NCBI RefSeq assembly: GCF_000013205.1
Contig: NC_007775.1
Coordinates: 1,112,501 to 1,176,500, forward strand
Direction: 5' to 3'
DNA: 64,000 bases
Origin: Synechococcus sp. JA-3-3Ab
GTDB lineage: Bacteria; Cyanobacteriota; Cyanobacteriia; Thermostichales; Thermostichaceae
Shown: in pieces, positions 1 to 64,000 of the stretch
How the letters are laid out: each line of letters opens with the position of its first letter
How positions within the stretch are numbered: position 1 is the first letter of the stretch
The notes under the pieces: generated by a model
Told to the model about the DNA's origin: nothing
The model's database searches: none
What the model saw: only the letters and a program-made list of their open reading frames with translations
Translations under genes and position numbers: made by a program

Positions 1-840
1 GGGGTGCTCAGGGGCAGGGATCCCTGTCGAGAGAGCGGGTGAGGGCCTCACTGGGCTCAGGTGAGCAGAAGCACGTCTTTGAGCGGTCAGCATCAGGGCC
101 AGGCCAGCTCCGATGAGCAGTAGGCTCACCCCCTGGGCCACCCGCAGGGGCCCCAGCATGAGGCTGTCGGCGCGCAGCCCCTCGATCCAGAAGCGTCCAA
201 GACTATACCCCAGCAGGTAGAGGCCCAGGAGGCTACCGGGCGGAGGCTGGCGCCGATAGTTCAAAAAGAGCAGGATCCCGAAGAGGCCGAGGTTCCAGAG
301 GGATTCGTACAAAAAAGTGGGATGCACGCGGGATCCGTCGGGGAGCTGCAGTTGGATCCACAGAGAACTAGCCGGAGACAAAGCCTTTCCATAGGCCTCG
401 TTGTTGAAGAAGTTGCCCCAGCGACCGATGCTCTGGCCAAGGCTGAGGGAAGGAACGATGCAATCGGCCAGCAGCCAGAAGTTGAGCCGATGCCGGTGGG
501 CAAACAGGTAAAGCGCTGCAGTGCCCCCGAGCAAAGCGCCATGGATGGCCATTCCCCCCTGCCAGAGGGCCAGGACTTTCCACCAAGGGCCATCTCGATA
601 TCGCTCCCACTCAAAAGCCACGTAGTAAAAACGGGCAAGGGGCAGGGATCCCACCACCAGCCACGGCAGCAGATCGGACATGGAATTGGGGGGAAGACCG
701 CGCCGTGCCGCCAGGTGGCGAGCTAGAAACAGGCCCAAAACGGTTGCTAAGCCGATCAGCAGGCCATACCAGCGTAGGCTGAATGGCCCCCAGCTAAACA
801 CAATTGGACCGGGGGATCGCAACACCAGGGTCGTGAACAC
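1..840 (-). CDS. lgt: Prolipoprotein diacylglyceryl transferase, 3' end cut by window edge
   Basis: Transfers diacylglycerol from phosphatidylglycerol to the lipobox cysteine of prolipoproteins in the inner membrane. Reading the minus strand from a GTG at 840 gives an uninterrupted frame to base 1 with no stop, so the C-terminus lies outside the window. Family marks are visible: an early FSWGPFSLRWYGL segment, several hydrophobic helices, and the signature GQSIGRWGNFFNNEAYG, followed by HPTFLYESLWNLG. ATG codons inside the frame lie too far in, so GTG is the best start. Very likely a single-copy housekeeping gene. Confidence 0.93.
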   Translation of the reverse strand, partial: MFTTLVLRSPGPIVFSWGPFSLRWYGLLIGLATVLGLFLARHLAARRGLPPNSMSDLLPWLVVGSLPLARFYYVAFEWERYRDGPWWKVLALWQGGMAIHGALLGGTAALYLFAHRHRLNFWLLADCIVPSLSLGQSIGRWGNFFNNEAYGKALSPASSLWIQLQLPDGSRVHPTFLYESLWNLGLFGILLFLNYRRQPPPGSLLGLYLLGYSLGRFWIEGLRADSLMLGPLRVAQGVSLLLIGAGLALMLTAQRRASAHLSPVRPSPALSTGIPAPEHP

Positions 841-889
841 GGCAGTATTCCTAAACCGGTCTTTCTAGCTCACTCTACCTGTTCTGCGA

Positions 890-959
890 CCCTCACCCCC
901 AACCCCTCTCCCTCAGGGAGCGGCCCTCACCCCCAGCCCCTCTCCCTCAGGGAGAGGGG
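890..959. repeat. Dispersed hairpin repeat, two units in tandem
   Basis: Two adjacent units of the type CCCTCACCCCCAGCCCCTCT followed by CCCTCAGGGAGAGGGG. The second is complete and folds into a stem of about ten base pairs (CCCCTCTCCC with GGGAGAGGGG) with a 3-nt loop. It lies between the divergent lgt and recA genes. Related units occur at 9630, 26174, 36771 and 58085. Confidence 0.8.
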
Positions 960-1093
960 AGCTTGGAACCGAGGCAAGGTACGAGCTGACTGCAATTGGA
1001 GGGAGATCAAGGGATCCGCTGGGGGCAACAAGGCGACAATGTTAGAATGCAGGCTTGATTTTCCACCGCGACTCCTGGGGGAGGGTGCTGGTT

Positions 1094-2218
1094 ATGGCCC
1101 GCAAAGCTGCCGACGTGAACAACGGCGACGACTTGGACAAGTTGAAGTCGGAGAAACGCAAAGCTCTGGATCAGGTGTTGGGCCAGATCGAGCGCAATTT
1201 TGGCAAAGGGGCGATCATGCGCCTGGGAGATGCGGCCCAGATGCGGGTGGAGACCATACCCAGCGGCGCTATCACCCTCGACTTGGCCATGGGCGGTGGC
1301 TACCCCAAGGGGCGAATCATCGAAGTCTTCGGGCCGGAATCTTCTGGGAAAACCTCGGTTGCTCTGCACGCCATCGCTGAGGTGCAAAAACGAGGGGGAA
1401 CGGCTGCTTTTGTGGATGCCGAGCACGCGCTGGATCCCGCCTACGCGGCGGCTTTGGGGGTAGATATCCAGAATCTGCTCATCTCCCAGCCGGACACGGG
1501 GGAGGCCGCCCTGGAGATTGTCGATCAACTGGTGCGCTCTGCTGCTGTGGACATTGTGGTGGTGGACTCGGTGGCAGCGTTGGTTCCCCGCGCCGAGATC
1601 GAGGGGGATATGGGAGACGCCCATGTGGGGTTACAGGCCCGCCTGATGAGCCAAGCGCTGCGCAAGATTGCCGGCAACGTCAGCAAAACCGGGTCAATTG
1701 TTCTGTTCCTCAACCAGTTGCGCTCCAAAATCGGCGGCATCGGCTACGGCCTCCAGGAAACCACCACTGGCGGCAATGCCCTCAAGTTCTATGCGTCGGT
1801 GCGGCTGGATATTCGCCGCGTGCAAACTCTGAAGAAAGGTGCTGAAGAATACGGGATCCGGGCGCGGGTCAAGGTGGTGAAAAACAAAGTTGCTCCCCCA
1901 TTCCGGCGGGCAGAATTCGACATCATCTTCGGCCAGGGCATCTCCAACATCGGCTGCATTGTCGATCTGGCCGAGGAGATGGGCATTCTCAAACGACGCG
2001 GTTCCTGGTACAGCTACAAAGAGGAAAATGTGGCCCAAGGGAGAGACAATCTGGTCGTTTACCTGAAAGAAAAGCCGGAGATCCTGGCGGAGGTGGAAGC
2101 GGCTGTGCGGGAAAAACTTTCTGCAGGGGTAACGGTTTCTGCCAGCCGACCGGGGGGGATAGAGGAGGGAGAGCAGGAAGAGGTTGAGGCCCCCATCTTT
2201 GCAGATGAGGAGTTTTGA
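1094..2218 (+). CDS. recA: Recombinase RecA
   Basis: ATP-dependent strand-exchange protein of homologous recombination and the SOS response. The 374-residue product has the Walker A motif GPESSGKT, the conserved [11 protein letters not shown]-type segment (here [11 protein letters not shown]), the [18 protein letters not shown] Walker B region and the [13 protein letters not shown] / [10 protein letters not shown] loop region, all in order. The frame is open further upstream to a TTG at 1055, but the ATG at 1094 gives the normal N-terminus (MARKAADV) and has a GGGGGAGGG ribosome site just before it. Flanked by a dispersed hairpin repeat upstream and a convergent methyltransferase gene downstream. 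I saw no clear LexA box. Confidence 0.98.
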
Positions 2219-2233
2219 AACGAGGGCGGCTCT

Positions 2234-3046
2234 TCAAGCTGTGCCTCTCAACTGGGCTCGCTGCTGGCGCAAAGCTTCGTAGAGCAGCAATCCCCCGGTC
2301 ATGGCCACGTTGAGGGACTCGACGCCAGCAGCCATCGGGATCCGCACCTGGGCATCGGCCAGTTGGATCGTCGATTCCTGCAGGCCAGCCCCTTCGTTGC
2401 CCAAGAGAAAAAGGGTTGGCCGAGTGAGGTCGTGATCCCAGTAACAGGTGGCCAGAGGGGCGAGGGTGGCGGCCAAAACTTGGATCCCTTGGCGACGACA
2501 GGACTGGATCCAGGCGGGCAAGTCAGAGAGAACCTGAGGCGGGCGGCGAAACCACTGGCCGGCGGAGGCCCGCAGGACTTTGGGGTTTTCCGGATCGACG
2601 CTGTCTGCGCTTAGCCAGAGGCCATCGGCTCCGGTGGCCGCCACGACGCGGATCAGGGATCCCAAATTACCTGGATCTTGCAGCGTTTCGACCACCAAGC
2701 CCAGGCGCAGCGCCTCTGGGGGAGGGGAGGCGATTTGCCGGCTAACGGCCACAGCTACAACCCCTTCCGGAGACTCGGTCGTAGAGAGGGCCGCCATCAC
2801 TTCCAAGCTGACGGCCTGCCGCCGCAGATGCTTGGGCAGGCTGGCCAACAAGCGGGGGTGACGCTCAGCCCAGTCGAAGGTGTAGCAGACAGCTCGCAGA
2901 GGCCAGCCGACCCCCAGCGCCTCTTCGAGGAGGTGGGATCCCTCGACCAGGAAGGCGCCCTGTTCTCGCCGGCCTTTGCTGCGGTGCAACTGCCGCAACT
3001 GTCGGATCCAAGGGTTTTTGGGGCTGGTGAGCAGCTCAGAAGCCAT
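2234..3046 (-). CDS. TrmH/SpoU-family RNA 2'-O-methyltransferase
   Basis: SAM-dependent 2'-O-ribose methyltransferase of the SPOUT superfamily, probably acting on rRNA or tRNA. The 270-residue protein has an N-terminal substrate-binding domain (LTSPKNPWIRQLRQLH...GAFLVEGSHLLEEAL) and the three SpoU motifs: QDPGNLGSLIRVVAATGAD, FLLGNEGAGL and IPMAAGVESLNVAMTGGLLLYEALRQ. The target base cannot be told from sequence alone. It lies 33 bp downstream of the 16S rRNA methyltransferase gene in the same direction, so the two may be co-transcribed as an RNA-modification pair. Confidence 0.9.
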   Translation of the reverse strand: MASELLTSPKNPWIRQLRQLHRSKGRREQGAFLVEGSHLLEEALGVGWPLRAVCYTFDWAERHPRLLASLPKHLRRQAVSLEVMAALSTTESPEGVVAVAVSRQIASPPPEALRLGLVVETLQDPGNLGSLIRVVAATGADGLWLSADSVDPENPKVLRASAGQWFRRPPQVLSDLPAWIQSCRRQGIQVLAATLAPLATCYWDHDLTRPTLFLLGNEGAGLQESTIQLADAQVRIPMAAGVESLNVAMTGGLLLYEALRQQRAQLRGTA

Positions 3047-3079
3047 GCGGAGGAAGAGGAGAGATGGGGCGGGGAAGGC

Positions 3080-4426
3080 TTAATCGCGGCGACGCAACCG
3101 TTGGATAAAAAATCCATCCCGATCCTGGCGATGAGGCCAGATGAGCAGGGGATCCCCTTCGGCAGCCCAGTGGGGATGCCGGTTCAGAAAAGACTGGATG
3201 ACTGCCTCGTTTTCGGCAGGATGCAGGGTGCAGGTGGCGTACACCAACAGTCCGCCCGGCTTGAGCCACCGGGCTGCCACCTGCAGAAGCTGAGCTTGCA
3301 GATGGGCCAGCTCTTGAATCTGGGCGGGGGTTTGCCGCCAGCGGGCGTCGGCGTGGCGGTGCAGGGTGCCCAAGCCGGAGCAGGGGGCATCCAACAACAC
3401 TCGGTCGGCGCTCTGCCACGGGGGCAGGGGTGCAGGAGGTTCGGCAGCGGCGTCCAGGGAGAGCAGGTCGATGGCCAGGGGACGGATCGAGCTCAAGCCC
3501 AAGCGCTGCACATTTTCCTCTAGGCGGCGCAGGCGGTGGGGATGGCGGTCCAGGGCCCAGATCTCGCCGCGATCCTGCATCTGCTCGGCCATATGCGTGG
3601 TCTTGCCGCCCGGAGCGGCGCAGCAGTCGATGACTCGCTCTCCCGGCTGGGGATCCAGATAGTGCACCACCTGCTGGGCGCTGGCATCCTGAACGCTCCA
3701 CCAGCCTTGGGCAAAGCCGGGCAGGGCCGTGATGTCGCCGGCATGTTGTCCCAGGCGCAGGGCGCCCGGCACCTCAGGGATGGGTGAGGCAGGGATCCCC
3801 GCTTCTGCCAAGGCTTGGATGACTTTGTCCACATCCGCCCGCAGCGGGTTGACCCGCAGATCCAGGTGGGGCGGCTGGTTGAACCAGGCGCACAACTGCT
3901 CGGTCTCGGCTGGTCCCAGGCGCTCCCACCAGAGGCGCACCAGCCAATCGGGAAAGCTATGCCGGATCCCCAAGGCCTGAATCGGGTCAGTGGGCAGAGT
4001 GTCCTGCAAGGGCTTGAGGGGATCCTTTTCCGCCCCATCCAACGCTTGCCGCTGGTAGGCGCGCAAGATGCCGTTGACTACCCCCGTCAGGGATCCCAGG
4101 CCCACCTGGCGGGCCAGCTCCACGCTGGTGTGAATGGCGGCCCTGGGCGGGATGTGATCCAGAAAAGCCAGTTGGTAGAAGCCAAGGTAGAGAATCAGCC
4201 GCAAATCGAGCGGTTGCTGGTGGGCGGGGCGCCGGGCAAAGCAGTCGATCAGGGCATCAAGGGTGCGGCGACGGCGGGTAATCCCATACACCAACTCGCT
4301 GACCAGGTGGCAGTCGGCAGGGATCAGGCGGCTATGGGCCAACAAGTGTTCTAGCACCACGTCGGCATAGGCGTTGTGCCGCTCGATCTTCTGCAGAGCC
4401 AAGAGGGCCAGTTGACGCGCGTTCAT
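3080..4426 (-). CDS. rsmB: 16S rRNA (cytosine-967 C5)-methyltransferase RsmB/Sun
   Basis: Methylates C967 of 16S rRNA. The 448-residue product has an N-terminal NusB-like RNA-binding domain (MNARQLALLALQKIERHNAYADVVLEHLL onward, about residues 1-130) and a class I methyltransferase domain with the SAM site VIDCCAAPGGKTTHMAE, the catalytic PC motif (LLDAPCSGLGTLHRH) and the second cysteine motif YATCTLHPAENEAVI. The open frame continues 71 codons upstream without a stop, but the ATG at 4426 begins exactly where the NusB domain begins, so I chose it. Followed by the TrmH-type gene. Confidence 0.93.
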   Translation of the reverse strand: MNARQLALLALQKIERHNAYADVVLEHLLAHSRLIPADCHLVSELVYGITRRRRTLDALIDCFARRPAHQQPLDLRLILYLGFYQLAFLDHIPPRAAIHTSVELARQVGLGSLTGVVNGILRAYQRQALDGAEKDPLKPLQDTLPTDPIQALGIRHSFPDWLVRLWWERLGPAETEQLCAWFNQPPHLDLRVNPLRADVDKVIQALAEAGIPASPIPEVPGALRLGQHAGDITALPGFAQGWWSVQDASAQQVVHYLDPQPGERVIDCCAAPGGKTTHMAEQMQDRGEIWALDRHPHRLRRLEENVQRLGLSSIRPLAIDLLSLDAAAEPPAPLPPWQSADRVLLDAPCSGLGTLHRHADARWRQTPAQIQELAHLQAQLLQVAARWLKPGGLLVYATCTLHPAENEAVIQSFLNRHPHWAAEGDPLLIWPHRQDRDGFFIQRLRRRD

Positions 4427-4744
4427 GGCCGCTCCAAAAAAGATCAGGTTGCTTCCCGACACAAAAGGATAGCTTGGTAGCCCCGCACTTGAGTGAGCGC
4501 CGGAAAAGCCCGCTAGCCACTTTAGTCGCTTACCCATGATGGGGGTCGTTGATATAGTTTCATAGCTCAAACAACCTGTTCCTGACTTCTCCCACCAACA
4601 CCTTTTTCCTTCTCTTTGGCCAAAAAATGAGATGAACAACCGCTAGCCCCACACCATGGTTGTAGTGATTGTACCGTTGACTTTCCTCTCGCACTATCGC
4701 TTGCCCATGTCAGACTGCGGTTGTCATGCCGCTTGCCAACAATG
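4427..4744. other. Intergenic region without a recognised gene
   Basis: About 320 bp between the divergent rsmB gene and the decayed transposase. The base composition is visibly richer in A and T than the flanking genes. It probably holds the rsmB promoter and the left end of the decayed IS, but I could not define either. The open frame upstream of rsmB crosses it without any domain-like content. Confidence 0.5.
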
Positions 4745-5710
4745 ATGAAGTACGGCTGTCAGCAGGTTCGAGTCAGGAACAGGAAGCTAGTCCCCCTATT
4801 AGAATACTTGTGTCAACAGTCTAATAAGCAACTGTGCTCTGTACTATGCGAGACAAGTCTATTTCAAAACGAAGCGATGGGCAAGCTATGGTGCGCTTTG
4901 CGCTGAGATGGGGAGAACCCAAAACAAGCACTTCATCGCAATGTATGTCTCCGCCGCACAACAGACGTGTAAGTCTGTAGCTGGAGTGGGTCTATGCCAA
5001 GCCTGCCCAGCCCAAATCACTGGATCCGAGAAAAGCTCTAGCAATTGACCACGGAGTCAACAACTGGCTTACGTGCGTTAGCAACTTAGGACATAGCTTC
5101 ATCATTGATGGCCGCAAAGTCAAGTCCTTTAACCAGTGGCACAACAAGGAGCTGGCTAGGCTCAAGACTCACAAGCCGCAGGGGTTTTGGTTGCAAAAGC
5201 TTGACCGAATTACGGAAACCGGAGAATGCGGTCCACAAAGCTGCGCGCAAGGTCATTGACTTCTGTTTGCACCACTCAATTGGGAGAATCCTCTTCGGTT
5301 GGAACAAAGAACAAAAACAAGAATGCGGTTTTAACCAAAACTTTGTTTTCGTCCCAACAGGTCGGTTCAAGGAGCGTATTGCGCAATTATGTCAGCATTA
5401 TGGCGTTGAGTTTATTGAGGTAGAGGAGGCGTAAAGATCGCAGGCAAGCTTCCTAGATGGAGATGAGCTACCTAATTATGGTGAAAAACCCGACGGGTGG
5501 AGACCCTCTGGAAAGCGTGTCAAGCGGGGCCTGTACCAAACGGCAAAGGGGTGGTTGGTCAAGGCTGAGGCAAATGCTGCCGCCAATCTGCTTAAGAAAG
5601 TCAGCAGAACCTTGGGGCTTTGCGTGAAGGAACTGTCTAGAGGCGCTTTGACAACGCCGTTACGGGTTCTTTTGTGGGCTGCGTAAGAATCCCCTGGGTG
5701 GGAGTGTCAA
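4745..5710 (+). pseudogene. Decayed IS200/IS605-family tnpB (OrfB), multiple lesions
   Basis: Pieces of a TnpB-type transposase/RNA-guided nuclease in shifting frames. The N-terminus starts at ATG 4745 (MKYGCQQVRVRNRKLVPLLE), then shifts frame near 4830 (NCALYYARQVYF..., ending ...SAAQQTCKSVAGVG). A large internal deletion joins this to LEWVYAKPAQPK and the RuvC-I segment ALAIDHGVNNWLTCVSN. Another frameshift near 5215 precedes KAARKVIDFCLHHSIGRILFGWNK. A stop at about 5432 interrupts the tail, which ends LLKKVSRTLGLCVKELSRGA. The zinc-ribbon part is missing. The right end is recognisable as GGTGGGAGTGTCAA, and TCAA resembles the cleavage motif of IS605-type right ends. Related to the remnant at 39663. 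Confidence 0.85.
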
Positions 5711-6074
5711 CAGTCGCTCCACTAGGTAAAACCAGTAGGGTTGCCTCCCCTGCTTGCCCCGGCCGACCCACTCATAGAAGCCATCTGCCGGGATCAGGAG
5801 GCGGCGGCGGCAAAAGGCCTGGCGGAAAGAGGGTTTTTCGGCCACCGTCTCGGCGCGGGCATTGATCCACCCAGCCTGGGGAGCTTGGCTCCACCTAGGG
5901 ATCAAGCCCCAGCGGAAATGGACTGCCTGACGCTGCAGGGATCCCGCCACCACCGCCAGCACCGGCTGAGAAGGGGCGATGTTGTCGCGGGGCTGGAGCG
6001 ACTGCCCCCCTCTCGATTGGAAAATGCTGCTGCAGCCGTTCGGGGGCAACTGCCAGGCTAAACCGTCCGCACAT
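5711..6074 (-). pseudogene. SRAP-family (YedK/HMCES-type) protein, frameshifted and truncated
   Basis: SRAP proteins form a covalent bond through Cys2 with abasic sites in single-stranded DNA. Here the minus strand starts MCGRFSLAVAPERLQQHFP at ATG 6074, with the key Cys2. The frame then breaks at a run of six G near 6005; with five G it would read straight into LQPRDNIAPSQPVLAVV, HFRWGLIPRW, INARAETVAEKPSFR and LIPADGFYEW. The 3' part, including the HxRMP histidine region, is replaced by the right end of the decayed tnpB element. Two independent lesions make a pseudogene likely. It begins 10 bp after the stop of the trehalose synthase gene. Confidence 0.85.
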
Positions 6075-6084
6075 CTGGGATCCC

Positions 6085-9489
<3,405 letters not shown>

Positions 9490-9629
9490 ATCGGCAACAG
9501 AGACAGGATTTGGACACCTTGGCAACCCTAACCGTTGAACAGGGATCCCCTCAATAGGCTGCAGCCTTTTCTGGGGTGCCAGGGATCCCGGTAGGCGATG
9601 CGGTTTTGGGTCTGACAGGGTGATTTTAA

Positions 9630-9697
9630 CCCCTCACCGCCAGCCCCTCTCCCAGGGGGAGCCCTCACCCCCAGCCCCTCTCCCTGAGGGAGAGGGG
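9630..9697. repeat. Dispersed hairpin repeat, two units in tandem
   Basis: Two head-to-tail units beginning CCCTCACC(G/C)CCAGCCCC. The second folds as CCCCTCTCCC / GGGAGAGGGG. It is placed between the start of treS and the stop of the nurA-like gene. Same family as the repeat at 890. Confidence 0.8.
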
Positions 9698-9733
9698 AGG
9701 TAGGGAGGAAGGGTTTTGCAGCACTGGCACCAA

Positions 9734-11047
9734 TTAGGCGATGCCGGTTCGCTTCTGGGCTTCCTTACGGGAGACGGCTACATGGCGCAGGCCGGCGCGG
9801 ATCAGCTCCTGCTCGATCAAGGCGAAGAAGCGCTGCCGATCCCCGCTGCGCACCACGGCCAGATGGTGGGCTTCCGCCAGGGCGATGGGGTAGCCAAAGC
9901 CCTTTTGCACCTGGCTTAGCACTCCGGCCAGGGCCCGCTGCAGCAACTCGGCGTCTTGAGCCACCCAGGCGGGAAACTCTAGCCGGGCGATCTCCGGCAG
10001 GGATCCCTCCCCAGGGTTTGCGCCGACATTCAAGTAACAGCAGTGGATGTGGTGTTCCCCAAAAGTCTCCAAGACGCTGGCGCCACTGCGCCAGAGGGGG
10101 CTGCGCTCTCCCGGCTGCAGCAGGGATCCCCAAAAAACGCGATCTGCTAGGGGGGCAAAGGGCTGGCAGGGGGGAGTTTTCTCGCCGGCGCAGTAGCGAT
10201 AGCAGTCGCAGCCCAGGTAGGGACACAACCCCAGGCGCAGATAGTTGAGGGTTTCGCTGCTGCGGGAAGCGCTGATGTAGCCCACCAGGGGGATGCGAGC
10301 TGCCCGCAACTGCTCCAGAGTTGCCAGGATGGGATCCAGCCAGGGACGCTGGGCTGGCTTGGGCAGCGGCTCCAGCCCCCAGGGGATGAGGGATCCATCC
10401 AGCAGCGCTAGCACGGGGCGACTCCTAGGCAGCGGCAGGGCCAATTGGGCCAGCTCCTCCAGCTCTGCCTGAGCCCGCCGCAAAGCCAGCACCGCTTCGG
10501 CATCCAACGCAATCTCCCCCCCCTCCCCGCGATCTTCTTCCCCAAGGCCTACGGCCTGCCTACGCGATCGGCTGGGTCGGTGGCGAAGAGGGTGGAGGGC
10601 TGTTCCTGGAAGAGAGTTGGATCGCTCAGGTTGAGCAAAGGGCTCCTGCCCGTAGATCAGCAGGGGCTGGCTGTCCAGCAGCGGCCACTCTTGCGTGCCG
10701 TAGTGGAGAGCCACCCGCCCGATGTTGATGAGCGAGCAGTAGGCAATCTCGTGGTGGCTGGGCAGGATCTGGGAGCCGTCGGTGGCCACCACCGTGTGCG
10801 GCCCCTGCAAGGGCTCGACTTTGGGCAGGGATCCCCAGGTTTCCGGCGGCTCGGCGGGGCTGGCGCAGGTAAAGGCGAGATGGGAGCTCCACTCCGCCCA
10901 GCGCGACTGCCAGGTTTGGGGTTCTCGCTGCAGGCGGGCAAACTCCTGCAAGGCCAGGCGCAGACGCTCTTGGTTGGCCTTCGACTCCTGCTGCAGGTGG
11001 CGGGCAAAGGCGGGAATCTGCCCGCTCAGCTTAACCAGATCCAGCAT
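9734..11047 (-). CDS. NurA-domain nuclease
   Basis: NurA-domain proteins are 5'-3' nucleases; in archaea they work with HerA in end resection. The 437-residue product has an N-terminal helical region (MLDLVKLSGQIPAFARHLQQES) and then the two acidic motifs typical of the family: VVATDGSQILPSHHE (about residue 90) and LALLDGSLIPWGLEP (about residue 220). The ATG at 11047 overlaps the 3' end of the upstream tandem pterin-synthase gene by 17 bp, which suggests translational coupling. No HerA-like gene is visible in the window. The function is inferred from the domain only. Confidence 0.8.
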   Translation of the reverse strand: MLDLVKLSGQIPAFARHLQQESKANQERLRLALQEFARLQREPQTWQSRWAEWSSHLAFTCASPAEPPETWGSLPKVEPLQGPHTVVATDGSQILPSHHEIAYCSLINIGRVALHYGTQEWPLLDSQPLLIYGQEPFAQPERSNSLPGTALHPLRHRPSRSRRQAVGLGEEDRGEGGEIALDAEAVLALRRAQAELEELAQLALPLPRSRPVLALLDGSLIPWGLEPLPKPAQRPWLDPILATLEQLRAARIPLVGYISASRSSETLNYLRLGLCPYLGCDCYRYCAGEKTPPCQPFAPLADRVFWGSLLQPGERSPLWRSGASVLETFGEHHIHCCYLNVGANPGEGSLPEIARLEFPAWVAQDAELLQRALAGVLSQVQKGFGYPIALAEAHHLAVVRSGDRQRFFALIEQELIRAGLRHVAVSRKEAQKRTGIA

Positions 11048-11984
11048 AGGCGGCTGGCTCAGCCCTGCCGGCGGCCAGGGGCTCCACTTCGGAGGGATCC
11101 CTCTTGCCCTCGCTCGCGGGGTATGTGGTGGCAGCGGTAGCTGCGCCCAGCTCCTCTAGCGGAAACTCCCCGTAGACTTCGCTGCTGTTGTTGGGGCTCT
11201 CTTGCAGGCGAACCCGATGCAGTTGCACCCCCAGCTCGCGCAGGGGCAAAGTCAGCAGCCGCTGGACGTAGAGGGCGATGTTTTCGGCGGTGGGCACCAC
11301 CTGGGCAAAGTAGGGGACGTCTTTGTTCAAGAAAGTGTGATCCAGGGGCTTCACCACCTGCTCCTCAATCACCCGCTGCAGAGCTGCCAAATCCACGATC
11401 ATCCCTGTGCGCGGGTCGATGGATCCCTTGACGGTAATCTCCAGGCCGTAGTTGTGGCCGTGGCCGTGGGGGCGAGCGCAGAGGCCGTAGATGGCAGTGT
11501 TCTCTTCCAGGCTGAGGTGATCGAGGGCCAAGCGGTGGGCGGCGCTAAAGTGGGTGGCAACGGTCAAATAGGCTTGCATCGCTTCTCCTCGGTATTCGGC
11601 CCAAAGCTGGGGATCTTCGTAGAGGCGCACACTGCTGAGCGGCAGCGCGTCGGCTAGGCGCTGCCAGATGGTGTAGGCAATGAACTCGGTGGTGGGCAGG
11701 GTTTGGGCAAACTCTGGCCAGACTTGGTTGAGGTAGGCGAAGTTCAGTTCTTGAATCACCCGCTCCCGAATTACCTGCTTGACCTGGGAGAGGTTGAGCA
11801 CCATGCCGTACTCGTCTACCTCCCCCGTCAGGCCCACCTCCAGCACGTAGTTGTGGCCGTGGCCGGGAAAGCGGGCGTGGGAGCCGAAGCGGGCCAGGTT
11901 CTCAGCTTCGGAGAGCTCCGGCAGCCAGTAGCGGTGGCTGGCGGCAAAGTGGGCGCGGCGGTAGATGGTACAGGTTCTGGACAT
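11031..11984 (-). CDS. Tandem 6-carboxytetrahydropterin/6-pyruvoyl-tetrahydropterin synthase-like protein
   Basis: Members of this family convert dihydroneopterin triphosphate to carboxy- or pyruvoyl-tetrahydropterin, for queuosine or pterin synthesis. The protein is a duplication: each half has the zinc histidines (HFAASHRYW with GHGHNYVLEV, and HFSAAHRLAL with GHGHNYGLEI). The second half keeps the catalytic cysteine (YGLCARPHGHGHNY). The first has histidine at that place (FGSHARFPGHGHNY), so it may be inactive. I chose the ATG at 11984 (MSRTCTIYRRAHFAASH) because upstream codons add no domain. It overlaps the NurA-type gene by 17 bp. Confidence 0.88.
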   Translation of the reverse strand: MSRTCTIYRRAHFAASHRYWLPELSEAENLARFGSHARFPGHGHNYVLEVGLTGEVDEYGMVLNLSQVKQVIRERVIQELNFAYLNQVWPEFAQTLPTTEFIAYTIWQRLADALPLSSVRLYEDPQLWAEYRGEAMQAYLTVATHFSAAHRLALDHLSLEENTAIYGLCARPHGHGHNYGLEITVKGSIDPRTGMIVDLAALQRVIEEQVVKPLDHTFLNKDVPYFAQVVPTAENIALYVQRLLTLPLRELGVQLHRVRLQESPNNSSEVYGEFPLEELGAATAATTYPASEGKRDPSEVEPLAAGRAEPAAYAGSG

Positions 11985-12186
11985 GAGGGCTATGAGAGAA
12001 AGGGATCCCTCCTTCAGCATAAACTCCAAACCAGCACTGCCCCTGCGGCGAGGGATCCCTGCGCCTGGCTCGGCGCGCCTTCCTCCTGAAGCCCTTGGGG
12101 ATGGATGGCCAAAATCTCGCCCTAGGGGGCCAAGAGTGTGTCAACCTGGTAAAGGTAAGAAAGTCTTTGGGCCCGAGGGAGCGGCT

Positions 12187-13482
12187 GTGGTCTATCGGGT
12201 TGGGCTATTGGGGCTGGGTACGGTCGGCACGGGCGTGGTCGAGATTCTACAGCGCCCTCCTCACCCCCTCTTGCAGGCAGTTGAGATTGCGGCGGTGGGG
12301 GTGCGCTCCCTGGACAAGCCGCGGCAGGTGGCGATCCCGCCCGAGCGCCTGACCACGAACCTAGAGGGGATTGTGTCGGATCCCGAAATTGACGCGGTGA
12401 TTGAGCTCATGGGCGGCTTGGAGCCGGCCCGCAGCCTGATCCTAAAGGCCATCGACCACGGCAAGCCGGTGATCACAGCCAACAAGGCGGTCATTGCCCG
12501 CTATGGCGAGGAGATTTTCCAGGCTGCCGCCCAGGCCAGGGTGGCGGTGTTGCTGGAGGCAGCGGTGGGGGGTGGGATCCCCATCATCCAGGCTTTGCAA
12601 CAGTCGCTGCGGGCTAGCCACATCCAGGCGGTCTGGGGCATCGTCAACGGCACCACCAATTTCATCCTCAGCCAGATGACCCAGGAGGGCAGCTCCTTTG
12701 CCGAAGCGCTGGCCCAGGCCCAGGCCCGCGGCTACGCCGAGGCGGATCCCAGCGCCGATGTGGAAGGATGGGATGCGGCGGACAAGATCGCCATTCTGGC
12801 CAGCCTGGCTTTTGGGGTGTCGGTACCGCGACAGGCCATCCCCTGCGAAGGGATCGGCAGCATCAGCTCCACCGACATCCGCTACGCCCGCGAGTGGGGC
12901 TATACTTTTAAGCTTTTGGCCATCGCCCAAAGGGCCGAGGGGCAGGGAGGTGAACCAACCCTGGATATTCGCGTCCACCCCGCCCTGCTGCCGGTTACCC
13001 ACCCGCTGGCCAACATCCACGGGGTGGACAACGCCGTCTGGGTGCAAGGGGATCCCTTGGGGCAAGTGGTGCTCTCAGGGCCAGGGGCGGGCCGGGGGCC
13101 AACCGCCAGCGCGGTGGTCGGGGATCTGCTCACCCTGCTTGCCCACCTGCAGACAGGGGCCCATCTCCCCAATCCTCTGTGGGGATTGCCTGCCTCTCCC
13201 CCTATTGCCTCGCTGCTGCCGCTGGCGGAGGTGCAGTCGGAGTTCTATGTGCGGGTGTTGGCCCAAGACCGGCCAGGGGTGATGGGGGCCATCGGCACCT
13301 GCTTTGGCCGCCATGGGGTAAGCCTGGAGAGCATCACCCAAAAGGAGTGCCACCAGGAGTTGGCGGAGATTGTGATCCTCACCCACAGCGTGCGCGAGGC
13401 CGACTGCCGCCAGGCGCTGGCCGAGATCCAGCAGCTTCCCCAGGTGGCCGAGATCCCCAGCCTATTTCGCGTACTGCGCTAA
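12187..13482 (+). CDS. hom: Homoserine dehydrogenase
   Basis: Reduces aspartate semialdehyde to homoserine on the way to threonine and methionine. The 431-residue protein has an N-terminal NAD(P) fold (YRVGLLGLGTVGTGVVEIL), the catalytic region (GIVNGTTNFILSQM, YAEADPSADVEGWDAADKIAIL) and a C-terminal ACT domain (FYVRVLAQDRPGVMGAIGTCFGRHGVSLESI, about residues 350-431) expected to bind an amino-acid effector. The open frame runs 74 codons further upstream, but GTG 12187 sits directly before the Rossmann fold and after a GAGGGAGC ribosome site. The length matches the ACT-bearing type. Confidence 0.95.
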   Translation: MVYRVGLLGLGTVGTGVVEILQRPPHPLLQAVEIAAVGVRSLDKPRQVAIPPERLTTNLEGIVSDPEIDAVIELMGGLEPARSLILKAIDHGKPVITANKAVIARYGEEIFQAAAQARVAVLLEAAVGGGIPIIQALQQSLRASHIQAVWGIVNGTTNFILSQMTQEGSSFAEALAQAQARGYAEADPSADVEGWDAADKIAILASLAFGVSVPRQAIPCEGIGSISSTDIRYAREWGYTFKLLAIAQRAEGQGGEPTLDIRVHPALLPVTHPLANIHGVDNAVWVQGDPLGQVVLSGPGAGRGPTASAVVGDLLTLLAHLQTGAHLPNPLWGLPASPPIASLLPLAEVQSEFYVRVLAQDRPGVMGAIGTCFGRHGVSLESITQKECHQELAEIVILTHSVREADCRQALAEIQQLPQVAEIPSLFRVLR

Positions 13483-13521
13483 CGAAGATTGGCCCCCCGG
13501 ACGTGATGGAGGAAAAACACC

Positions 13522-14991
13522 TTGGAAGCGGCAGTGAATCCTGCAACTCCTGAACCCCTTAACGCGGAGGTGGTGGTCATTGGGGCGGGCATCAGCGGCC
13601 TGACGCTGGCCTGGCGCCTGCAGCAGGGTTTATCGGCTAGGGGGGGATCCCCTCAAGCGGTGCTCCTGGCGGAGGCCAGCTCCCGCGTCGGCGGCTGCAT
13701 TTCCACCCAGTCCAAAGACGGCTACCGCTGGGAGGAAGGCCCCAATAGCTTTACCCCCACCCCTGCCCTGCTCAACCTCATTGCTGAGGTGGGCCTGACC
13801 GACCAACTGGTGCTGGCCGATGCCAAGCTGCCCCGCTACATCTACTGGGAAGGAGCGCTGTTGCCGGTGCCTCTGAGCCCCGCGGCAGCCCTGGGATCAC
13901 GGCTGCTCAGCGTGGGCGGCAAGCTGCGGGCTCTGCAGGGCCTGCTGGGGTTTGTCCCGCCGCCGCCAGGGCACGAGGAAACCGTGCGGCAGTTTTTCCG
14001 GCGACAACTGGGATCCGAAGTGGCCGAGCGCCTGGTGGAGCCCTTTACCTCGGGGGTTTATGCGGGGGATCCGGATCAGCTCAGCGCCGTGGCGGCTTTC
14101 CCTCGCGTGGCGGGCCTGGAGGAGCGCTATGGCAGCCTCTTTGCCGGCGCCCTGCAGGCTCTGCGCCAAAGACCCCAGCCTTCTCCTGCGGCCATCCAAC
14201 CCCCGCCCAAACGGGGCCAACTGGGCAATCTGAGGCAGGGGCTGCAGCAGTTGCCAGAGGCCCTAGCCCAAAAGCTGGGCGACAGCCTGCGGCTGGGTTG
14301 GCGAGCGCTGCAGCTGAAGCGGGCGGGAGAGCTCTACTGGGTGGGCTTTGAGACCCCAGAGGGATCCCGCTGGGTGGCTGCCCGCCAGGTGGTGCTGGCC
14401 CTCCCCGCCTACGAGGCTGCCGCGCTGCTACAGGAGCTCAACCCCCCGGCCAGCCAGCTCTTGGCCGAGATCCTCTATCCGCCGGTGGCGGTGGTGGCTC
14501 TGGCCTATCCCCAAGAGGCCCTGCCCCAGCCGCTGCGGGGCTTTGGCCACCTCATCCCCCGTTCCCAGGGCCTGCGCACCCTGGGCACGATCTGGGCCTC
14601 CTGCCTTTTTCCAGAGCGGGCTCCCCAGGGCTACCACAGCTTCCTCAGCTTCCTGGGCGGCGCCACCGATGCGGCCTTGGCCCGCCGGCGGGGGATCCCG
14701 CCCATCCCTGCGCTGTCTCCTGAGGAGCGAGCGCAAATTGCCCACGCCGAGCTTAGCCAGGTTCTGCTCACCCGCCGCGCCGAGCCCGTCTACCTGGGCG
14801 AACGTCTCTGGCCCCGCGCCATCCCCCAGTACACCCTTGGCCACCGGCAACGCATAGCCCAGGTGCAGGCCCACCTGGCCTCCCAGACGCCAGGGATCTG
14901 GGTATGCGCCAACTACCTCGATGGCGTGGCCCTGGGCGATTGCGTGCGGCGGGCCGAGGCGCTGGCGCAGCAGCTGTTGTCCCAGGTCTAG
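13522..14991 (+). CDS. hemG: Protoporphyrinogen oxidase (FAD, oxygen-dependent type)
   Basis: Oxidises protoporphyrinogen IX to protoporphyrin IX for haem and chlorophyll. The FAD-binding motif VVVIGAGISGLTLAWRL is at residues 17-33, followed by the RVGGCISTQ segment and WEEGPNSFTP typical of PPOX. The C-terminus has GIWVCANYLDGVALGDCVRRAE. 489 residues, normal for the family. The start is TTG 13522, supported by GGAGG 9-10 bases upstream; GTG 13534 is the alternative. It follows hom by 39 bp. Some annotators would write hemY for this flavin type. Confidence 0.92.
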   Translation: MEAAVNPATPEPLNAEVVVIGAGISGLTLAWRLQQGLSARGGSPQAVLLAEASSRVGGCISTQSKDGYRWEEGPNSFTPTPALLNLIAEVGLTDQLVLADAKLPRYIYWEGALLPVPLSPAAALGSRLLSVGGKLRALQGLLGFVPPPPGHEETVRQFFRRQLGSEVAERLVEPFTSGVYAGDPDQLSAVAAFPRVAGLEERYGSLFAGALQALRQRPQPSPAAIQPPPKRGQLGNLRQGLQQLPEALAQKLGDSLRLGWRALQLKRAGELYWVGFETPEGSRWVAARQVVLALPAYEAAALLQELNPPASQLLAEILYPPVAVVALAYPQEALPQPLRGFGHLIPRSQGLRTLGTIWASCLFPERAPQGYHSFLSFLGGATDAALARRRGIPPIPALSPEERAQIAHAELSQVLLTRRAEPVYLGERLWPRAIPQYTLGHRQRIAQVQAHLASQTPGIWVCANYLDGVALGDCVRRAEALAQQLLSQV

Positions 14992-15007
14992 TCCTCCCAA
15001 GTGGCCA

Positions 15008-16036
15008 ATGGGTCGCCCCTACACGGCGCTGCTTTTGGTTCCCACGGGCATTGGGGCCCGCGTGGGTGGCTTTGCCGGCGATGCCCTGCCGGTGGCCCGC
15101 GCCTTGGCCGCTGCAGTCGACTGCCTCATCACCCATCCCAATGTGCTCAACGGCGCCACCCTGTTTTGGCCGATGGGGAATGTGCTCTACGTGGAAGGGT
15201 ACGGCCTGGATCGCTTCTGTGCCGGGGAGTGGTTCCTCAGGCCGGTGCGGCAAAACCGCGTCGGGGTGGTGCTGGATGCCGGGATCCCAGAAGACTTGCG
15301 CCAACGCCACCTGCAGGTTTTGCAGGCCGCCCAGGCCACGCTGGGGCTGGACATCGGCCCCTTGCGCTTGACTCCTCGACCCCTGGGCGTTGCCGTCAGC
15401 TTCTCCCCTGCCGGGGCCAGCCAGGGATCCCTAGAGGATCCCGAGGCGCTCCTGGAGGCCGCCCGCGAGCTGCTCTGCGCGGGAGCCGAGGCCCTTGCCG
15501 TGGTGGCCCGCTTCCCCGACGATCTGGACTTCAGCCGGTACGAGCAGGGGCAGGGGGTCGATCCCCTGGCTGGGGCCGAGGCCATCCTCAGCCACCTGGT
15601 GGTGCGGGAGCTGGGGATCCCTTGTGCCCACGCTCCTGCCTTCTACCCTGATCCTGACCCTAAGCCGGTTCACCCCCGGGCTGCCGCTGAAGAGGTGGGG
15701 TTTACCTTCCTGCCCTCGGTTTTGGCGGGGCTGAGCTATGCCCCCCAGTTTGTCAAGAGGGGGGATCCTCCCCAGCCGGGCGACCTGACGGCCGAGCAGG
15801 TGGATAGCGTCATTGCCCCGGCCACTGCCTTTGGCGGCCCCGGCCTGCTCTACCTAGCTAGCCGCCCCCGCCCGCCCCTGTTTATCGCCGTCGAAGAGAA
15901 CGCCACGGTGATGCAGGTCCACCCTCGCCAGTTGGGGATCCCCCATTTGGCAGTTAGCTCCTACCTAGAGGCCATTGGCGTGGTGGTGGCCCACCGGGCT
16001 GGGGTGGCCCTGTCTTCCCTGCAACTGCCCGGCTAG
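15008..16036 (+). CDS. DUF3326 family protein, function unknown
   Basis: A 342-residue protein of the cyanobacterial/plastid DUF3326 type. It opens YTALLLVPTGIGARVGGFAGDALPVARALA, has CLITHPNVLNGATLFWP, and a C-terminal VSSYLEAIGVVVAHRAGVALSSL segment. No catalytic motif is known to me. I placed the start at ATG 15008, 16 bp after the protoporphyrinogen oxidase stop; the same frame is open upstream inside that gene. The close spacing suggests co-transcription with the tetrapyrrole gene. It converges with the MAPEG gene and overlaps it by 4 bp. Confidence 0.8.
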   Translation: MGRPYTALLLVPTGIGARVGGFAGDALPVARALAAAVDCLITHPNVLNGATLFWPMGNVLYVEGYGLDRFCAGEWFLRPVRQNRVGVVLDAGIPEDLRQRHLQVLQAAQATLGLDIGPLRLTPRPLGVAVSFSPAGASQGSLEDPEALLEAARELLCAGAEALAVVARFPDDLDFSRYEQGQGVDPLAGAEAILSHLVVRELGIPCAHAPAFYPDPDPKPVHPRAAAEEVGFTFLPSVLAGLSYAPQFVKRGDPPQPGDLTAEQVDSVIAPATAFGGPGLLYLASRPRPPLFIAVEENATVMQVHPRQLGIPHLAVSSYLEAIGVVVAHRAGVALSSLQLPG

Positions 16037-16533
16037 GCCAGGTTCTGGCCCAGAAACGGCAACAGGCCAATGAGCAGCAGGCCCAGCGTGGCCAGCGACC
16101 CGACCAAGAAGGAGAGGGAGCGCCCGATAGGAATGTCGCCAATGTAGAAGAAGTTGTAGAGCAGCCGCGCCAGCAAGAAAACGCCGCAGAGCAGGGCCAC
16201 CCCTTCGTCGCCGCTGAGCCCAAACAGCCAGGGATCCGGGTGGGGGCCGGTGACGTAGGCTACTAGAGCTGAGGGCGCAAAGGTGCCCAGGGCCTCGAAG
16301 CCATTGGCGTGGGCCCAGGTAGCCCGCTGGCCGTAGGGAGGCAGCCGGTCGAACATCGCCCGCGGCGCATGGGGATCGTAGCCGACGCGGGCGCGGGCAT
16401 AGCCCACCACGCCCATAGGCAGGTACACCAACAGGATGGCCGCTGCGATGGAGAACAGAGGAATGGCTTGCAGGGGGAGGTTGAACACCATAGGCAAAAG
16501 CAGCAAGGTGAGGGGGAAAAGCCGCACTGGCAC
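16033..16533 (-). CDS. MAPEG-family membrane protein
   Basis: A 166-residue protein with about four hydrophobic segments and the MAPEG hallmark around residues 70-95 (YGQRATWAHANGFEALGTFAPSALVAY), then FLLARLLYNFFYIGDIPIGRSL. Bacterial MAPEG proteins resemble microsomal glutathione S-transferases, but the substrate is unknown here. The start is a GTG at 16533. It is the last gene of the leftward run, 29 bp after the ArsA-type ATPase. Confidence 0.82.
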   Translation of the reverse strand: MPVRLFPLTLLLLPMVFNLPLQAIPLFSIAAAILLVYLPMGVVGYARARVGYDPHAPRAMFDRLPPYGQRATWAHANGFEALGTFAPSALVAYVTGPHPDPWLFGLSGDEGVALLCGVFLLARLLYNFFYIGDIPIGRSLSFLVGSLATLGLLLIGLLPFLGQNLA

Positions 16534-16562
16534 CTTTTCCAGGCTAGCGGCTCTGCCAGGCG

Positions 16563-18617
16563 CTAGGTGGAGGTTTCTGGCAACATCGGGCTAGAGGAAG
16601 CCAGCAGGTAAGCCCCGATGGCCTCTAAGCTGGGTGGGTGCAGAAAAGGGACGGTGACAATGGCCTGCTGGGGAAAGCGCTGGGGCAACTGGGCCAGGAT
16701 GGCCTGGTGGCGGCGCCGAAGAGCTGCACCAAAGGGGGTGGAATCCTCCGGCCACACGCGGTTGAGAACGGCATAGGGATGAGGGATCCCCAGGGCATCC
16801 AGTTCTGCCAGAAGGCGCTCAGTTTCCGCCAGAACTGCCTGTTCGGGGTTGAAGACGGGGATAAAGCTAGCAAACTGGGGATCCCGCAGCCGCTGCCGGA
16901 GCTGCCGCACCTGGGCCAAGAGATCCCGCAGCCGCTGCGCCCATTCTGGCCGGCCCACCACGTCGCGGTACTTTAGCCACAGCTTGAGGGCCAGGCTTAC
17001 CCAGCCTTCCAGGGCCTGCGGCATCTGCAAAAAGCGCAGGAGATGGCCGGTGGGGGCTGTATCCACCACCACCAGGTTGAACTGGCCGCTGGCCTCCTGC
17101 TCCAGCACCGTCAGCAGGGCCATCACCTCGTCCAGGCCCGGTGGAGCCATCTGCAAAAGCTGCCGCCAGGCCTGGGGGTCGTACTGAACCTCCACCCCCG
17201 CCGTCCCTTCGCCGGCCAAGATGGCCGCCACCTCTTCCAGGTACTCCTGCCGGAAGCGCTCCAGCACTGCCGCCGCCTCGATCTCCTGCCCCAGCAAATT
17301 GGGCAGCAGCGGCAGCGGATCTTGCCCCAATTTCACCCCGAACAGATCCCCCAGCGAGTGGGCCGGGTCGATGGAGACCAGCAAGAGCTGCCGGTCGGGA
17401 TGGCGTTGGGCCAAGTTCCAGGCCAGCGCCCCGGCCACCGTGGTCTTGCCTACCCCGCCTTTGCCTCCCACCAGCAGCAGGCGGATCCCTTGGGCCAAAA
17501 AATCTGGCAGGGCCACCCTTGGGGGGGAGGGGATCCCGCCGACAGGCTCCCCTGGGCTAGCGGGAATCTCTTCCAACTGCAGCAGCACCTCTGGCAAGGG
17601 ACGAAGCTGCTGCACCAGCTTGTCCAGGGCCGCCGGCCCAATGGGCTCCTCCAGTTGATAGGGACAAACCCAGATGGGATAGCCAGGCAGCTCCTCTTGG
17701 AGCGCTTTTAGCCAGCGCCGCTGTTCCTGCTGGCGGGCCAGGTAGAGGGGGGACGGCGGGATCCCAGACGACGCTCTCCCGCTGGCTCCCAACAACACCT
17801 GGTTGACCAACAGGCCGCCAATGGGCACCCGGCGGCTTTGCAGTTGTTGACAAAAGCGGCGCGTCTCCGCCACGCTCAACGGCTCCGGGATCAGCACCAG
17901 CCAGGCGGCAGTGCTCTCCGGGTCGGTGAGGCGGGCTTTGCCCCCCTCCAGCTCGCTCTGCAAGCGGGCCAGGAAGGCGTCGGCCTCATCCGGTCGATAG
18001 GCGCCCGTGAGGGATTGGACAACCTCGCGGTGCTTGGCCTGGAAGGTGGCAAACACCGCCAGCAAATTGTCGAGAAAGTCGGGCAGTTCCAACAGCCGCA
18101 GGGTGTGGCCGGTGGGGGCGGTATCCAGGATAACTGTATCCACCTCTTGGCCCGCCAGCAGCCGGTTGACCTCTAAGATGGCCATCAGCTCGTCCACCCC
18201 CGGCCAGTCCAGATCCCAAAGGGGCAGGAGATCTTCCTTGGCCAGCCAACTGCCCCGCTCGGCAATCAGCTCCAGAGCCGGGCCGTAGGTCTGCTTGAAA
18301 TCCTGCAGCAACACCTCGGCCTGGAGAGCCCGCACCTGCAAGTTGGGCCAATCCGGCAGGGGCTGGGGAACGTCGGCCACCGGGATCCCCAGCACATCCC
18401 CCAGGGAGTGGGCCGGATCGGTGGACAGGAGCAGCAGACGGCGCTCTGGTTGCGCCTGGGCCAGGTGACGGGCCAGGGCACAGGTGAGGGTGGTTTTGCC
18501 TACGCCCCCCTTGCCGCTAAACAGCAGCAGACGCTGGCAAGGAGAAAGGAGAGACAGGCGGAAAGCGCTCCCGCCACAATCGAGTTGAGCAGGCTGCAAA
18601 GGGATCCCTTCTGGCAC
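16563..18617 (-). CDS. Tandem ArsA/GET3-type ATPase
   Basis: A 684-residue protein with two complete ArsA-type domains. The first has FSGKGGVGKTTLTCALARHL, STDPAHSLGDVLG and DTAPTGHTLRLLELP. The second, from about residue 380, has VGGKGGVGKTTVAGALAWNL, SIDPAHSLGDLFG and DTAPTGHLLRFLQMP. Both deviant Walker A motifs are intact. ArsA pumps arsenite with ArsB; GET3-like members target tail-anchored membrane proteins. No arsB is near, so the pump role is not supported. Start GTG 18617. It follows the membrane-protein gene by 30 bp and may belong to the riboswitch-led run. Confidence 0.88.
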   Translation of the reverse strand: MPEGIPLQPAQLDCGGSAFRLSLLSPCQRLLLFSGKGGVGKTTLTCALARHLAQAQPERRLLLLSTDPAHSLGDVLGIPVADVPQPLPDWPNLQVRALQAEVLLQDFKQTYGPALELIAERGSWLAKEDLLPLWDLDWPGVDELMAILEVNRLLAGQEVDTVILDTAPTGHTLRLLELPDFLDNLLAVFATFQAKHREVVQSLTGAYRPDEADAFLARLQSELEGGKARLTDPESTAAWLVLIPEPLSVAETRRFCQQLQSRRVPIGGLLVNQVLLGASGRASSGIPPSPLYLARQQEQRRWLKALQEELPGYPIWVCPYQLEEPIGPAALDKLVQQLRPLPEVLLQLEEIPASPGEPVGGIPSPPRVALPDFLAQGIRLLLVGGKGGVGKTTVAGALAWNLAQRHPDRQLLLVSIDPAHSLGDLFGVKLGQDPLPLLPNLLGQEIEAAAVLERFRQEYLEEVAAILAGEGTAGVEVQYDPQAWRQLLQMAPPGLDEVMALLTVLEQEASGQFNLVVVDTAPTGHLLRFLQMPQALEGWVSLALKLWLKYRDVVGRPEWAQRLRDLLAQVRQLRQRLRDPQFASFIPVFNPEQAVLAETERLLAELDALGIPHPYAVLNRVWPEDSTPFGAALRRRHQAILAQLPQRFPQQAIVTVPFLHPPSLEAIGAYLLASSSPMLPETST

Positions 18618-18647
18618 AGGTCACCCCCATTGTGGCCTGGATCTCCC

Positions 18648-19301
18648 TTAGGGATGCTCCAGATCAGCGAAGTTTCCCCTCTCCCACCACAACCGGCGTC
18701 CTCTGTCCCACGCCAGCAGCGCGTGGATCCCAAGCCAAAATCCCGTCCACAGCCAGTTGTCCAGCCAGATCTTGGCCAAGATGGGCAGGGTCAAGCCCTC
18801 CGTTCCGCCCAGAACCAGGCCGGCTGCCAAGATCAGCCCTTCAAAAGCAAGGAACCCTAGGATCAGCATGGCTGGGATCCAAAGATAGTTCAGCAGCAAT
18901 TGCCTTGGCCTAATAGGTTTGGACTGAGAAAACAGAGGTCGGTAGCCGGCAGCAAAAGCGACCCCCACCGTGCCGATCCCCAAGACCAACCCCCAAGCAA
19001 AAGAATCAGGTGTACGGGGATAGTTGTGCCAGGTGTAGCCAAAGATTTGGTTGGCCAGCCAAATCATCGAAGCGCTAATAATTGCCCTTTGGCGAGTTAA
19101 CGTGGTGCCCGCGATGATGCCAACAGTTACAAAAGGAAGCGTGCAGGTATAGGCAATGTTGCTCAGGCAGCCGATGGTGGTAAATAGGCTGGGCCAAAAT
19201 CGACCTTGGGCTAGATCTCGGCTGGCTTGGATCCAAATTACTTCTGGGATCCCGCGGCGAGGCTTGGGGATGGACTGGACAAGAGCTTGTAGGCTAACCA
19301 T
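18648..19301 (-). CDS. Unidentified membrane protein in the cobalamin-riboswitch run
   Basis: I do not recognise this 217-residue protein. It has an amphipathic N-terminus followed by about five hydrophobic segments: around SLFTTIGCLSNIAYTCTLPF, FAWGLVLGIGTVGVAFAAGY, LLLNYLWIPAMLILGFLAF, LILAAGLVLGG and WLWTGFWLGIHALLAW. No transporter motif stands out. The stop of the upstream 2Fe-2S gene is only 3 bp before its start, so the two are almost certainly co-transcribed, and the run begins at a cobalamin riboswitch. A role in corrinoid or cobalt uptake is a reasonable guess, not shown. Confidence 0.72.
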   Translation of the reverse strand: MVSLQALVQSIPKPRRGIPEVIWIQASRDLAQGRFWPSLFTTIGCLSNIAYTCTLPFVTVGIIAGTTLTRQRAIISASMIWLANQIFGYTWHNYPRTPDSFAWGLVLGIGTVGVAFAAGYRPLFSQSKPIRPRQLLLNYLWIPAMLILGFLAFEGLILAAGLVLGGTEGLTLPILAKIWLDNWLWTGFWLGIHALLAWDRGRRLWWERGNFADLEHP

Positions 19302-19304
19302 AGG

Positions 19305-20174
19305 CTAATCTCCAGGAAAAAGGTGAGCTTTCAAGGGGCAGTTCTTTAGCAGATGCTCCTGGACAATTTGCCGCGCTACTTGGGGGGTAACCCGCTTGTA
19401 CCAGGTGCGATCTCCGGAGTAAAAAACCACCGGCCCTTGTTGACAGACTTCTAGGCATCCGGAAGTAATGACCTGAATATCCAAATTGGCTTCCCGCAGG
19501 GCCGATTGCAGAGCTTCCACAACGGGCTGATAGTGGCGAGAAGGATAGCAGCGGCTGGAACGGCAAACCGCCAAATAGGGCCGCTTGAGGGGGTTATCTT
19601 CATACGGGATCCGCTCTTTTCCCTCGACGTAAATGGCCCGCAGGCGTTCATAAAGGGAGAGCTTCTGATAGTCGGCTTTGCCTTCGGGCAGGTAGTCTTC
19701 TCCTGGCCCCAAAAAGGGACTGGGCAAAAAGATCTGCAGCAGCGATTCCTCTGCTCCGTTCCAAAATTGGATCCCCCATTGGCGAGGCTGGCCCTGCGGA
19801 TTGAGGCGGCGATAGAGGGCGGCGCGGCCGACCAATCTTTTGCGGCGCAGCTCAGGTGGAGTTCTGCTGTAGGGGCCGCCCTGGTGCTCTTCTAGACACA
19901 GGTGCAAATGCCAAGTTTCGGTGGCCACGGTCAAATAGCCGTCGTAGAGCACACAGAGAGCAGGGGGATCCTTGAAGGCCGCCTCCAGCACTCCTCCCTC
20001 CACCACCTGGCCCACTTGGATCTCGGCCCAGCGCTCCTGAAAGAGCTCATAGAGCAATGGCCCAAGACAGTCGATGTGAGCCGGGATCCCTTCGTAAACG
20101 GTTGTCCAGCCGGTGGGGGAAACCTCTTGCCAAGTCTGGTTTAAGGGCGTGATCCAGGGACTGAAAGCGGCCAT
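19305..20174 (-). CDS. 2Fe-2S thioredoxin-like ferredoxin protein with unknown N-terminal domain
   Basis: A 289-residue protein. The last 90 residues form a thioredoxin-like [2Fe-2S] domain with four cysteines in the usual spacing: LAVCRSSRCYPSRHYQPVVEAL, then TSGCLEVCQQGPVVFYSGDRTWY. The first 190 residues (PLNQTWQEVSPTGWTTVYEGIPAHIDC...) are of a type I cannot name. It starts 9 bp after the DUF1636 gene, another cysteine protein of similar fold, and is followed at 3 bp by the unknown membrane protein. The setting suggests a redox or metal-handling step tied to cobalamin. Confidence 0.78.
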   Translation of the reverse strand: MAAFSPWITPLNQTWQEVSPTGWTTVYEGIPAHIDCLGPLLYELFQERWAEIQVGQVVEGGVLEAAFKDPPALCVLYDGYLTVATETWHLHLCLEEHQGGPYSRTPPELRRKRLVGRAALYRRLNPQGQPRQWGIQFWNGAEESLLQIFLPSPFLGPGEDYLPEGKADYQKLSLYERLRAIYVEGKERIPYEDNPLKRPYLAVCRSSRCYPSRHYQPVVEALQSALREANLDIQVITSGCLEVCQQGPVVFYSGDRTWYKRVTPQVARQIVQEHLLKNCPLKAHLFPGD

Positions 20175-20183
20175 AGGTTGCTC

Positions 20184-20609
20184 CTATTGGATTGGCGGAA
20201 TGCGGGCAATCACCCCCTTTTTGATGGGGCGCTCTGCCCAGGGCAGGATCCCATCGGGCTTTGTCAAATACAGCTCCGCCGTTTGTAAGATTGGCTCTAC
20301 ATCTTTTGGATCGAGATCGCCAAAGACATAGGTCATCTTCCCCGGGGCTGCTAGGGCAATCACGCAGGCATGGCTGCAGCCGCTCATACAGGCAACTGGC
20401 TTCAGGTGCAATTGGGAATTGAGCACTTGCGATTGCAAGGCGGCCAGGAGCATTTCTCCTTTGCTAGTCCCTTCTTTTTGGCCGTTCACCCAGCGAGATC
20501 CGCAGGTGGTGCAGATCCAGAGGTAATGTTCGGCCTCAGCTTGAGCCGAAGTTGTCGATGGAGAAAAGTTAGGAGATAGAGAGTTGGTTGAGATCGCCAT
20601 AAGTTGCAT
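20184..20609 (-). CDS. DUF1636 metal-binding/ferredoxin-like protein
   Basis: A 141-residue protein with WICTTCGSRW near the N-terminus and PVACMSGCSHACVIALAAPGKMTYVFGDLDP in the middle; the cysteines fit a thioredoxin-like [2Fe-2S] or metal site. DUF1636 genes commonly sit beside cobalamin genes, which agrees with the riboswitch-led context here. ATG 20609 is used; ATG 20600 is possible. It lies 88 bp after the TonB-dependent receptor and 9 bp before the next cysteine protein. Confidence 0.8.
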   Translation of the reverse strand: MQLMAISTNSLSPNFSPSTTSAQAEAEHYLWICTTCGSRWVNGQKEGTSKGEMLLAALQSQVLNSQLHLKPVACMSGCSHACVIALAAPGKMTYVFGDLDPKDVEPILQTAELYLTKPDGILPWAERPIKKGVIARIPPIQ

Positions 20610-20697
20610 CCAAACTAAACCGTAAAGCAGACAATCAACTTGGAAAGTTCTCGCTAAAAGTGGTCAGCCGGAGAGTTAAAAACAGCCTGGGATATCG

Positions 20698-22641
20698 CTA
20701 AAATTGCCCCCGCAAGTTCACCCTCAGCGTGCGGCCAACTCCGGGATAGCCGGGGAAAACTTCATACTGCTCATCCAGCAGGTTGTCGATCCCCAACTCT
20801 AGGCTCAGGGCCTCAGCCAACGGGATCCCGCCGCGCAGAGCCACGGTGGTGTAGCCTGGCAGGGATTCCGTATTGGCATTGTTGGTAAAAAAGCTCCCAA
20901 TGTGATGGACCAAAATCGAGCCGTACCAGCCCTGCTCGTGGCGGTAGCTTAGGCCTAGATTGAAGCTATCGGCTCCTACAAAGGCTAGCTCTTTGCCAAC
21001 TGTGGCCGGGTTAAGGGCAGCGCGGATGATGGGATCATTGAGGGTATAGTTGGCAAAAAGCGTCCAGTTTTCCCCCAAACGCAAATCTAAAGCCGCTTCC
21101 AGGCCGGTATATTCGACCAGCCCGATATTTTCATAGGTTCCCCGGCGCGGCCCAAGGCTGACAAAGGTGATGCCATCGCGGATGCGGTTGTGGGCAAAAG
21201 TTAAGCGCAGCAGGCCAAAATCTCCCAAGGTTTGATCCAGGCCGATGTCCAAGCTCTCCCCTCGCTCTGGGCGGAGATTGGGGTTGCCATCCACTTCAAA
21301 AAAGCCGCGCAGCCGGAAGAACAATTCCGAGATCAAGGGAGTGCGAAAGCTGCCGGCGTAGCTGGCCCTCAAGGTAGTTCCCTCGGCAACTGCCCACCGG
21401 ATCCCCACAGCCGGCGAGGTGGCCGAGCCGTTGGCCAAACTGCTGAAGTCCTGACGGATGCCCAGGTCGAGGTGGAACTGGGGATCCGGGCTGTAGTCCA
21501 GGCGGGCAAACAGGGCCCCCTGGTTAACCGTATCGTCGTAGTTGATATTGGCAGAACCCCTGGCAAAAGAAAAAGTCGTATTGCGGGCTGAGATAGAGCG
21601 ATAATCTGCCCCCAAAACTCCCTCTAGGTTTTCGCCGGCCTGCCAAGCATATTGAAGCTGGGATCCCCAGCCATTGCGCAAGATGACGTCGCGGGATCCC
21701 TGGCTTTGCGGAGCGCTGAAGCGGTAGTTGAGATCGTCCAAAAAGACTCTTGCCTGCAGGGATCCTGTTTCCTGAGTCCACAGCCAACTGAGATCCAGCA
21801 GCAGATCGTTGGTGTTTTGCTCTGCGTCGGGAGAGGGAAACTCTACACTACCGGGCACGCGAAAGGCTTTGTTGAGGTAGAGGGCGTTGGCTGTTAGGAC
21901 TTGATCTTCGGCCAGTTGCCAGGTGAGCTTGGCCTGCAAGTTGTGGTACTCCACCGCCGAGTTTTCCCGCCTGCCTGACTTGCCCAGCCGCTCAATGGCA
22001 AAGGGAAAGTCGTTGTTACTTTGCAGACGGCGATAGCTGAGCACCCAGCCCAGATCCTGGGCTTGGCCGCGACTTTGGATCCCTTGCTCATTGAGACCGT
22101 AGCTGCCGACCGCCGCTTCCAGCACCGTCTCCGTTTCTGGCTGCGGCTCCACCGTGACGATGTTGATCACGCCGCCAACGGCGTCTGAGCCGTACAGGGT
22201 AGAGCCGCCGCCGGGGGAGACTTCAATTCGCTCGACGACATCGGTGGTGATTTGCGAGAGGTCAAACCCCCCGAAAAAACCCAGATCGTTGAGAGGGCGG
22301 CCATCCAAGAGCACCAATACCTGCGCCGTTCGCGCCCCTCGCATGAATTGAGAGCTAAGAGCTCCCAACTGAGTTCCCGCTGTGCCATCGCTGAGGATCC
22401 CGGGCAAGTAGCGCAGGGCTTCCTGCACCGTCCTTGCCCCTTGCTGGCGCATCTGCTGGCGGGTGATGACATAGACTGGGCGGGAAGACTCTCGCAGCAG
22501 GCCGGGACGGCGAAACGGGGTGGTGACGGGTTGATTCAAAATCTCGGCGCTGAGGCCGGTATCCAAGATTGCCTGCCCCCAGGCCGGGATCCCCAAACTC
22601 AAGATCCCCAGCCCAAGGCTGAGACATACAGTTACTTTCAT
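20698..22641 (-). CDS. TonB-dependent outer-membrane receptor, probable cobalamin (BtuB-like)
   Basis: Outer-membrane beta-barrel for TonB-driven uptake. The 647-residue precursor has a signal peptide (MKVTVCLSLGLGILSLGIPAWG), a plug domain with PVYVITRQQMRQQGARTVQEALRYLPGI, QFMRGARTAQVLVLLDGRPLND and GGGSTLYGSDAVGGVINIVT, then a long barrel ending in LRVNLRGQF with a terminal aromatic residue. I chose the ATG at 22641, preceded by AGGAG; the longer frame would run into the riboswitch. The cobalamin riboswitch directly upstream is the basis for assigning a corrinoid substrate. The petals for an inner-membrane ABC transporter are not in the window. Confidence 0.9.
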   Translation of the reverse strand: MKVTVCLSLGLGILSLGIPAWGQAILDTGLSAEILNQPVTTPFRRPGLLRESSRPVYVITRQQMRQQGARTVQEALRYLPGILSDGTAGTQLGALSSQFMRGARTAQVLVLLDGRPLNDLGFFGGFDLSQITTDVVERIEVSPGGGSTLYGSDAVGGVINIVTVEPQPETETVLEAAVGSYGLNEQGIQSRGQAQDLGWVLSYRRLQSNNDFPFAIERLGKSGRRENSAVEYHNLQAKLTWQLAEDQVLTANALYLNKAFRVPGSVEFPSPDAEQNTNDLLLDLSWLWTQETGSLQARVFLDDLNYRFSAPQSQGSRDVILRNGWGSQLQYAWQAGENLEGVLGADYRSISARNTTFSFARGSANINYDDTVNQGALFARLDYSPDPQFHLDLGIRQDFSSLANGSATSPAVGIRWAVAEGTTLRASYAGSFRTPLISELFFRLRGFFEVDGNPNLRPERGESLDIGLDQTLGDFGLLRLTFAHNRIRDGITFVSLGPRRGTYENIGLVEYTGLEAALDLRLGENWTLFANYTLNDPIIRAALNPATVGKELAFVGADSFNLGLSYRHEQGWYGSILVHHIGSFFTNNANTESLPGYTTVALRGGIPLAEALSLELGIDNLLDEQYEVFPGYPGVGRTLRVNLRGQF

Positions 22642-22654
22642 CCGGTTGCTCCTG

Positions 22655-22673
22655 CTTCCGTGCGACGCGGAAG
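22655..22673 (-). promoter_or_regulatory. Hairpin just upstream of the receptor ribosome site
   Basis: Six-base-pair stem CTTCCG / CGGAAG with a 7-nt loop, between the riboswitch core and the AGGAG of the receptor gene. The position fits an expression platform acting on translation. No run of T follows, so it does not look like an intrinsic terminator. Confidence 0.45.
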
Positions 22674-22689
22674 GGCTAAGCTTTGAGCC

Positions 22690-22819
22690 AAAGCCGCAGG
22701 CGGGCATCCTGACTGAGGGCCTCAGCCCATCACAGTTGCGGCACAGCGCCGGATTTGCACCGGACTTTCCCCATTGCTTGCCCTGGCTGATCCCCAGGAC
22801 AACCTGACGGCACGGCTTT
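22690..22819 (-). promoter_or_regulatory. Cobalamin riboswitch
   Basis: On the minus strand the conserved core is read in order: GTCAGG near the 5' side, GGGGAAAGTCCGGTGCAAAT, CCGGCGCTGTGCCGCAACTG, TGATG, and AGTCAGGATGCCCGCC. These are the B12-box and conserved elements of the cobalamin riboswitch. The outer stem AAAGCCG / CGGCTTT closes it. It ends about 50 bases before the TonB-receptor start, and it predicts repression of the operon when cobalamin is high. Confidence 0.95.
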
Positions 22820-22913
22820 CCTCCCCATTGCTCTGGAAAAAGCCGTGCTAGGCATCATACATTCCCTGCTGGGGAGTTCCTATCCTGCCGGGGGGGATCC
22901 CTGGGCAGTGAGG

Positions 22914-24713
22914 TCAACGGAAGATCATCTCCGCCACCGCGTCAAAGCCGGCGTCCAACAGCCGATCCAAGACTGACTGGGCCTGGCTGCGGCTGTCGTA
23001 GAGGCCGGCCTGCAGCACCCTCCTGCCGTTGAACACGGTCTCCACCGCTTCGGGGACGAGCTGCCGCAGCCGCTGCAAATCGTCGCTGCCCTTGGGGGTC
23101 ACCAGCACACGAAAGCGGGTGGCCGACTCTGCTGGGGCTACCGCCGGTTCTGGAGCCGCGGCAACGGGAACAGGGGGGGTTGTTGGGCTGCTGCCCGCTT
23201 GTCGGCGAGCCGGGGGTGGCAGGAGGGTAGTAATATCCGTGAGAGGAGCCACAGATTGCTGGCGGACGGGAGTGGCAGGAGCAGGCTCAACCGGTTGGGC
23301 AGGCGTGGTGGAGCCATCGGGGGTGAAGGGGACGGCAACAAACTCCTGGGGTTGAGCGCCTGCCGGCTGAGGGGGGGCACTGGGCAAAATGCGCCCTCCC
23401 GATCCCGCTGCAGGAGGGGGAACGGGGGCAGTCGATTGGGGCACCGTCACCACCGGCAAGGTGGGAGAGGCCGCCGCCGGCTGGGGATCCCTGCTGGGAG
23501 CCGGAGGCTCGGCCTGCGGAGGTGTGGGCAGCGTCAAGCCGCCTGCCGCAATGGGTGGCGGGGCGTTGCTGGGCAGCGCAGCCACCGTGGTCTGGCCGGC
23601 CAGATCCAGCTCCCCTTTGGTTTTGCCGGCCAGTTGGTTGCCATTGGCGTTGAGGCGCAGGCCGCGGGTGGCGTTGTGGATGTCGTACTGGCCGTTCCCC
23701 TCAAAGATGTTGTTGCCGGGATCCGAAGCCGTGCCCAAATCTGGCTGGGCGGTGGTGATAGCTGTCAGGCCAGTCTCCAGGTTGCGGGCAATGAGATTGT
23801 TGCGCAGGATGGGACGGGCGCTGCCGCCGACCACAATGCCGGTGCGGTTTTGCAGGATGCGGTTGTTGCGCACAATCGGCGCCGAGCGCTGGTCGATGGT
23901 GAGGCCAAAGCCGGTCTCTTGGAAGAGGTTGTTGACAATGGTGGGCTGGGAGGTGCCCAAGACGGAGATGCCGTTGGCCCCGTTTTTGTAGAAGCGGTTG
24001 CCTTCTATCCAGGGGTTGGAGGCGCCGGCGATGAAAATGCCGTCGTGGATGCTGCCCACAAAGCTGTTGTTGAGAATGCGCGGGGAAGCCGATTCTACCC
24101 AGAGGGCGTAGCCGCGCCGACCCTGGTTGCGCAGGGTAACCCCCCGCACCTCTGAGCCGGTCTCTGCCAGCAGGGCAACGTTTTGCCGGGCCAAGGTCGG
24201 GCTCATGTAGGTGCCGCCGCCATCGATCAGGTAGCCCTCTCCCAAGGTGGACTCGTCCCCGCGCAAGATAAGGCCGGCCTTGAGGCGGATGGGGAAGACT
24301 TCGCCGCTTTCTGCGCTGTACACCCCCGGCAGAAGCTGGATGATGCTGCCGGCTGGCGCCCGGCTGATGGCATGGGTGATGGTCTTGAAGGGGTTGTTGC
24401 GGGATCCATCCCCTTGGGTATCGCTGCCATTGGCGGCATCCACAAAAATGGCGGGGCGGTCGTCCGGCAGCGGCGGCGCTTGGGGCAGGGCCTGCTTCTC
24501 CAAAAGGCCGGTGTCCAGGGAAGTTTGCGCCCAACTGGGATCCCTTCCTGCCGCCAGCAGTAAGCTGGTGCTCAACAGCAAAGAGGTGGCCAGTCGCGTC
24601 AGCGTCGCGGAGCCGTGACGCTGCAACCGCAAGTCAGGCAGGACTGCTGTAAATTGGTGTTCGCCGGATTTCTGCAGACGGATGAACGATAAGGAAGAGA
24701 TCATAGGAGTCAT
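22914..24713 (-). CDS. Secreted parallel beta-helix (DUF1565) protein with SPOR-like C-terminus
   Basis: A roughly 599-residue exported protein. After a hydrophobic N-terminal segment (LATSLLLSTSLLLAAG) comes FVDAANGSDTQGDGSRNNPFKTI, the DUF1565 opening, and then right-handed beta-helix repeats (ILNNSFVGS, IEGNRFYKNG, IVNNLFQETG, VRNNRILQNRTG, LRNNLIARN). A proline-rich linker of about 150 residues leads to a C-terminal SPOR-like domain (FRVLVTPKGSDDLQRLRQLVPEAVETV...LLDAGFDAVAEMIFR). ATG 24713 is the likely start because the next gene diverges at 24868. It probably acts in the envelope, perhaps binding peptidoglycan or polysaccharide. Confidence 0.82.
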   Translation of the reverse strand: MTPMISSLSFIRLQKSGEHQFTAVLPDLRLQRHGSATLTRLATSLLLSTSLLLAAGRDPSWAQTSLDTGLLEKQALPQAPPLPDDRPAIFVDAANGSDTQGDGSRNNPFKTITHAISRAPAGSIIQLLPGVYSAESGEVFPIRLKAGLILRGDESTLGEGYLIDGGGTYMSPTLARQNVALLAETGSEVRGVTLRNQGRRGYALWVESASPRILNNSFVGSIHDGIFIAGASNPWIEGNRFYKNGANGISVLGTSQPTIVNNLFQETGFGLTIDQRSAPIVRNNRILQNRTGIVVGGSARPILRNNLIARNLETGLTAITTAQPDLGTASDPGNNIFEGNGQYDIHNATRGLRLNANGNQLAGKTKGELDLAGQTTVAALPSNAPPPIAAGGLTLPTPPQAEPPAPSRDPQPAAASPTLPVVTVPQSTAPVPPPAAGSGGRILPSAPPQPAGAQPQEFVAVPFTPDGSTTPAQPVEPAPATPVRQQSVAPLTDITTLLPPPARRQAGSSPTTPPVPVAAAPEPAVAPAESATRFRVLVTPKGSDDLQRLRQLVPEAVETVFNGRRVLQAGLYDSRSQAQSVLDRLLDAGFDAVAEMIFR

Positions 24714-24867
24714 CCCCACACCAGGCTGGGCCAGAGAAGGAAGGAGGGTCGAGGCTATCCTACCAAACCTGACAGGCAGGATCCTGCCCTCTTCCCCAAC
24801 TCCAAATACGGACTGACGCGGGCTTCTTTTTGTAGATCTAACGCTACCCCTAGAGTATACCCTTGCC

Positions 24868-26085
24868 ATGACCGACGAAGCCCTTGCCCGCGAAGGCTCC
24901 TCCCAAGAGTTGCCGCTGGCTTCCCTCTCGTCTGGGCGCCCCCTGCTCAACCTGCTGTTGTTGGGGATCCCAGCCCTGCTGCTGCTGCTGGGCCAGTGGG
25001 CAGGGCAGCCGGCCCTGGGCTGGGGGGCGGTGCTGGCTTGGCTGGGCCTGGCCGGCTGGTGGGGGCAGCCGCTCTGGGTGCAGATCGGGCGCGACCTCTG
25101 GCAGTGGCTGACCACCTGGCCCAGCCTGGGGTGGGCGGCAGCAGCTCTCGGCTTGGCGGTGATGGGAGGATTGGTCTGGAGTGGAGCCTTCTCGGCCCTG
25201 GGATCCCTGAGCTGGGAGGCCATCGGGGCTTTGGGCGAGGTGTTCGGGGCTACAGGTCAGATCCTGATCGCCCTCCTGGCCGCCTACATCGCCTGGCGGC
25301 AGTACGTCATCTCCCGCGACCTCACCATCCAGCAGAACATCATCACCCAGCAGCAGACCATCGACGCCTACTTCGAGGGCATCTCCAACCTGGTTCTCTC
25401 CCCTGACGGGCAGTTGGACGACTGGCCCCTGGAGCGGGCCATTGCGGCCGGGCGCACGGCGGCGCTCCTCAACGGCGTGGATCGCTTTGGCAAAGCCAAG
25501 ATCCTGCGCTTCCTCTCCACCGCTAACTTGCTTAGCCCCCTGCGCCGCGACGAACACCTGGGCCGGCCCATCCTGGACGGCAAAGGCGGCTACCAGCGGG
25601 ATCGCCTCAACGGGATCCGGGTGGTGAATCTGGGCACCATGCTGGAAGGGGCCGACCTGCATGGCACCCTGCTGCGGGGGGTGGACTTCAGCGAGGCCAG
25701 CCTGGAAAGAGCCAACCTGCGGGATTGCGACCTCAGCCACACCAACCTCTGCGGGGCCAACCTGCGCAATGCCGACCTGCGCGGCGCCGATCTCTACCGC
25801 GCCCTCTTGTTTGTGGGATCCCTGCAGACGGCTTCTCCGGCTCAGCCAGGAAAAAAGCCCGATTTTAAAAGCGGGGCCTACGCCGGCGCCATCGTGGCCG
25901 GCGCGGACTTTCGCCGGGTGCGTCGCCTTTCCCCCGAACAAAGAGCCTACCTGGCCGCCTGGGGAGCCAAGCTGGATCCTGAGCCCCCGCTTCCCCTCAA
26001 CTCCTCGGCCAGCCGTTTGGATCCCGGCGGCGAAACCGAGCCCTTACCCCCTCCTGCCGAGCCGCCGGCCTCCCGGAGGCCTTGA
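24868..26085 (+). CDS. Membrane-anchored pentapeptide-repeat protein
   Basis: A 405-residue protein. Residues 20-150 contain four or five hydrophobic helices (LLNLLLLGIPALLLLLGQW, LGWGAVLAWLGLAGWW, AAAALGLAVMGGLVW, ILIALLAAYIAW). A coiled cytoplasmic stretch (SRDLTIQQNIITQQQTIDAYFEGISNL) follows. From about residue 255 there is a pentapeptide-repeat solenoid of A(D/N)LXX type (ADLHGTLLRGVDFSEASLERANLRDCDLSHTNLCGANL...). The tail is low-complexity and proline-rich. The fold is clear but the function is not. It diverges from the beta-helix gene with about 150 bp between starts. Confidence 0.85.
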   Translation: MTDEALAREGSSQELPLASLSSGRPLLNLLLLGIPALLLLLGQWAGQPALGWGAVLAWLGLAGWWGQPLWVQIGRDLWQWLTTWPSLGWAAAALGLAVMGGLVWSGAFSALGSLSWEAIGALGEVFGATGQILIALLAAYIAWRQYVISRDLTIQQNIITQQQTIDAYFEGISNLVLSPDGQLDDWPLERAIAAGRTAALLNGVDRFGKAKILRFLSTANLLSPLRRDEHLGRPILDGKGGYQRDRLNGIRVVNLGTMLEGADLHGTLLRGVDFSEASLERANLRDCDLSHTNLCGANLRNADLRGADLYRALLFVGSLQTASPAQPGKKPDFKSGAYAGAIVAGADFRRVRRLSPEQRAYLAAWGAKLDPEPPLPLNSSASRLDPGGETEPLPPPAEPPASRRP

Positions 26086-26173
26086 TCCAGAGCCAATGGC
26101 CGGCAAACCTGGGTTCAACGCCAGCGCTGCCATGGTCATGGCAAACAGCCATGAAACAGCTTGTGAGTTGATC

Positions 26174-26216
26174 CCAGCTCCCCTCTCCCTCTGGGAGAGG
26201 GGCTGGGGGTGAGGGC
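26174..26216. repeat. Dispersed hairpin repeat, inverted orientation
   Basis: Single unit CCCCTCTCCCTCTGGGAGAG followed by GGGCTGGGGGTGAGGG, the reverse orientation relative to the unit at 924. It lies between the pentapeptide gene and the permease gene. Confidence 0.8.
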
Positions 26217-26273
26217 CTGCCGGAGAACCGTTCAAGCTAGCCTGAAATAGCCCCAATCCCTCAATTGTTGGAC

Positions 26274-27404
26274 ATGGCCCGCTTGCTCACCAAGTTCTGG
26301 CTGCTGGAGCGCTACCTGTTTGGGCAGATGCTCACGCCGGTGCTGGCCGGTATAGCTGGGGGAACCCTGCTGCTTTTGGCAGGCCGGCTCTTTACCTTGG
26401 CCGAGCGGCTGGTCGAGGGATCCGTGCCGCCCCTGACGGTGTTGCGCCTTCTCATTTTGGATCTGCCGGAGATGGTGCTGCTGGGCATGCCCATCGCCGC
26501 TTTTTTTGCCACCATGCTCACCTTGGGCAAGCTGAGCGGCAACAGCGAGATTACCGCCATGCGGGCAGCCGGGATCCCGTTTACGCGCATTTTTCGTCCC
26601 CTGTTGCTGGTGGGGCTGCTCATGAGCCTGAGCGCTTTTTGGATCAGCAACGTGCTCCTGCCGGCCAGCAAACGAGAAATCCGCCAGATCGACCAGCAGG
26701 CGCTCCTGGCCCGGGCCACCACCCCGGTGCAATACGACGTCTTTTTCAGAACCGCCCGCGTTGGCGGGACGGAAGACAACCTCTGGTTTTTCATCCGCCA
26801 GGTGGATCCGCGGCTGAACACCATGCAGGATGTCACCATCTTGCAGGTGGATCCCTTGCCGGGGGGCAAGTACCAGTTGGCAGAGGTGACCCTGGCGGCC
26901 CAGGCGGTGTGGAATGGCCTGGACTGGACCCTCAGCGAAGGGGTGACCCACCGCTACGGCCCTGACGGCCTCAGCCTGGCCGAAGAGCCCTTCGACCGCA
27001 AGCCGCTAGAGGTCTCCCAAGATCTGGCCGCCCTGATGCAGCCGCCGGTTCCGCCCAACGAGCTGAGCCTGCCGGAGCTGGCGGAGCGCATCTCCCGCCT
27101 GGCCCGCTCCAACCTCAATACCCAGCCCCTGCGCACCGAGTTCCACATGCGCTTTTCCCTGCCCTTGGCCAGCTTTTTTGCCGTCTTGATCTCCCTTCCC
27201 CTGGGATCCACCACTGCGCGGCGGGTGGGCCGCTATGGGGGTGTCGTCTTCGGGATCCTGTTGGTGTTTGCCTACTACGTGGTGCTGAGTGTGTCTCGCA
27301 GCCTGGGCGAAGCAGGAGCCCTTCCCCCCTGGGCGGCAGCCTGGAGCTTCAACATCCTCTTCGGCGGCCTCGGCCTGCTGCTGTTGGCCCGCTTCCTGCG
27401 CTAG
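26274..27404 (+). CDS. LptF/LptG-family permease (YjgP/YjgQ)
   Basis: A 376-residue inner-membrane protein of the lipopolysaccharide export permease family. Three N-terminal helices (MLTPVLAGIAGGTLLLLAGRLF, MVLLGMPIAAFFATMLTLGKL, IFRPLLLVGLLMSLSAFWISNVL), a periplasmic beta-jellyroll region (about 130-260) and three C-terminal helices (FSLPLASFFAVLISLPLG, VVFGILLVFAYYVVLS, FNILFGGLGLLLLARFL). The conserved GNSEITAMRAAGIP segment between helices is present. The frame begins at TTG 26265, but ATG 26274 is preferred. It would work with an LptB-type ATPase encoded elsewhere. Confidence 0.88.
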   Translation: MARLLTKFWLLERYLFGQMLTPVLAGIAGGTLLLLAGRLFTLAERLVEGSVPPLTVLRLLILDLPEMVLLGMPIAAFFATMLTLGKLSGNSEITAMRAAGIPFTRIFRPLLLVGLLMSLSAFWISNVLLPASKREIRQIDQQALLARATTPVQYDVFFRTARVGGTEDNLWFFIRQVDPRLNTMQDVTILQVDPLPGGKYQLAEVTLAAQAVWNGLDWTLSEGVTHRYGPDGLSLAEEPFDRKPLEVSQDLAALMQPPVPPNELSLPELAERISRLARSNLNTQPLRTEFHMRFSLPLASFFAVLISLPLGSTTARRVGRYGGVVFGILLVFAYYVVLSVSRSLGEAGALPPWAAAWSFNILFGGLGLLLLARFLR

Positions 27405-27462
27405 GGATCCCTTCTGGGCAGAGCAACCCCCGACCTAACCAGGGATCCACCGGATCCCTATA

Positions 27463-28102
27463 GTTTCCGTCCCCTTGCGGGGAAAAGGTAGGGATCAACC
27501 TGTGCAAGCAGCCATTCGGGGGTCCGTGCTCCGAGAGCTGTTTCCGTCCCCTTGCGGGGAAAAGGTAGGGATCAACAACGGTTGGCTAATCCGGGAAACC
27601 GGATGGGAAATAGGGTTTCCGTCCCCTTGCGGGGAAAAGGTAGGGATCAACCAAATCCAGAACCAGGTGCTTATAGCACTTGTAAAGGGTTTCCGTCCCC
27701 TTGCGGGGAAAAGGTAGGGATCAACGGCGAAAGCCTGCGGATTCCGCTTGCTCCCCGCGTACGTTTCCGTCCCCTTGCGGGGAAAAGGTAGGGATCAACC
27801 TGTAATAAAACTCGGGAAGCGGCTCCGACTATACCGGGGTTTCGGTCCCCTTGCGGGGAAAAGGTAGGGATCAACTCGGGGCACCCCCTCTGGAAATGTA
27901 GATGCCAGTGTGGGTTTCCGTCCCCTTGCGGGGAAAAGGTAGGGATCAACTCATCGACGACTAACTTTAAGGAAGGCTACCTTATTGGTGTTTCCGTCCC
28001 CTTGCGGGGAAAAGGTAGGGATCAACTCATCGACGACTAACTTTAAGGAAGGCTACCTTATTGGTGTTTCCGTCCCCTTGCGGGGAAAAGGTAGGGATCA
28101 AC
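27463..28102 (-). CRISPR. CRISPR array, nine 37-nt repeats and eight spacers
   Basis: Repeats start at 27463, 27540, 27615, 27689, 27763, 27839, 27914, 27990 and 28066. All are identical except the one at 27839, which has one changed base (TTTCGG for TTTCCG). Spacers are 37-40 nt. On the minus strand the repeat begins GTTGATCCC and ends ACGGAAAC, with a CCCC-GCAA-GGGG hairpin in the middle. The GAAAC end suggests minus-strand transcription, and the repeat recalls type III-associated cyanobacterial repeats (from memory). The last two spacers, 27951-27989 and 28027-28065, are identical. No cas gene is in the window. Confidence 0.98.
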
Positions 28103-28425
28103 CCTACCCCCGGAAAAGGCTGAATCCATAAGGTTTTCAAGGTGCGTTTGCGAGGGAGTACGGAGACTTCCCGAAACAGATATTAACACTGCTTCGCCGG
28201 ATAAGCGCAAGTCGGGAAATTCGCTGTTTTGAGGGCATTATGTCACGTTTTTGGGTCAATTTGGGCAGGCAGTTCTAGATTCCTCTTAAAGCCTGGTGTT
28301 GCCAGGGGAAAGCTAACAACGGCTCGCCCCGACAGATTGCGCACAAAACTTTACAATTCCTGCCGCCCCCCGTCGGCCAGGGATCCCATCCCAGCGCTGG
28401 TCTGTCTAGACTGGAAGACAGCCCT
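28103..28425. other. Gene-free region beside the CRISPR array, candidate leader
   Basis: About 320 bp with no supported gene between the array and alanine dehydrogenase. If the array is read on the minus strand, as the repeat end suggests, this is its leader side, next to the duplicated spacer. It is locally richer in A and T (for example around 28180-28275) than the flanking genes. It must also hold the ald promoter. Confidence 0.55.
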
Positions 28426-28437
28426 ATGGGGATCCCT

Positions 28438-29529
28438 ATGCGCATTGGTGTGCCCAAAGAGATCAAGGAGCAGGAGTTTCGCGTTGGCCTGACGCCGGCG
28501 GCGGTGCGGGCTCTGACGGAGCAGGGGCACCAGGTGTGGGTGGAGACCCAAGCTGGCCAGGGGGCGGGCTTTAGCGACGAAGACTACCAAAAAGCGGGGG
28601 CCAAGCTGGCCGCCACCCCTGAGGAGATCTACCGGCAGCAGTTGGTGGTGAAGGTCAAAGAGCCCCTGCCCGCCGAGTATCCCCTGCTCCACCCGGATCT
28701 GATCCTGTTTACCTATTTGCACCTGGCGGCCAGCCGCGAGCTGACTCAGGCCCTGCTGCGTTCGGGGGCCACCTGCCTGGCCTACGAGACGGTGGAGCTG
28801 GCCGATGGATCCCTGCCCCTCTTGATGCCCATGAGCATGATTGCCGGGCGGCTGTCGGTGCAATTGGGCGCCCACTACCTGACTCGCCAGCAGGGAGGGC
28901 GAGGCGTGCTGCTGGGCGGGATCCCAGGCGTGCCGCCGGGGCGGGTGGTGATCCTGGGCGGGGGCACGGTGGGCACCGAGGCGGCCAAGATGGCCGTTGG
29001 CCTGGGGGCGCGGGTGCAGATTTTGGACATCAACCTGCAGCGCCTCAACGAGCTGGAGCTGATCTTCGGCTCGCGGGTGGAGCTGCTCTACAGCACCGCC
29101 CAAAGCATCGAGGAATGTGTCCGCGAGGCTGACCTGGTGGTGGGAGCGGTGTTGGTGCCGGGCAGACGCGCCCCGGTTTTGGTGAAGGAAGAGCTGGTGG
29201 CCCAGATGCGGCCCCGCTCTTTGATCGTGGATGTGGCCGTGGATCAGGGGGGGTGCATCGCCACCACCAAGGCCACCACCCATGCCCAGCCGGTTTACGA
29301 AGCCTATGGAGTCTTGCACTACGGGGTTCCCAACATGCCGGGGGCCGTCCCCTGGACCTCGACCCAGGCGCTGGTCAACGCCACCCTCCCTTACATCTTC
29401 AAGTTGGCCAACCTCGGCTTGAGCGCCGCCTTGGAGCAGGACCCGGCCCTGGCCAAGGGGCTCAACCTCTGCGGCGGCAAGCTCATCCACCCGGCGGTGC
29501 GGGCCACCTTCCCCGACTTGGCCAACTGA
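28438..29529 (+). CDS. ald: Alanine dehydrogenase
   Basis: NAD-dependent oxidative deamination of L-alanine to pyruvate and ammonia. The 363-residue protein begins MRIGVPKEIKEQEFRVGLTP, the classic family start, has MSMIAGRLSVQLGA, the nucleotide site VVILGGGTVGTEAAKMAVGLGA and the C-terminal YGVLHYGVPNMPGAVPWTST. An in-frame ATG at 28426 would add only four residues (MGIP); I prefer ATG 28438 because it matches the family start. It sits downstream of the CRISPR leader side and converges with the exonuclease gene. Confidence 0.95.
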   Translation: MRIGVPKEIKEQEFRVGLTPAAVRALTEQGHQVWVETQAGQGAGFSDEDYQKAGAKLAATPEEIYRQQLVVKVKEPLPAEYPLLHPDLILFTYLHLAASRELTQALLRSGATCLAYETVELADGSLPLLMPMSMIAGRLSVQLGAHYLTRQQGGRGVLLGGIPGVPPGRVVILGGGTVGTEAAKMAVGLGARVQILDINLQRLNELELIFGSRVELLYSTAQSIEECVREADLVVGAVLVPGRRAPVLVKEELVAQMRPRSLIVDVAVDQGGCIATTKATTHAQPVYEAYGVLHYGVPNMPGAVPWTSTQALVNATLPYIFKLANLGLSAALEQDPALAKGLNLCGGKLIHPAVRATFPDLAN

Positions 29530-29538
29530 GGGCCTTCG

Positions 29539-30171
29539 CTACTGGTGCTCGAAGACGTTGCCATATCCCAGCAGATCCAGCTCCACCAGGGTGGGGAGGT
29601 GTTGAAAACAGCGCTGTGCCAGCTCCCAGCGCTCTTCCCGCTGCAGCATTTGGGCCAACTTGTGGCGCACCGGGATCAAGTAACGAACATCGTTGGCCGC
29701 GTACTCCAACTGCTCCGGCGAGAGGGCCTGGACGTTTCCCCAGTCGGAGCTCTGGGCAGTTTTATTCAGCTCCACCCCGCACAGCTCGCCCACCACGTCC
29801 TTCAGGCTGTGCTTGCTGGTGTAGGTGCGGGCCAGCTTGCTGGCAATTTTGGTGCAGAAGACCGGCCAGGCCTGGATCCCCAAGTGGTAGCGCAGCATGG
29901 CCAGGTCAAAACGGGCGTAATGGAAGATCTTTTCGATGTTGGGATCCGTCAGCAGCCGCGCCAAATGGGGGGCCTGCTTCACGCCGCGGCTCAGCCGCAG
30001 CAGCACCACCTCGCCGGCAGCGTTGGCTATTTGCACCACACAGAGCCTGTCCCGCTGTGGGATCAGCCCCATTGTTTCGGTGTCCACAGCCAAGAGGGTT
30101 TCCCCGGCCAGCGCCTCTGCCACTTCGGGGGTGAGATCTTCGTCGCAGATCTGGAAAGGCTCTAGGGCCAC
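29539..30171 (-). CDS. DEDD-type 3'-5' exonuclease, ribonuclease D-like
   Basis: A 210-residue exonuclease with only the DEDD domain, shorter than E. coli RNase D because the HRDC domains are absent. Motifs: LLAVDTETMGL (DE), IFHYARFDLAML (D) and LEYAANDVRYLIPV (D with the tyrosine). It likely trims RNA 3' ends; a DNA substrate cannot be excluded. It starts about 240 bp from the rpsN stop and converges with ald. Confidence 0.88.
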   Translation of the reverse strand: MALEPFQICDEDLTPEVAEALAGETLLAVDTETMGLIPQRDRLCVVQIANAAGEVVLLRLSRGVKQAPHLARLLTDPNIEKIFHYARFDLAMLRYHLGIQAWPVFCTKIASKLARTYTSKHSLKDVVGELCGVELNKTAQSSDWGNVQALSPEQLEYAANDVRYLIPVRHKLAQMLQREERWELAQRCFQHLPTLVELDLLGYGNVFEHQ

Positions 30172-30410
30172 AGGGATCCCTCGCTAACTTGGCGAGAGCA
30201 GCCGCCCGGCTGAGATACTTCCCTCGCCTGAAGACAAAAGTTTTTGACATCTCAACCAGCGCCGCTGGCCGACCAGCCCTGAGCAAACTCCACCCCCCTC
30301 GGAGACAGGAGATGCCCTCCCCTCGACTGAGACGGCCAGCAGCCTGGTTTTCGCTCACAACGCTCCGCTCCTGCGGGCGGGGTTGTAACCAGCGGCTGGC
30401 AAGCTTGGCT

Positions 30411-30716
30411 CTACCAGCTTGCCTTGACCACGCCCGGCAGCAGGCCGCGGTGGGCCATTTCCCGCAGGCTGTTGCGGCAGAGGCCGAAATCCCGGAAATA
30501 GCCGCGGGGACGCCCGGTTTTCCAGCAGCGGTTGCGCAGGCGGGTGGGCGAGCTGGCCCGAGGGAGTTTTTGCAGTTGGGCGTGCAGCTCCATGCGGGTG
30601 GCCTGGTCGATGTTGGGATCGGCCATGGCCGCCTTGAGTTGTTGGCGCTTCTCCCGGTATTTTTCGACCAAGCGTTGGCGCTTTTTCTCCCGCTCGATCA
30701 TGCTTTTTTTAGCCAC
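30411..30716 (-). CDS. rpsN: 30S ribosomal protein S14
   Basis: A 101-residue protein of the long, zinc-free S14 type ([20 protein letters not shown]... [41 protein letters not shown]). It binds 16S rRNA in the head of the 30S subunit. In cyanobacteria it stands apart from the main ribosomal operons, as here. Confidence 0.98.
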
Positions 30717-30860
30717 GGCTCACCTGTTTCCCCAATTTTTCGGCTTTACTAGGATAGCGGGCAACAACAATCTGCAGCAAGGGATCCCCGGTGGGATTCC
30801 CGTGGTCGACTGCTTGCCCTTGCGGCGATCTAGCTGTACAGGCCAAGTTGAGGGTGGGGG

Positions 30861-31184
30861 ATGGCCCTTTCCAAAGTAATTTCGTTCATCGCTGCCAAGT
30901 TCAAGGTTTCCCCGGAGCAGATCGAAGCCGCCCGCGTGGTCATTTACAGACCGCCGGCGTTGCTGGCCGTGCTCAAGTCGGTTCCGCCGCTGCCCAAAGA
31001 GGTGCTGGCGGATCCCAGCTTGACCTACGCCTACCCTGCCCCCTTTATCGAGTGGTCGAAGCGGATGCACGGCCTGGCGGAATGGGACGATGTGCCCGCC
31101 CTCAGCTACGCCGACTACGTGGCGCAGATGGAGCTGGCCTTCATGCCGACGGACATTGCTGTCGAGGCCACCAACAAGGACTAG
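30861..31184 (+). CDS. Hypothetical protein, 107 residues
   Basis: I do not recognise this family. The product (MALSKVISFIAAKFKVSPEQIEAARVV...) is soluble and mainly helical, without cysteine pairs or membrane segments. ATG 30861 is preceded by GGGTGGGGG. Its codon use looks like that of neighbouring genes and the 3' end overlaps the convergent GTPase gene by 4 bp, so it is likely a real gene. Confidence 0.65.
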   Translation: MALSKVISFIAAKFKVSPEQIEAARVVIYRPPALLAVLKSVPPLPKEVLADPSLTYAYPAPFIEWSKRMHGLAEWDDVPALSYADYVAQMELAFMPTDIAVEATNKD

Positions 31185-32701
31185 CGCAGGCGAAAAACCC
31201 GTTCTGAGGCCTGGCGGACAAACTCCTTGAGCCAGCCCGATTTTTGGGCGCTCTCCACCTGGGCCTTGACCACTGCCTGCATCCCCCCTTCCCCCCAGCT
31301 TTGGTTGCGCTGGAAATACTCGATGAAGCTTTTGCCGGCAATGCGGGTGAGATAGCCGGCGCTGGCCGCCTGGATGGGGGCTGTCGCCAAAAAGCCAACC
31401 ACGCTCACCTCAGCCACGGTGGCCAGGAGCCCGGTGGTCAGTTGGAGCGCCCCCTCCACCAGCCCCAGGCCGGCCAGGGTCTTGGCCAGCGACAGGGCCA
31501 GCTCCCGCCCCTGCTGCAGGTTCATCTTGCAGCCGTAGAGGGATCCCAGCTCCACCACCATCTGAGCGTTGATGGCGGCAATGGCCAGCAAATCCAGCGC
31601 CGGGATGGGGTTGGCAAAGACCACGCCGGTCACGATCCACTGAAAGCGGTCGATCACCTCCTCCGCCTGGCGGCGCAACTGCGCCTGGATGATCCGCTTG
31701 GCCTCTTCGCCCAGTTGCTGGGATTGCAGCAAGGCATTGTCCAACGCCAGGGATCCCCCCTCGGCGTAGAGCACCGCCTGGACGCGATCCCGCACCGCCG
31801 CCACCTCCGGTTCCGGCTGCCAGGTTTGGGATCCCACCTGTACAGGGGCTGGAGCAGCGGCGGCCGGCAGCACATCTTCCGGTTGGATCAAGGGGTAAAC
31901 CCGTTCCCGCAGCCGTTGCAGCAGGAGCCGCCGTTCTTCGGGGGTGTAACGGTCGATTTTGTTGAGCACCAGCAGAGCCCGCTTGCCCAGGGCGATCAAC
32001 CGACGCAAGGGATCCACCTCCGACCGGCGCAGATCCCCGTCCACCACCACCAGCAGCAGATCGGCAGCTTGGGCCTGGGCCTGCGCCTCCTCTTCCCGCA
32101 TCGCCCCTGCCGGCCCGATCTCCAAAATGCCCGGACAGTCCACGATCTGCACCGGGTGGGGGATCCCGGGCAGGTCCCAATCGTAAACCGCCACCGCCTG
32201 CGTGGTGCCCAGCGTTGCCCCCACCGCCCCCACCCGCCGCCCCAGCAGCGCGTTCACCAGCGAGGTTTTGCCCGCCGATCCGGTGCCGAAAACCACCACC
32301 TTCAGTTGCGGCTGGGCCAACTGTTGGGCCAGCCGGGCCGACCGTTCCGCCAGCGCCGCCCGCGCCACCTGATCCTGGATCTGCGCCATCTGAGCTTCTA
32401 GTTGCGCCAGGTTGCGCCGGGCTGCCTCCCACTTCTCGGCAGGAGTTGCCGGGGGAGCTGGCCTGGGAAGCCTCTCGGTTTTAGGGGCGGGGCGGAACAG
32501 AAACAAGTAGTAGATGGAAGCGGCCAAAAACACCAGCAGCAGCAACACCAGCACCCCGATCAACAGCCCCCCCAAAATCGGGTGGTAGCGGGTGGCGTAG
32601 TACAGATCCAAAAACGATTGGATCAGCCAGACGATCAGGCCCGCGAACGAGGCCAACAGCGCCAACAGCAGCAGCAAGCGCAGATAGGGAACTGTTCGCA
32701 T
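31181..32701 (-). CDS. Membrane-associated GTPase with DUF697-like C-terminus
   Basis: About 506 residues. Two N-terminal helices (YLRLLLLLALLASFAGLIVWLIQ and HPILGGLLIGVLVLLLLVFLAASIYYLF), a short coiled linker, then an Era/YeeP-like G domain with FGTGSAGKTSLVNALLGR (G1), DCPGI (G3) and LVLNKIDRYT (G4). The C-terminal 200 residues resemble the DUF697/YcjF segment (WIVTGVVFANPIPALDLLAIAAINAQMVVELGSLYG). ATG 32701 is preferred over an upstream in-frame start at 32719. The role is unknown; such proteins often act at membranes. Confidence 0.83.
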   Translation of the reverse strand: MRTVPYLRLLLLLALLASFAGLIVWLIQSFLDLYYATRYHPILGGLLIGVLVLLLLVFLAASIYYLFLFRPAPKTERLPRPAPPATPAEKWEAARRNLAQLEAQMAQIQDQVARAALAERSARLAQQLAQPQLKVVVFGTGSAGKTSLVNALLGRRVGAVGATLGTTQAVAVYDWDLPGIPHPVQIVDCPGILEIGPAGAMREEEAQAQAQAADLLLVVVDGDLRRSEVDPLRRLIALGKRALLVLNKIDRYTPEERRLLLQRLRERVYPLIQPEDVLPAAAAPAPVQVGSQTWQPEPEVAAVRDRVQAVLYAEGGSLALDNALLQSQQLGEEAKRIIQAQLRRQAEEVIDRFQWIVTGVVFANPIPALDLLAIAAINAQMVVELGSLYGCKMNLQQGRELALSLAKTLAGLGLVEGALQLTTGLLATVAEVSVVGFLATAPIQAASAGYLTRIAGKSFIEYFQRNQSWGEGGMQAVVKAQVESAQKSGWLKEFVRQASERVFRLR

Positions 32702-32781
32702 AGGGATCCAGGGCCACAACCGTTCGCGTCAGCGGGACGGAGTCCTTTTGACTTTACCCGCGGCTAAGCATGTCCAACTAC

Positions 32782-33279
32782 TCAGATCTCGCCTGTCGGC
32801 AGCACTGCCCCTGCAGCCGGCTCCTCTTGTTCACAGCGGGATCCCCCCTCCCCTTTCAGGATCTGTATGGCCTGTGGATCCCCATCCACTTTCACCTGCA
32901 GATGGCGCAACTGCCAGGCTGAGCCGGCCACCCCCCGCTCCGACTCCACAGCCACCTCGCCGGTGCGCCGGGATCCCGTGATCAAAAAGGACAGACAGGC
33001 CCAGCCGGCTTGCTCATCCTCTTGAAAGCGCAGCCGCGAGGGCCAGCCCGGACGCAGGGGATCCCCCAGCCGCTCCACCACCACCGCAGTCTGTTCGAGC
33101 CGCTCCACCGCCAACTGGTAGGTGCGATAGGCGCCTGAAGCCCGGATCCCATTCCAGACCAGGATCCCTGCCCCCGCCAGCCCCAAGCCCAGCACCGCCA
33201 GCAGGCCCAGACAGCCGCATCCACAGCAGCCCAAAGGGGCGGCACAGCCGACTTTTTGGGGGCTTTCCGACACAGCCAA
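32782..33279 (-). CDS. Coa1/Tim21-like membrane-anchored protein
   Basis: A 165-residue protein with a cysteine-rich juxtamembrane stretch (CAAPLGCCGCGCLGLLAVLG) leading into one transmembrane helix, then a small domain: AVERLEQTAVVVERLGDPLRPG, FLITGSRRTGEVAVES and WQLRHLQVKVDGD. This layout resembles the cytochrome oxidase assembly factor 1 family, so a role in membrane-complex assembly is possible. The match is by eye. It precedes the GTPase gene in the same direction by about 80 bp. Confidence 0.65.
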   Translation of the reverse strand: MAVSESPQKVGCAAPLGCCGCGCLGLLAVLGLGLAGAGILVWNGIRASGAYRTYQLAVERLEQTAVVVERLGDPLRPGWPSRLRFQEDEQAGWACLSFLITGSRRTGEVAVESERGVAGSAWQLRHLQVKVDGDPQAIQILKGEGGSRCEQEEPAAGAVLPTGEI

Positions 33280-33785
33280 TCGCAGAAGTAGGACGCCCCC
33301 AAACTAACACAGAACGGCTGCGCTGCCCCCTGAGGGGGGAGCCAGCTCTCCCTTGGCAGGGATTGCAGAAAGTAAAGTCTGGACAGGCCTACGCCATTTG
33401 TCGGTAGTTGCAAGGCCTCTTCGTTTCCGTATTACTACAGACAGTGGCTCGAAAAAATAGGATGTCGGCCAAGTTAAGCAAGTTCAGACAAGCCATTTGC
33501 AAGTTTAATTTTGCACTGCCCCATCAATGGGATCCCTAAGTATCCAATTGCTGCTCCGGCTTCGAGTTAGACGTGAAAGTCTAACGCATCGCCGATCCTA
33601 GGTTTCTCTCCGCATGGGATCTGAGCAAAGTCGAAGCTTATAAACCCGTGAAAGGCCCGGGATCTTGGGCAGCGAAAAAGCCGGCAAAGTGCGTATATCC
33701 AATCCGCCATTCGGCGCAGTCCATTTCAGAGGGTCTTGCCGAGAATGAAACCAGCGAAAAGTCTCAATCCAATAGCATCCCCACC
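33280..33785. other. Gene-free region with one strong hairpin
   Basis: About 500 bp between the Coa1-like gene and the next small gene. No tRNA or RNA family was recognised. It is richer in A and T than the flanking genes and contains a perfect hairpin at 33566-33585. Confidence 0.5.
33566..33585. other. Perfect 7-bp hairpin, function unknown
   Basis: GTTAGAC, loop GTGAAA, GTCTAAC. There is no T-run after it on either strand, so an intrinsic terminator is unlikely. It could be part of a small RNA or an untranslated leader of the gene at 33786. Confidence 0.4.
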
Positions 33786-34100
33786 ATGAGCGAGATCAAA
33801 AGCACGATTGTGCAGCAAATTATTCAAACTGCCATGATGACCGGTCTGCTTACCGCTGCTCAGGAACACGAACTTAACGTCAAAGTCTTCCAAGAGGATT
33901 GCTCCGAGGCTGACCTCTTCCTGCTGCGCCGCCTGCACCGCTGCCTACGCCAGGGATCCATCCGCCGGATCCCGGCTTTGCACAACACCATAGCCGTTGG
34001 CCGCTTTGGCCCTCCCTTGCGCCCGCTGCCCGACAGAGCCGAAGAGGCACAACTCCAGCCGGCAGGGCTAAGCGTAGTGCGCAATCCCAAAGTTGGCTGA
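33786..34100 (+). CDS. Hypothetical small protein, 104 residues
   Basis: The product starts MSEIKSTIVQQIIQTAMMTG and continues LLTAAQEHELNVKVFQEDCSEADLFLLRRLHRCLRQGSIRRI. The first 65 residues look like a short helical cyanobacterial family with a DCSEADL...L..L core; the rest is low-complexity. The open frame starts at 33648, but the region before ATG 33786 has no such character. It is convergent with recJ. Confidence 0.55.
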   Translation: MSEIKSTIVQQIIQTAMMTGLLTAAQEHELNVKVFQEDCSEADLFLLRRLHRCLRQGSIRRIPALHNTIAVGRFGPPLRPLPDRAEEAQLQPAGLSVVRNPKVG

Positions 34101-34122
34101 TGGTGGTGCCGGGGGGCGTCTT

Positions 34123-36351
34123 CTACTTCGGAGAAACAACTGCCGGCAGGGGATCCGGTCGCAGCAGCCGCTGACAGAGCTGGGCGATCTGGGTGGGGCT
34201 GGCTTCGTCCAGCCAGCGGTGAAAAGCTTGGGATTCTTGAATGCGGCCCAGCAGCCGTGTTGGGATCTGCTCCGGCCCCTCCAATTCCGCCAGCCACTGC
34301 CAGGGCAAGCCGGTTGTCGCCGCCAGGACATGGGGATCCCATTGTCCCGTCCGCCCCAATTCCTGGAGTCGGGCGATTTGGTGGGGGAGGCGCTTCCAGT
34401 GATGACCAGAAGCGGCCAGGATCAGCGTTTGCGGCTGCACCTGCTGCAGCAGTTGGGCTAGATTTGCCGGCAGCCAGGGCCAGCGGGCCAGCAGCAGAGC
34501 TGTTTTTGCCGACGGGAGGAAGTCTTGCTCGAGAGGAAGGGCCTGCCCATCGTAGCGGAAGACTTCTTGGAGGGAATCCGGCAGGGGGCGTTGCCGGTAA
34601 TCCTGGATCCGAAGGCTGGGGGCGGAAACGGTGGGCGCCTGCCAGTCGCCAGAGGGGCGCACCGCCAGCACTTTGCCCTGCCAGGGCTGCTCGGCTTCCA
34701 ACTGCAGGGCGATGTCCAAGGCCTGGCATGCTTGCCACCGCTCCAGCTCTTCGCCGGCTTCCCAAAACCAGAGGGCACGGGATCCCAGCTCAAACTTCAG
34801 GTGGCGGCCATTCTGGGAAGCCCTCAGCCTGACGCTGCCGCGGCGAACGTTCATCAAGGCTACGACAGGGTTGGGGTTGCCGTGGCCAAAGGGCTGCAGA
34901 AGCTGCAACTGCCGATACACCTCGTCCAGCTCTGCCACCCTATCCCGGCCCTGAGAGGCCAACCGCTCCCAATCGATAACAATCTCCACCGCCAAGGCGC
35001 GAGCTTGGCGATCCGGGCCGACCCGTGCGGCCAGCTCCCGCCGCAAAGCCAGTTGTACGGCGGCCAGGCAGGACAGATCCACTTGGATCCCAGCGGCCAT
35101 GGGGTGGCCGCCTCCCCCCAGCAAGAGGGGACGCACAGCCTCGATGGCCTCCACCAGGTTCACCCCCGGAATCGAGCGGCCCGAACCATAGCCCCGTCCC
35201 GTCCTCTCGTCTTTGGCAATCAACACCGTCGGGCAACCGTACTGCTCCGCCAAGCGCGCCGCGGCGATCCCCAAAACCCCCGGATTCCAGCCGCTTCCGG
35301 CCAAAACAATTGCCCGCTCCCGCGCCAGATCCAAGCTCTCCACCTGTTGGCTGGCCTCTTGCAGAACCTGTTGGGTGAGTTGCCGACACTCCTCATTGAG
35401 GGCAACGAAATGCTCCACCAGCGTCTGGGCCCGCTGCGGATCCGAGGTGGTCAACAGCTCCACCGCTAGGCTGGCATCGTCCCAGCGACCAATGGCGTTC
35501 AGCTTGGGGGCAAGGCGAAAGGCGATGTCCTGGGCTGTCGGCGTTCCTGAGGATTGGCTGTTGCTCACCCAATCCAAAAGAGCCCGCAGCCCCGGACGCT
35601 GGGTGTTGGCCAGCACGGGCAGGCCCCGCTGCACCAGGTAGCGGCACTCCCGCTGCAACACCGCCACATCGGCCACGATCCCCACCGCCACCAGATCCAG
35701 GTACTCTTCTACACCAGGGATCCCCAGCGCTTGGTAGAGGGCCTCCGCCAGCTTGTAGGCCACCCCCACCCCCGGCAGAAAGCGCAGCGGGTGTTCCTCT
35801 GGCAGGCGCAGCGGGTTGACCACCGCATAGGCAGGGGGCAAGGGATCCGGCAGGGCGTGGTGATCCGTCACGATCACGTCCATCCCTTGGGCTTGGGCCA
35901 GAGCAATCTCGGCAGCATTGCCTATGCCGCAATCCACCGTCAGGAGCACCTGGCAGCCTTGATCCAGCACCTGCTGCAGCCGCTGAGGGTTCAAGCCATG
36001 CCCTTCGGTGCTGCGCAGCGGTAGAGTGAACTGGACTCGGAAGCCCAAGGTTTGTAGCGCCGAGAGCAAGAGGCTGGTGGCGGTAACGCCATCGCAGTCG
36101 AAGTCTCCCCAAATGCAGAGGGTTTCTCCTCTTTTTCTTGCCTGCAACAGCCGCGCCACCGCCCGCTCCAGATCCGGCAGGGATCCCGCTGGCGTGGGAG
36201 AATACTGATTAGGATCGACAAAAGCCCGCGCCTGTTCTCGGCTGTGCAACCCCCGCAGAGCCAGCACCTTGGCCGCATACTTGCCGTACTCTCGGCTCAG
36301 CTCCGGATCAAATTGAGGCGGGGTGGGCAGCAGATCCCAGCGGTATTCCAT
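34123..36351 (-). CDS. recJ: Single-stranded-DNA-specific exonuclease RecJ
   Basis: 5'-3' exonuclease on single-stranded DNA used in recombination and repair. The 742-residue protein has the DHH phosphoesterase motifs: WGDFDCDGVTATSLLL, LLTVDCGIGN and VIVTDHHALPD, then the DHHA1 part with GGGGHPMAAGIQVD. An OB-fold-like segment (VRLRASQNGRHLKFELG) and an additional C-terminal region of about 170 residues follow, as in the long cyanobacterial form. The GSGRSIPGVNL segment is present. It is intact and probably monocistronic. Confidence 0.95.
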   Translation of the reverse strand: MEYRWDLLPTPPQFDPELSREYGKYAAKVLALRGLHSREQARAFVDPNQYSPTPAGSLPDLERAVARLLQARKRGETLCIWGDFDCDGVTATSLLLSALQTLGFRVQFTLPLRSTEGHGLNPQRLQQVLDQGCQVLLTVDCGIGNAAEIALAQAQGMDVIVTDHHALPDPLPPAYAVVNPLRLPEEHPLRFLPGVGVAYKLAEALYQALGIPGVEEYLDLVAVGIVADVAVLQRECRYLVQRGLPVLANTQRPGLRALLDWVSNSQSSGTPTAQDIAFRLAPKLNAIGRWDDASLAVELLTTSDPQRAQTLVEHFVALNEECRQLTQQVLQEASQQVESLDLARERAIVLAGSGWNPGVLGIAAARLAEQYGCPTVLIAKDERTGRGYGSGRSIPGVNLVEAIEAVRPLLLGGGGHPMAAGIQVDLSCLAAVQLALRRELAARVGPDRQARALAVEIVIDWERLASQGRDRVAELDEVYRQLQLLQPFGHGNPNPVVALMNVRRGSVRLRASQNGRHLKFELGSRALWFWEAGEELERWQACQALDIALQLEAEQPWQGKVLAVRPSGDWQAPTVSAPSLRIQDYRQRPLPDSLQEVFRYDGQALPLEQDFLPSAKTALLLARWPWLPANLAQLLQQVQPQTLILAASGHHWKRLPHQIARLQELGRTGQWDPHVLAATTGLPWQWLAELEGPEQIPTRLLGRIQESQAFHRWLDEASPTQIAQLCQRLLRPDPLPAVVSPK

Positions 36352-36464
36352 GCAAGCTCGACAGGAATAAAACTCCCTGGGAGCCTATCAAAAACTGCTC
36401 AGGGAGAAAAGCAGCTTGGGATCCCGGAAAGCAAAAGCCGGGGTGAGCGATCCCTGCCAACCTG

Positions 36465-36632
36465 CTATTGACAGCAGTGAGAGGCCACGCAGCAAGGGGA
36501 GGGGTGGGCGTGGTCATGGGTGGCACAGGCTTGGCTGCAGTAGAGTTGGCCTTCGTAGCGATAGCCTTGGCTGCTTTCGAAGCTGCAGTTGCAGTGGTCA
36601 CAGGCGCAACGAACAAGGGTGGTAGCAGACAT
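36465..36632 (-). CDS. smtA: Metallothionein, SmtA type
   Basis: A 55-residue cysteine-rich metal-binding protein. It begins MSATTLVRCACDHCNCSF and has ten cysteines (positions 9, 11, 14, 16, 32, 36, 47, 48, 53, 54) plus histidines near residues 39-43 and 52, matching the cyanobacterial zinc metallothionein plan (CXCXXCXC first, then YCSQACA, then the CC...CC tail). AAGGAG lies eight bases before the ATG. The gene is too short for normal ORF listing. No smtB regulator is adjacent, unlike in Synechococcus PCC 7942. Confidence 0.93.
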   Translation of the reverse strand: MSATTLVRCACDHCNCSFESSQGYRYEGQLYCSQACATHDHAHPSPCCVASHCCQ

Positions 36633-36770
36633 GATTTTTTCTCCTTGCTTGAACTGAGGGATCCTCTTGTCGAAGATCCGTGTTGCTATACCCTAGCAGT
36701 TGCTCGGCAGCGGCGCCGGAACAAGAATCAGACTCATTTGTGACGATTCCAAATCGCAGCAACCACAACT

Positions 36771-36806
36771 CCCCTCTCCCAAAGGGAGAGGGGCTGGGGG
36801 TGAGGG
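36771..36806. repeat. Dispersed hairpin repeat, inverted orientation
   Basis: CCCCTCTCCCAAAGGGAGAG followed by GGGCTGGGGGTGAGGG. Same orientation as the unit at 26174; only the loop differs (AAA). It lies between the metallothionein and phosphoesterase genes, which diverge. Confidence 0.8.
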
Positions 36807-36895
36807 TATCCTGGCTGAGGTTAAGAGAAGCCCATAGCCCTCTAGCCGGTTATTGACTATGATGCGGGCGTGAGGTGTGAATAAGTACCTAGGTG

Positions 36896-37819
36896 ATGGC
36901 CACCCAAAGGATTTGCTTTGCCCAAGTCTCAGATGTTCACCTAATGCCGGAGACAGGGTGCCGCTGCTGGTGGATGTCCGATTCCCCCCGCCGCCAGTTG
37001 GAAGCTGCCGTTGCCCATCTCAACCAAGTGCCGGATCTGGACTTTGTGGTGTTCACCGGCGATTTGGTGGATCAAGCCGATCCGGAGAGCTTTGAGGTGT
37101 TCCAGGAGATCCTCGCCCAACTGCGGGTGCCCTACTACCTCAGCCTCGGCAACCACGATATCGACACCTTGGGGAGGGAGGGGCGCTTCAACCGGGAGCA
37201 ATTTATCCGCTGGTGCCAACGTCAATTTCCGTTGCCCCTTGCCCCCACAGGCTATGTCGATTACAGCCTTTCCCCCCTGCCTGGGATCCGCTTGATTGCC
37301 CTCGATGCCAGCCTGGGCCAGTTCCCTCTGCCCCAGGGCGTGCTGCGCCCCGCGCAACTGCGCTGGCTAGGCGAACATCTACAAGCGGTGCCGGAGGAAT
37401 GGCTGATCCTGCTCATCCATCAGCCTCCCTTTATCTCCCCCACCCAAATGGATGCGGTTTTGTTCCGCAAGTACCGGCTTCGCAGCGAGCAAGCTGTAGC
37501 TCTGCATACCCTCTTGGCCGACCACGGGCGGGTGGTGGCAGTGTTGAGTGGACATCTGCACGTGCCGAAGGTCTATGTGCAGGACGGAATCCCCTACCTG
37601 ACAGCGCCGCCTCTGGTGGGGCCGGTCTCCGCTCTGCGCGTGTTTGAGTTGGACGTCAACCCACGGCGAGGGGTGTTGCGCTACCACTGGGTTCACCTGC
37701 CGGAGCCGGATCCCAGACCTCTCTGGCATGGCCTGGTCATGGGAGTTCGGCGGGATCGCTGGGGACAAATCCCCCTGCGGGCCAAAGGATCTCGATCCCT
37801 GCCCGCCGTTGCCCAGTAG
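36896..37819 (+). CDS. Metallophosphoesterase, Icc/CpdA-like
   Basis: A 307-residue calcineurin-type phosphoesterase with the full metal-binding series: FAQVSDVHL (DxH), VVFTGDLVD (GDxxD), LSLGNHDID (GNHD), LLIHQPPF and VLSGHLHVPK (GHxH). Members hydrolyse cyclic nucleotides or other phosphodiesters; the substrate is not determined by the sequence. GTG 36893 and ATG 36896 are adjacent starts; ATG is used. Confidence 0.88.
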   Translation: MATQRICFAQVSDVHLMPETGCRCWWMSDSPRRQLEAAVAHLNQVPDLDFVVFTGDLVDQADPESFEVFQEILAQLRVPYYLSLGNHDIDTLGREGRFNREQFIRWCQRQFPLPLAPTGYVDYSLSPLPGIRLIALDASLGQFPLPQGVLRPAQLRWLGEHLQAVPEEWLILLIHQPPFISPTQMDAVLFRKYRLRSEQAVALHTLLADHGRVVAVLSGHLHVPKVYVQDGIPYLTAPPLVGPVSALRVFELDVNPRRGVLRYHWVHLPEPDPRPLWHGLVMGVRRDRWGQIPLRAKGSRSLPAVAQ

Positions 37820-37894
37820 CCAAAAATCCTAAACCTTGACCGAATTAGTGTAGATTAAAAAGGCAAAGAGCCTTGGATTCGATGTCTTCCCCCT

Positions 37895-38641
37895 ATGACT
37901 GCAACCCTTTCTTCCTCCGGCCACTGGGAGCTGGCGGCTCAGGCGTTACGAGAGCAGTATCAGCCGCAGGTAGCTTCTCTGAGCGAGCGATTTGAGCCTT
38001 TGTCGGCGAGCGACCTGCTGGCCTGGGCCGTTGCGGAGTTTGGGGACGGGCTGGTGCTGGCCTGCAGCTTTGGACCGGAAGATCTGGTTCTCATCGATCT
38101 GCTCACGGCCATTCGCCCCCAGGTGCGCGCCTTTTTCCTGGATACCGATTTTCACTTCCCGGAAACCCTGCAACTGCAGCAGCAGGTGTTGGCCCGTTAC
38201 CCCCATTTGCAGCTGGAGATCTTCAAACCGCTGCTCACCCCCGAAGAGCAGGCGGCGCAATATGAGCCGGAGCTGTACCGCACCAACCCTGACCTCTGCT
38301 GCAGCCTCCGCAAGGTAGAGCCCCTGAATCGCGCCCTGGCCAACTGCACCACCTGGATTACGGGGATGCGCCGCGAGCAATCCCCCACCCGCGCCGATAT
38401 CGGCAAGGTGCAGTGGGATGGCAAGCGCAACCGCCTCAAGCTCAACCCGCTCGCCGACTGGACAAACGGCCAAGTCTGGAAGTACATCCTCGACCACGGG
38501 ATCCCTTACAACCCCCTCCACGACCGCAACTATCCCAGCATCGGCTGCATCCACTGCACGGCGCCGGTGGAGCCGGGAGCGGATCCCCGCTCTGGCCGCT
38601 GGAAGGGCACAGCCAAAACCGAGTGCGGCCTGCACACCTAG
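37895..38641 (+). CDS. cysH: Assimilatory sulfate reductase CysH, APS/PAPS reductase
   Basis: Reduces activated sulfate to sulfite with thioredoxin. The 248-residue protein has SFGPEDLVLIDLL, FLDTDFHFPET, DLCCSLRKVEPL, the WITGMRREQSPTRA loop, YPSIGCIHCTAPV and the catalytic tail KTECGLHT. Both the CC pair and the CxxC pair are present. These hold a [4Fe-4S] cluster in the adenylylsulfate (APS)-using type and are missing from the E. coli PAPS enzyme, so APS is the likelier substrate. That is inference from family knowledge. Confidence 0.93.
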   Translation: MTATLSSSGHWELAAQALREQYQPQVASLSERFEPLSASDLLAWAVAEFGDGLVLACSFGPEDLVLIDLLTAIRPQVRAFFLDTDFHFPETLQLQQQVLARYPHLQLEIFKPLLTPEEQAAQYEPELYRTNPDLCCSLRKVEPLNRALANCTTWITGMRREQSPTRADIGKVQWDGKRNRLKLNPLADWTNGQVWKYILDHGIPYNPLHDRNYPSIGCIHCTAPVEPGADPRSGRWKGTAKTECGLHT

Positions 38642-38669
38642 CCTATGAACCCTTCGCCTGTCCTATGAG

Positions 38670-38957
38670 GTGGCTCAGTTTGAAGTCAGCCCCGGCTCTG
38701 AAGCCGCTTTTGAGGCTGCCATCGCGCAAGCCTTTGTCTACCTACAACAGACCGATGGCTATCGGCAGCACCAACTGCAGCGCTGTTTAGAGCACCCTCA
38801 GCAATACCTGTTGCTGGTACACTGGGGATCCCTGGAGGCCCATTTGGTTAACTTCCGCCAATCGGAAAACTTTGTCCGCTGGCGCGCCCTCCTCGAGCCC
38901 TACTTTGCTCGGCCACCGCAGGTGTTGCATTACCAACTGCTGCCGGGGTTGACCTGA
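38670..38957 (+). CDS. Antibiotic biosynthesis monooxygenase (ABM)-like small protein
   Basis: A 95-residue ferredoxin-like alpha/beta barrel protein: AQFEVSPGSEAAFEAAIAQAF, GYRQHQLQRCLEHPQQYLLLVHWGSLEAHLVNFRQSENF. ABM proteins include quinol monooxygenases and haem-degrading enzymes; the substrate is unknown here. GTG 38670 is the nearest start; CTG 38658 is possible since residues before it look natural. It follows cysH by 28 bp. Confidence 0.72.
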   Translation: MAQFEVSPGSEAAFEAAIAQAFVYLQQTDGYRQHQLQRCLEHPQQYLLLVHWGSLEAHLVNFRQSENFVRWRALLEPYFARPPQVLHYQLLPGLT

Positions 38958-39088
38958 TCAGAGGCAGCGCGAGCCTAGGGTTGCGCTGGTGCTGCAAAGC
39001 AATGGCGGCCTTCCCAGTCCAGGAGCAACTGGGGTGGGGGGAGTGCTTGCCGACGGGAGCGCAAAGCTCTTGCTACCCTAGTCGAAGG

Positions 39089-39433
39089 ATGGTTTCGTGG
39101 TTGGCCAAGGTAGAGGAGGATTTGCTGTGTGAGCAGGTACGGGAGGGATTTCACGCTCTCTCCGATCCGATTCGCCTGCGCGCGCTGCAACTGTTGCGTG
39201 GGCGGGAGCTGTGCGTTTGCGATCTCTGCGAAAAGCTGCAGGTAAGCCAATCCAAGCTCTCGTTTCACTTAAAGACCTTGCGAGATGCGCAGTTGGTCAA
39301 CGCTCGCCAGCAGGGGCGCTGGATCTACTACAGCCTCAACCCACCTCGCTTTCAGCTCTTGCAGCATTTTTTGGATAGCCTAGGACAAGCTGCGCCCTCT
39401 GAGGTTGCCGTTCCCTGTGCGGAGGATCCCTAG
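39089..39433 (+). CDS. ArsR-family metalloregulator with arsenite-type cysteine motif
   Basis: A 114-residue winged-helix repressor. The helix-turn-helix segment is LCVCDLCEKLQVSQSKLSFHL and the wing is RQQGRWIYYSL. ELCVCDLC is the alpha3 site that binds As(III)/Sb(III) in E. coli-type ArsR. A C-terminal cysteine (VPCAEDP) is also present. ATG 39089 is used; the frame upstream has no domain. No arsenic-resistance gene is nearby; the downstream region is IS debris, so a partner could have been lost. Confidence 0.88.
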   Translation: MVSWLAKVEEDLLCEQVREGFHALSDPIRLRALQLLRGRELCVCDLCEKLQVSQSKLSFHLKTLRDAQLVNARQQGRWIYYSLNPPRFQLLQHFLDSLGQAAPSEVAVPCAEDP

Positions 39434-39662
39434 GTATTTATCCTCGATTGAGGCGCAGGTTGCTTGCCCTGCCGCCCTAGCCCTGGGGGGGGACGCCACA
39501 ACCCCCGCTACAGGGCCTACGGCCCGCTGACGTGAAGGAATCTCAAACTGCCTCAGCAGATACTTCCTCCTCAGATTCACCCCCCACCCTGTCTTGGTGA
39601 AACCTGACCAGAAGTTTCCGCATCTGAGAAGCCGTCTGCCGACACTCTCGGCGAACAGCTAC
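39434..39662. other. Short gene-free segment before IS remnants
   Basis: About 230 bp without a supported gene. It includes a GC-rich inverted stretch near 39510 (GGGCCTACGGCCC). Probably ArsR 3' flank and old IS flank. Confidence 0.4.
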
Positions 39663-39999
39663 CTTGACACTCCCACCGCCTAAAGGCGGGGGATTCTTAC
39701 GCAGTCCACAAAAGAACCCGCAACGGCGTTGTCAAAGCGCCTCTAGACAGTTCCTTAACGCAAAGCCCCAAGGTTCTGCTGACTTTCTTAAGCAGGTTGG
39801 CGGCAGCATTCGCCTCAGCCCAGAGGGTCTCCACCCGTCGGGTTTTTCACCATAATTAGGTAGCTCATCTCCATCTAGGAAGCTTGCCTGCGAGCTGTAC
39901 GCCTCCTCTACCTCAATAAACTCCATGCCATAATGCCGACATAATTGCGCAATACGCTCCTTGAACCGACCTGTTGGAATGAAAACAAAGTTTTGGTTA
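39663..39999 (-). pseudogene. tnpB 3' remnant of the same family as the one at 4745
   Basis: Minus-strand fragment covering only the C-terminal third: the segment MEFIEVEEAYSSQASFLDGD then ELPNYGEKPDGWRPSG, followed by a frame change. Compared with the copy at 5430-5690 it lacks about 50 bp after GWRPSG. Its right end at 39663 is better preserved: TTGACACTCCCACCGCCTAA then AGGCGGGGG, a short hairpin (CCGCC-TAAA-GGCGG) typical of IS605-type ends. The match to the other copy stops at 39999, just before the IS630 element. Confidence 0.85.
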
Positions 40000-40012
40000 C
40001 AGCCTTTTAATT

Positions 40013-41000
40013 TAAAATAGGGTACAGGTATTCAAGAGGAAGGAGAGAAAGGAATGCCGACTCATTCTTTGGATTTGCGGCAAAGAGTTGTAGCAGCCTA
40101 CCAGGCAGGTAACACCTCCATCCGCCAGGTAGCTAAACGCTTCATGGTGACCAAAAGAACAGTACACCGCTGGGTGCGTCAGTACCAACAAACTCAAGAT
40201 TTAGCCCCTAAGAAAGCAGGCACCAAGCGAGTGGGCATTTTGGAACAACATCGGCAGGAAGTGATGGCAATTATTACAGAACACCCAGACTTCTACCTGT
40301 GGCAGTATCAAGAACTGTTGCGCGAGCGCTTAGGAATCAATGTAAGCATCGTCACGATACATAATTTCTTGAAAAAGCAAGGAATGACTCTAAAAAAAAG
40401 ACCTACCGCAGTGCAAAAGTCAAAGAAGAGGAGGTGCAAAGGGAACGACTAGCTTATAGTCAAGAAGTCAGGAATATTCCAGCGGAGGATTTGATTGCCA
40501 TCGACCAGACGGGAGTCTGGGAGGGAATGGAGCGGAGAGTATCTCGGAGTTTACGTGGTCAAAGGGCTTATCATTATCGTCAGAGATACAAGGGTGAAAA
40601 GTATACGGTTATTGGAGCTATTTCCTTGAGAGGTGTAGTTGGCTGTCGTGTCATCAAGGGTGGGATGAAGAAAGGAGATTTTTTGGAGTTTTTGAGAAGC
40701 GAGCTATGTCCGAAGCTAGATGCGAGGAAGGTTGTGATTATGGACAATTTAAATATCCACAAGAGTCGGGAAGTTGAGGAATTGATTAGGGGGACAGGAG
40801 CACGAATCCTATACCTGCCTGTGTATGCGCCGGAGTTGAATCCCATTGAGATGATGTGGTCGGTGTTGAAGCATTTTATTCGGCAGCTTTGCAGAATTGG
40901 GAAATATAGCATGGAGCAGATAGTGAAGACTTCTTTACTACTGATCAATCCATCCTCCTTCCGAAGTTGGTTTGCTAAGTGCTGCTATTGTACCCCTTGA
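40013..41000 (+). mobile_element. IS630-family insertion sequence (approximate ends)
   Basis: A single transposase gene in two overlapping frames, bounded by short inverted repeats GGGTACA (40020-40026) and TGTACCC (40989-40995). Exact ends and TA target duplication are uncertain. The left side abuts the tnpB remnant and the right side the IS605-type copy 1 flank. Confidence 0.75.
40054..41000 (+). CDS. IS630-family transposase, two frames joined by -1 frameshift
   Basis: Frame A (40054-40452) encodes a helix-turn-helix N-terminus (SLDLRQRVVAAYQAGNTSIRQVAKRFMVTKRTVHRWVRQY). Frame B (open from about 40393 to 41000) holds the DDE domain: LIAIDQTGVW, VIMDNLNIHKSREVEE and APELNPIEMMWSVLK. A run of eight A at 40393-40400 followed by G is a plausible slippery site. 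A -1 shift there gives the continuous peptide LKKKTYRSAKVKEEEVQRER, which is the family pattern. All three catalytic acids are present, so the element may be active. Confidence 0.85.
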
Positions 41001-41130
41001 GCCCTTAACAGGCTGTACTTGCCACAGCGTCCAAGTATTCCATCAAAACCTCCGGGGTACTCCCGCCACAGCGCAGCTTGGCGGGATGGGGGATAGGCGG
41101 TGAGACGAAGGGGTTCAATGCCCCTGAGTC

Positions 41131-41577
41131 TCACAATCTGGGCGTTGCCTGCTGCTCGACATACTTCTTCAACTCCTCAACGGTGACCCCACCACAAGAG
41201 GCAACAAAATAGGCCCCTGTCCAAAATACAGGCTTGCTGTAGAACCGTGCCACCTCTGTGGCGAACTCTTTGCGAATCAACCGGCTGGAGACTGTTTTCA
41301 GGTTGTTCACCAGCCTTGAGACCTGGACATCCGGCGGAAAACTCACCAACAGATGCACATGATCCGCCTCACCGTTGAACTCCACCAAGGAACAGCGCCA
41401 CTTTTGGCAGGTCGCTCGAAATATATCTTCCAGCCTCTGCAACATTGGAGCAGTTATCACCCGACGACGGTACTTTGTCACCAGCACCAAGTGGATTTGT
41501 AGGCTGTAAACAGAACGATGGCCTATGTTGTAGCTCGTTGCGCTAAATGCTAGAACCGTCTCATGATTCTCACCCAC
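41131..41577 (-). CDS. tnpA: IS200/IS605-type TnpA transposase (Y1 HUH), copy 1
   Basis: About 148 residues. It has HRSVYSLQIHLVLVTKYRRRV, the metal-binding HUH motif in GEADHVHLLVSFPP, and the catalytic tyrosine in EELKKYVEQQ. The frame is open to a TTG at 41607, but GTG 41577 gives the more usual length; it overlaps the tnpB 5' end by 15 bp. It differs from copy 2 at a few residues (for example VSRLVNN against VSKLVNN). Catalytic residues are intact. Confidence 0.88.
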   Translation of the reverse strand: MGENHETVLAFSATSYNIGHRSVYSLQIHLVLVTKYRRRVITAPMLQRLEDIFRATCQKWRCSLVEFNGEADHVHLLVSFPPDVQVSRLVNNLKTVSSRLIRKEFATEVARFYSKPVFWTGAYFVASCGGVTVEELKKYVEQQATPRL

Positions 41578-42867
41578 GAGTACCGGATCCTGCCCAGCGA
41601 CGACCAAGCCGCTCTGATGACCGAGTGGCTGGAATTGTTGCGGCGGCAGTGGAACGACGCTCTGGGGCAGAGACTGGACTGGCTGACCGCAACCCGTTGT
41701 CCAATTGACCGTTGCAGTCTTGTCTCGTGCCCGTTGCCTGTGTCAGAAGCTCCGCTGGAGCCGAATTATTATCGGCAGGCGGGATCCCTCAAACAAATCA
41801 AGCAACTGTTCCCGGCCTACCGGGGCGTTTACGCCGAGGTGCTGCAGCAAAACTTGATGCGGCTGGACAAGGCGTGGAAAGCGTGGCTGGAGCCGGATAG
41901 CACAGGCAAGTGGCGGGGGCGGCCTCGCTTCAAAAAAGCGGGGGAGTTGAGATCCTTCACATTTCCCCGCATCAACGGCCCCGGCCCCCCTACATCCCCC
42001 CGCCCCCCCTGCCCCCCGTATACGGGGGGTTGGGGTGCCAGCAGGGGGGCGGGAGCGCATCTGGAAGGGGAGACTCTGCGGCTGAGCAAGATTGGCTCGA
42101 TGCCTGTGGTGCTGCACCGCCCCTTGCCGGAGGGGTTTGTGCCCAAAACCTGCACAGTGGTGCGCAAGGCCGATGGGTGGTATGTCTGCATCAGCTTGGA
42201 AGACAAAAGCGTTCCTCTCCCAGAGCCTGTGCCGGTCAAAAGGGCGGTGGGCATTGATGTGGGATTGGATAGGTTTCTCACCACCAGCGATGGGGAGGTG
42301 GTGCCTATCCCGCGGTACTACCGCCAAGCTCAAAAGCACTTGGCTCGACAGCAGCGGCAACTGAGCCGCAAGGTGAAGGGATCCGCCAACTGGAAGAAAC
42401 AGGCCACGAAAGTTGCTTGTTTGCAGTTGCACGTTGCCCGACAACGCAAAGCGTTCCACTACCAAGTGGCGCACTGGCTGGTGGAGCAATACGACCTGTT
42501 GGTGGTGGAGGATCTCAACGTCCGAGGGCTGGCACGGACTCGGTTGGCTAAATCGATTTTGGATGCAGCCTGGGGACGATTTCTTGACATTCTGACAGCA
42601 GTGGCGGTCAAACGCGGCAAACAGGTGTTGAGAGTGGATCCCCGTGGTACGTCCCAAAATTGTTGTGTTTGTGAGGAGCGTGTTCCCAAGGCCTTGTCGG
42701 AACGGGTGCATGATTGCCCTCGTTGCGGGTCGTGGGACAGAGACTTGAACGCTGCTATCGAGATTTTGAAGCGAGGACTCAGGTCCCCCCGTATACGGGG
42801 GGATATAGGGGGGCGGTGGGACTGCCGCTCTCTGGCTGTGGAGGATCCTGGTTTACCAGTCCGTTGA
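41563..42867 (+). CDS. tnpB: TnpB (OrfB) RNA-guided nuclease-like protein, copy 1, with two insertions
   Basis: 434 residues. RuvC catalytic residues are visible in VGIDVGLDRF, LLVVEDLNVRGLA and DRDLNAAIEIL; the zinc ribbon is NCCVCEERVP...HDCPRCGSW. Compared with copy 2, residues near 140 carry an in-frame insertion of about 21 residues rich in P and G. A second insertion of 29 net bases at 42784 shifts the frame, so the last 28 residues are unrelated to copy 2 and the native tail is lost. The nuclease core is complete; whether it works is open. The 3' end probably also encodes the omega RNA. Confidence 0.88.
   Translation: MILTHEYRILPSDDQAALMTEWLELLRRQWNDALGQRLDWLTATRCPIDRCSLVSCPLPVSEAPLEPNYYRQAGSLKQIKQLFPAYRGVYAEVLQQNLMRLDKAWKAWLEPDSTGKWRGRPRFKKAGELRSFTFPRINGPGPPTSPRPPCPPYTGGWGASRGAGAHLEGETLRLSKIGSMPVVLHRPLPEGFVPKTCTVVRKADGWYVCISLEDKSVPLPEPVPVKRAVGIDVGLDRFLTTSDGEVVPIPRYYRQAQKHLARQQRQLSRKVKGSANWKKQATKVACLQLHVARQRKAFHYQVAHWLVEQYDLLVVEDLNVRGLARTRLAKSILDAAWGRFLDILTAVAVKRGKQVLRVDPRGTSQNCCVCEERVPKALSERVHDCPRCGSWDRDLNAAIEILKRGLRSPRIRGDIGGRWDCRSLAVEDPGLPVR
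41980..42050. repeat. Small C/G-rich palindromic element inserted in tnpB copy 1 (in frame)
   Basis: Absent from copy 2. It contains CCCCCCGTATACGGGGGG at 42012-42029, preceded by C-rich stretches separated by TACAT and TG. The net addition is 63 bp, keeping the reading frame. Confidence 0.85.
42784..42813. repeat. Second copy of the palindromic element in tnpB copy 1 (frameshifting)
   Basis: CCCCCCGTATACGGGGGG at 42785-42802 followed by ATATAGGGGGG. It is in the opposite orientation to the one at 41980. Absent from copy 2. The net addition is 29 bp. Confidence 0.85.
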
Positions 42868-43007
42868 AGCAGCAACTCCGGGAAGTGATTCTCGGAAGCT
42901 CCCGTCTACAGCCCGTCAGGGCTTAGCGGGAGAGGATGTCACCACGCTCCTCAGCCCCAGCCATAGTCCCGATCCCCAGTTGGATTGCCCGTCCTCAGGA
43001 GCTGGCT

Positions 43008-44198
43008 ATGTCCGATTCTGCTTGGCGCTTTATCTTCCTCCTCGGGATCGTCAGCCTCTGCGCTGACGCCACCTACGAGGGGGCCCGCAGCATCTCCGGA
43101 GCTTTTTTGGGATCCCTGGGGGCCAGCGGCACGGTGGTGGGGCTGGTGGCCGGCGGGGGAGAATTGTTGGCCTATGGGCTGCGCCTGGGCGTGGGCTACT
43201 GGAGCGACCGGCTCAGTAGGGATCCCTCTCGGCCCAGTCGAGGGCACTGGCAGCTCACCACCCTGGGCTATGTTGTCAACACGGCGGCGATCCCCGCTTT
43301 GGCCTGGGTGGACAGTTGGCCTTGGGCCGCTTTGCTTTTGCTGGCCGAGCGCCTGGGCAAAGGGATCCGCACCCCGCCGCGGGATGTGTTGCTCTCCCAT
43401 GCGGCTCTGCAGGTGGGCCAGGGCATTGGGTTTGGCCTGCACGAGACCTTGGATCAAATCGGGGCGGTGGGGGGGCCGCTGCTGGTGGCAGGGATGGTTG
43501 CCGCCGGCTACGGGTTCCGGGGTGGATTCTTGGCCTTGGGGATCCCGGCGGCCCTGGGGCTGGGGGTGCTGGGGCTGGCCCGATGGCTCTATCCCACCCC
43601 GCGCGACTTTGAGCCGGAGCCGGAAACCGCTCCAGCACAAGGCTTTTCCAGGGTCTTTTGGCTCTATCTCATAGCAGCGGCCTGTGTGGCCGTGGGGTTT
43701 GCCGACTTTCCCCTCATTGCTTTCCATCTGCAACGACAGTCGGGGAGCGAGGAGGCAGGGATCCCCTTGCTCTACGCCCTGGCCATGGGGGTGGATGCCT
43801 TGGCGGCCTTGGGCTGTGGCTGGCTGTTTGACCGCATCCGGCTGGGGAGCCTGCTGGGGGCGGTGGTCCTGTCTGCCGGTTTTGCGCCGCTGGCCTTTTC
43901 CGGCAGCTACGGGCTGGCGGTGGTGGGCATAGTGCTCTGGGGGATTGGCTTGGGGGCTCAGGAATCGGTCATGAAGGCGGCAGTAGCCGGCATGGTGGCT
44001 CCCCAGGCGAGGGGCTTTGCCTTTGGGCTGTTTACCAGCCTCTACGGCCTGGCCTGGTTTTTGGGCAGCGCCCTGATGGGGGTGCTCTACGATCTCTTCC
44101 TCCCAGCTTTGGTCATCTTCTCAGTAGCCGCTCAAGCCGTGGGGGCAGCTATCCTATGGATCCTAATCTTGGGGGAACAGGCTGGGGCCGGGCGATGA
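43008..44198 (+). CDS. MFS transporter
   Basis: 396 residues with about twelve hydrophobic helices. The loop 2-3 motif is LGVGYWSDRLSRDPSRPS, and the RLGKGIRTPPRDVLLSHAA segment is typical of a subgroup of bacterial MFS proteins. The substrate is unknown. ATG 43008 (MSDSAWRFIFLLGIVSLCADATYEG) is preceded by AGGAG. The frame extends to 42936 inside the end of IS605 copy 1. Its 3' end overlaps the convergent EAL gene by 50 bp. Confidence 0.87.
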   Translation: MSDSAWRFIFLLGIVSLCADATYEGARSISGAFLGSLGASGTVVGLVAGGGELLAYGLRLGVGYWSDRLSRDPSRPSRGHWQLTTLGYVVNTAAIPALAWVDSWPWAALLLLAERLGKGIRTPPRDVLLSHAALQVGQGIGFGLHETLDQIGAVGGPLLVAGMVAAGYGFRGGFLALGIPAALGLGVLGLARWLYPTPRDFEPEPETAPAQGFSRVFWLYLIAAACVAVGFADFPLIAFHLQRQSGSEEAGIPLLYALAMGVDALAALGCGWLFDRIRLGSLLGAVVLSAGFAPLAFSGSYGLAVVGIVLWGIGLGAQESVMKAAVAGMVAPQARGFAFGLFTSLYGLAWFLGSALMGVLYDLFLPALVIFSVAAQAVGAAILWILILGEQAGAGR

Positions 44199-45219
44199 AA
44201 AAGCCCTGCACCAGGTCCACCCCGTGGTCGCGCACCCACTGCAGCTCCTCTGCCGTCTCGATCCCTTCGGCCAGGGTGACGATCCCCAGCTCTTGGGCCA
44301 GCTCCAGCACCTTTTGGGCAATCACCGCCTTGTAGGGATCCCCATCTACGCCGCGAATGAGCTCCCTATCCAGCTTGATGACATCTGGCTGCAACCGGTG
44401 CAACAGGTTTAGGGATCCGTAGCCGGCGCCCAGGTCATCCAGCGCCACCCGAAAGCCCGCCTGCCGGTAAAACCGCAAAATCCACTGCAAATGATCCAAA
44501 TCGGGGCTGCGGTCGGATTCATTGACCTCAAACACCACCCGTTCTGGCGGGATCCCGGCGCGGCTGATGGCCCAGACAGTAGAGCGCAGGCAAAAGGCTG
44601 GGTCGTAAATGGCCGTGGGGCTGAAGTTGATGAACAGATCCCCCTCGAGGCGGTGCTGGGTGGCGGCAGCAATGGCCGTGCGGCGGGCAGCCAAGTCCAG
44701 GTGATAGAGCAACCCGGCTTCGCGGGCCGTGGCAAAAAGCAAGTCCGGGCCAATGACCTTGCCCTCTCTGTCCAACCCCCGCACCAGCGCTTCGTGGCCC
44801 ACCACCCAAGCGGGATCCCGCGCCCGGACAATGGGCTGGAAATAGGTGGTGAGGCGGTTTTCCTTCAACAATTCCAACAACAGCTCGGCTTGGGTGCGGT
44901 GGAACAACTGCAGCAACGACTCCACCCGGGCGCAATCTTGCCAGCAGGGATCCCTATCCCCAGGCAAAAACAAGGCGCGGCTGGCCTGCATCTCTTCTTG
45001 GGAGAGAACCTCGGCCATTGTCTCCAGGGTCTTCTTGAGGGCCCCCTGGGCAATGGCAACAACTAGGCCAAGGTCTTCCAAAAGTTGAACGGGAACCTCT
45101 GTCTTGGCCTCCAGGGCCTGCCAGATTTTCCGGTGGGTATGAGGAGTGGGCAGCCAGAGAAACAAACGCCCTGCCTCCTGCAAAAAGGTGGGCAGAGCTG
45201 GGCAGTCAAGACAAGACAT
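44149..45219 (-). CDS. EAL-domain protein, probable cyclic-di-GMP phosphodiesterase
   Basis: 356 residues. The first 110 are an uncharacterised sensory or linker part with several cysteines (MSCLDCPALPTFLQEAGRLF). The EAL domain follows, with motif residues kept: HEALVRG, LFINFSPTAI, VFEVNESDRS, VALDDLGAGYGSL, DVIKLDREL, LAEGIETAEEL and VQGFFIARPQP. The acidic and lysine residues needed for catalysis appear present, so the enzyme is probably active. No GGDEF domain. It shares a 50-bp tail overlap with the MFS gene. Confidence 0.88.
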   Translation of the reverse strand: MSCLDCPALPTFLQEAGRLFLWLPTPHTHRKIWQALEAKTEVPVQLLEDLGLVVAIAQGALKKTLETMAEVLSQEEMQASRALFLPGDRDPCWQDCARVESLLQLFHRTQAELLLELLKENRLTTYFQPIVRARDPAWVVGHEALVRGLDREGKVIGPDLLFATAREAGLLYHLDLAARRTAIAAATQHRLEGDLFINFSPTAIYDPAFCLRSTVWAISRAGIPPERVVFEVNESDRSPDLDHLQWILRFYRQAGFRVALDDLGAGYGSLNLLHRLQPDVIKLDRELIRGVDGDPYKAVIAQKVLELAQELGIVTLAEGIETAEELQWVRDHGVDLVQGFFIARPQPVPPRLGSIG

Positions 45220-45389
45220 GGGGGCTTAGGGAGTAGCCATGCAGGCCCACCGAGGTTACCTATCTTACTTAGCAGTATGTCCCGCCTTCCCGAAAAAAGA
45301 AGCCAATCTTACGGAAAGCAAACTGGGAATCCCCAGCGTCAGGACAGGATCCCAATCACAACTCGGCCCCGTTCGCGTTCCGGCCAGCC

Positions 45390-46148
45390 TTAGAATTGAT
45401 CCTTCATACCCCGCAGCCGGGCAAAAACCCGCACCGGATCTTGAGCGCCCGTAGCCGCCCGCAAAGCCGGCTGATCCCAGCGCAAAAAAGGATTGGTGCG
45501 GCGCTCTTCGCCGATGGTGCTGGGGACAGTTGGGGATCCCGCCTGGCGCAGGGCCACCACCTGTTGGTAGCGCGCCTGCAAGTCGGGGTTGTCCCCATCC
45601 ACCGTCAGGGCAAACTTGAGATTGTTCAAGGTGTATTCGTGGGCACACCAGACCCGCGTGGCTTCCGGCAACTGCCGCAGTTGATCCAGGGATCCCAGCA
45701 TCTGCTCCGGGGTGCCCTCAAAGAGGCGCCCGCATCCCCCGGCAAACAGGGTATCGCCGCAGAAGAGATCCCCGCTTTCGGGAAAGTAGTAGGCAACATG
45801 TCCCCGCGTATGGCCGGGCACAAACAGCACCTTCGCCTGCCGGCCCGCAAATGCCACCGTCTCTCCCGCCTGCAGCTCCACCGTCTGGCCCGGGATCCGT
45901 CCCCGATCCGCCTGGCTGCCGTAGACGACGGCACGGGGGTAGCGGGCCAAAAGTTGCAGGTTGCCCCCCACATGGTCGTGGTGGTGGTGGGTGTTGAAGA
46001 TGGCCACCAGCTCCGCCCCTAGCTCAGCCAGTTTATCCAGCACCGGCTCGGCCACTGTCGGATCCACCACCGCTGCCGTGGCCGTCTCGGGATCGTGCAG
46101 CAGATAGATGTAGTTGTCGCGCAGGGCAGGCAGTTGCAGAATGCGCAT
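45390..46148 (-). CDS. gloB: Hydroxyacylglutathione hydrolase (glyoxalase II)
   Basis: Hydrolyses S-lactoylglutathione in methylglyoxal detoxification. The 252-residue protein has the metallo-beta-lactamase motif [44 protein letters not shown] and the C-terminal [15 protein letters not shown]. All metal ligands are present. It ends next to a short gap before the EAL gene; upstream DUF3143 begins 6 bp away in the same direction. Confidence 0.95.
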
Positions 46149-46154
46149 AGCCGG

Positions 46155-46418
46155 CTAGTCCTCAAAAATGGCCTGCTCTACATCCTGGCGGCTTAGCGAA
46201 TAGGGAAAAGACAGAGTTTTGGTGTTGCCATCAGGATAGGTATAGCGCACCCAAATGCTGGTCTCCTCCAGGCGCAGGCAGGCTTTCCAGCCGGGCCGCT
46301 CGCAAAACCACTGCTCCACATCCTGCGGGTCACGGGTGCAGCCCTGATCCTCCAGCCAGCGTTCGATGGCGTGGAGCGGGTGATTGTAGAGAGGCGTAGT
46401 TGCAGGAGGCAAAGGCAT
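46155..46418 (-). CDS. DUF3143 family protein
   Basis: An 87-residue cyanobacterial protein: LPPATTPLYNHPLHAIERWL, WFCERPGWKACLRLEET, IWVRYTYPDGNTKTLSFPYSLSR. I know the family only as DUF3143. ATG 46418 starts at the domain; the longer frame to 46583 adds unrelated residues. It is flanked by a J-domain gene upstream and gloB downstream. Confidence 0.78.
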   Translation of the reverse strand: MPLPPATTPLYNHPLHAIERWLEDQGCTRDPQDVEQWFCERPGWKACLRLEETSIWVRYTYPDGNTKTLSFPYSLSRQDVEQAIFED

Positions 46419-46545
46419 GGCGAGATGGCGCGCAGAGAAGCCGTCGAACAAAACAAAAGTTAACAACCTATTCCATTCAAGCACCTTATCAATGGGAAGC
46501 CCTGAGCGCTTTGTCTTAACCTCATCCACAAGCAACCGGAGTTGG

Positions 46546-46944
46546 TCAGCCCACCCCACCCTCCCGTAGCCAGGCCAAAGCAACCGCCAACACCAAACAC
46601 GCCACGAAGGTGGAGCCCATCAGCAGCAGGGCGCAGAGCTCGCCCGCCGAGAGAGGCCGGGTTTCCATGCGCAGCTCCAGAGAATCAGCACCGGGGGATC
46701 CCATGTTGGCCGTCACCGCCCGCAGGCTGGCATCGTAGATGGCCCGTTTTGCCGGGTTGCTGAGGACAAGGTAGGCTTCCTGGAGTTCTTGGAAGCAACG
46801 AATCGCCACCTCTGGCGCCAGAGGAGAAGTGTCGGGATGGTAGCGTTTGCTCAACTGCCGGTAGGCCCGCCGAATGTCCTCAGGAGAGGCCCCTGGAGAC
46901 AAGCCCAGCCGCTGGTAGTAGGTAAGAGAGGTCAACGAGCGCAT
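46546..46944 (-). CDS. J-domain protein with C-terminal membrane anchor
   Basis: 132 residues. The J domain (TSLTYYQRLGLSPGASPEDIRRAYRQLSKRYHPDTSPLAPEV...YLVLSNPAKRAIYD) has the HPD motif needed to stimulate Hsp70. No zinc-finger region follows; instead a hydrophobic helix (LCALLLMGSTFVACLVLAVALAWL) near the C-terminus suggests membrane attachment. ATG 46944 is used; the frame upstream is not conserved in character. Likely co-transcribed with DUF3143. Confidence 0.85.
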   Translation of the reverse strand: MRSLTSLTYYQRLGLSPGASPEDIRRAYRQLSKRYHPDTSPLAPEVAIRCFQELQEAYLVLSNPAKRAIYDASLRAVTANMGSPGADSLELRMETRPLSAGELCALLLMGSTFVACLVLAVALAWLREGGVG

Positions 46945-47038
46945 GCAAGTCGCTGAACAGCCAAGACTGGGAGGTAGCAGAACAGCTCTCAAGAGAGCCT
47001 GACCCCAATGTAAACCACTCTTCCGGCTATGGGGATCC

Positions 47039-47221
47039 CTATTCTTCTCCCTCCTCTTCTTCCGACTTGGCTTTGGGGTAGTAGAAGCCGGTGTTGCGAC
47101 CGCTGAGGATGGCGCGCCCAATGGTCATCGCCCGCTGGGCCTGAAGCTTGGCTTTGCCCAGCCAAACCGCATACCGCCTGCGACTGCGGGCTTTGGAGGT
47201 TTTCTTCTTAGGAACAGGCAT
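47039..47221 (-). CDS. rpmF: 50S ribosomal protein L32
   Basis: A 60-residue basic protein (MPVPKKKTSKARSRRRYAVW ... GRAILSGRNTGFYYPKAK) with an acidic tail. It lacks the zinc CxxC pairs of some bacterial L32 forms, as usual for cyanobacteria. It is about 95 bp before the J-domain gene in the same direction. Confidence 0.95.
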   Translation of the reverse strand: MPVPKKKTSKARSRRRYAVWLGKAKLQAQRAMTIGRAILSGRNTGFYYPKAKSEEEEGEE

Positions 47222-47518
47222 AGCTTGTACAAAAACACAGCTTTACTAGGCTAACACTGAGTTTGCACGCTCGATCCCAATCTAAACCCGGCCCAATAAA
47301 GCGGGTCAAGCTTTTTCCGGCAACTCACAAAGGGCGAGCATCTCTGCTCAGTCTTAACTGTTGAGATCTGTCAACTCCTCTGTGCCAACCTTCTCAATCC
47401 CTTCTCCCAATGGCCTTGGAATCGGTAGAGTATAGGACATCTTCTGGGAACAGGCGCCCAGGTGATGCCGGTCACCGCCCCGCTTTTGGGTGCAAGCTGA
47501 GAGTGACATCCTCTCCCG

Positions 47519-48790
47519 CTAAGCCCTGACGGGCTGTAGACGGGAGCTTCCGAGAATCACTTCCCGGAGTTGCTGCTTCAACGGACTGGTAAACCAGGAT
47601 CCTCCACAGCCAGAGAGCGGCAGTCCCACCGCCCTGAGTCCTCGCTTCAAAATCTCGATAGCAGCGTTCAAGTCTCTGTCCCACGACCCGCAACGGGGGC
47701 AATCATGCACCCGTTCCGACAAGGTCTTGGGAACACGCTCCTCACAAACACAACAATTTTGGGACGTACCAGGGGGATCCACTCTCAACACCTGTTTGCC
47801 GCGTTTGACCGCCACTGCTGTCAGAATGTCAAGAAATTGTCCCCAAGCCGCATCCAAAATCGATTTAGCCAACCGAGTCCGTGCCAGCCCTCGGACGTTG
47901 AGATCCTCCACCACCAACAGGTCGTATTGCCCCACCAGCCAGTGCGCCACTTGGTAGTGGAACGCTTTGCGTTGTCGGGCAACGTGCAACTGCAAACAAG
48001 CAACTTTCGTGGCTTGTCTCTTCCAGTTGGCGGACCCCTTCACTTTGCGGCTCAGTTGCCGCTGCTGTCGAGCCAAGTGCTTTTGAGCTTGGCGGTAGTA
48101 CCGCGGGATAGGCACCACCTCCCCATCGCTGGTGGTGAGAAACCTATCCAATCCCACATCAATACCCACCGCCCTTTTGACCGGCACAGGCTCTGGGAGA
48201 GGAACGCTTTTGTCCTCCAAAGTAATGCAGACATACCACCCATCGGCCTTGCGCACCACTGTGCAGGTTTTGGGCACGAACCCCTCTGGTAAGGGGCGGT
48301 GCAGCACCACAGGCATCGAGCCAATCTTGCTCAGCCGCAGAGTCTCCCCTTCCAGATGCGCTCCCGCCTTGGGGCAATTGATGCGGGGGAATGTGAAGGA
48401 TCTCAACTCCCCCGCTTTTTTGAAGCGGGGCCGCCCCCGCCGCTTGCCTGTGCTATCCGGCACCTGCCACGCTTTCCACGCCTTGTCCAGCCGCATCAAG
48501 TTTTGCTGCAGCACCTCGGCGTAAATGCCCCGGTAGGCCGGGAATAGTTGCTTGATTTGTTTGAGGGATCCCGCCTGCCGATAATAATTCGGCTCCAGCG
48601 GAGCTTCTGACACAGGCAACGGGCACGAGACAAGACTGCAGCGGTCAATTGGGCAACGGGTTGCGGTCAGCCAGTCCAGTCTCTGCCCCAGAGCGTCGTT
48701 CCACTGCCGCCGCAACAATTCCAGCCACTCGGTCATCAGAGCGGCTTGGTCGTCGCTGGGCAGGATCCGGTACTCGTAGGTGATAATCAT
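47519..48790 (-). CDS. tnpB: TnpB (OrfB) RNA-guided nuclease-like protein, copy 2
   Basis: 423 residues, ATG 48790 (MIITYEYRILPSDDQAALMT). RuvC residues lie in GIDVGLDRF, VVEDLNVRGLA and DRDLNAAIEIL, and the zinc ribbon is NCCVCEERVPKTL...DCPRCGSWD. The native tail (GLPLSGCGGSWFTSPLKQQL) is kept. It seems intact. The 3' end and right end of the IS (47503-47700) are where the guide RNA of such nucleases normally comes from. Confidence 0.9.
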   Translation of the reverse strand: MIITYEYRILPSDDQAALMTEWLELLRRQWNDALGQRLDWLTATRCPIDRCSLVSCPLPVSEAPLEPNYYRQAGSLKQIKQLFPAYRGIYAEVLQQNLMRLDKAWKAWQVPDSTGKRRGRPRFKKAGELRSFTFPRINCPKAGAHLEGETLRLSKIGSMPVVLHRPLPEGFVPKTCTVVRKADGWYVCITLEDKSVPLPEPVPVKRAVGIDVGLDRFLTTSDGEVVPIPRYYRQAQKHLARQQRQLSRKVKGSANWKRQATKVACLQLHVARQRKAFHYQVAHWLVGQYDLLVVEDLNVRGLARTRLAKSILDAAWGQFLDILTAVAVKRGKQVLRVDPPGTSQNCCVCEERVPKTLSERVHDCPRCGSWDRDLNAAIEILKRGLRAVGLPLSGCGGSWFTSPLKQQLREVILGSSRLQPVRA

Positions 48791-49222
48791 GAGACGGTTC
48801 TAGCATTTAGCGCAACGAGCTACAACATAGGCCATCGTTCTGTTTACAGCCTACAAATCCACTTGGTGCTGGTGACAAAGTACCGTCGTCGGGTGATAAC
48901 TGCTCCAATGTTGCAGAGGCTGGAAGATATATTTCGAGCGACCTGCCAAAAGTGGCGCTGTTCCTTGGTGGAGTTCAACGGTGAGGCGGATCATGTGCAT
49001 CTGTTGGTGAGTTTTCCGCCGGATGTTCAGGTCTCGAAGCTGGTGAACAACCTGAAAACAGTCTCCAGCCGGTTGATTCGCAAAGAGTTCGCCACAGAGG
49101 TGGCACGGTTCTACAGCAAGCCTGTATTTTGGGCAGGGGCCTATTTTGTTGCCTCTTGTGGTGGGGTCACCGTTGAGGAGTTGAAGAAGTATGTCGAGCA
49201 GCAGGCAACGCCCAGATTGTGA
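48746..49222 (+). CDS. tnpA: IS200/IS605-type TnpA transposase (Y1 HUH), copy 2
   Basis: Up to 158 residues from TTG 48746; the GTG used in copy 1 is GTA here, so the start is uncertain. HUH motif GEADHVHLLVSFPP and catalytic Tyr in ELKKYVEQQ. The overlap with divergent tnpB is 45 bp. It appears intact. Confidence 0.87.
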   Translation: MVVAGQDPVLVGDNHETVLAFSATSYNIGHRSVYSLQIHLVLVTKYRRRVITAPMLQRLEDIFRATCQKWRCSLVEFNGEADHVHLLVSFPPDVQVSKLVNNLKTVSSRLIRKEFATEVARFYSKPVFWAGAYFVASCGGVTVEELKKYVEQQATPRL

Positions 49223-49309
49223 GACTCAGGGGCATTGAACCCCTTCGTCTCACCGCCTATCCTCCAGCCCGCCAAGCTGCGCTGTGGCGGGAGTACCCCG
49301 GAGGTTCTG

Positions 49310-50404
49310 ATGGACTGTGGCCACCTCTTCGATCTAGGAGATCGCTCAACCAGGCGCAGCCTCTCTTCCATTCTGCTGTTCGGGATCCCGCTGCTGAGCT
49401 TGGGTTGGATGGGGATCCCGGTGGCTGCCCAATCCACCAATCCGGAGCTGTGCCAGAAGTTTCCCCAAGACCTTCGCTGCAATCTCTCTGCCCCCAGCCA
49501 GGTAGGACAAGCGCCTCAACCCACCACTCGCCCGCGCGTTGCGGTTTTGGATTTTGATTTCAGCAGCCTCAGCAATTCCTACAGCCTGCGCGAGGCATCC
49601 CGGGGGGTGAGCGATCTGCTGGTGGATCGGCTGGTGAGAGATGGCACCTTTTCGGTTATCGAGCCCTCGCGGCTGGACGCGATCTTGGCCGAGCAGAACT
49701 TGGGGCTATCGGGGCGCTTAGATGCCAACACCGCCGCTCAGGTGGGCCGGATCCTCGGGGTCGATGCTGTGATCCTCGGCAGTGTTACCCAGTTCGATGT
49801 GTCGGTGCGCCGTTCTGGGGGTGAGGCGCGGGTCTTGACCCCCTTCGGCAGCTTCCCGCTGGCGGTGGGGGCCGAGGTGGTGGATGCTGATGCCAACGTG
49901 CAGCTCAATGCCCGCCTGGTGAGCACCAGCACGGCGGAGATCTTGGCCGTGGTCGAGGGCCGGGGCAACGTCAGCCAGTCGGATAGCACCGTCACGGTTG
50001 CCGACTTTGGCGGGGGATCGGCCACCAGCAACGAAGAAAAGCTGCTGGTTTTGGCCAGCCAACAGGCGGTGGAGCAAATTGCCCAGCAGTTGGCCGGTTT
50101 TGCCAGTCGCTTAGCGGCCCAGCCCCGCTCTTTGCCGACCGTCGATGCCTTGGTGGCGGATGTCTATGGTAACCAGGTGATCTTGAACAAGGGCAGCAGC
50201 GACGGCTACCGCGTGGGATTGATCCTGTCTGTGGAGCCCGTCGTTCGCGAGGTTAAAGATCCGGCCACGGGGGCAGTCCTGCGCAAATTGACTGAGCCCG
50301 CTGGCCAGATCCAACTGACAGAGGTGGATCAGGGATCCAGTGTGGGCCGCATTCTCAGCAGCTCTGGCTTTAAGGTGGGGGATGTGGCCAAACCTATTCA
50401 ATAA
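49310..50404 (+). CDS. CsgG/HfaB-family outer-membrane assembly protein
   Basis: 364 residues. A signal sequence (SLSSILLFGIPLLSLGWMGIPVAAQ) is followed by the CsgG domain: RPRVAVLDFDFSSLSNSY, VSDLLVDRLVRDGTFSVIEPSRLDAIL, and AAQVGRILGVDAVILGSVTQF. In curli systems CsgG is a secretion pore, but many cyanobacterial members have unknown roles; no csgA/B/E/F is seen. ATG 49310 lies inside the last bases of IS605 copy 2, so the insertion may supply the start. The signal sequence has no lipobox cysteine at the usual position. Confidence 0.85.
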   Translation: MDCGHLFDLGDRSTRRSLSSILLFGIPLLSLGWMGIPVAAQSTNPELCQKFPQDLRCNLSAPSQVGQAPQPTTRPRVAVLDFDFSSLSNSYSLREASRGVSDLLVDRLVRDGTFSVIEPSRLDAILAEQNLGLSGRLDANTAAQVGRILGVDAVILGSVTQFDVSVRRSGGEARVLTPFGSFPLAVGAEVVDADANVQLNARLVSTSTAEILAVVEGRGNVSQSDSTVTVADFGGGSATSNEEKLLVLASQQAVEQIAQQLAGFASRLAAQPRSLPTVDALVADVYGNQVILNKGSSDGYRVGLILSVEPVVREVKDPATGAVLRKLTEPAGQIQLTEVDQGSSVGRILSSSGFKVGDVAKPIQ

Positions 50405-50648
50405 AGCTTCAAGACTTTCAAGATCCCTTCCCTTTGAACCGCAGGTCTACCCGGCGGTGGAGCGGAGGATGTTTTGGAGCTGGCCGGCTGCCGGGATCGA
50501 AGCTGGCGCCCGCGGTTGCCGCGACTACCCCTGTCGCATGGACAGGATCCCTGCCTGGGCGGATTTTGGGAAGATAATGGTCTTAGCAAGGCCAGCATGG
50601 AACCTGGAACCGCCACCGTCACATTAAGCAGTTTGGCAGGGGGAGAGG

Positions 50649-51308
50649 ATGAAGGCTTTTGTTGCAGGGGCTACAGGAGAAACAGGGCGGCGCATTGTCC
50701 AAGAGTTGGTGGGCCGCGGCATCCCGGTACGGGCGCTGGTGCGCAGCCGCGAGTTGGCCGCTCGGGTTCTGCCCCCCGAAGCAGAAGTGGTGGTGGGAGA
50801 TGTGCTGGATCCGGCCACGCTGGAAGCCGGCATGGAAGGATGCACGGTGGTGCTCTGCGCTACTGGCGCTAGGCCCAGTTGGGATCCCTTTCTGCCCTAC
50901 CGAGTGGACTACCAAGGCACCAAGAACTTAGTGGATGTAGCCAAGGCCAAAGGGATCCAACACTTTGTTTTGATTTCTTCTCTGTGCGTGTCTCAGTTGT
51001 TCCATCCTCTCAACTTGTTTTGGCTGATCTTGGTGTGGAAAAAGCAAGCCGAAGAATACTTGCAAAAAAGCGGCCTCACCTACACCATCATTCGGCCAGG
51101 GGGCCTGAAAAACCAGGACAACGAAGATGGCGTTGTCCTCTCCAAGGCCGATACCCTCTTTGAGGGCAGCGTCCCTCGCATCAAAGTTGCCCAGGTAGCT
51201 GTCGAAAGCTTGTTTCAACCGGCAGCGAAAAACCGCATCTTCGAGATCATCGCCAAGCCCGGCGTTCCCAACCGCGAGTGGAGCGACCTCTTTGCCCTGG
51301 CAAGCTAG
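50649..51308 (+). CDS. NAD(P)-binding atypical SDR (TIC62/YwnB-like)
   Basis: 219 residues. The nucleotide motif is FVAGATGETGRRIVQELV; the catalytic-type region (HFVLISSLCVSQLFHPLN) lacks the classical YxxxK. The segment LTYTIIRPGGLKNQDNEDGVV is typical of the atypical SDR group found in cyanobacteria and chloroplasts. It may act in photosystem or chlorophyll-related processes by analogy. ATG 50649 follows GGGGGAGAGG. Confidence 0.85.
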   Translation: MKAFVAGATGETGRRIVQELVGRGIPVRALVRSRELAARVLPPEAEVVVGDVLDPATLEAGMEGCTVVLCATGARPSWDPFLPYRVDYQGTKNLVDVAKAKGIQHFVLISSLCVSQLFHPLNLFWLILVWKKQAEEYLQKSGLTYTIIRPGGLKNQDNEDGVVLSKADTLFEGSVPRIKVAQVAVESLFQPAAKNRIFEIIAKPGVPNREWSDLFALAS

Positions 51309-51388
51309 GTTCTGTGCTGTTAGCCATCAAAGGGTGCCTTATCTGAAGAAAAGTAGCATGAGAACCTTCCCCTTAGGGCTGAGGGCGT

Positions 51389-51394
51389 TATAAT
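51389..51394 (+). promoter_or_regulatory. Possible -10 promoter element before the dynamin operon
   Basis: A perfect TATAAT, about 28 bases before the GTPase ATG. No convincing -35 element is seen 17 bases upstream. It suggests that the cluster has its own promoter. Confidence 0.5.
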
Positions 51395-51422
51395 CTCCCC
51401 AGCCCTAGCGGAGATCCCTGAG

Positions 51423-53957
51423 ATGGCTGTGCAACTCTTGCCTCAGTGCGAAAACTTACGGGAGCACGTTGAAACGATTCTAAACCTCTGGCAGCAGGAT
51501 CCCACCCTTTCAGGAAAGCAAGATACAACCCGAATTCAAGCTTCGCTGAGCAAGGCTATTTCCCCAACCTTTGAGATTGTCTTCGCCGGTGCTTTTAGCG
51601 CCGGCAAGTCGATGTTGATCAACGCTTTGCTAGAAAGGGAGCTTCTCTACAGCGCCGAAGGACACGCCACAGGGACAGAGTGCTACATTGGCTACGCAGA
51701 GCCAAATGCTGAGAGAGTGGTGCTCACTTTTCTCAGCGAGCAGGAAGTGCAAGAACAGATGACCGCCTTCTGCGCTTTCCTAAACTTGGCTCCGTCACTC
51801 AGCAGGCTGGAAGACACTGCACTGAATCCCCTGAAGGAGCGTGCTGAGGCTATTATTCAACAGGAGGGAGGTAAAAGCAAGTCAGAGCGGGCAAAGCAGG
51901 CGGATGCCCTCCGCTTGTTGATTACAGGTTTCCAGCAGAACCGGGACAAAATTCACCCTACCGAGAACAAAGTCTTCTCGATGGAGCAGCTCAACTTCGG
52001 CAACCTAAGAGAAGCTGCGGGTTTTGCCCGGCGCGGCGCCAATAGCGCAGTTTTGCGAAAGGTGGAATACTATTGCCACCACCCCTTGCTGGAAGATGGA
52101 AACGTTATTGTCGATACTCCTGGGATCGATGCTCCAGTCAAAGCGGATGCAGAGCGTACTTATCGAAAAATTGCCGATCCGGATACGTCCGCAGTTGTTT
52201 GCGTTCTCAAGTGTGCTGCAACGGGTGAGCTGACCAAGGAAGAGACAGAGCTTATTGAGCATATTCAAAGTAATGATAGCATCAGGGATCGGGTCTTCTA
52301 TGTATTTAACCGGATTGACGAGACTTGGTACAACGCACAACTAAAGCAGAGACTAGAAAACATTATCGACCAGCAGTTTCGTCAACTCCGCGTATTTAAG
52401 ACAAGCGGCCTTCTCGGCTTCTATGGTTCCCAGATCAAGGCAACTACCCCCGAGGATCGATTTGGACTGGATACAATCTTTTCAGAAAGCATCAAAGAAT
52501 TGGGTGGTGAGGAAGAAACGCCCCAGTTTGTCAGCGAGTTTAATAAGTACTGCACGTCGGGTAGGCTAGTTGGATCCCCGTTCCGCCCTTCTGTACATGG
52601 GTACGACACACCCATAAATAACTACGTTCGGATTCTGAGGGAGTGGGGAAAACCTTTGATTGAGTATATGATTAAAGATAGCGGTATTGAAGACTTTCGG
52701 GCTGGGATCACTCGTTATTTAACGGAAGAAAAGCGGCCACAGCTATTTTCCGCGCTGGCCGATGATTTGCAACCTCTCTGTATCGAGATGAGGAAGTCCT
52801 ATCTAGATCTCTACCGAGACATTGATAGCCAGCCCAAAGAGATTGACAGCATGATTTCCTATGAGCTGACGCTGATCAATCAGCAGCTAGCCAGTATTGG
52901 CCGAGAGTTTGACGAGCATATCCAGACAGTAGTCAATAAAGTTATTAACGGAGAAAACAAAGAATTTGAGAACGATTTCCATAAATTGAAGACTAGGATG
53001 GTACGGAGGCTAGATGAGCTTTTGGATACTTTTTCGTTGGACAATGTTTACAGTCAAGCCGTTCGCATTCGTCCCCGCAACTCCACAGCTCCATTCTTAG
53101 CTGTATTGGTCGAAGCCTTTTATTATTTGTCCAACCATCTAGAGGACATCCTGGTAGAATCAGCCAGCACGCTTGTAGAGAACTTCTTTCGTCGCCTTGT
53201 TGATGAAGTTCGCAGCTCGAGCTACTACAGGCAGTTGTTTCGCCTACTGGGATCCGATGGGGACTTGGAGAAAAAGCTTCTTTTGGTTAAGGAGGTAACT
53301 TTGAGTTCTCTTGTCAATGGTGCCCGAAAAGAGTGCGACCGCTACCTCAGAGAAAGTCCCCGCTTCTACGACGAAGGAACATTCTCGATCTACCAGTTTC
53401 GAGAAGTCCTAAAGCAAACCAGCCAATCTTATGACATCTCTGCTATTCGCGACGCAGAGCCTGGAATCCGACAATTACTTAAGCTTGACTTCGAGCAGAA
53501 AGTTAACCAGACAGTGCGTTCTAGCTTCCGACAAGAGACCAACAATACTCTAAAAACTCAGCTATTGCCGGTTGCCAAGCAAGTAGCCGATGAGATTTTG
53601 CAAAAGTACCCAGAAGCAAAGCAGTTCATGGAAGCAACTCTCAGAAAAGAGGCTGAAGAGAAAATTGCGCTTAACCAACAGCGGCTGAAAGAACTGGAGG
53701 CAAGCATAGACAAGTACAACCAAGCTGTTTCTGGGATCAACCTCTGCTTGCAAGCTTTGGGCCTCAATCGTGAGATGCTGCCCTTGATTACTCGTCCTGA
53801 ACCTTCCTCTGTTGGTGAGTCAGTTCAAATTTTGGCAAGTCTTCCTGAACAGCAAGTAGGTGACAGCAATGCAAGCGAAGCAGTCGCTCTTGGTCGTTCT
53901 ACACCCATAGACGAGAGTTTTCCAGAGTTGGATAGCATTCTCGATGATTTGAGATAG
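51423..53957 (+). CDS. Dynamin-like large GTPase
   Basis: 844 residues. The G domain has the P-loop GAFSAGKSMLINALL (about 56-70), a switch threonine in GHATGTECYIGY, DTPGID (about 231) and NRID (about 296). A long helical part follows, with a hydrophobic patch near 560 (PFLAVLVEAFYYLSNHLEDILV) that may be the membrane paddle, and a coiled coil near 735-775 (KEAEEKIALNQQRLKELEAS). The protein ends FPELDSILDDLR. Bacterial dynamins remodel membranes; some defend against phage. It is the first gene of a five-gene rightward cluster. The gene is more AT-rich than the surrounding ones and holds no GGGATCCC octamer. Confidence 0.88.
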   Translation: MAVQLLPQCENLREHVETILNLWQQDPTLSGKQDTTRIQASLSKAISPTFEIVFAGAFSAGKSMLINALLERELLYSAEGHATGTECYIGYAEPNAERVVLTFLSEQEVQEQMTAFCAFLNLAPSLSRLEDTALNPLKERAEAIIQQEGGKSKSERAKQADALRLLITGFQQNRDKIHPTENKVFSMEQLNFGNLREAAGFARRGANSAVLRKVEYYCHHPLLEDGNVIVDTPGIDAPVKADAERTYRKIADPDTSAVVCVLKCAATGELTKEETELIEHIQSNDSIRDRVFYVFNRIDETWYNAQLKQRLENIIDQQFRQLRVFKTSGLLGFYGSQIKATTPEDRFGLDTIFSESIKELGGEEETPQFVSEFNKYCTSGRLVGSPFRPSVHGYDTPINNYVRILREWGKPLIEYMIKDSGIEDFRAGITRYLTEEKRPQLFSALADDLQPLCIEMRKSYLDLYRDIDSQPKEIDSMISYELTLINQQLASIGREFDEHIQTVVNKVINGENKEFENDFHKLKTRMVRRLDELLDTFSLDNVYSQAVRIRPRNSTAPFLAVLVEAFYYLSNHLEDILVESASTLVENFFRRLVDEVRSSSYYRQLFRLLGSDGDLEKKLLLVKEVTLSSLVNGARKECDRYLRESPRFYDEGTFSIYQFREVLKQTSQSYDISAIRDAEPGIRQLLKLDFEQKVNQTVRSSFRQETNNTLKTQLLPVAKQVADEILQKYPEAKQFMEATLRKEAEEKIALNQQRLKELEASIDKYNQAVSGINLCLQALGLNREMLPLITRPEPSSVGESVQILASLPEQQVGDSNASEAVALGRSTPIDESFPELDSILDDLR

Positions 53958-54004
53958 AGCGGCTTGTCTTTGTTTTTGGCCTTTCACTTGATCCAGATAA
54001 AGTC

Positions 54005-54415
54005 ATGGGATCCAAATCGATACCTCTACAGCAGCACCCAGAAGGGATCCTCTCTGTAAGGGAGAAAACTTTCAAGGTTGCCAACTTGGTCAAAGCAGCC
54101 CAAGAGGACTTGACCAAGAAAGAAGAGCTGCATCGCTTGTTCATTGCGGCCTTGAGATCCTCAGGGATCCTGCCGCCGGAAGACTTGCTCAACATTGCCA
54201 GTAGCCTTCTTGCTCCCAAGCCAGAAGAAAAATTGTTGCAAGAAGCGAAGTGGTTTGGGCAGGGACTTGCTTGTCAACTCTTGGTGCCAGGCAAGAAGGA
54301 TTGGGAAAAAGGCAGAGTCAGATTGCGGATCATTGTAGAGTTTGAGCCAGAGGATACAGGCTCAGAGAGCAGCAGTGGATCCCCTCTGGATGACCTTCGC
54401 GAAAGTGAGAGCTAG
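54005..54415 (+). CDS. KGK-type small protein, dynamin cluster gene 2
   Basis: 136 residues. The middle segment WFGQGLACQLLVPGKKDWEK followed by GRVRLRIIVEFEPED resembles the cyanobacterial KGK family (W-x-K-G-K/R-V/L-R). The protein ends GSPLDDLRESES. The same core (G--C--L-P----W--GRV-(V/L)R) and the same tail SPLDDLR occur in the product at 54739. It starts 47 bp after the GTPase stop. Function unknown; by position it is a probable partner of the GTPase. Confidence 0.75.
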   Translation: MGSKSIPLQQHPEGILSVREKTFKVANLVKAAQEDLTKKEELHRLFIAALRSSGILPPEDLLNIASSLLAPKPEEKLLQEAKWFGQGLACQLLVPGKKDWEKGRVRLRIIVEFEPEDTGSESSSGSPLDDLRESES

Positions 54416-54449
54416 CCTAAGCCAGAGAGACATAGAGGGGGTTGGGCAA

Positions 54450-54728
54450 GTGTCAAGTAATGATCAATCTCAGGAGTGCTTTGTTGAGCTAGATATTTTC
54501 CAAAATACTGTCATTGATATAGGAGGACGCCTAATCTACTCGCAAGAGTTTGCTCAGGTGTACTCAGAGATTGTTTATGAGAGTATCAGATCCTACTTAT
54601 CCAGCAAACTTAGCGAAAAGGGAGTCTCGATTCTATGGAGCAACTTGAACGGAATAACTAACGTGAAAGGAATTCCTGCTAAACTCTTACGTCCTGGCTC
54701 ACCGTGGATTGCTGTCTCTATGTCTTGA
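54450..54728 (+). CDS. Small unknown protein, dynamin cluster gene 3
   Basis: About 92 residues if GTG 54450 is used. I do not recognise it: ECFVELDIFQNTVIDIGGRL, then YSEIVYESIRSYLSSKLSEKG and a short C-terminal end. No membrane segment, cysteine pair or LDDLR tail. The frame upstream of 54450 overlaps gene 2 and reads poorly. It lies 34 bp after gene 2 and 10 bp before gene 4, so it is very likely in the operon. Confidence 0.62.
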   Translation: MSSNDQSQECFVELDIFQNTVIDIGGRLIYSQEFAQVYSEIVYESIRSYLSSKLSEKGVSILWSNLNGITNVKGIPAKLLRPGSPWIAVSMS

Positions 54729-54738
54729 GGTCGATAAG

Positions 54739-55155
54739 ATGACAAAAACATCCATTAATCTTAGCCAACTGGGAGACGGAGTTATCACTTTTATCAACAA
54801 GAACAATAAGCAGAAAGTCTACATGATTTCCAAGCTTTGCGATTCTATCAATTCTTATTTCCTGAGGTTTGACCAAATGGGAAGCGGACTAAACAGTCAC
54901 TTGAGTTCGTCTGAGATACAAACAGGTATTCCCCATGAAGATCAGGTTCATTTTTTCTATAAAGGAGTTCCATGCTCGATTCTTTCTCCTAAAACTAACG
55001 GTTGGCAGACCGGTAGAGTAAAAGTAAGAGTAGAAGTTACGATTGACTTTTATCCTGACAATCCTGAATTTCTGATAAAAGAACCCGACCAAGAGATATT
55101 AGAACCTCTAGATGAAAAGTCTCCACTGGACGATCTTCGCAGTATGGATGAATAA
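54739..55155 (+). CDS. KGK-type small protein, dynamin cluster gene 4
   Basis: 138 residues. It begins MTKTSINLSQLGDGVITFIN and has FFYKGVPCSILSPKTNGWQT followed by GRVKVRVEVTIDFYPD, the KGK-like core also found in gene 2, and ends EKSPLDDLRSMDE. ATG 54739 is chosen; an upstream in-frame start at 54709 would overlap gene 3. The HNH gene starts 2 bp after its stop, which points to coupled translation. Confidence 0.75.
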   Translation: MTKTSINLSQLGDGVITFINKNNKQKVYMISKLCDSINSYFLRFDQMGSGLNSHLSSSEIQTGIPHEDQVHFFYKGVPCSILSPKTNGWQTGRVKVRVEVTIDFYPDNPEFLIKEPDQEILEPLDEKSPLDDLRSMDE

Positions 55156-55157
55156 CG

Positions 55158-55412
55158 ATGAAAGAAAGAAAATCCGGCGAAAGGATTCTAATTCCAGCAG
55201 CCGTGCGGGAGTATGTTTTCCAAAGAGACGGCTTCCGTTGTCGCGGTTGCGGAAAGTCGCCCCCAGAGGTTCAGCTTCAGATCGATCACATCATCCCCAT
55301 TGCCCAAGGGGGCAGTAACGATATCAGCAATCTGCAAACGTTGTGCAAAACCTGCAACCGACGCAAAAAGGATCGACGGGATCCCCGCTTTCGCCGCCAC
55401 TTTGACTGGTGA
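55158..55412 (+). CDS. Small HNH endonuclease, dynamin cluster gene 5
   Basis: 84 residues. HNH fold with zinc cysteines: RDGFRCRGCGKSPPEVQLQI, then DHIIPIAQGGSNDISNLQTL, then CKTCNRRKKDRRD. The D-H pair, the N and the final N/H-type position look complete, so it may be an active nuclease (McrA-like type). It is the last gene of the cluster, with a 2-bp gap from gene 4. Such small HNH proteins also occur as stand-alone housekeeping-like genes in cyanobacteria, so functional linkage to the GTPase is not certain. Confidence 0.85.
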   Translation: MKERKSGERILIPAAVREYVFQRDGFRCRGCGKSPPEVQLQIDHIIPIAQGGSNDISNLQTLCKTCNRRKKDRRDPRFRRHFDW

Positions 55413-55477
55413 GTTGCGGTGTTTCGCCTACGCTTCTCCCTCTAGAAAAGAGAGGAGAGAGGTCTGCAAAAACAACC

Positions 55478-56446
55478 TCAGACAATAGGCGGAAAGCTCA
55501 AAAACGGCATTCGAGTCAGGACTCCCGGCACCGAGCCGACTTCTACTTGTAGACCTTCGGCGGGCTCAAACTTGGTGCGCACGTATCCCAATCCCAGGTA
55601 CTCTTGCGAAGTTTGGCCTGCACTGGTCAGCAGCCCAATCTTTTCCCCCTGCCGCAAAATCTCTGTGCCAGGACGAGCTTCTCCTTGAAGGCGGATCCCC
55701 CACAAAGTTTGCCGAATGCGCCGGTAGGTTACCTGCTTGGCCAAGACTTCCTGGCCAACGTAGCAACCTTTGTCAAGGGAAACAGCTCGCCACAGGCCGG
55801 CTTCTAGGGGGTTGTAGTCTGAGGTCAGCTCTCGGTCGGCGGCGGGGCGACCCGCTTCTAGGCGGAGGACTTCCCACAGCTCAGGTGGGGCCAGCTTGGC
55901 TCCGGCTTGGAGCAAGCATTCTTCAAGAGCGACTTTCTGGTCAATGGTGCCCCAGAGGGTAAACCCCGGCTGGGCAAGACCCGTGCCACAAGCCAGATGG
56001 ACAGGGATCCCCTGGATCTCCACGGCGCAGTGCTCATGAGGCCCGGTCGGGATCCTTTCTGAGCCCACCACCTTCTCCAGGAGAGCCTGACTCTGGGAGC
56101 CGAGCAATCCAAAGCCAAAGGTCTGATCTGTCTCATCTTGCAACTGTGCTCCCCGCACCAAAGGCAGCATGCGCCCCAAACTCTGCATCAGCAGGCTGCG
56201 CCGCTGAGGTGAAGTCCAGATCCAGCAGTCTTCTTCTCCCACGTACACCGTTGCCAAATCCAGGATGCCGGCGGTGGGGGTCACGAAAACCGTGTCGGCC
56301 CCCTGCCCTGGCTTGAGGGCCTTCAGATTTTGGGTGCTTCGGTTGTGCAGATAGTCCAAGCCTGGGGATCCCTTCATGCGCAAACGGCCCCACCCGGAGC
56401 GGTCTAGAAGCAGGGATCCCGTGGAAACAGCAGCTAGAAGAGACAT
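55478..56446 (-). CDS. ygfZ: Folate-binding protein YgfZ/GcvT-like
   Basis: 322 residues of the YgfZ family, which helps Fe-S cluster assembly or repair with tetrahydrofolate. The signature KGCYVGQEVLAKQV is present at about residue 225, and the N-terminal LHNRSTQNLKAL region corresponds to the family's early LQGQ.T.D segment. Start ATG 56446. Standalone; convergent with the HNH gene. Confidence 0.9.
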   Translation of the reverse strand: MSLLAAVSTGSLLLDRSGWGRLRMKGSPGLDYLHNRSTQNLKALKPGQGADTVFVTPTAGILDLATVYVGEEDCWIWTSPQRRSLLMQSLGRMLPLVRGAQLQDETDQTFGFGLLGSQSQALLEKVVGSERIPTGPHEHCAVEIQGIPVHLACGTGLAQPGFTLWGTIDQKVALEECLLQAGAKLAPPELWEVLRLEAGRPAADRELTSDYNPLEAGLWRAVSLDKGCYVGQEVLAKQVTYRRIRQTLWGIRLQGEARPGTEILRQGEKIGLLTSAGQTSQEYLGLGYVRTKFEPAEGLQVEVGSVPGVLTRMPFLSFPPIV

Positions 56447-56540
56447 CGCTCACCCCAGAGATGGGCTTTGGTTTTCTTCTCTACCCTAGAATAGGCTAGT
56501 TCACCCTACCGTCTGTGGCAGACCCCCGGCGTACTGAACT

Positions 56541-58079
56541 GTGATTGAGGTTGAAGTCCACCAACAGTTGCGGCAGCTTTTGCGGCAGTCTCCCGAAGCC
56601 CTGTGGCCCCATCAGTTGACAATGGCCCGCATGGTGGCACGGGGATTGCGGTTGGGTCGCAGCACCTTGATTCAGGTGCCCGCCGGGGGCCAGCACCGCC
56701 TCAGCTATCTGCTGCCGGCGTTGATGTGGCCGAGTGCCACGTTGCTCTGTGCCACAGTGTCCGTGCAGGCGCAAATCTTGGGAGAAGAGATCCCTTGGCT
56801 CCGGCAGACCCTGCAGTTGCACAAGCCCGTCCTGCAAAAAGACCGTTGGCCGGATCCCGATTTTCAGGGGTTGCTGCTGGTGGATCCCCTGGACTGGCTG
56901 CGGGCTCGCTTGAGGGGAGCAGAGATGCCGACTGGGATCCCTCTCATCCTGGACGGAGCCGAAGACCTGGAAGAGTGGGCCTACCAGGCGCTGACGGTCA
57001 CCCTGGAAGCCAGTCACTGGCAGCAACTGCGGCAGATCTTCCCTGCCGAGGCGGAGCGGCTTTCCCAGGCCCAGGTGAATTTAGCCCTGCAGCTTTTGCG
57101 GCGACCGCTTTCTCGCTGCCTCCTGCAGGCAGATGAACAGGCTCACCTGGAGGCAGCGCTGTCTTTGGTGGTGAGCTACGCCGGCTGGCTGCCGGATCCT
57201 TGGGATCAGCTCCGCCAGCGGCTCTGCGCCGAGGGGGATCCCGCTTCCCGCTGGGTTTGGTGGGCGGAAACTGACCGCGAGACCGGTCGCCTCACCCTTT
57301 ACCACAGCCCGGCGGCTCTACACGAGTGGCTGGCACCCATCTGGGCCACTCAGCCGGTAGTGATCATCGGCGAGGCCCTGGACCTGGATCGGCAGGCGGA
57401 GGCCTATCGTTGGCGCCTGGGCTTGCCAGATCTGACGCCCTTGCGCTTCAGCTCAGGCGAGGATTGGATCCGTTCCGGCGGGGAGCCCTTGCCGAGCCTT
57501 TCCCTCTACTTGCCGCGGCTGCCCTTGCCCAACAGCCCCCTCTTCCGGGAGCACCTGTTGCAGGAGCTAAGGAGCCTGATCCCGCAGGTGCAGGGCTTTG
57601 TGGTGGTGCTGGTGTCGGATCAACCTCTGCAGGTACAGGTGGGGGCTGCTTTGGCTGCCGAATTTGGCTCGCGGGTGCGGGTAAACAGCCTATTTCCCGG
57701 AGAAAAGGGCATTTTGGTCTGCGACTGGCCCTACTGGCTGCAGCACAAGGCCAGCCTGCCCTGTCCGGAACTGCTGGCCATTGCCACCTTGCCCTTTCCC
57801 TCGATGGAGGATCCAAGGGTGGCCGGACGGGTGCAGTATCTGCAGCGCACCCAACAGGACTGGTTCCGCCAATACCTCTTGCCAGTGGCGGCCAGCCAAT
57901 TGCAGCGGGCTGTTGCACCTCTGCGACAAGGCGCAGAAGCAGGTGAAGCCTCCGGCTTGCCCACCCGCTGGGTGGCGATTTTGGATAGCCGCATCGTTGC
58001 CCGCAGCTATGGCGTTGCCCTCCTCAATGCCTTGGGGCCAGCCCTGCGCATCCAGCAGCGCAGCCAATTGTTCGTTTAG
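56541..58079 (+). CDS. DinG/Rad3-like helicase homologue with degraded motifs
   Basis: 512 residues laid out like the cyanobacterial DinG-type helicases: an N-terminal motif-I position (HQLTMARMVARGLRLGRSTLIQVPAGGQHRLSYLLPAL), a motif-II-like place (IPLILDGAEDLEEWAYQAL) and a C-terminal ATLPFPSMEDPRV...QDWFRQYLLPVA...QRAVAPLRQ tail. The Walker A GK(T/S) reads GGQHR and DEAH reads DGAED, so ATP hydrolysis is unlikely. The gene is intact with no frameshift. It may be a structural relic or have a non-catalytic role. GTG 56541 is used. Confidence 0.75.
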   Translation: MIEVEVHQQLRQLLRQSPEALWPHQLTMARMVARGLRLGRSTLIQVPAGGQHRLSYLLPALMWPSATLLCATVSVQAQILGEEIPWLRQTLQLHKPVLQKDRWPDPDFQGLLLVDPLDWLRARLRGAEMPTGIPLILDGAEDLEEWAYQALTVTLEASHWQQLRQIFPAEAERLSQAQVNLALQLLRRPLSRCLLQADEQAHLEAALSLVVSYAGWLPDPWDQLRQRLCAEGDPASRWVWWAETDRETGRLTLYHSPAALHEWLAPIWATQPVVIIGEALDLDRQAEAYRWRLGLPDLTPLRFSSGEDWIRSGGEPLPSLSLYLPRLPLPNSPLFREHLLQELRSLIPQVQGFVVVLVSDQPLQVQVGAALAAEFGSRVRVNSLFPGEKGILVCDWPYWLQHKASLPCPELLAIATLPFPSMEDPRVAGRVQYLQRTQQDWFRQYLLPVAASQLQRAVAPLRQGAEAGEASGLPTRWVAILDSRIVARSYGVALLNALGPALRIQQRSQLFV

Positions 58080-58084
58080 GGATC

Positions 58085-58118
58085 CCCTTGCCCCCAGCCC
58101 CTCTCCCTCAGGGAGAGA
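58085..58118. repeat. Dispersed hairpin repeat
   Basis: CCCTTGCCCCCAGCCCCTCT followed by CCCTCAGGGAGAGAGA. Same family as at 890, with a slightly imperfect stem. It starts six bases after the DinG-like stop. Confidence 0.75.
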
Positions 58119-58209
58119 GATAGGCAGATTTGTATCCTAGAGAGCTAAAGCCAACAGGGATCCGGGCTATCCTGAGTTCAGTCTGCTCTCAGCTTCCTCT
58201 TCAGAAACC

Positions 58210-58404
58210 ATGACCAGTCCTGCTCTCAGCCCCGATACAGAACGGCGCGCCCAAGCGGTTTGGAAGTCGTTGCGGCAGGCCATCGTGGAAAGCTCGGGCT
58301 TCCGCGGATGGCTCCAAGGACGGGAACTGCCCAGCCAGGAGGCTGACCTGGATCGTCTGGTACATCGCTACCTGGAGCAAACCCTCTCTCACCTGGCCTA
58401 CTAG
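58210..58404 (+). CDS. Small hypothetical protein, 64 residues
   Basis: MTSPALSPDTERRAQAVWKS, then LRQAIVESSGFRGWLQGREL and LDRLVHRYLEQTLSHLAY. Helical and soluble; it looks like a short cyanobacterial family without known function. ATG 58210. The last codon overlaps the convergent AEC gene by 4 bp. Confidence 0.6.
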   Translation: MTSPALSPDTERRAQAVWKSLRQAIVESSGFRGWLQGRELPSQEADLDRLVHRYLEQTLSHLAY

Positions 58405-59363
58405 GTTCCCCACAGCAGCAACCAGAAAGGTAGGGTCAGCAGGGCCGCCACGTAGCCTAGGGCCAAGGCTGCTGCTGTTAGCTCCCGATCCAAGTCGTAT
58501 TCCTCCGCCAGCACCAGGGTGGCAATAGCAGGAGGCATGCCGGTCTGCAAGACCAGCACCAGCTTGGCCAAGGGGGGATAGGGGGTCAAGGCTAACCCCA
58601 GGCCCACCAAAAGGGGCAGGACAACAATTTTGATGAAGAGGGCCGCGGCGGCGGGGCGAAGGGATCCCCAGTGCGGCACCTGGGCTAGCCGTATGCCCAA
58701 AAGGATTAAGCTCAAGGGAATCGTGCTCCAGGCAAAGGCAGTCAGCCCTTGGGCCAGCCATTCTGGGAGAGGGTGGCGAGCCATTGCCAGGCCGACAAAG
58801 AAAGACCAGAGAGTGGGACTGCTTAGGACGCGGAGCGTGGCCTGCCAGGGAGGGGTGAAGGAAGCGCTGTAGCGGCTGGCAACCCAGACTCCCAGACCGT
58901 AGGCGGCCAAGAGGGTGCCCAACAGGTCGTAAAACAAAGCCCAGCCAAAGTAGGCGCTCCCGCCCACCGCCAAGCAGATGGGGTAGCCCAAATAACCCGT
59001 ATTTCCCAGGGTGGCTGTCAGGTAAAAGCTGCCTCGCCGGGCTCTGCTCCAAAGCCAGGGATCCCCCTCTTTCTTCCCCTGCCAGGTGTGGTGCTGCCAC
59101 TGCAGCCAGGCACTGGCCAGGGTATACCCTAGCCCTGTGGCCAGCCAGCAGACCAAAGGGGCCGCCCAGAGCTGGCCAGAGAGGTCCGCCGTCTGCATAA
59201 ACCCAAGGGTGCCCAGGGGAACCCCCACCCAAAACATGAAGCGGCCCAGCGCTTGGGGATTTAGCCAATGGCGCCAGGGGGGAGGTAGCCCTCTCTGCAG
59301 GACAAACCCCAGCAGCGTCCAGCCCAGCAGGGGGAGGTAGACCTGAAAAAGAGTGGTGAGCAC
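58401..59363 (-). CDS. AEC-family (auxin efflux carrier-like) transporter
   Basis: 320 residues with about ten hydrophobic helices and the family GNTGYLGYP segment after the N-terminal bundle; the C-terminal half has LVLQTGMPPAIATLVLAEEY, typical of AEC proteins. The substrate is unknown; bacterial members move small organic acids and other anions. GTG 59363 (VLTTLFQVYLPLLGW) starts at the first helix, 5 bp after the ispH stop, so the two are probably co-transcribed. The frame upstream overlaps ispH. Confidence 0.87.
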   Translation of the reverse strand: MLTTLFQVYLPLLGWTLLGFVLQRGLPPPWRHWLNPQALGRFMFWVGVPLGTLGFMQTADLSGQLWAAPLVCWLATGLGYTLASAWLQWQHHTWQGKKEGDPWLWSRARRGSFYLTATLGNTGYLGYPICLAVGGSAYFGWALFYDLLGTLLAAYGLGVWVASRYSASFTPPWQATLRVLSSPTLWSFFVGLAMARHPLPEWLAQGLTAFAWSTIPLSLILLGIRLAQVPHWGSLRPAAAALFIKIVVLPLLVGLGLALTPYPPLAKLVLVLQTGMPPAIATLVLAEEYDLDRELTAAALALGYVAALLTLPFWLLLWGT

Positions 59364-59368
59364 GCCTT

Positions 59369-60649
59369 CTAGAAGCCGAGGGGAAGGGATCCCTGCGGAG
59401 GGGTCTGCGGCTGTTCGCGCAGGGCAAAGATGCGTAGGATCACCTCCTCCACGACGCGGTCGGGGGTAGAGGCACCGGAGGTAATACCAATCTGCACTGG
59501 CCCGTCGGGCAGCCACCCCTCGGTAACAATTGGGTCTTGGTGGAGGGGCTTGTGGCGGATGCGGTTGGGGGGCTGGATGCAGTCGGGGCCATCGATGTGA
59601 TAGGAGGGCAGCCCCTTGGCCAGGGCAATTTCTTGCAGGTGGGTGGTGTTGGAGGAGTTAAACCCGCCGATTACCACCACCACGTCCAAGGGCCGCTCCA
59701 GCAGCTCGAACATGGCGTCCTGCCGTTCTTGGGTGGCGTTGCAGATGGTGTTAAAGCTCATGAAGTGCTTGTCCAGCTCCTGGGGGCCATATTTGCGCAG
59801 CATGGTGGTCTCAAACAGCTTGGCAATGGCGCGCGTTTCCCCTTCCAGCATCGTGGTCTGGTTGGCGATGCCGATCCGCTCCAGATCCCGATCCGGATCG
59901 AAGCCGGGAGATGTGGCCTTGCCGAAGCGGCGCCGAAATTCTGCCGCATCTCCGCCGTGCAAAATGTAGCGGGCGACCCATTCCGCCTCTTCCAGGTTCA
60001 GCACCACCAGATATTTTTGGGCAAAGGAGCTGGTGGCCACGGTTTCTTCGTGGTTGTACTTGCCGTGGATCACAGAGGTGAATTGAGCGGCGCGGTGCTT
60101 GTCCACCTGGTTCCAGACACGGGATACCCAGGGGCAGGTGGTATCGACGATCTCGTTGCCCTGCGACCGGAAAAACTCCATTTCTGAGACACTTGCCCCG
60201 AAGGCAGGCCAGATCACCACGTCCTCAGGCCGGATCTGGGAAAAGTCTTTCTTGCCGTCCGGGCCTTTCTCCACAAAGCGGATCCCCATCTCCTGCAGGT
60301 GGCGGTTGACCAGGGGGTTGTGGATGATCTCGTTGGTGATCCAGATCTGGCGATCCGGAAAGCGGCGCCGCGCTTCGTAGGCATATTCCACCGCCCGTTC
60401 CACCCCCCAGCAGAAGCCAAAGGCCTTGGCCAGATGGATGGTGATATCCCCCTGCCGATAGCAGTAGGACTGGGCGCGGATCTGCTCCACCAGGGGGCTT
60501 TTGTAGGTGGTTTGCAGCTCCCGTTGGGCCTGATCCTTGTGCTCTTCAAACCCTTTGGCAAAGTAGTTGCTGGAGCTGCGCAGGGCCTTGCGCAGGGCGC
60601 GCGGATCCTGGGGGGAGCTAGCCGGGGAAGAGGGTTGGGAATGAGGCAT
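59369..60649 (-). CDS. ispH: 4-hydroxy-3-methylbut-2-enyl diphosphate reductase
   Basis: Last step of the MEP isoprenoid pathway. The 426-residue protein is of the long plant/cyanobacterial type, with the three cluster cysteines in [29 protein letters not shown] and [15 protein letters not shown], and [16 protein letters not shown] at the end. ATG 60649 (MPHSQPSS) is used; GTG 60658 would add three residues. AEC transporter follows. Confidence 0.96.
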
Positions 60650-60796
60650 GGTTGTCACTCGGGCTGTGCACCGCTAACAGCAAAGGGATCCTCTCTCAGC
60701 TTACGCCCTGTCTTGAGTGCGTGGGTCACTCCGGCGGCAGGACAGCCCACAAAAATCTGAAGGGATCCCAGACTCGATCGGCAAGAGCCAGGGCGG

Positions 60797-61072
60797 CTAA
60801 GGCAGCGGCTGATCTTGCCTTTCCAGTTGCTGCAGCCGTTCCTGGAGCTGACGGGCAGTCAGGGAGAAGCTGCGCCCCGGCCAAAGCAAAGAGCCCAGCC
60901 CCGCCGTCAACAGGCCCAGGCCGATGGCCACGGCGATGAGCAATCCCAAGGGCAGCTCCACCGAGCGCCAAATTAAAAAATGGACGGTCAGGGGGGTGGG
61001 GTTTTGTCCGGCCAGGACTGCCACTCCCAAAGCCAGCAGCAGTGTCAAGGCCAGGTTGAACAGCAGCAGCAT
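60797..61072 (-). CDS. LapA/DUF1049-domain membrane protein
   Basis: 91 residues. Two hydrophobic helices (LLLFNLALTLLLALGVAVLAG and ELPLGLLIAVAIGLGLLTAGLGSLLWP) around PTPLTVHFLIWRSV, then a short coiled coil (ARQLQERLQQLERQ), the layout of LapA/YciS proteins involved in lipopolysaccharide assembly in E. coli. The ATG at 61072 is used; the frame upstream overlaps the pentapeptide gene. Confidence 0.83.
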   Translation of the reverse strand: MLLLFNLALTLLLALGVAVLAGQNPTPLTVHFLIWRSVELPLGLLIAVAIGLGLLTAGLGSLLWPGRSFSLTARQLQERLQQLERQDQPLP

Positions 61073-61094
61073 GAGGGATCCCGTCGCAACAGTT

Positions 61095-61571
61095 CTATTC
61101 TGCCTTGCTGGCCGACGGAGCAGCCCAGGGCTGCACTGTGCCATCGGGCAGGATGGCGCCGCTCAGGTCAGCGCCCGTCAGCACTGCTCCGCCTATTTTT
61201 GCCCCGCTCAGGTCGGATCCCTGCAGTTGGGCGCGGGTTAGCTTGGCTTCCCAAAGGTAGGCCCCGTGCAAGTTGGCTTCCCGCAAATCGGCAAAGCTGA
61301 GATCGGCGCCGATCAAGTTGGCTTCCCAAAGGTTGGCCCCGCGCAGGTTGGCCCCCATCAGGTTGGCGGAGCTGAGATCGGCCCCCCGCAGATCGGCCTC
61401 CTGCAAGTTAATTCCACTCAGCTTGCCAAAGGAAAGGTTGGCCCCTCTCAGATTCGCCCCCTGCAGGGTGGCGCGCACCAGATCCACGCCCACCAGGTTG
61501 GATTCTTGAAAGTTGCGCTCGCCGGCGGCATATTCTGCCAGCAGCTCCTCTGCAGTGGTCACTCGGGGCAT
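61095..61571 (-). CDS. Pentapeptide-repeat protein
   Basis: 158 residues, almost entirely A(D/N)LXX repeats from about residue 25 to 145 (LVGVDLVRATLQGANLRGANLSFGKLSGINLQEADLRG...). It forms a right-handed quadrilateral beta-helix. No signal peptide or membrane segment, so cytosolic. Function unknown. It precedes the LapA-domain gene in the same direction (22 bp). Confidence 0.9.
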   Translation of the reverse strand: MPRVTTAEELLAEYAAGERNFQESNLVGVDLVRATLQGANLRGANLSFGKLSGINLQEADLRGADLSSANLMGANLRGANLWEANLIGADLSFADLREANLHGAYLWEAKLTRAQLQGSDLSGAKIGGAVLTGADLSGAILPDGTVQPWAAPSASKAE

Positions 61572-61688
61572 GGCCGGGTACCCCCAATTGCCGAGTTTAT
61601 TTCAGCAACCCTTGATTGCCAAACGAGGTGCTAATGACTCAATGCTAAATGTTGGCCATTATACCGTCCATCTACAGCCGCTTGCGGC

Positions 61689-63554
61689 TCACGGCGGGCA
61701 AGAAGGGATCCCCACCCCTGTCCCATCTGCCCTCTGGGGAGAGGGCGGGGTTGCTTCTGCCACCTTTTCAATGTGCAGCTCCAAGTAGCCGGTGGCCGGA
61801 TCCGGCTGGCGGGAGAAGCGGTACTCCAGGCTGTCGGCGAGGACGATCTCGGCGGTGGTGTAGATGAGGCAGCCGGGGCGCAGGTGCCCTCCCCAAGTTC
61901 GGCCCTGGGCATCGGCAACGGCGAGGTGAAGATGGACTCCGTCCGGGCACAGGGATCCGCTCAAAGCCAGGATCTCCAGGCGTTCCGACAATAGGTAATC
62001 CTCGGTTTGATCGGCCAGGCGCAGGGTGGCTTGGCTGAGGCTGCCGACGGCGCTGAGGACAAACCCCGCCTGCAGGGGTTGCTGGCGGGCAAAGCGCTCC
62101 AATTCCTGCTTTAGGTCTTGGCCGGGCAGCAGGCGCAAGGGGTAGACGCGCAGGGATCCCGTGGGTAGAGGCTGGGGGCGGCCAGCAGCAGCGCTCCCCG
62201 GTCGCCAGCCCGGCTTGACCACCGGGTAGGCGCGGGCGATCACCAGGCAGTCGTCGGGCACAGGGTAGCGGGCAGGGATGGTGGAACCGGCGGCGATGGT
62301 GACATCGGATCCTATCTTGAGGGGAGCCACCAGCACCGAGTTGGCCCCTGTCTTGCTGCGATCGCCGATTTCTGTGAAGTGCTTCTGCTGGCCGTCGTAG
62401 TTGGCGATGATCGTGCCGGCGCCAATGTTGACCTGGGATCCCAGCTTGGCGTCGCCCAGGTAGGCCAGGTGGGCGGCGTTGGTATGGGATCCGATCTGGG
62501 CGTTTTTGATTTCCACAAAGTTGCCGATGCGGCAGCCGTCGCCGATCTGGCTGTGAGGGCGCACGTGGGCGTAGGGGCCTACCCAGACGCGATCCCCGAT
62601 CTGGCTGTGGCTGACCACCGAGTAGAGGATGTGGCAATCGGAGCCGATGGTGCTGGACTCGATCCAACTGCCCGGCCCTAGACGAGTGCGCGGCCCAATG
62701 CGACAGACGCCCCGCAGGTGGGTTTGGGGTTCGATCACCACATCGGGGGCCAATTCCACCGTCTCTTCCAGGCTGACGCTGTCGGGATCCACAAAGGTGA
62801 CCCCGGCTTCCATCCAGGCTTCCTTGAGGCGATCCTGCAGAATCTGGTAGGCTTGGGCCAGTTGGCGGCGGTCGTTAATGCCGACGATTTCCCGCGCATC
62901 CTCGGCGTCCAGGGCGATGGCGGTGTCCAGAAGTTTAACGGCCTCGGTGAGGTAGTACTCCTGCTGGGCGTTGTTCCGGCCCAGACGGGGCAGCACCCTT
63001 GCTAGGGCCGGCCAGTGGAAACAGTACACCCCGCTGTTGATGCGGCGATTTTGCCGTTGGGCCGGGGTGCAGTCTCGCTCTTCCACCAACTCCAGGATCC
63101 GCTGCTGGGCATCGCAAAACACCCGCCCATAGCCGTAGGGATCCGCCACCTGGGCCGAGAGCAAGGTCACATCCGGTTGAACTTGGCGGTGGCGCTCCAG
63201 CAGCGCCTGCAGGGTTTCCGCCCGCAACAGAGGCACATCCCCGTTGACCACCAGCAGATCCCCCTGAAAATTCTCCAGAACGGGCAGAAGCTGCTGCACC
63301 GCATGTCCAGTGCCCAATTGCTGCGCCTGCTCCACAAATTCGACCGGGTACTCCTGCAGGGCTCGGCGCACTTGCTCCTGCTCGTACCCCACAATCACCA
63401 GACAGCGCTGGGGTTTCAACGTCAGCACCGTGCGCAGCAGCCGCTCGATCAAAGACAGGGATCCCAGCTTGTGCAGCACCTTGGGCAACTGCGACCGCAT
63501 GCGGGTGCCCTTGCCCGCCGCCAGGATCGCCACCGCCAGATCTCGTTCTGCCAT
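61689..63554 (-). CDS. glmU: GlmU bifunctional enzyme with C-terminal PPC (DUF296) domain
   Basis: Makes UDP-N-acetylglucosamine. Residues 1-230 are the uridyltransferase ([46 protein letters not shown]); about 250-455 is the left-handed beta-helix acetyltransferase ([58 protein letters not shown]). Normal GlmU ends near [13 protein letters not shown]. Here the frame continues through a short linker into about 135 more residues with [59 protein letters not shown] and the [12 protein letters not shown] strand: a PPC/DUF296 domain. ATG 63554 is used (in-frame ATG 63578 possible). Confidence 0.93.
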
Positions 63555-63626
63555 GTTCCCCCCAGACTCTGCCCCCATAAAGTATATGCGGCAGGATCCT
63601 GCTCAAACTGTAGCTTGACAGAGCCG

Positions 63627-63655
63627 CGTGCCACTTGAGCTAGCCTAGTGGCACG
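63627..63655. promoter_or_regulatory. Inverted repeat between divergent glmU and TM2-like genes
   Basis: CGTGCCACT (63627-63635) and AGTGGCACG (63647-63655), a perfect 9-bp inverted repeat with an 11-base gap. TTGACA at 63615-63620 just before it could be a -35 box. The layout fits an operator in a divergent promoter region. Confidence 0.5.
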
Positions 63656-63672
63656 TGTAGGTGGGGCAGACG

Positions 63673-64000
63673 ATGGCGGAGAGCAAAAGCTCTGATACCC
63701 CCCTTCAGAAACGTCAGCGCCTGGTGCGCGAGGTGGCCAGTTGGCTGGCGGTGCTGGGGGTGCTGATCCCAGGGCTGCAGCGTTTTTACATGGGCCACAG
63801 GCGCTGGGGCTGGGGCTACTTGGTGCTGGGGCTGATGGTGTTCGTTCCTTCCATCCCGTTGCAGCTCCTCGGCTACGGGGTACGCGCCCTTTGTTTGCTG
63901 GAAGGGCTGTGGTTTCTCACCATGACCAATGAGGACTTCGATTTTCGCTTCAATCGAGATCTCATCGAGCTGGACTGGACCAGTGCGAAAAGTCGGGAAG
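63673..64000 (+). CDS. TM2-like small membrane protein, 3' end cut by window edge
   Basis: Open to the end of the window (109 residues seen). After a polar start (MAESKSSDTPLQKRQRLVRE) come two hydrophobic helices around VLGVLIPGLQRFYMGHRRWGWGYLVLGLMVFVPSIP, with the GxQRFYxGxxxxG pattern of TM2-type domains, then a third hydrophobic stretch and an acidic tail (NEDFDFRFNRDLIELDW). Role unknown. Confidence 0.8.
   Translation, partial: MAESKSSDTPLQKRQRLVREVASWLAVLGVLIPGLQRFYMGHRRWGWGYLVLGLMVFVPSIPLQLLGYGVRALCLLEGLWFLTMTNEDFDFRFNRDLIELDWTSAKSRE

Follow-up and report, generated by a model that had tools for sequence, protein, structure and literature searches.

The genome of Synechococcus sp. 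JA-3-3Ab consists of one contig of 2,932,766 bases, and the stretch analysed here (the window) spans 64,000 nucleotides of it, from 1,112,501 to 1,176,500; feature coordinates below count from the first base of the window. On its reverse strand lies an operon whose leader is a cobalamin riboswitch aptamer (RF00174, 22682..22822; 54.8 bits against a gathering cut-off of 31.5). The riboswitch is followed on the same strand by genes for a TonB-dependent receptor (20698..22641; PF07715 and PF00593), a cysteine protein of the DUF1636 family (20184..20609; PF07845 at 119.7 bits against a cut-off of 31.6, with CxxC and CxxxCxxxC motifs), a protein in which DUF7676 (PF24724) is fused to a thioredoxin-like [2Fe-2S] ferredoxin domain (19305..20174), and a membrane protein with six predicted helices that belongs to no named family (18648..19301); this last, hereafter MEM, is our candidate cobalamin carrier. 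The clear B12 riboswitch, the gene order and the gaps of 88, 9 and 3 bp between the genes are all as the original prediction had read them. The folding stability of the leader RNA is not unusual (z 0.83). The same riboswitch-receptor-DUF1636-[2Fe-2S] protein-MEM order is kept in six of six genomes of the genus, with equivalents of the riboswitch in all five of the others, and this recurrence argues that the operon is not a chance arrangement. The range given in the original prediction, 16563-22819, also takes in an adjacent tandem ArsA/Get3-type ATPase (PF02374; 16563..18617, reverse strand). Only half of the genus genomes (three of six) have this gene after MEM. Considered as the energiser of MEM, it was on these grounds rejected as a constant part of the system; it probably falls outside the unit.

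The receptor most likely begins at the ATG at 22641, a start we re-assigned from the sequence: an AGGAG lies 7 nt upstream and a signal-peptide-like N-terminus follows, whereas the ATG of the longer reading frame (22707) falls within the aptamer. Its top NCBIfam model is the BtuB equivalog TIGR01779, at 180.9 bits and thus under the cut-off of 599.7; a receptor taken for comparison from a BtuFCD operon scores similarly (182.1). In the receptor tree, those from MEM operons and from BtuFCD operons form one clade of 29 rows (SH-aLRT 100) apart from the haem-type receptors. We accordingly class the receptor as BtuB2-type by tree, in the sense of grouping with receptors of riboswitch-BtuFCD operons, the sequence of Anabaena BtuB2 itself being absent from the rows. 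The genome has four RF00174 riboswitches in total, the other three of which precede two metE-paralogue-like genes and one CbiX-like, chelatase-like gene (read by eye). It also encodes MetH, and the organism therefore probably uses cobalamin; a search of the genome for a class II ribonucleotide reductase found none.

Predicted folds of MEM and the DUF7676 protein

MEM has no match in Pfam or NCBIfam. Its structural model (pLDDT 88.5, pTM 0.83) corrects the earlier count of five membrane helices to a predicted six, at residues 35-50, 57-67, 70-90, 98-118, 133-164 and 172-214. Foldseek returned weak matches, the best being the S-component PanT (E 0.86). In a VIA-align comparison the top 13 rows were all S-component chains of ECF transporters (FolT, RibU, PanT and ThiT), with Z 9.1-11.1 and 3.3-4.1 Å over 141-163 residues, and the next, unrelated row had Z 8.7. 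These scores fall below the Z of about 13 that VIA-align treats as safe for helical proteins; we nonetheless accept the assignment because the top rows are uniform, and hence predict for MEM an ECF S-component-like fold, as in BtuM. BtuM itself is absent from the VIA-align rows listed for the MEM model, and two MEM profiles searched against PDB chains, a set not separately confirmed to include BtuM, gave no match at E up to 10. The basic residues of MEM cluster at the N-terminus, in the 119-132 loop and at the C-terminus, a placing that fits an orientation with loops 1, 3 and 5 outside. The conserved P56, Y94 and P95, along with Cys53 (codon at 19143..19145, reverse strand), are located in loops 1 and 3, Cys53 being in the putative outer loop 1.

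The family tree separates 15 full-length Cys-type rows (YTCTxP and variants) from 21 His-type rows (YxHxP) by a single branch with support of 100/98, and the motif alignment and the tree together indicate that Cys53 is kept throughout the former. The Cys-type members belong to cobalamin operons, two of them (L064 and L067) not being adjacent to a receptor, while the His-type sister clade has zinc and cobalt genes in its vicinity. These neighbours suggest that the wider MEM family has a metal-ion role. Searching the genome contigs with MEM recovered only one near relative.

The gene upstream of MEM had been described simply as a 2Fe-2S protein with an electron-carrying role. The [2Fe-2S] domain stands, yet it is the second of two domains and is preceded by DUF7676 (208.4 bits, E 6e-62; cut-off 27). 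The ferredoxin domain scores 22.1 bits against PF01257, below the cut-off of 24.8; its cysteines C204, C209, C240 and C244 are invariant across 29 rows. In the model of the whole protein (pLDDT 90.3), residues 197-289 fit thioredoxin-like [2Fe-2S] ferredoxins (Z 14.8, to 5abr), and residues from about 17 to 185 fit the ChuX/HutX/HemS haem carriers (Foldseek E 6.7e-5 for ChuX and HutX; Z 10.5). The protein is thus predicted to be more than an electron carrier: the combination of a tetrapyrrole-type pocket and a one-electron carrier in a single polypeptide suggests a cytosolic receiver and reductase of corrinoids. Our literature search found no description of either MEM or DUF7676.

Phyletic distribution of MEM and its exchange with BtuFCD

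A MEM profile built from the genus and searched in 388 cyanobacterial genomes found the family in 37 of them. Scanning the neighbourhoods with Rfam and clustering their open reading frames yielded 39 loci, of which 24 have a cobalamin riboswitch upstream on the same strand, including every member with a TonB receptor; of the loci lacking one, six are thrS2 loci and nine are of mixed kinds. The proposed tie to riboswitch loci is therefore upheld, and MEM does not occur mainly elsewhere, the outcome named beforehand as counting against it. Two kinds of context emerge from these loci. The first is the operon type described above, in general form riboswitch-(DUF1636)-receptor-DUF7676/[2Fe-2S] protein-MEM, seen in the six genomes of the genus and at another eight loci. 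In the second, with or without a riboswitch, MEM is found beside HupE (L075, L076 and L083), CobW (L078 and L087), CbiMNQO with CobW (L084; the set was read by eye except for CbiQ, which was found by search), ZnuA/ZnuB-type importers (znuABC), an ALAD gene of the hemB type, or in the arrangement thrS2-MEM-DUF1636.

DUF7676 is present in 46 of the 388 genomes, in 45 of them above the cut-off, and these 45 are split by inner-membrane component: 31 have BtuC without a Cys-type MEM, 13 have a Cys-type MEM without BtuC, one has both and none has neither (Fisher's exact test p=1.9e-10; p=2.4e-6 with one count per genus and state). BtuC was called with a profile that gives its members 367-555 bits and no other FecCD permease more than 210. 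One genome with the MEM operon (G338) has no FecCD permease at all. In a sample of 20 MEM-less DUF7676 loci, a BtuF-type binding protein directly follows DUF7676 in all 20, and a FecCD/BtuC permease comes next in 19, the remaining genome carrying BtuC elsewhere; 16 have a riboswitch within the fetched stretch. MEM thus occupies the slot of BtuFC and excludes BtuC across DUF7676 genomes. As DUF1636 and the DUF7676 protein also accompany BtuFCD, they lie outside the replacement and are partners common to both import routes.

In the one genome with both importers (G317), the contig that holds MEM is small, and its DUF7676 protein is almost identical to that of a genome from another family (G296; branch lengths of 0 and 0.003 in the DUF7676 tree), on which account this contig is probably mis-binned. 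In both genomes MEM is split by a frame change, such that their assignment to the Cys type is by context rather than from a full-length frame. Another genome (G051) combines a receptor and MEM with a BtuC retained elsewhere but has no DUF7676, and the pattern is therefore not absolute outside DUF7676 genomes. In the DUF7676 tree the MEM-linked rows require five changes, at least two of them forced by well-supported branches; MEM and BtuFCD were therefore exchanged on more than one occasion, be it by independent events or by transfer.

JA-3-3Ab itself follows the pattern. Its only full FecCD permease (C1:2050020) scores 184 bits against the cyanobacterial BtuC profile, compared with 367-555 for members, and adjoins a receptor that exceeds the cut-offs for haem/haemoglobin receptors, with no riboswitch nearby. 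Hence, a btuCDF elsewhere in the genome that might serve the operon's receptor, which had been raised as an objection to the replacement, was not found. We also considered a second BtuF-like binding protein (C1:1860363) as a partner and set it aside, since it has no evident signal peptide and is located apart. Additionally, the genome has CbiM-CbiQ and a stand-alone EcfT-family gene, the operon having none of the latter.

A possible route for cobalamin, its rivals and its relation to known systems

Taken together, we consider it reasonably likely that the operon serves to take up cobalamin, the small MEM having supplanted the ABC importer BtuF-BtuC-BtuD. The BtuFC slot and the exclusion of BtuC support the earlier idea of an inner-membrane carrier in place of BtuCD, and we infer cobalamin as its cargo from the swap and the context. 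Under this scenario, low cellular cobalamin would let the riboswitch permit expression of the operon, and the TonB receptor would deliver the vitamin to the periplasm. MEM would then bind the vitamin on its outward-facing side, where Cys53 of loop 1 is a plausible ligand for the cobalt, comparable to Cys80 of BtuM. It would move its cargo inward either by itself, the mode proposed for BtuM, or together with the stand-alone EcfT of the cell, the energy source being conjectural. The cytosolic DUF7676 domain may receive the corrinoid, whereupon the fused [2Fe-2S] domain, perhaps with DUF1636 as a helper, might reduce the cobalt, remove the upper ligand and thereby trap the vitamin.

The His-type clade raises the alternative that MEM is a permease for cobalt(II) or another divalent metal that feeds corrinoid synthesis, with riboswitch control explained by cobalt being limiting and the loss of BtuFCD by coincidence or a shift from scavenging to synthesis. 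This clade adjoins HupE, CbiMNQO with CobW, and the thrS2 unit; CbiM and HupE are small carriers of metals in their own right, and thrS2 of Anabaena is controlled by Zur and zinc (PMC4787780). In addition, a review names alr4031, the BtuF-type gene of Anabaena, as Zur-regulated (PMC6103462), which leaves room for a connection to metals. However, the Cys clade is accompanied by a TonB receptor and by a protein predicted to bind tetrapyrroles, neither of which free ions would need, and its strict exclusion of BtuC would be unexpected of a metal permease. Moreover, JA-3-3Ab already holds CbiM-CbiQ, and in other genomes MEM adjoins complete cobalt carriers and so does not replace them. We accordingly regard a metal permease as unlikely, and still less probable is that MEM is an accessory while cobalamin enters through the sole FecCD importer, serving both haem and cobalamin. 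The best NCBIfam match of that permease is indeed a BtuC model, albeit well under the cut-off (256 of 461), and a TonB, a receptor, a binding protein and an ATPase of its own are encoded close by; against it stand its low score to the cyanobacterial BtuC profile, its haem-type receptor, the missing riboswitch and the genome that has the MEM operon and zero FecCD permeases.

A further alternative is a variant compatible with the cobalamin-carrier reading: MEM would work only as a group-II S-component with shared EcfT/EcfA, which is to say as a new substrate subunit of an ordinary ECF cobalamin transporter. The predicted fold and the stand-alone EcfT-family gene speak for it. On the other hand, the operon has no ECF module gene, EcfT-family genes occur in every genome tested and hence do not discriminate, and the CbiQ beside MEM in L084 is part of a CbiMNQO set. 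E. coli has no ECF module (PMC6072759). We give this variant roughly one chance in a few, a little above the metal permease.

Going beyond the operon, we tentatively raise a wider proposal, to which we lend less credence than to the replacement itself: MEM could represent a novel family of cobalamin carriers that consist of one component and have repeatedly taken the place of BtuFCD, the Cys form having split from His-type metal carriers. Its partner, a [2Fe-2S] protein resembling HutX, would both strip and reduce incoming corrinoids, and the two would constitute a B12 import and processing route without earlier description. If true, B12 import would have been taken over by a second family that has the S-component fold but is distinct in sequence. 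The genomic swap singles out one gene, which is open to a simple complementation test. It also furnishes functional hypotheses for DUF7676, including where it accompanies BtuFCD and, by position, alr4030 of Anabaena, and for the Cys/His split as one between vitamin-linked and metal-linked MEM subfamilies.

The closest characterised counterpart of the whole operon is in Anabaena PCC 7120, where a riboswitch precedes alr4027, btuB2, the ferredoxin-like alr4030, btuF, btuC and btuD; cobalt starvation induces alr4027-alr4033, BtuB2 plays an important part in rapid uptake of cobalamin when cobalt is low, and uptake is slower in a btuD mutant (PMC10878165). The cobalamin riboswitch, the gene for a putative metal-binding protein, the BtuB-type receptor and alr4030, which judged by position should be the DUF7676 protein, all have equivalents here, in the order seen in loci such as L136, but BtuF, BtuC and BtuD are absent from the JA-3-3Ab operon, with MEM in their place. 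In terms of the carrier, the nearest parallel is BtuM of Thiobacillus denitrificans, a solitary S-component-like B12 carrier with an essential cysteine as cobalt ligand (PMC6072759). MEM is likewise predicted to be a small six-helix S-component-like protein with a conserved loop cysteine, and is expected to carry cobalamin without BtuCD. However, the invariant cysteine of BtuM is in loop 3, whereas that shared across the MEM clade is in loop 1, where cobalt ligation is putative, and MEM belongs to a cyanobacterial operon with a proposed DUF7676/[2Fe-2S] reductase as partner. The S-components FolT, RibU, ThiT and PanT resemble the predicted fold of MEM over about 150 residues at 3.3-4.1 Å, but share 5-13% identity with it in the top rows; MEM, for its part, has no module genes alongside and lies in a corrinoid operon. 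Finally, the DUF7676 domain is predicted to share the fold of the cytosolic haem carriers ChuX, HutX and HemS, but, unlike them, it shares its polypeptide with a thioredoxin-like [2Fe-2S] ferredoxin and is tied to the import of cobalamin rather than haem.

Damaged and probably mis-binned copies of the operon

In two members of the genus, the operon is damaged around MEM, the six-helix candidate cobalamin carrier: at the loci L023:4193-4653 (genome G007) and L024:8945-9460 (G005), either the TonB-dependent receptor gene is gutted or the DUF7676 gene is short by ~110 residues, and MEM is intact in both. The DUF7676/MEM regions of L085 (G317) and L086 (G296) are near-identical; these genomes are assigned to two families, and a frame change splits MEM in both, which probably reflects mis-binning together with a decaying MEM gene.

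Neighboring genes and other cobalamin riboswitches

Directly downstream of MEM lies an ArsA/Get3 ATPase gene with two copies fused head-to-tail (window 16563-18617). Elsewhere in the window are a CRISPR array of nine DR57-type repeats (27463-28102; RF01370) and a single frame (11031-12029) with, by eye, apparently two 6-pyruvoyl-tetrahydropterin-synthase-like halves. This genome also has two metE-like paralogues ~20 kb apart (L005, C1:145313; L006, C1:166790), each preceded by its own cobalamin riboswitch. Near such riboswitches there recurs a protein of ~150 aa, frequently encoded by two genes in tandem (L061:8590-9497; also L064, L075, L076, L081, L120-L123, L125 and L126); the one member searched had no Pfam match. 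At L124, L127, L131 and L132, a calcineurin-like phosphoesterase gene separates btuF and btuC.

His-type MEM in thrS2 units

The thrS2-MEM-DUF1636 units (L065, L070-L073 and L088; DUF1636 seen in L065, L070, L071 and L073) hold His-type MEM and represent a zinc-stress context. Their MEM may be a carrier of zinc or cobalt, comparable to an S-component.
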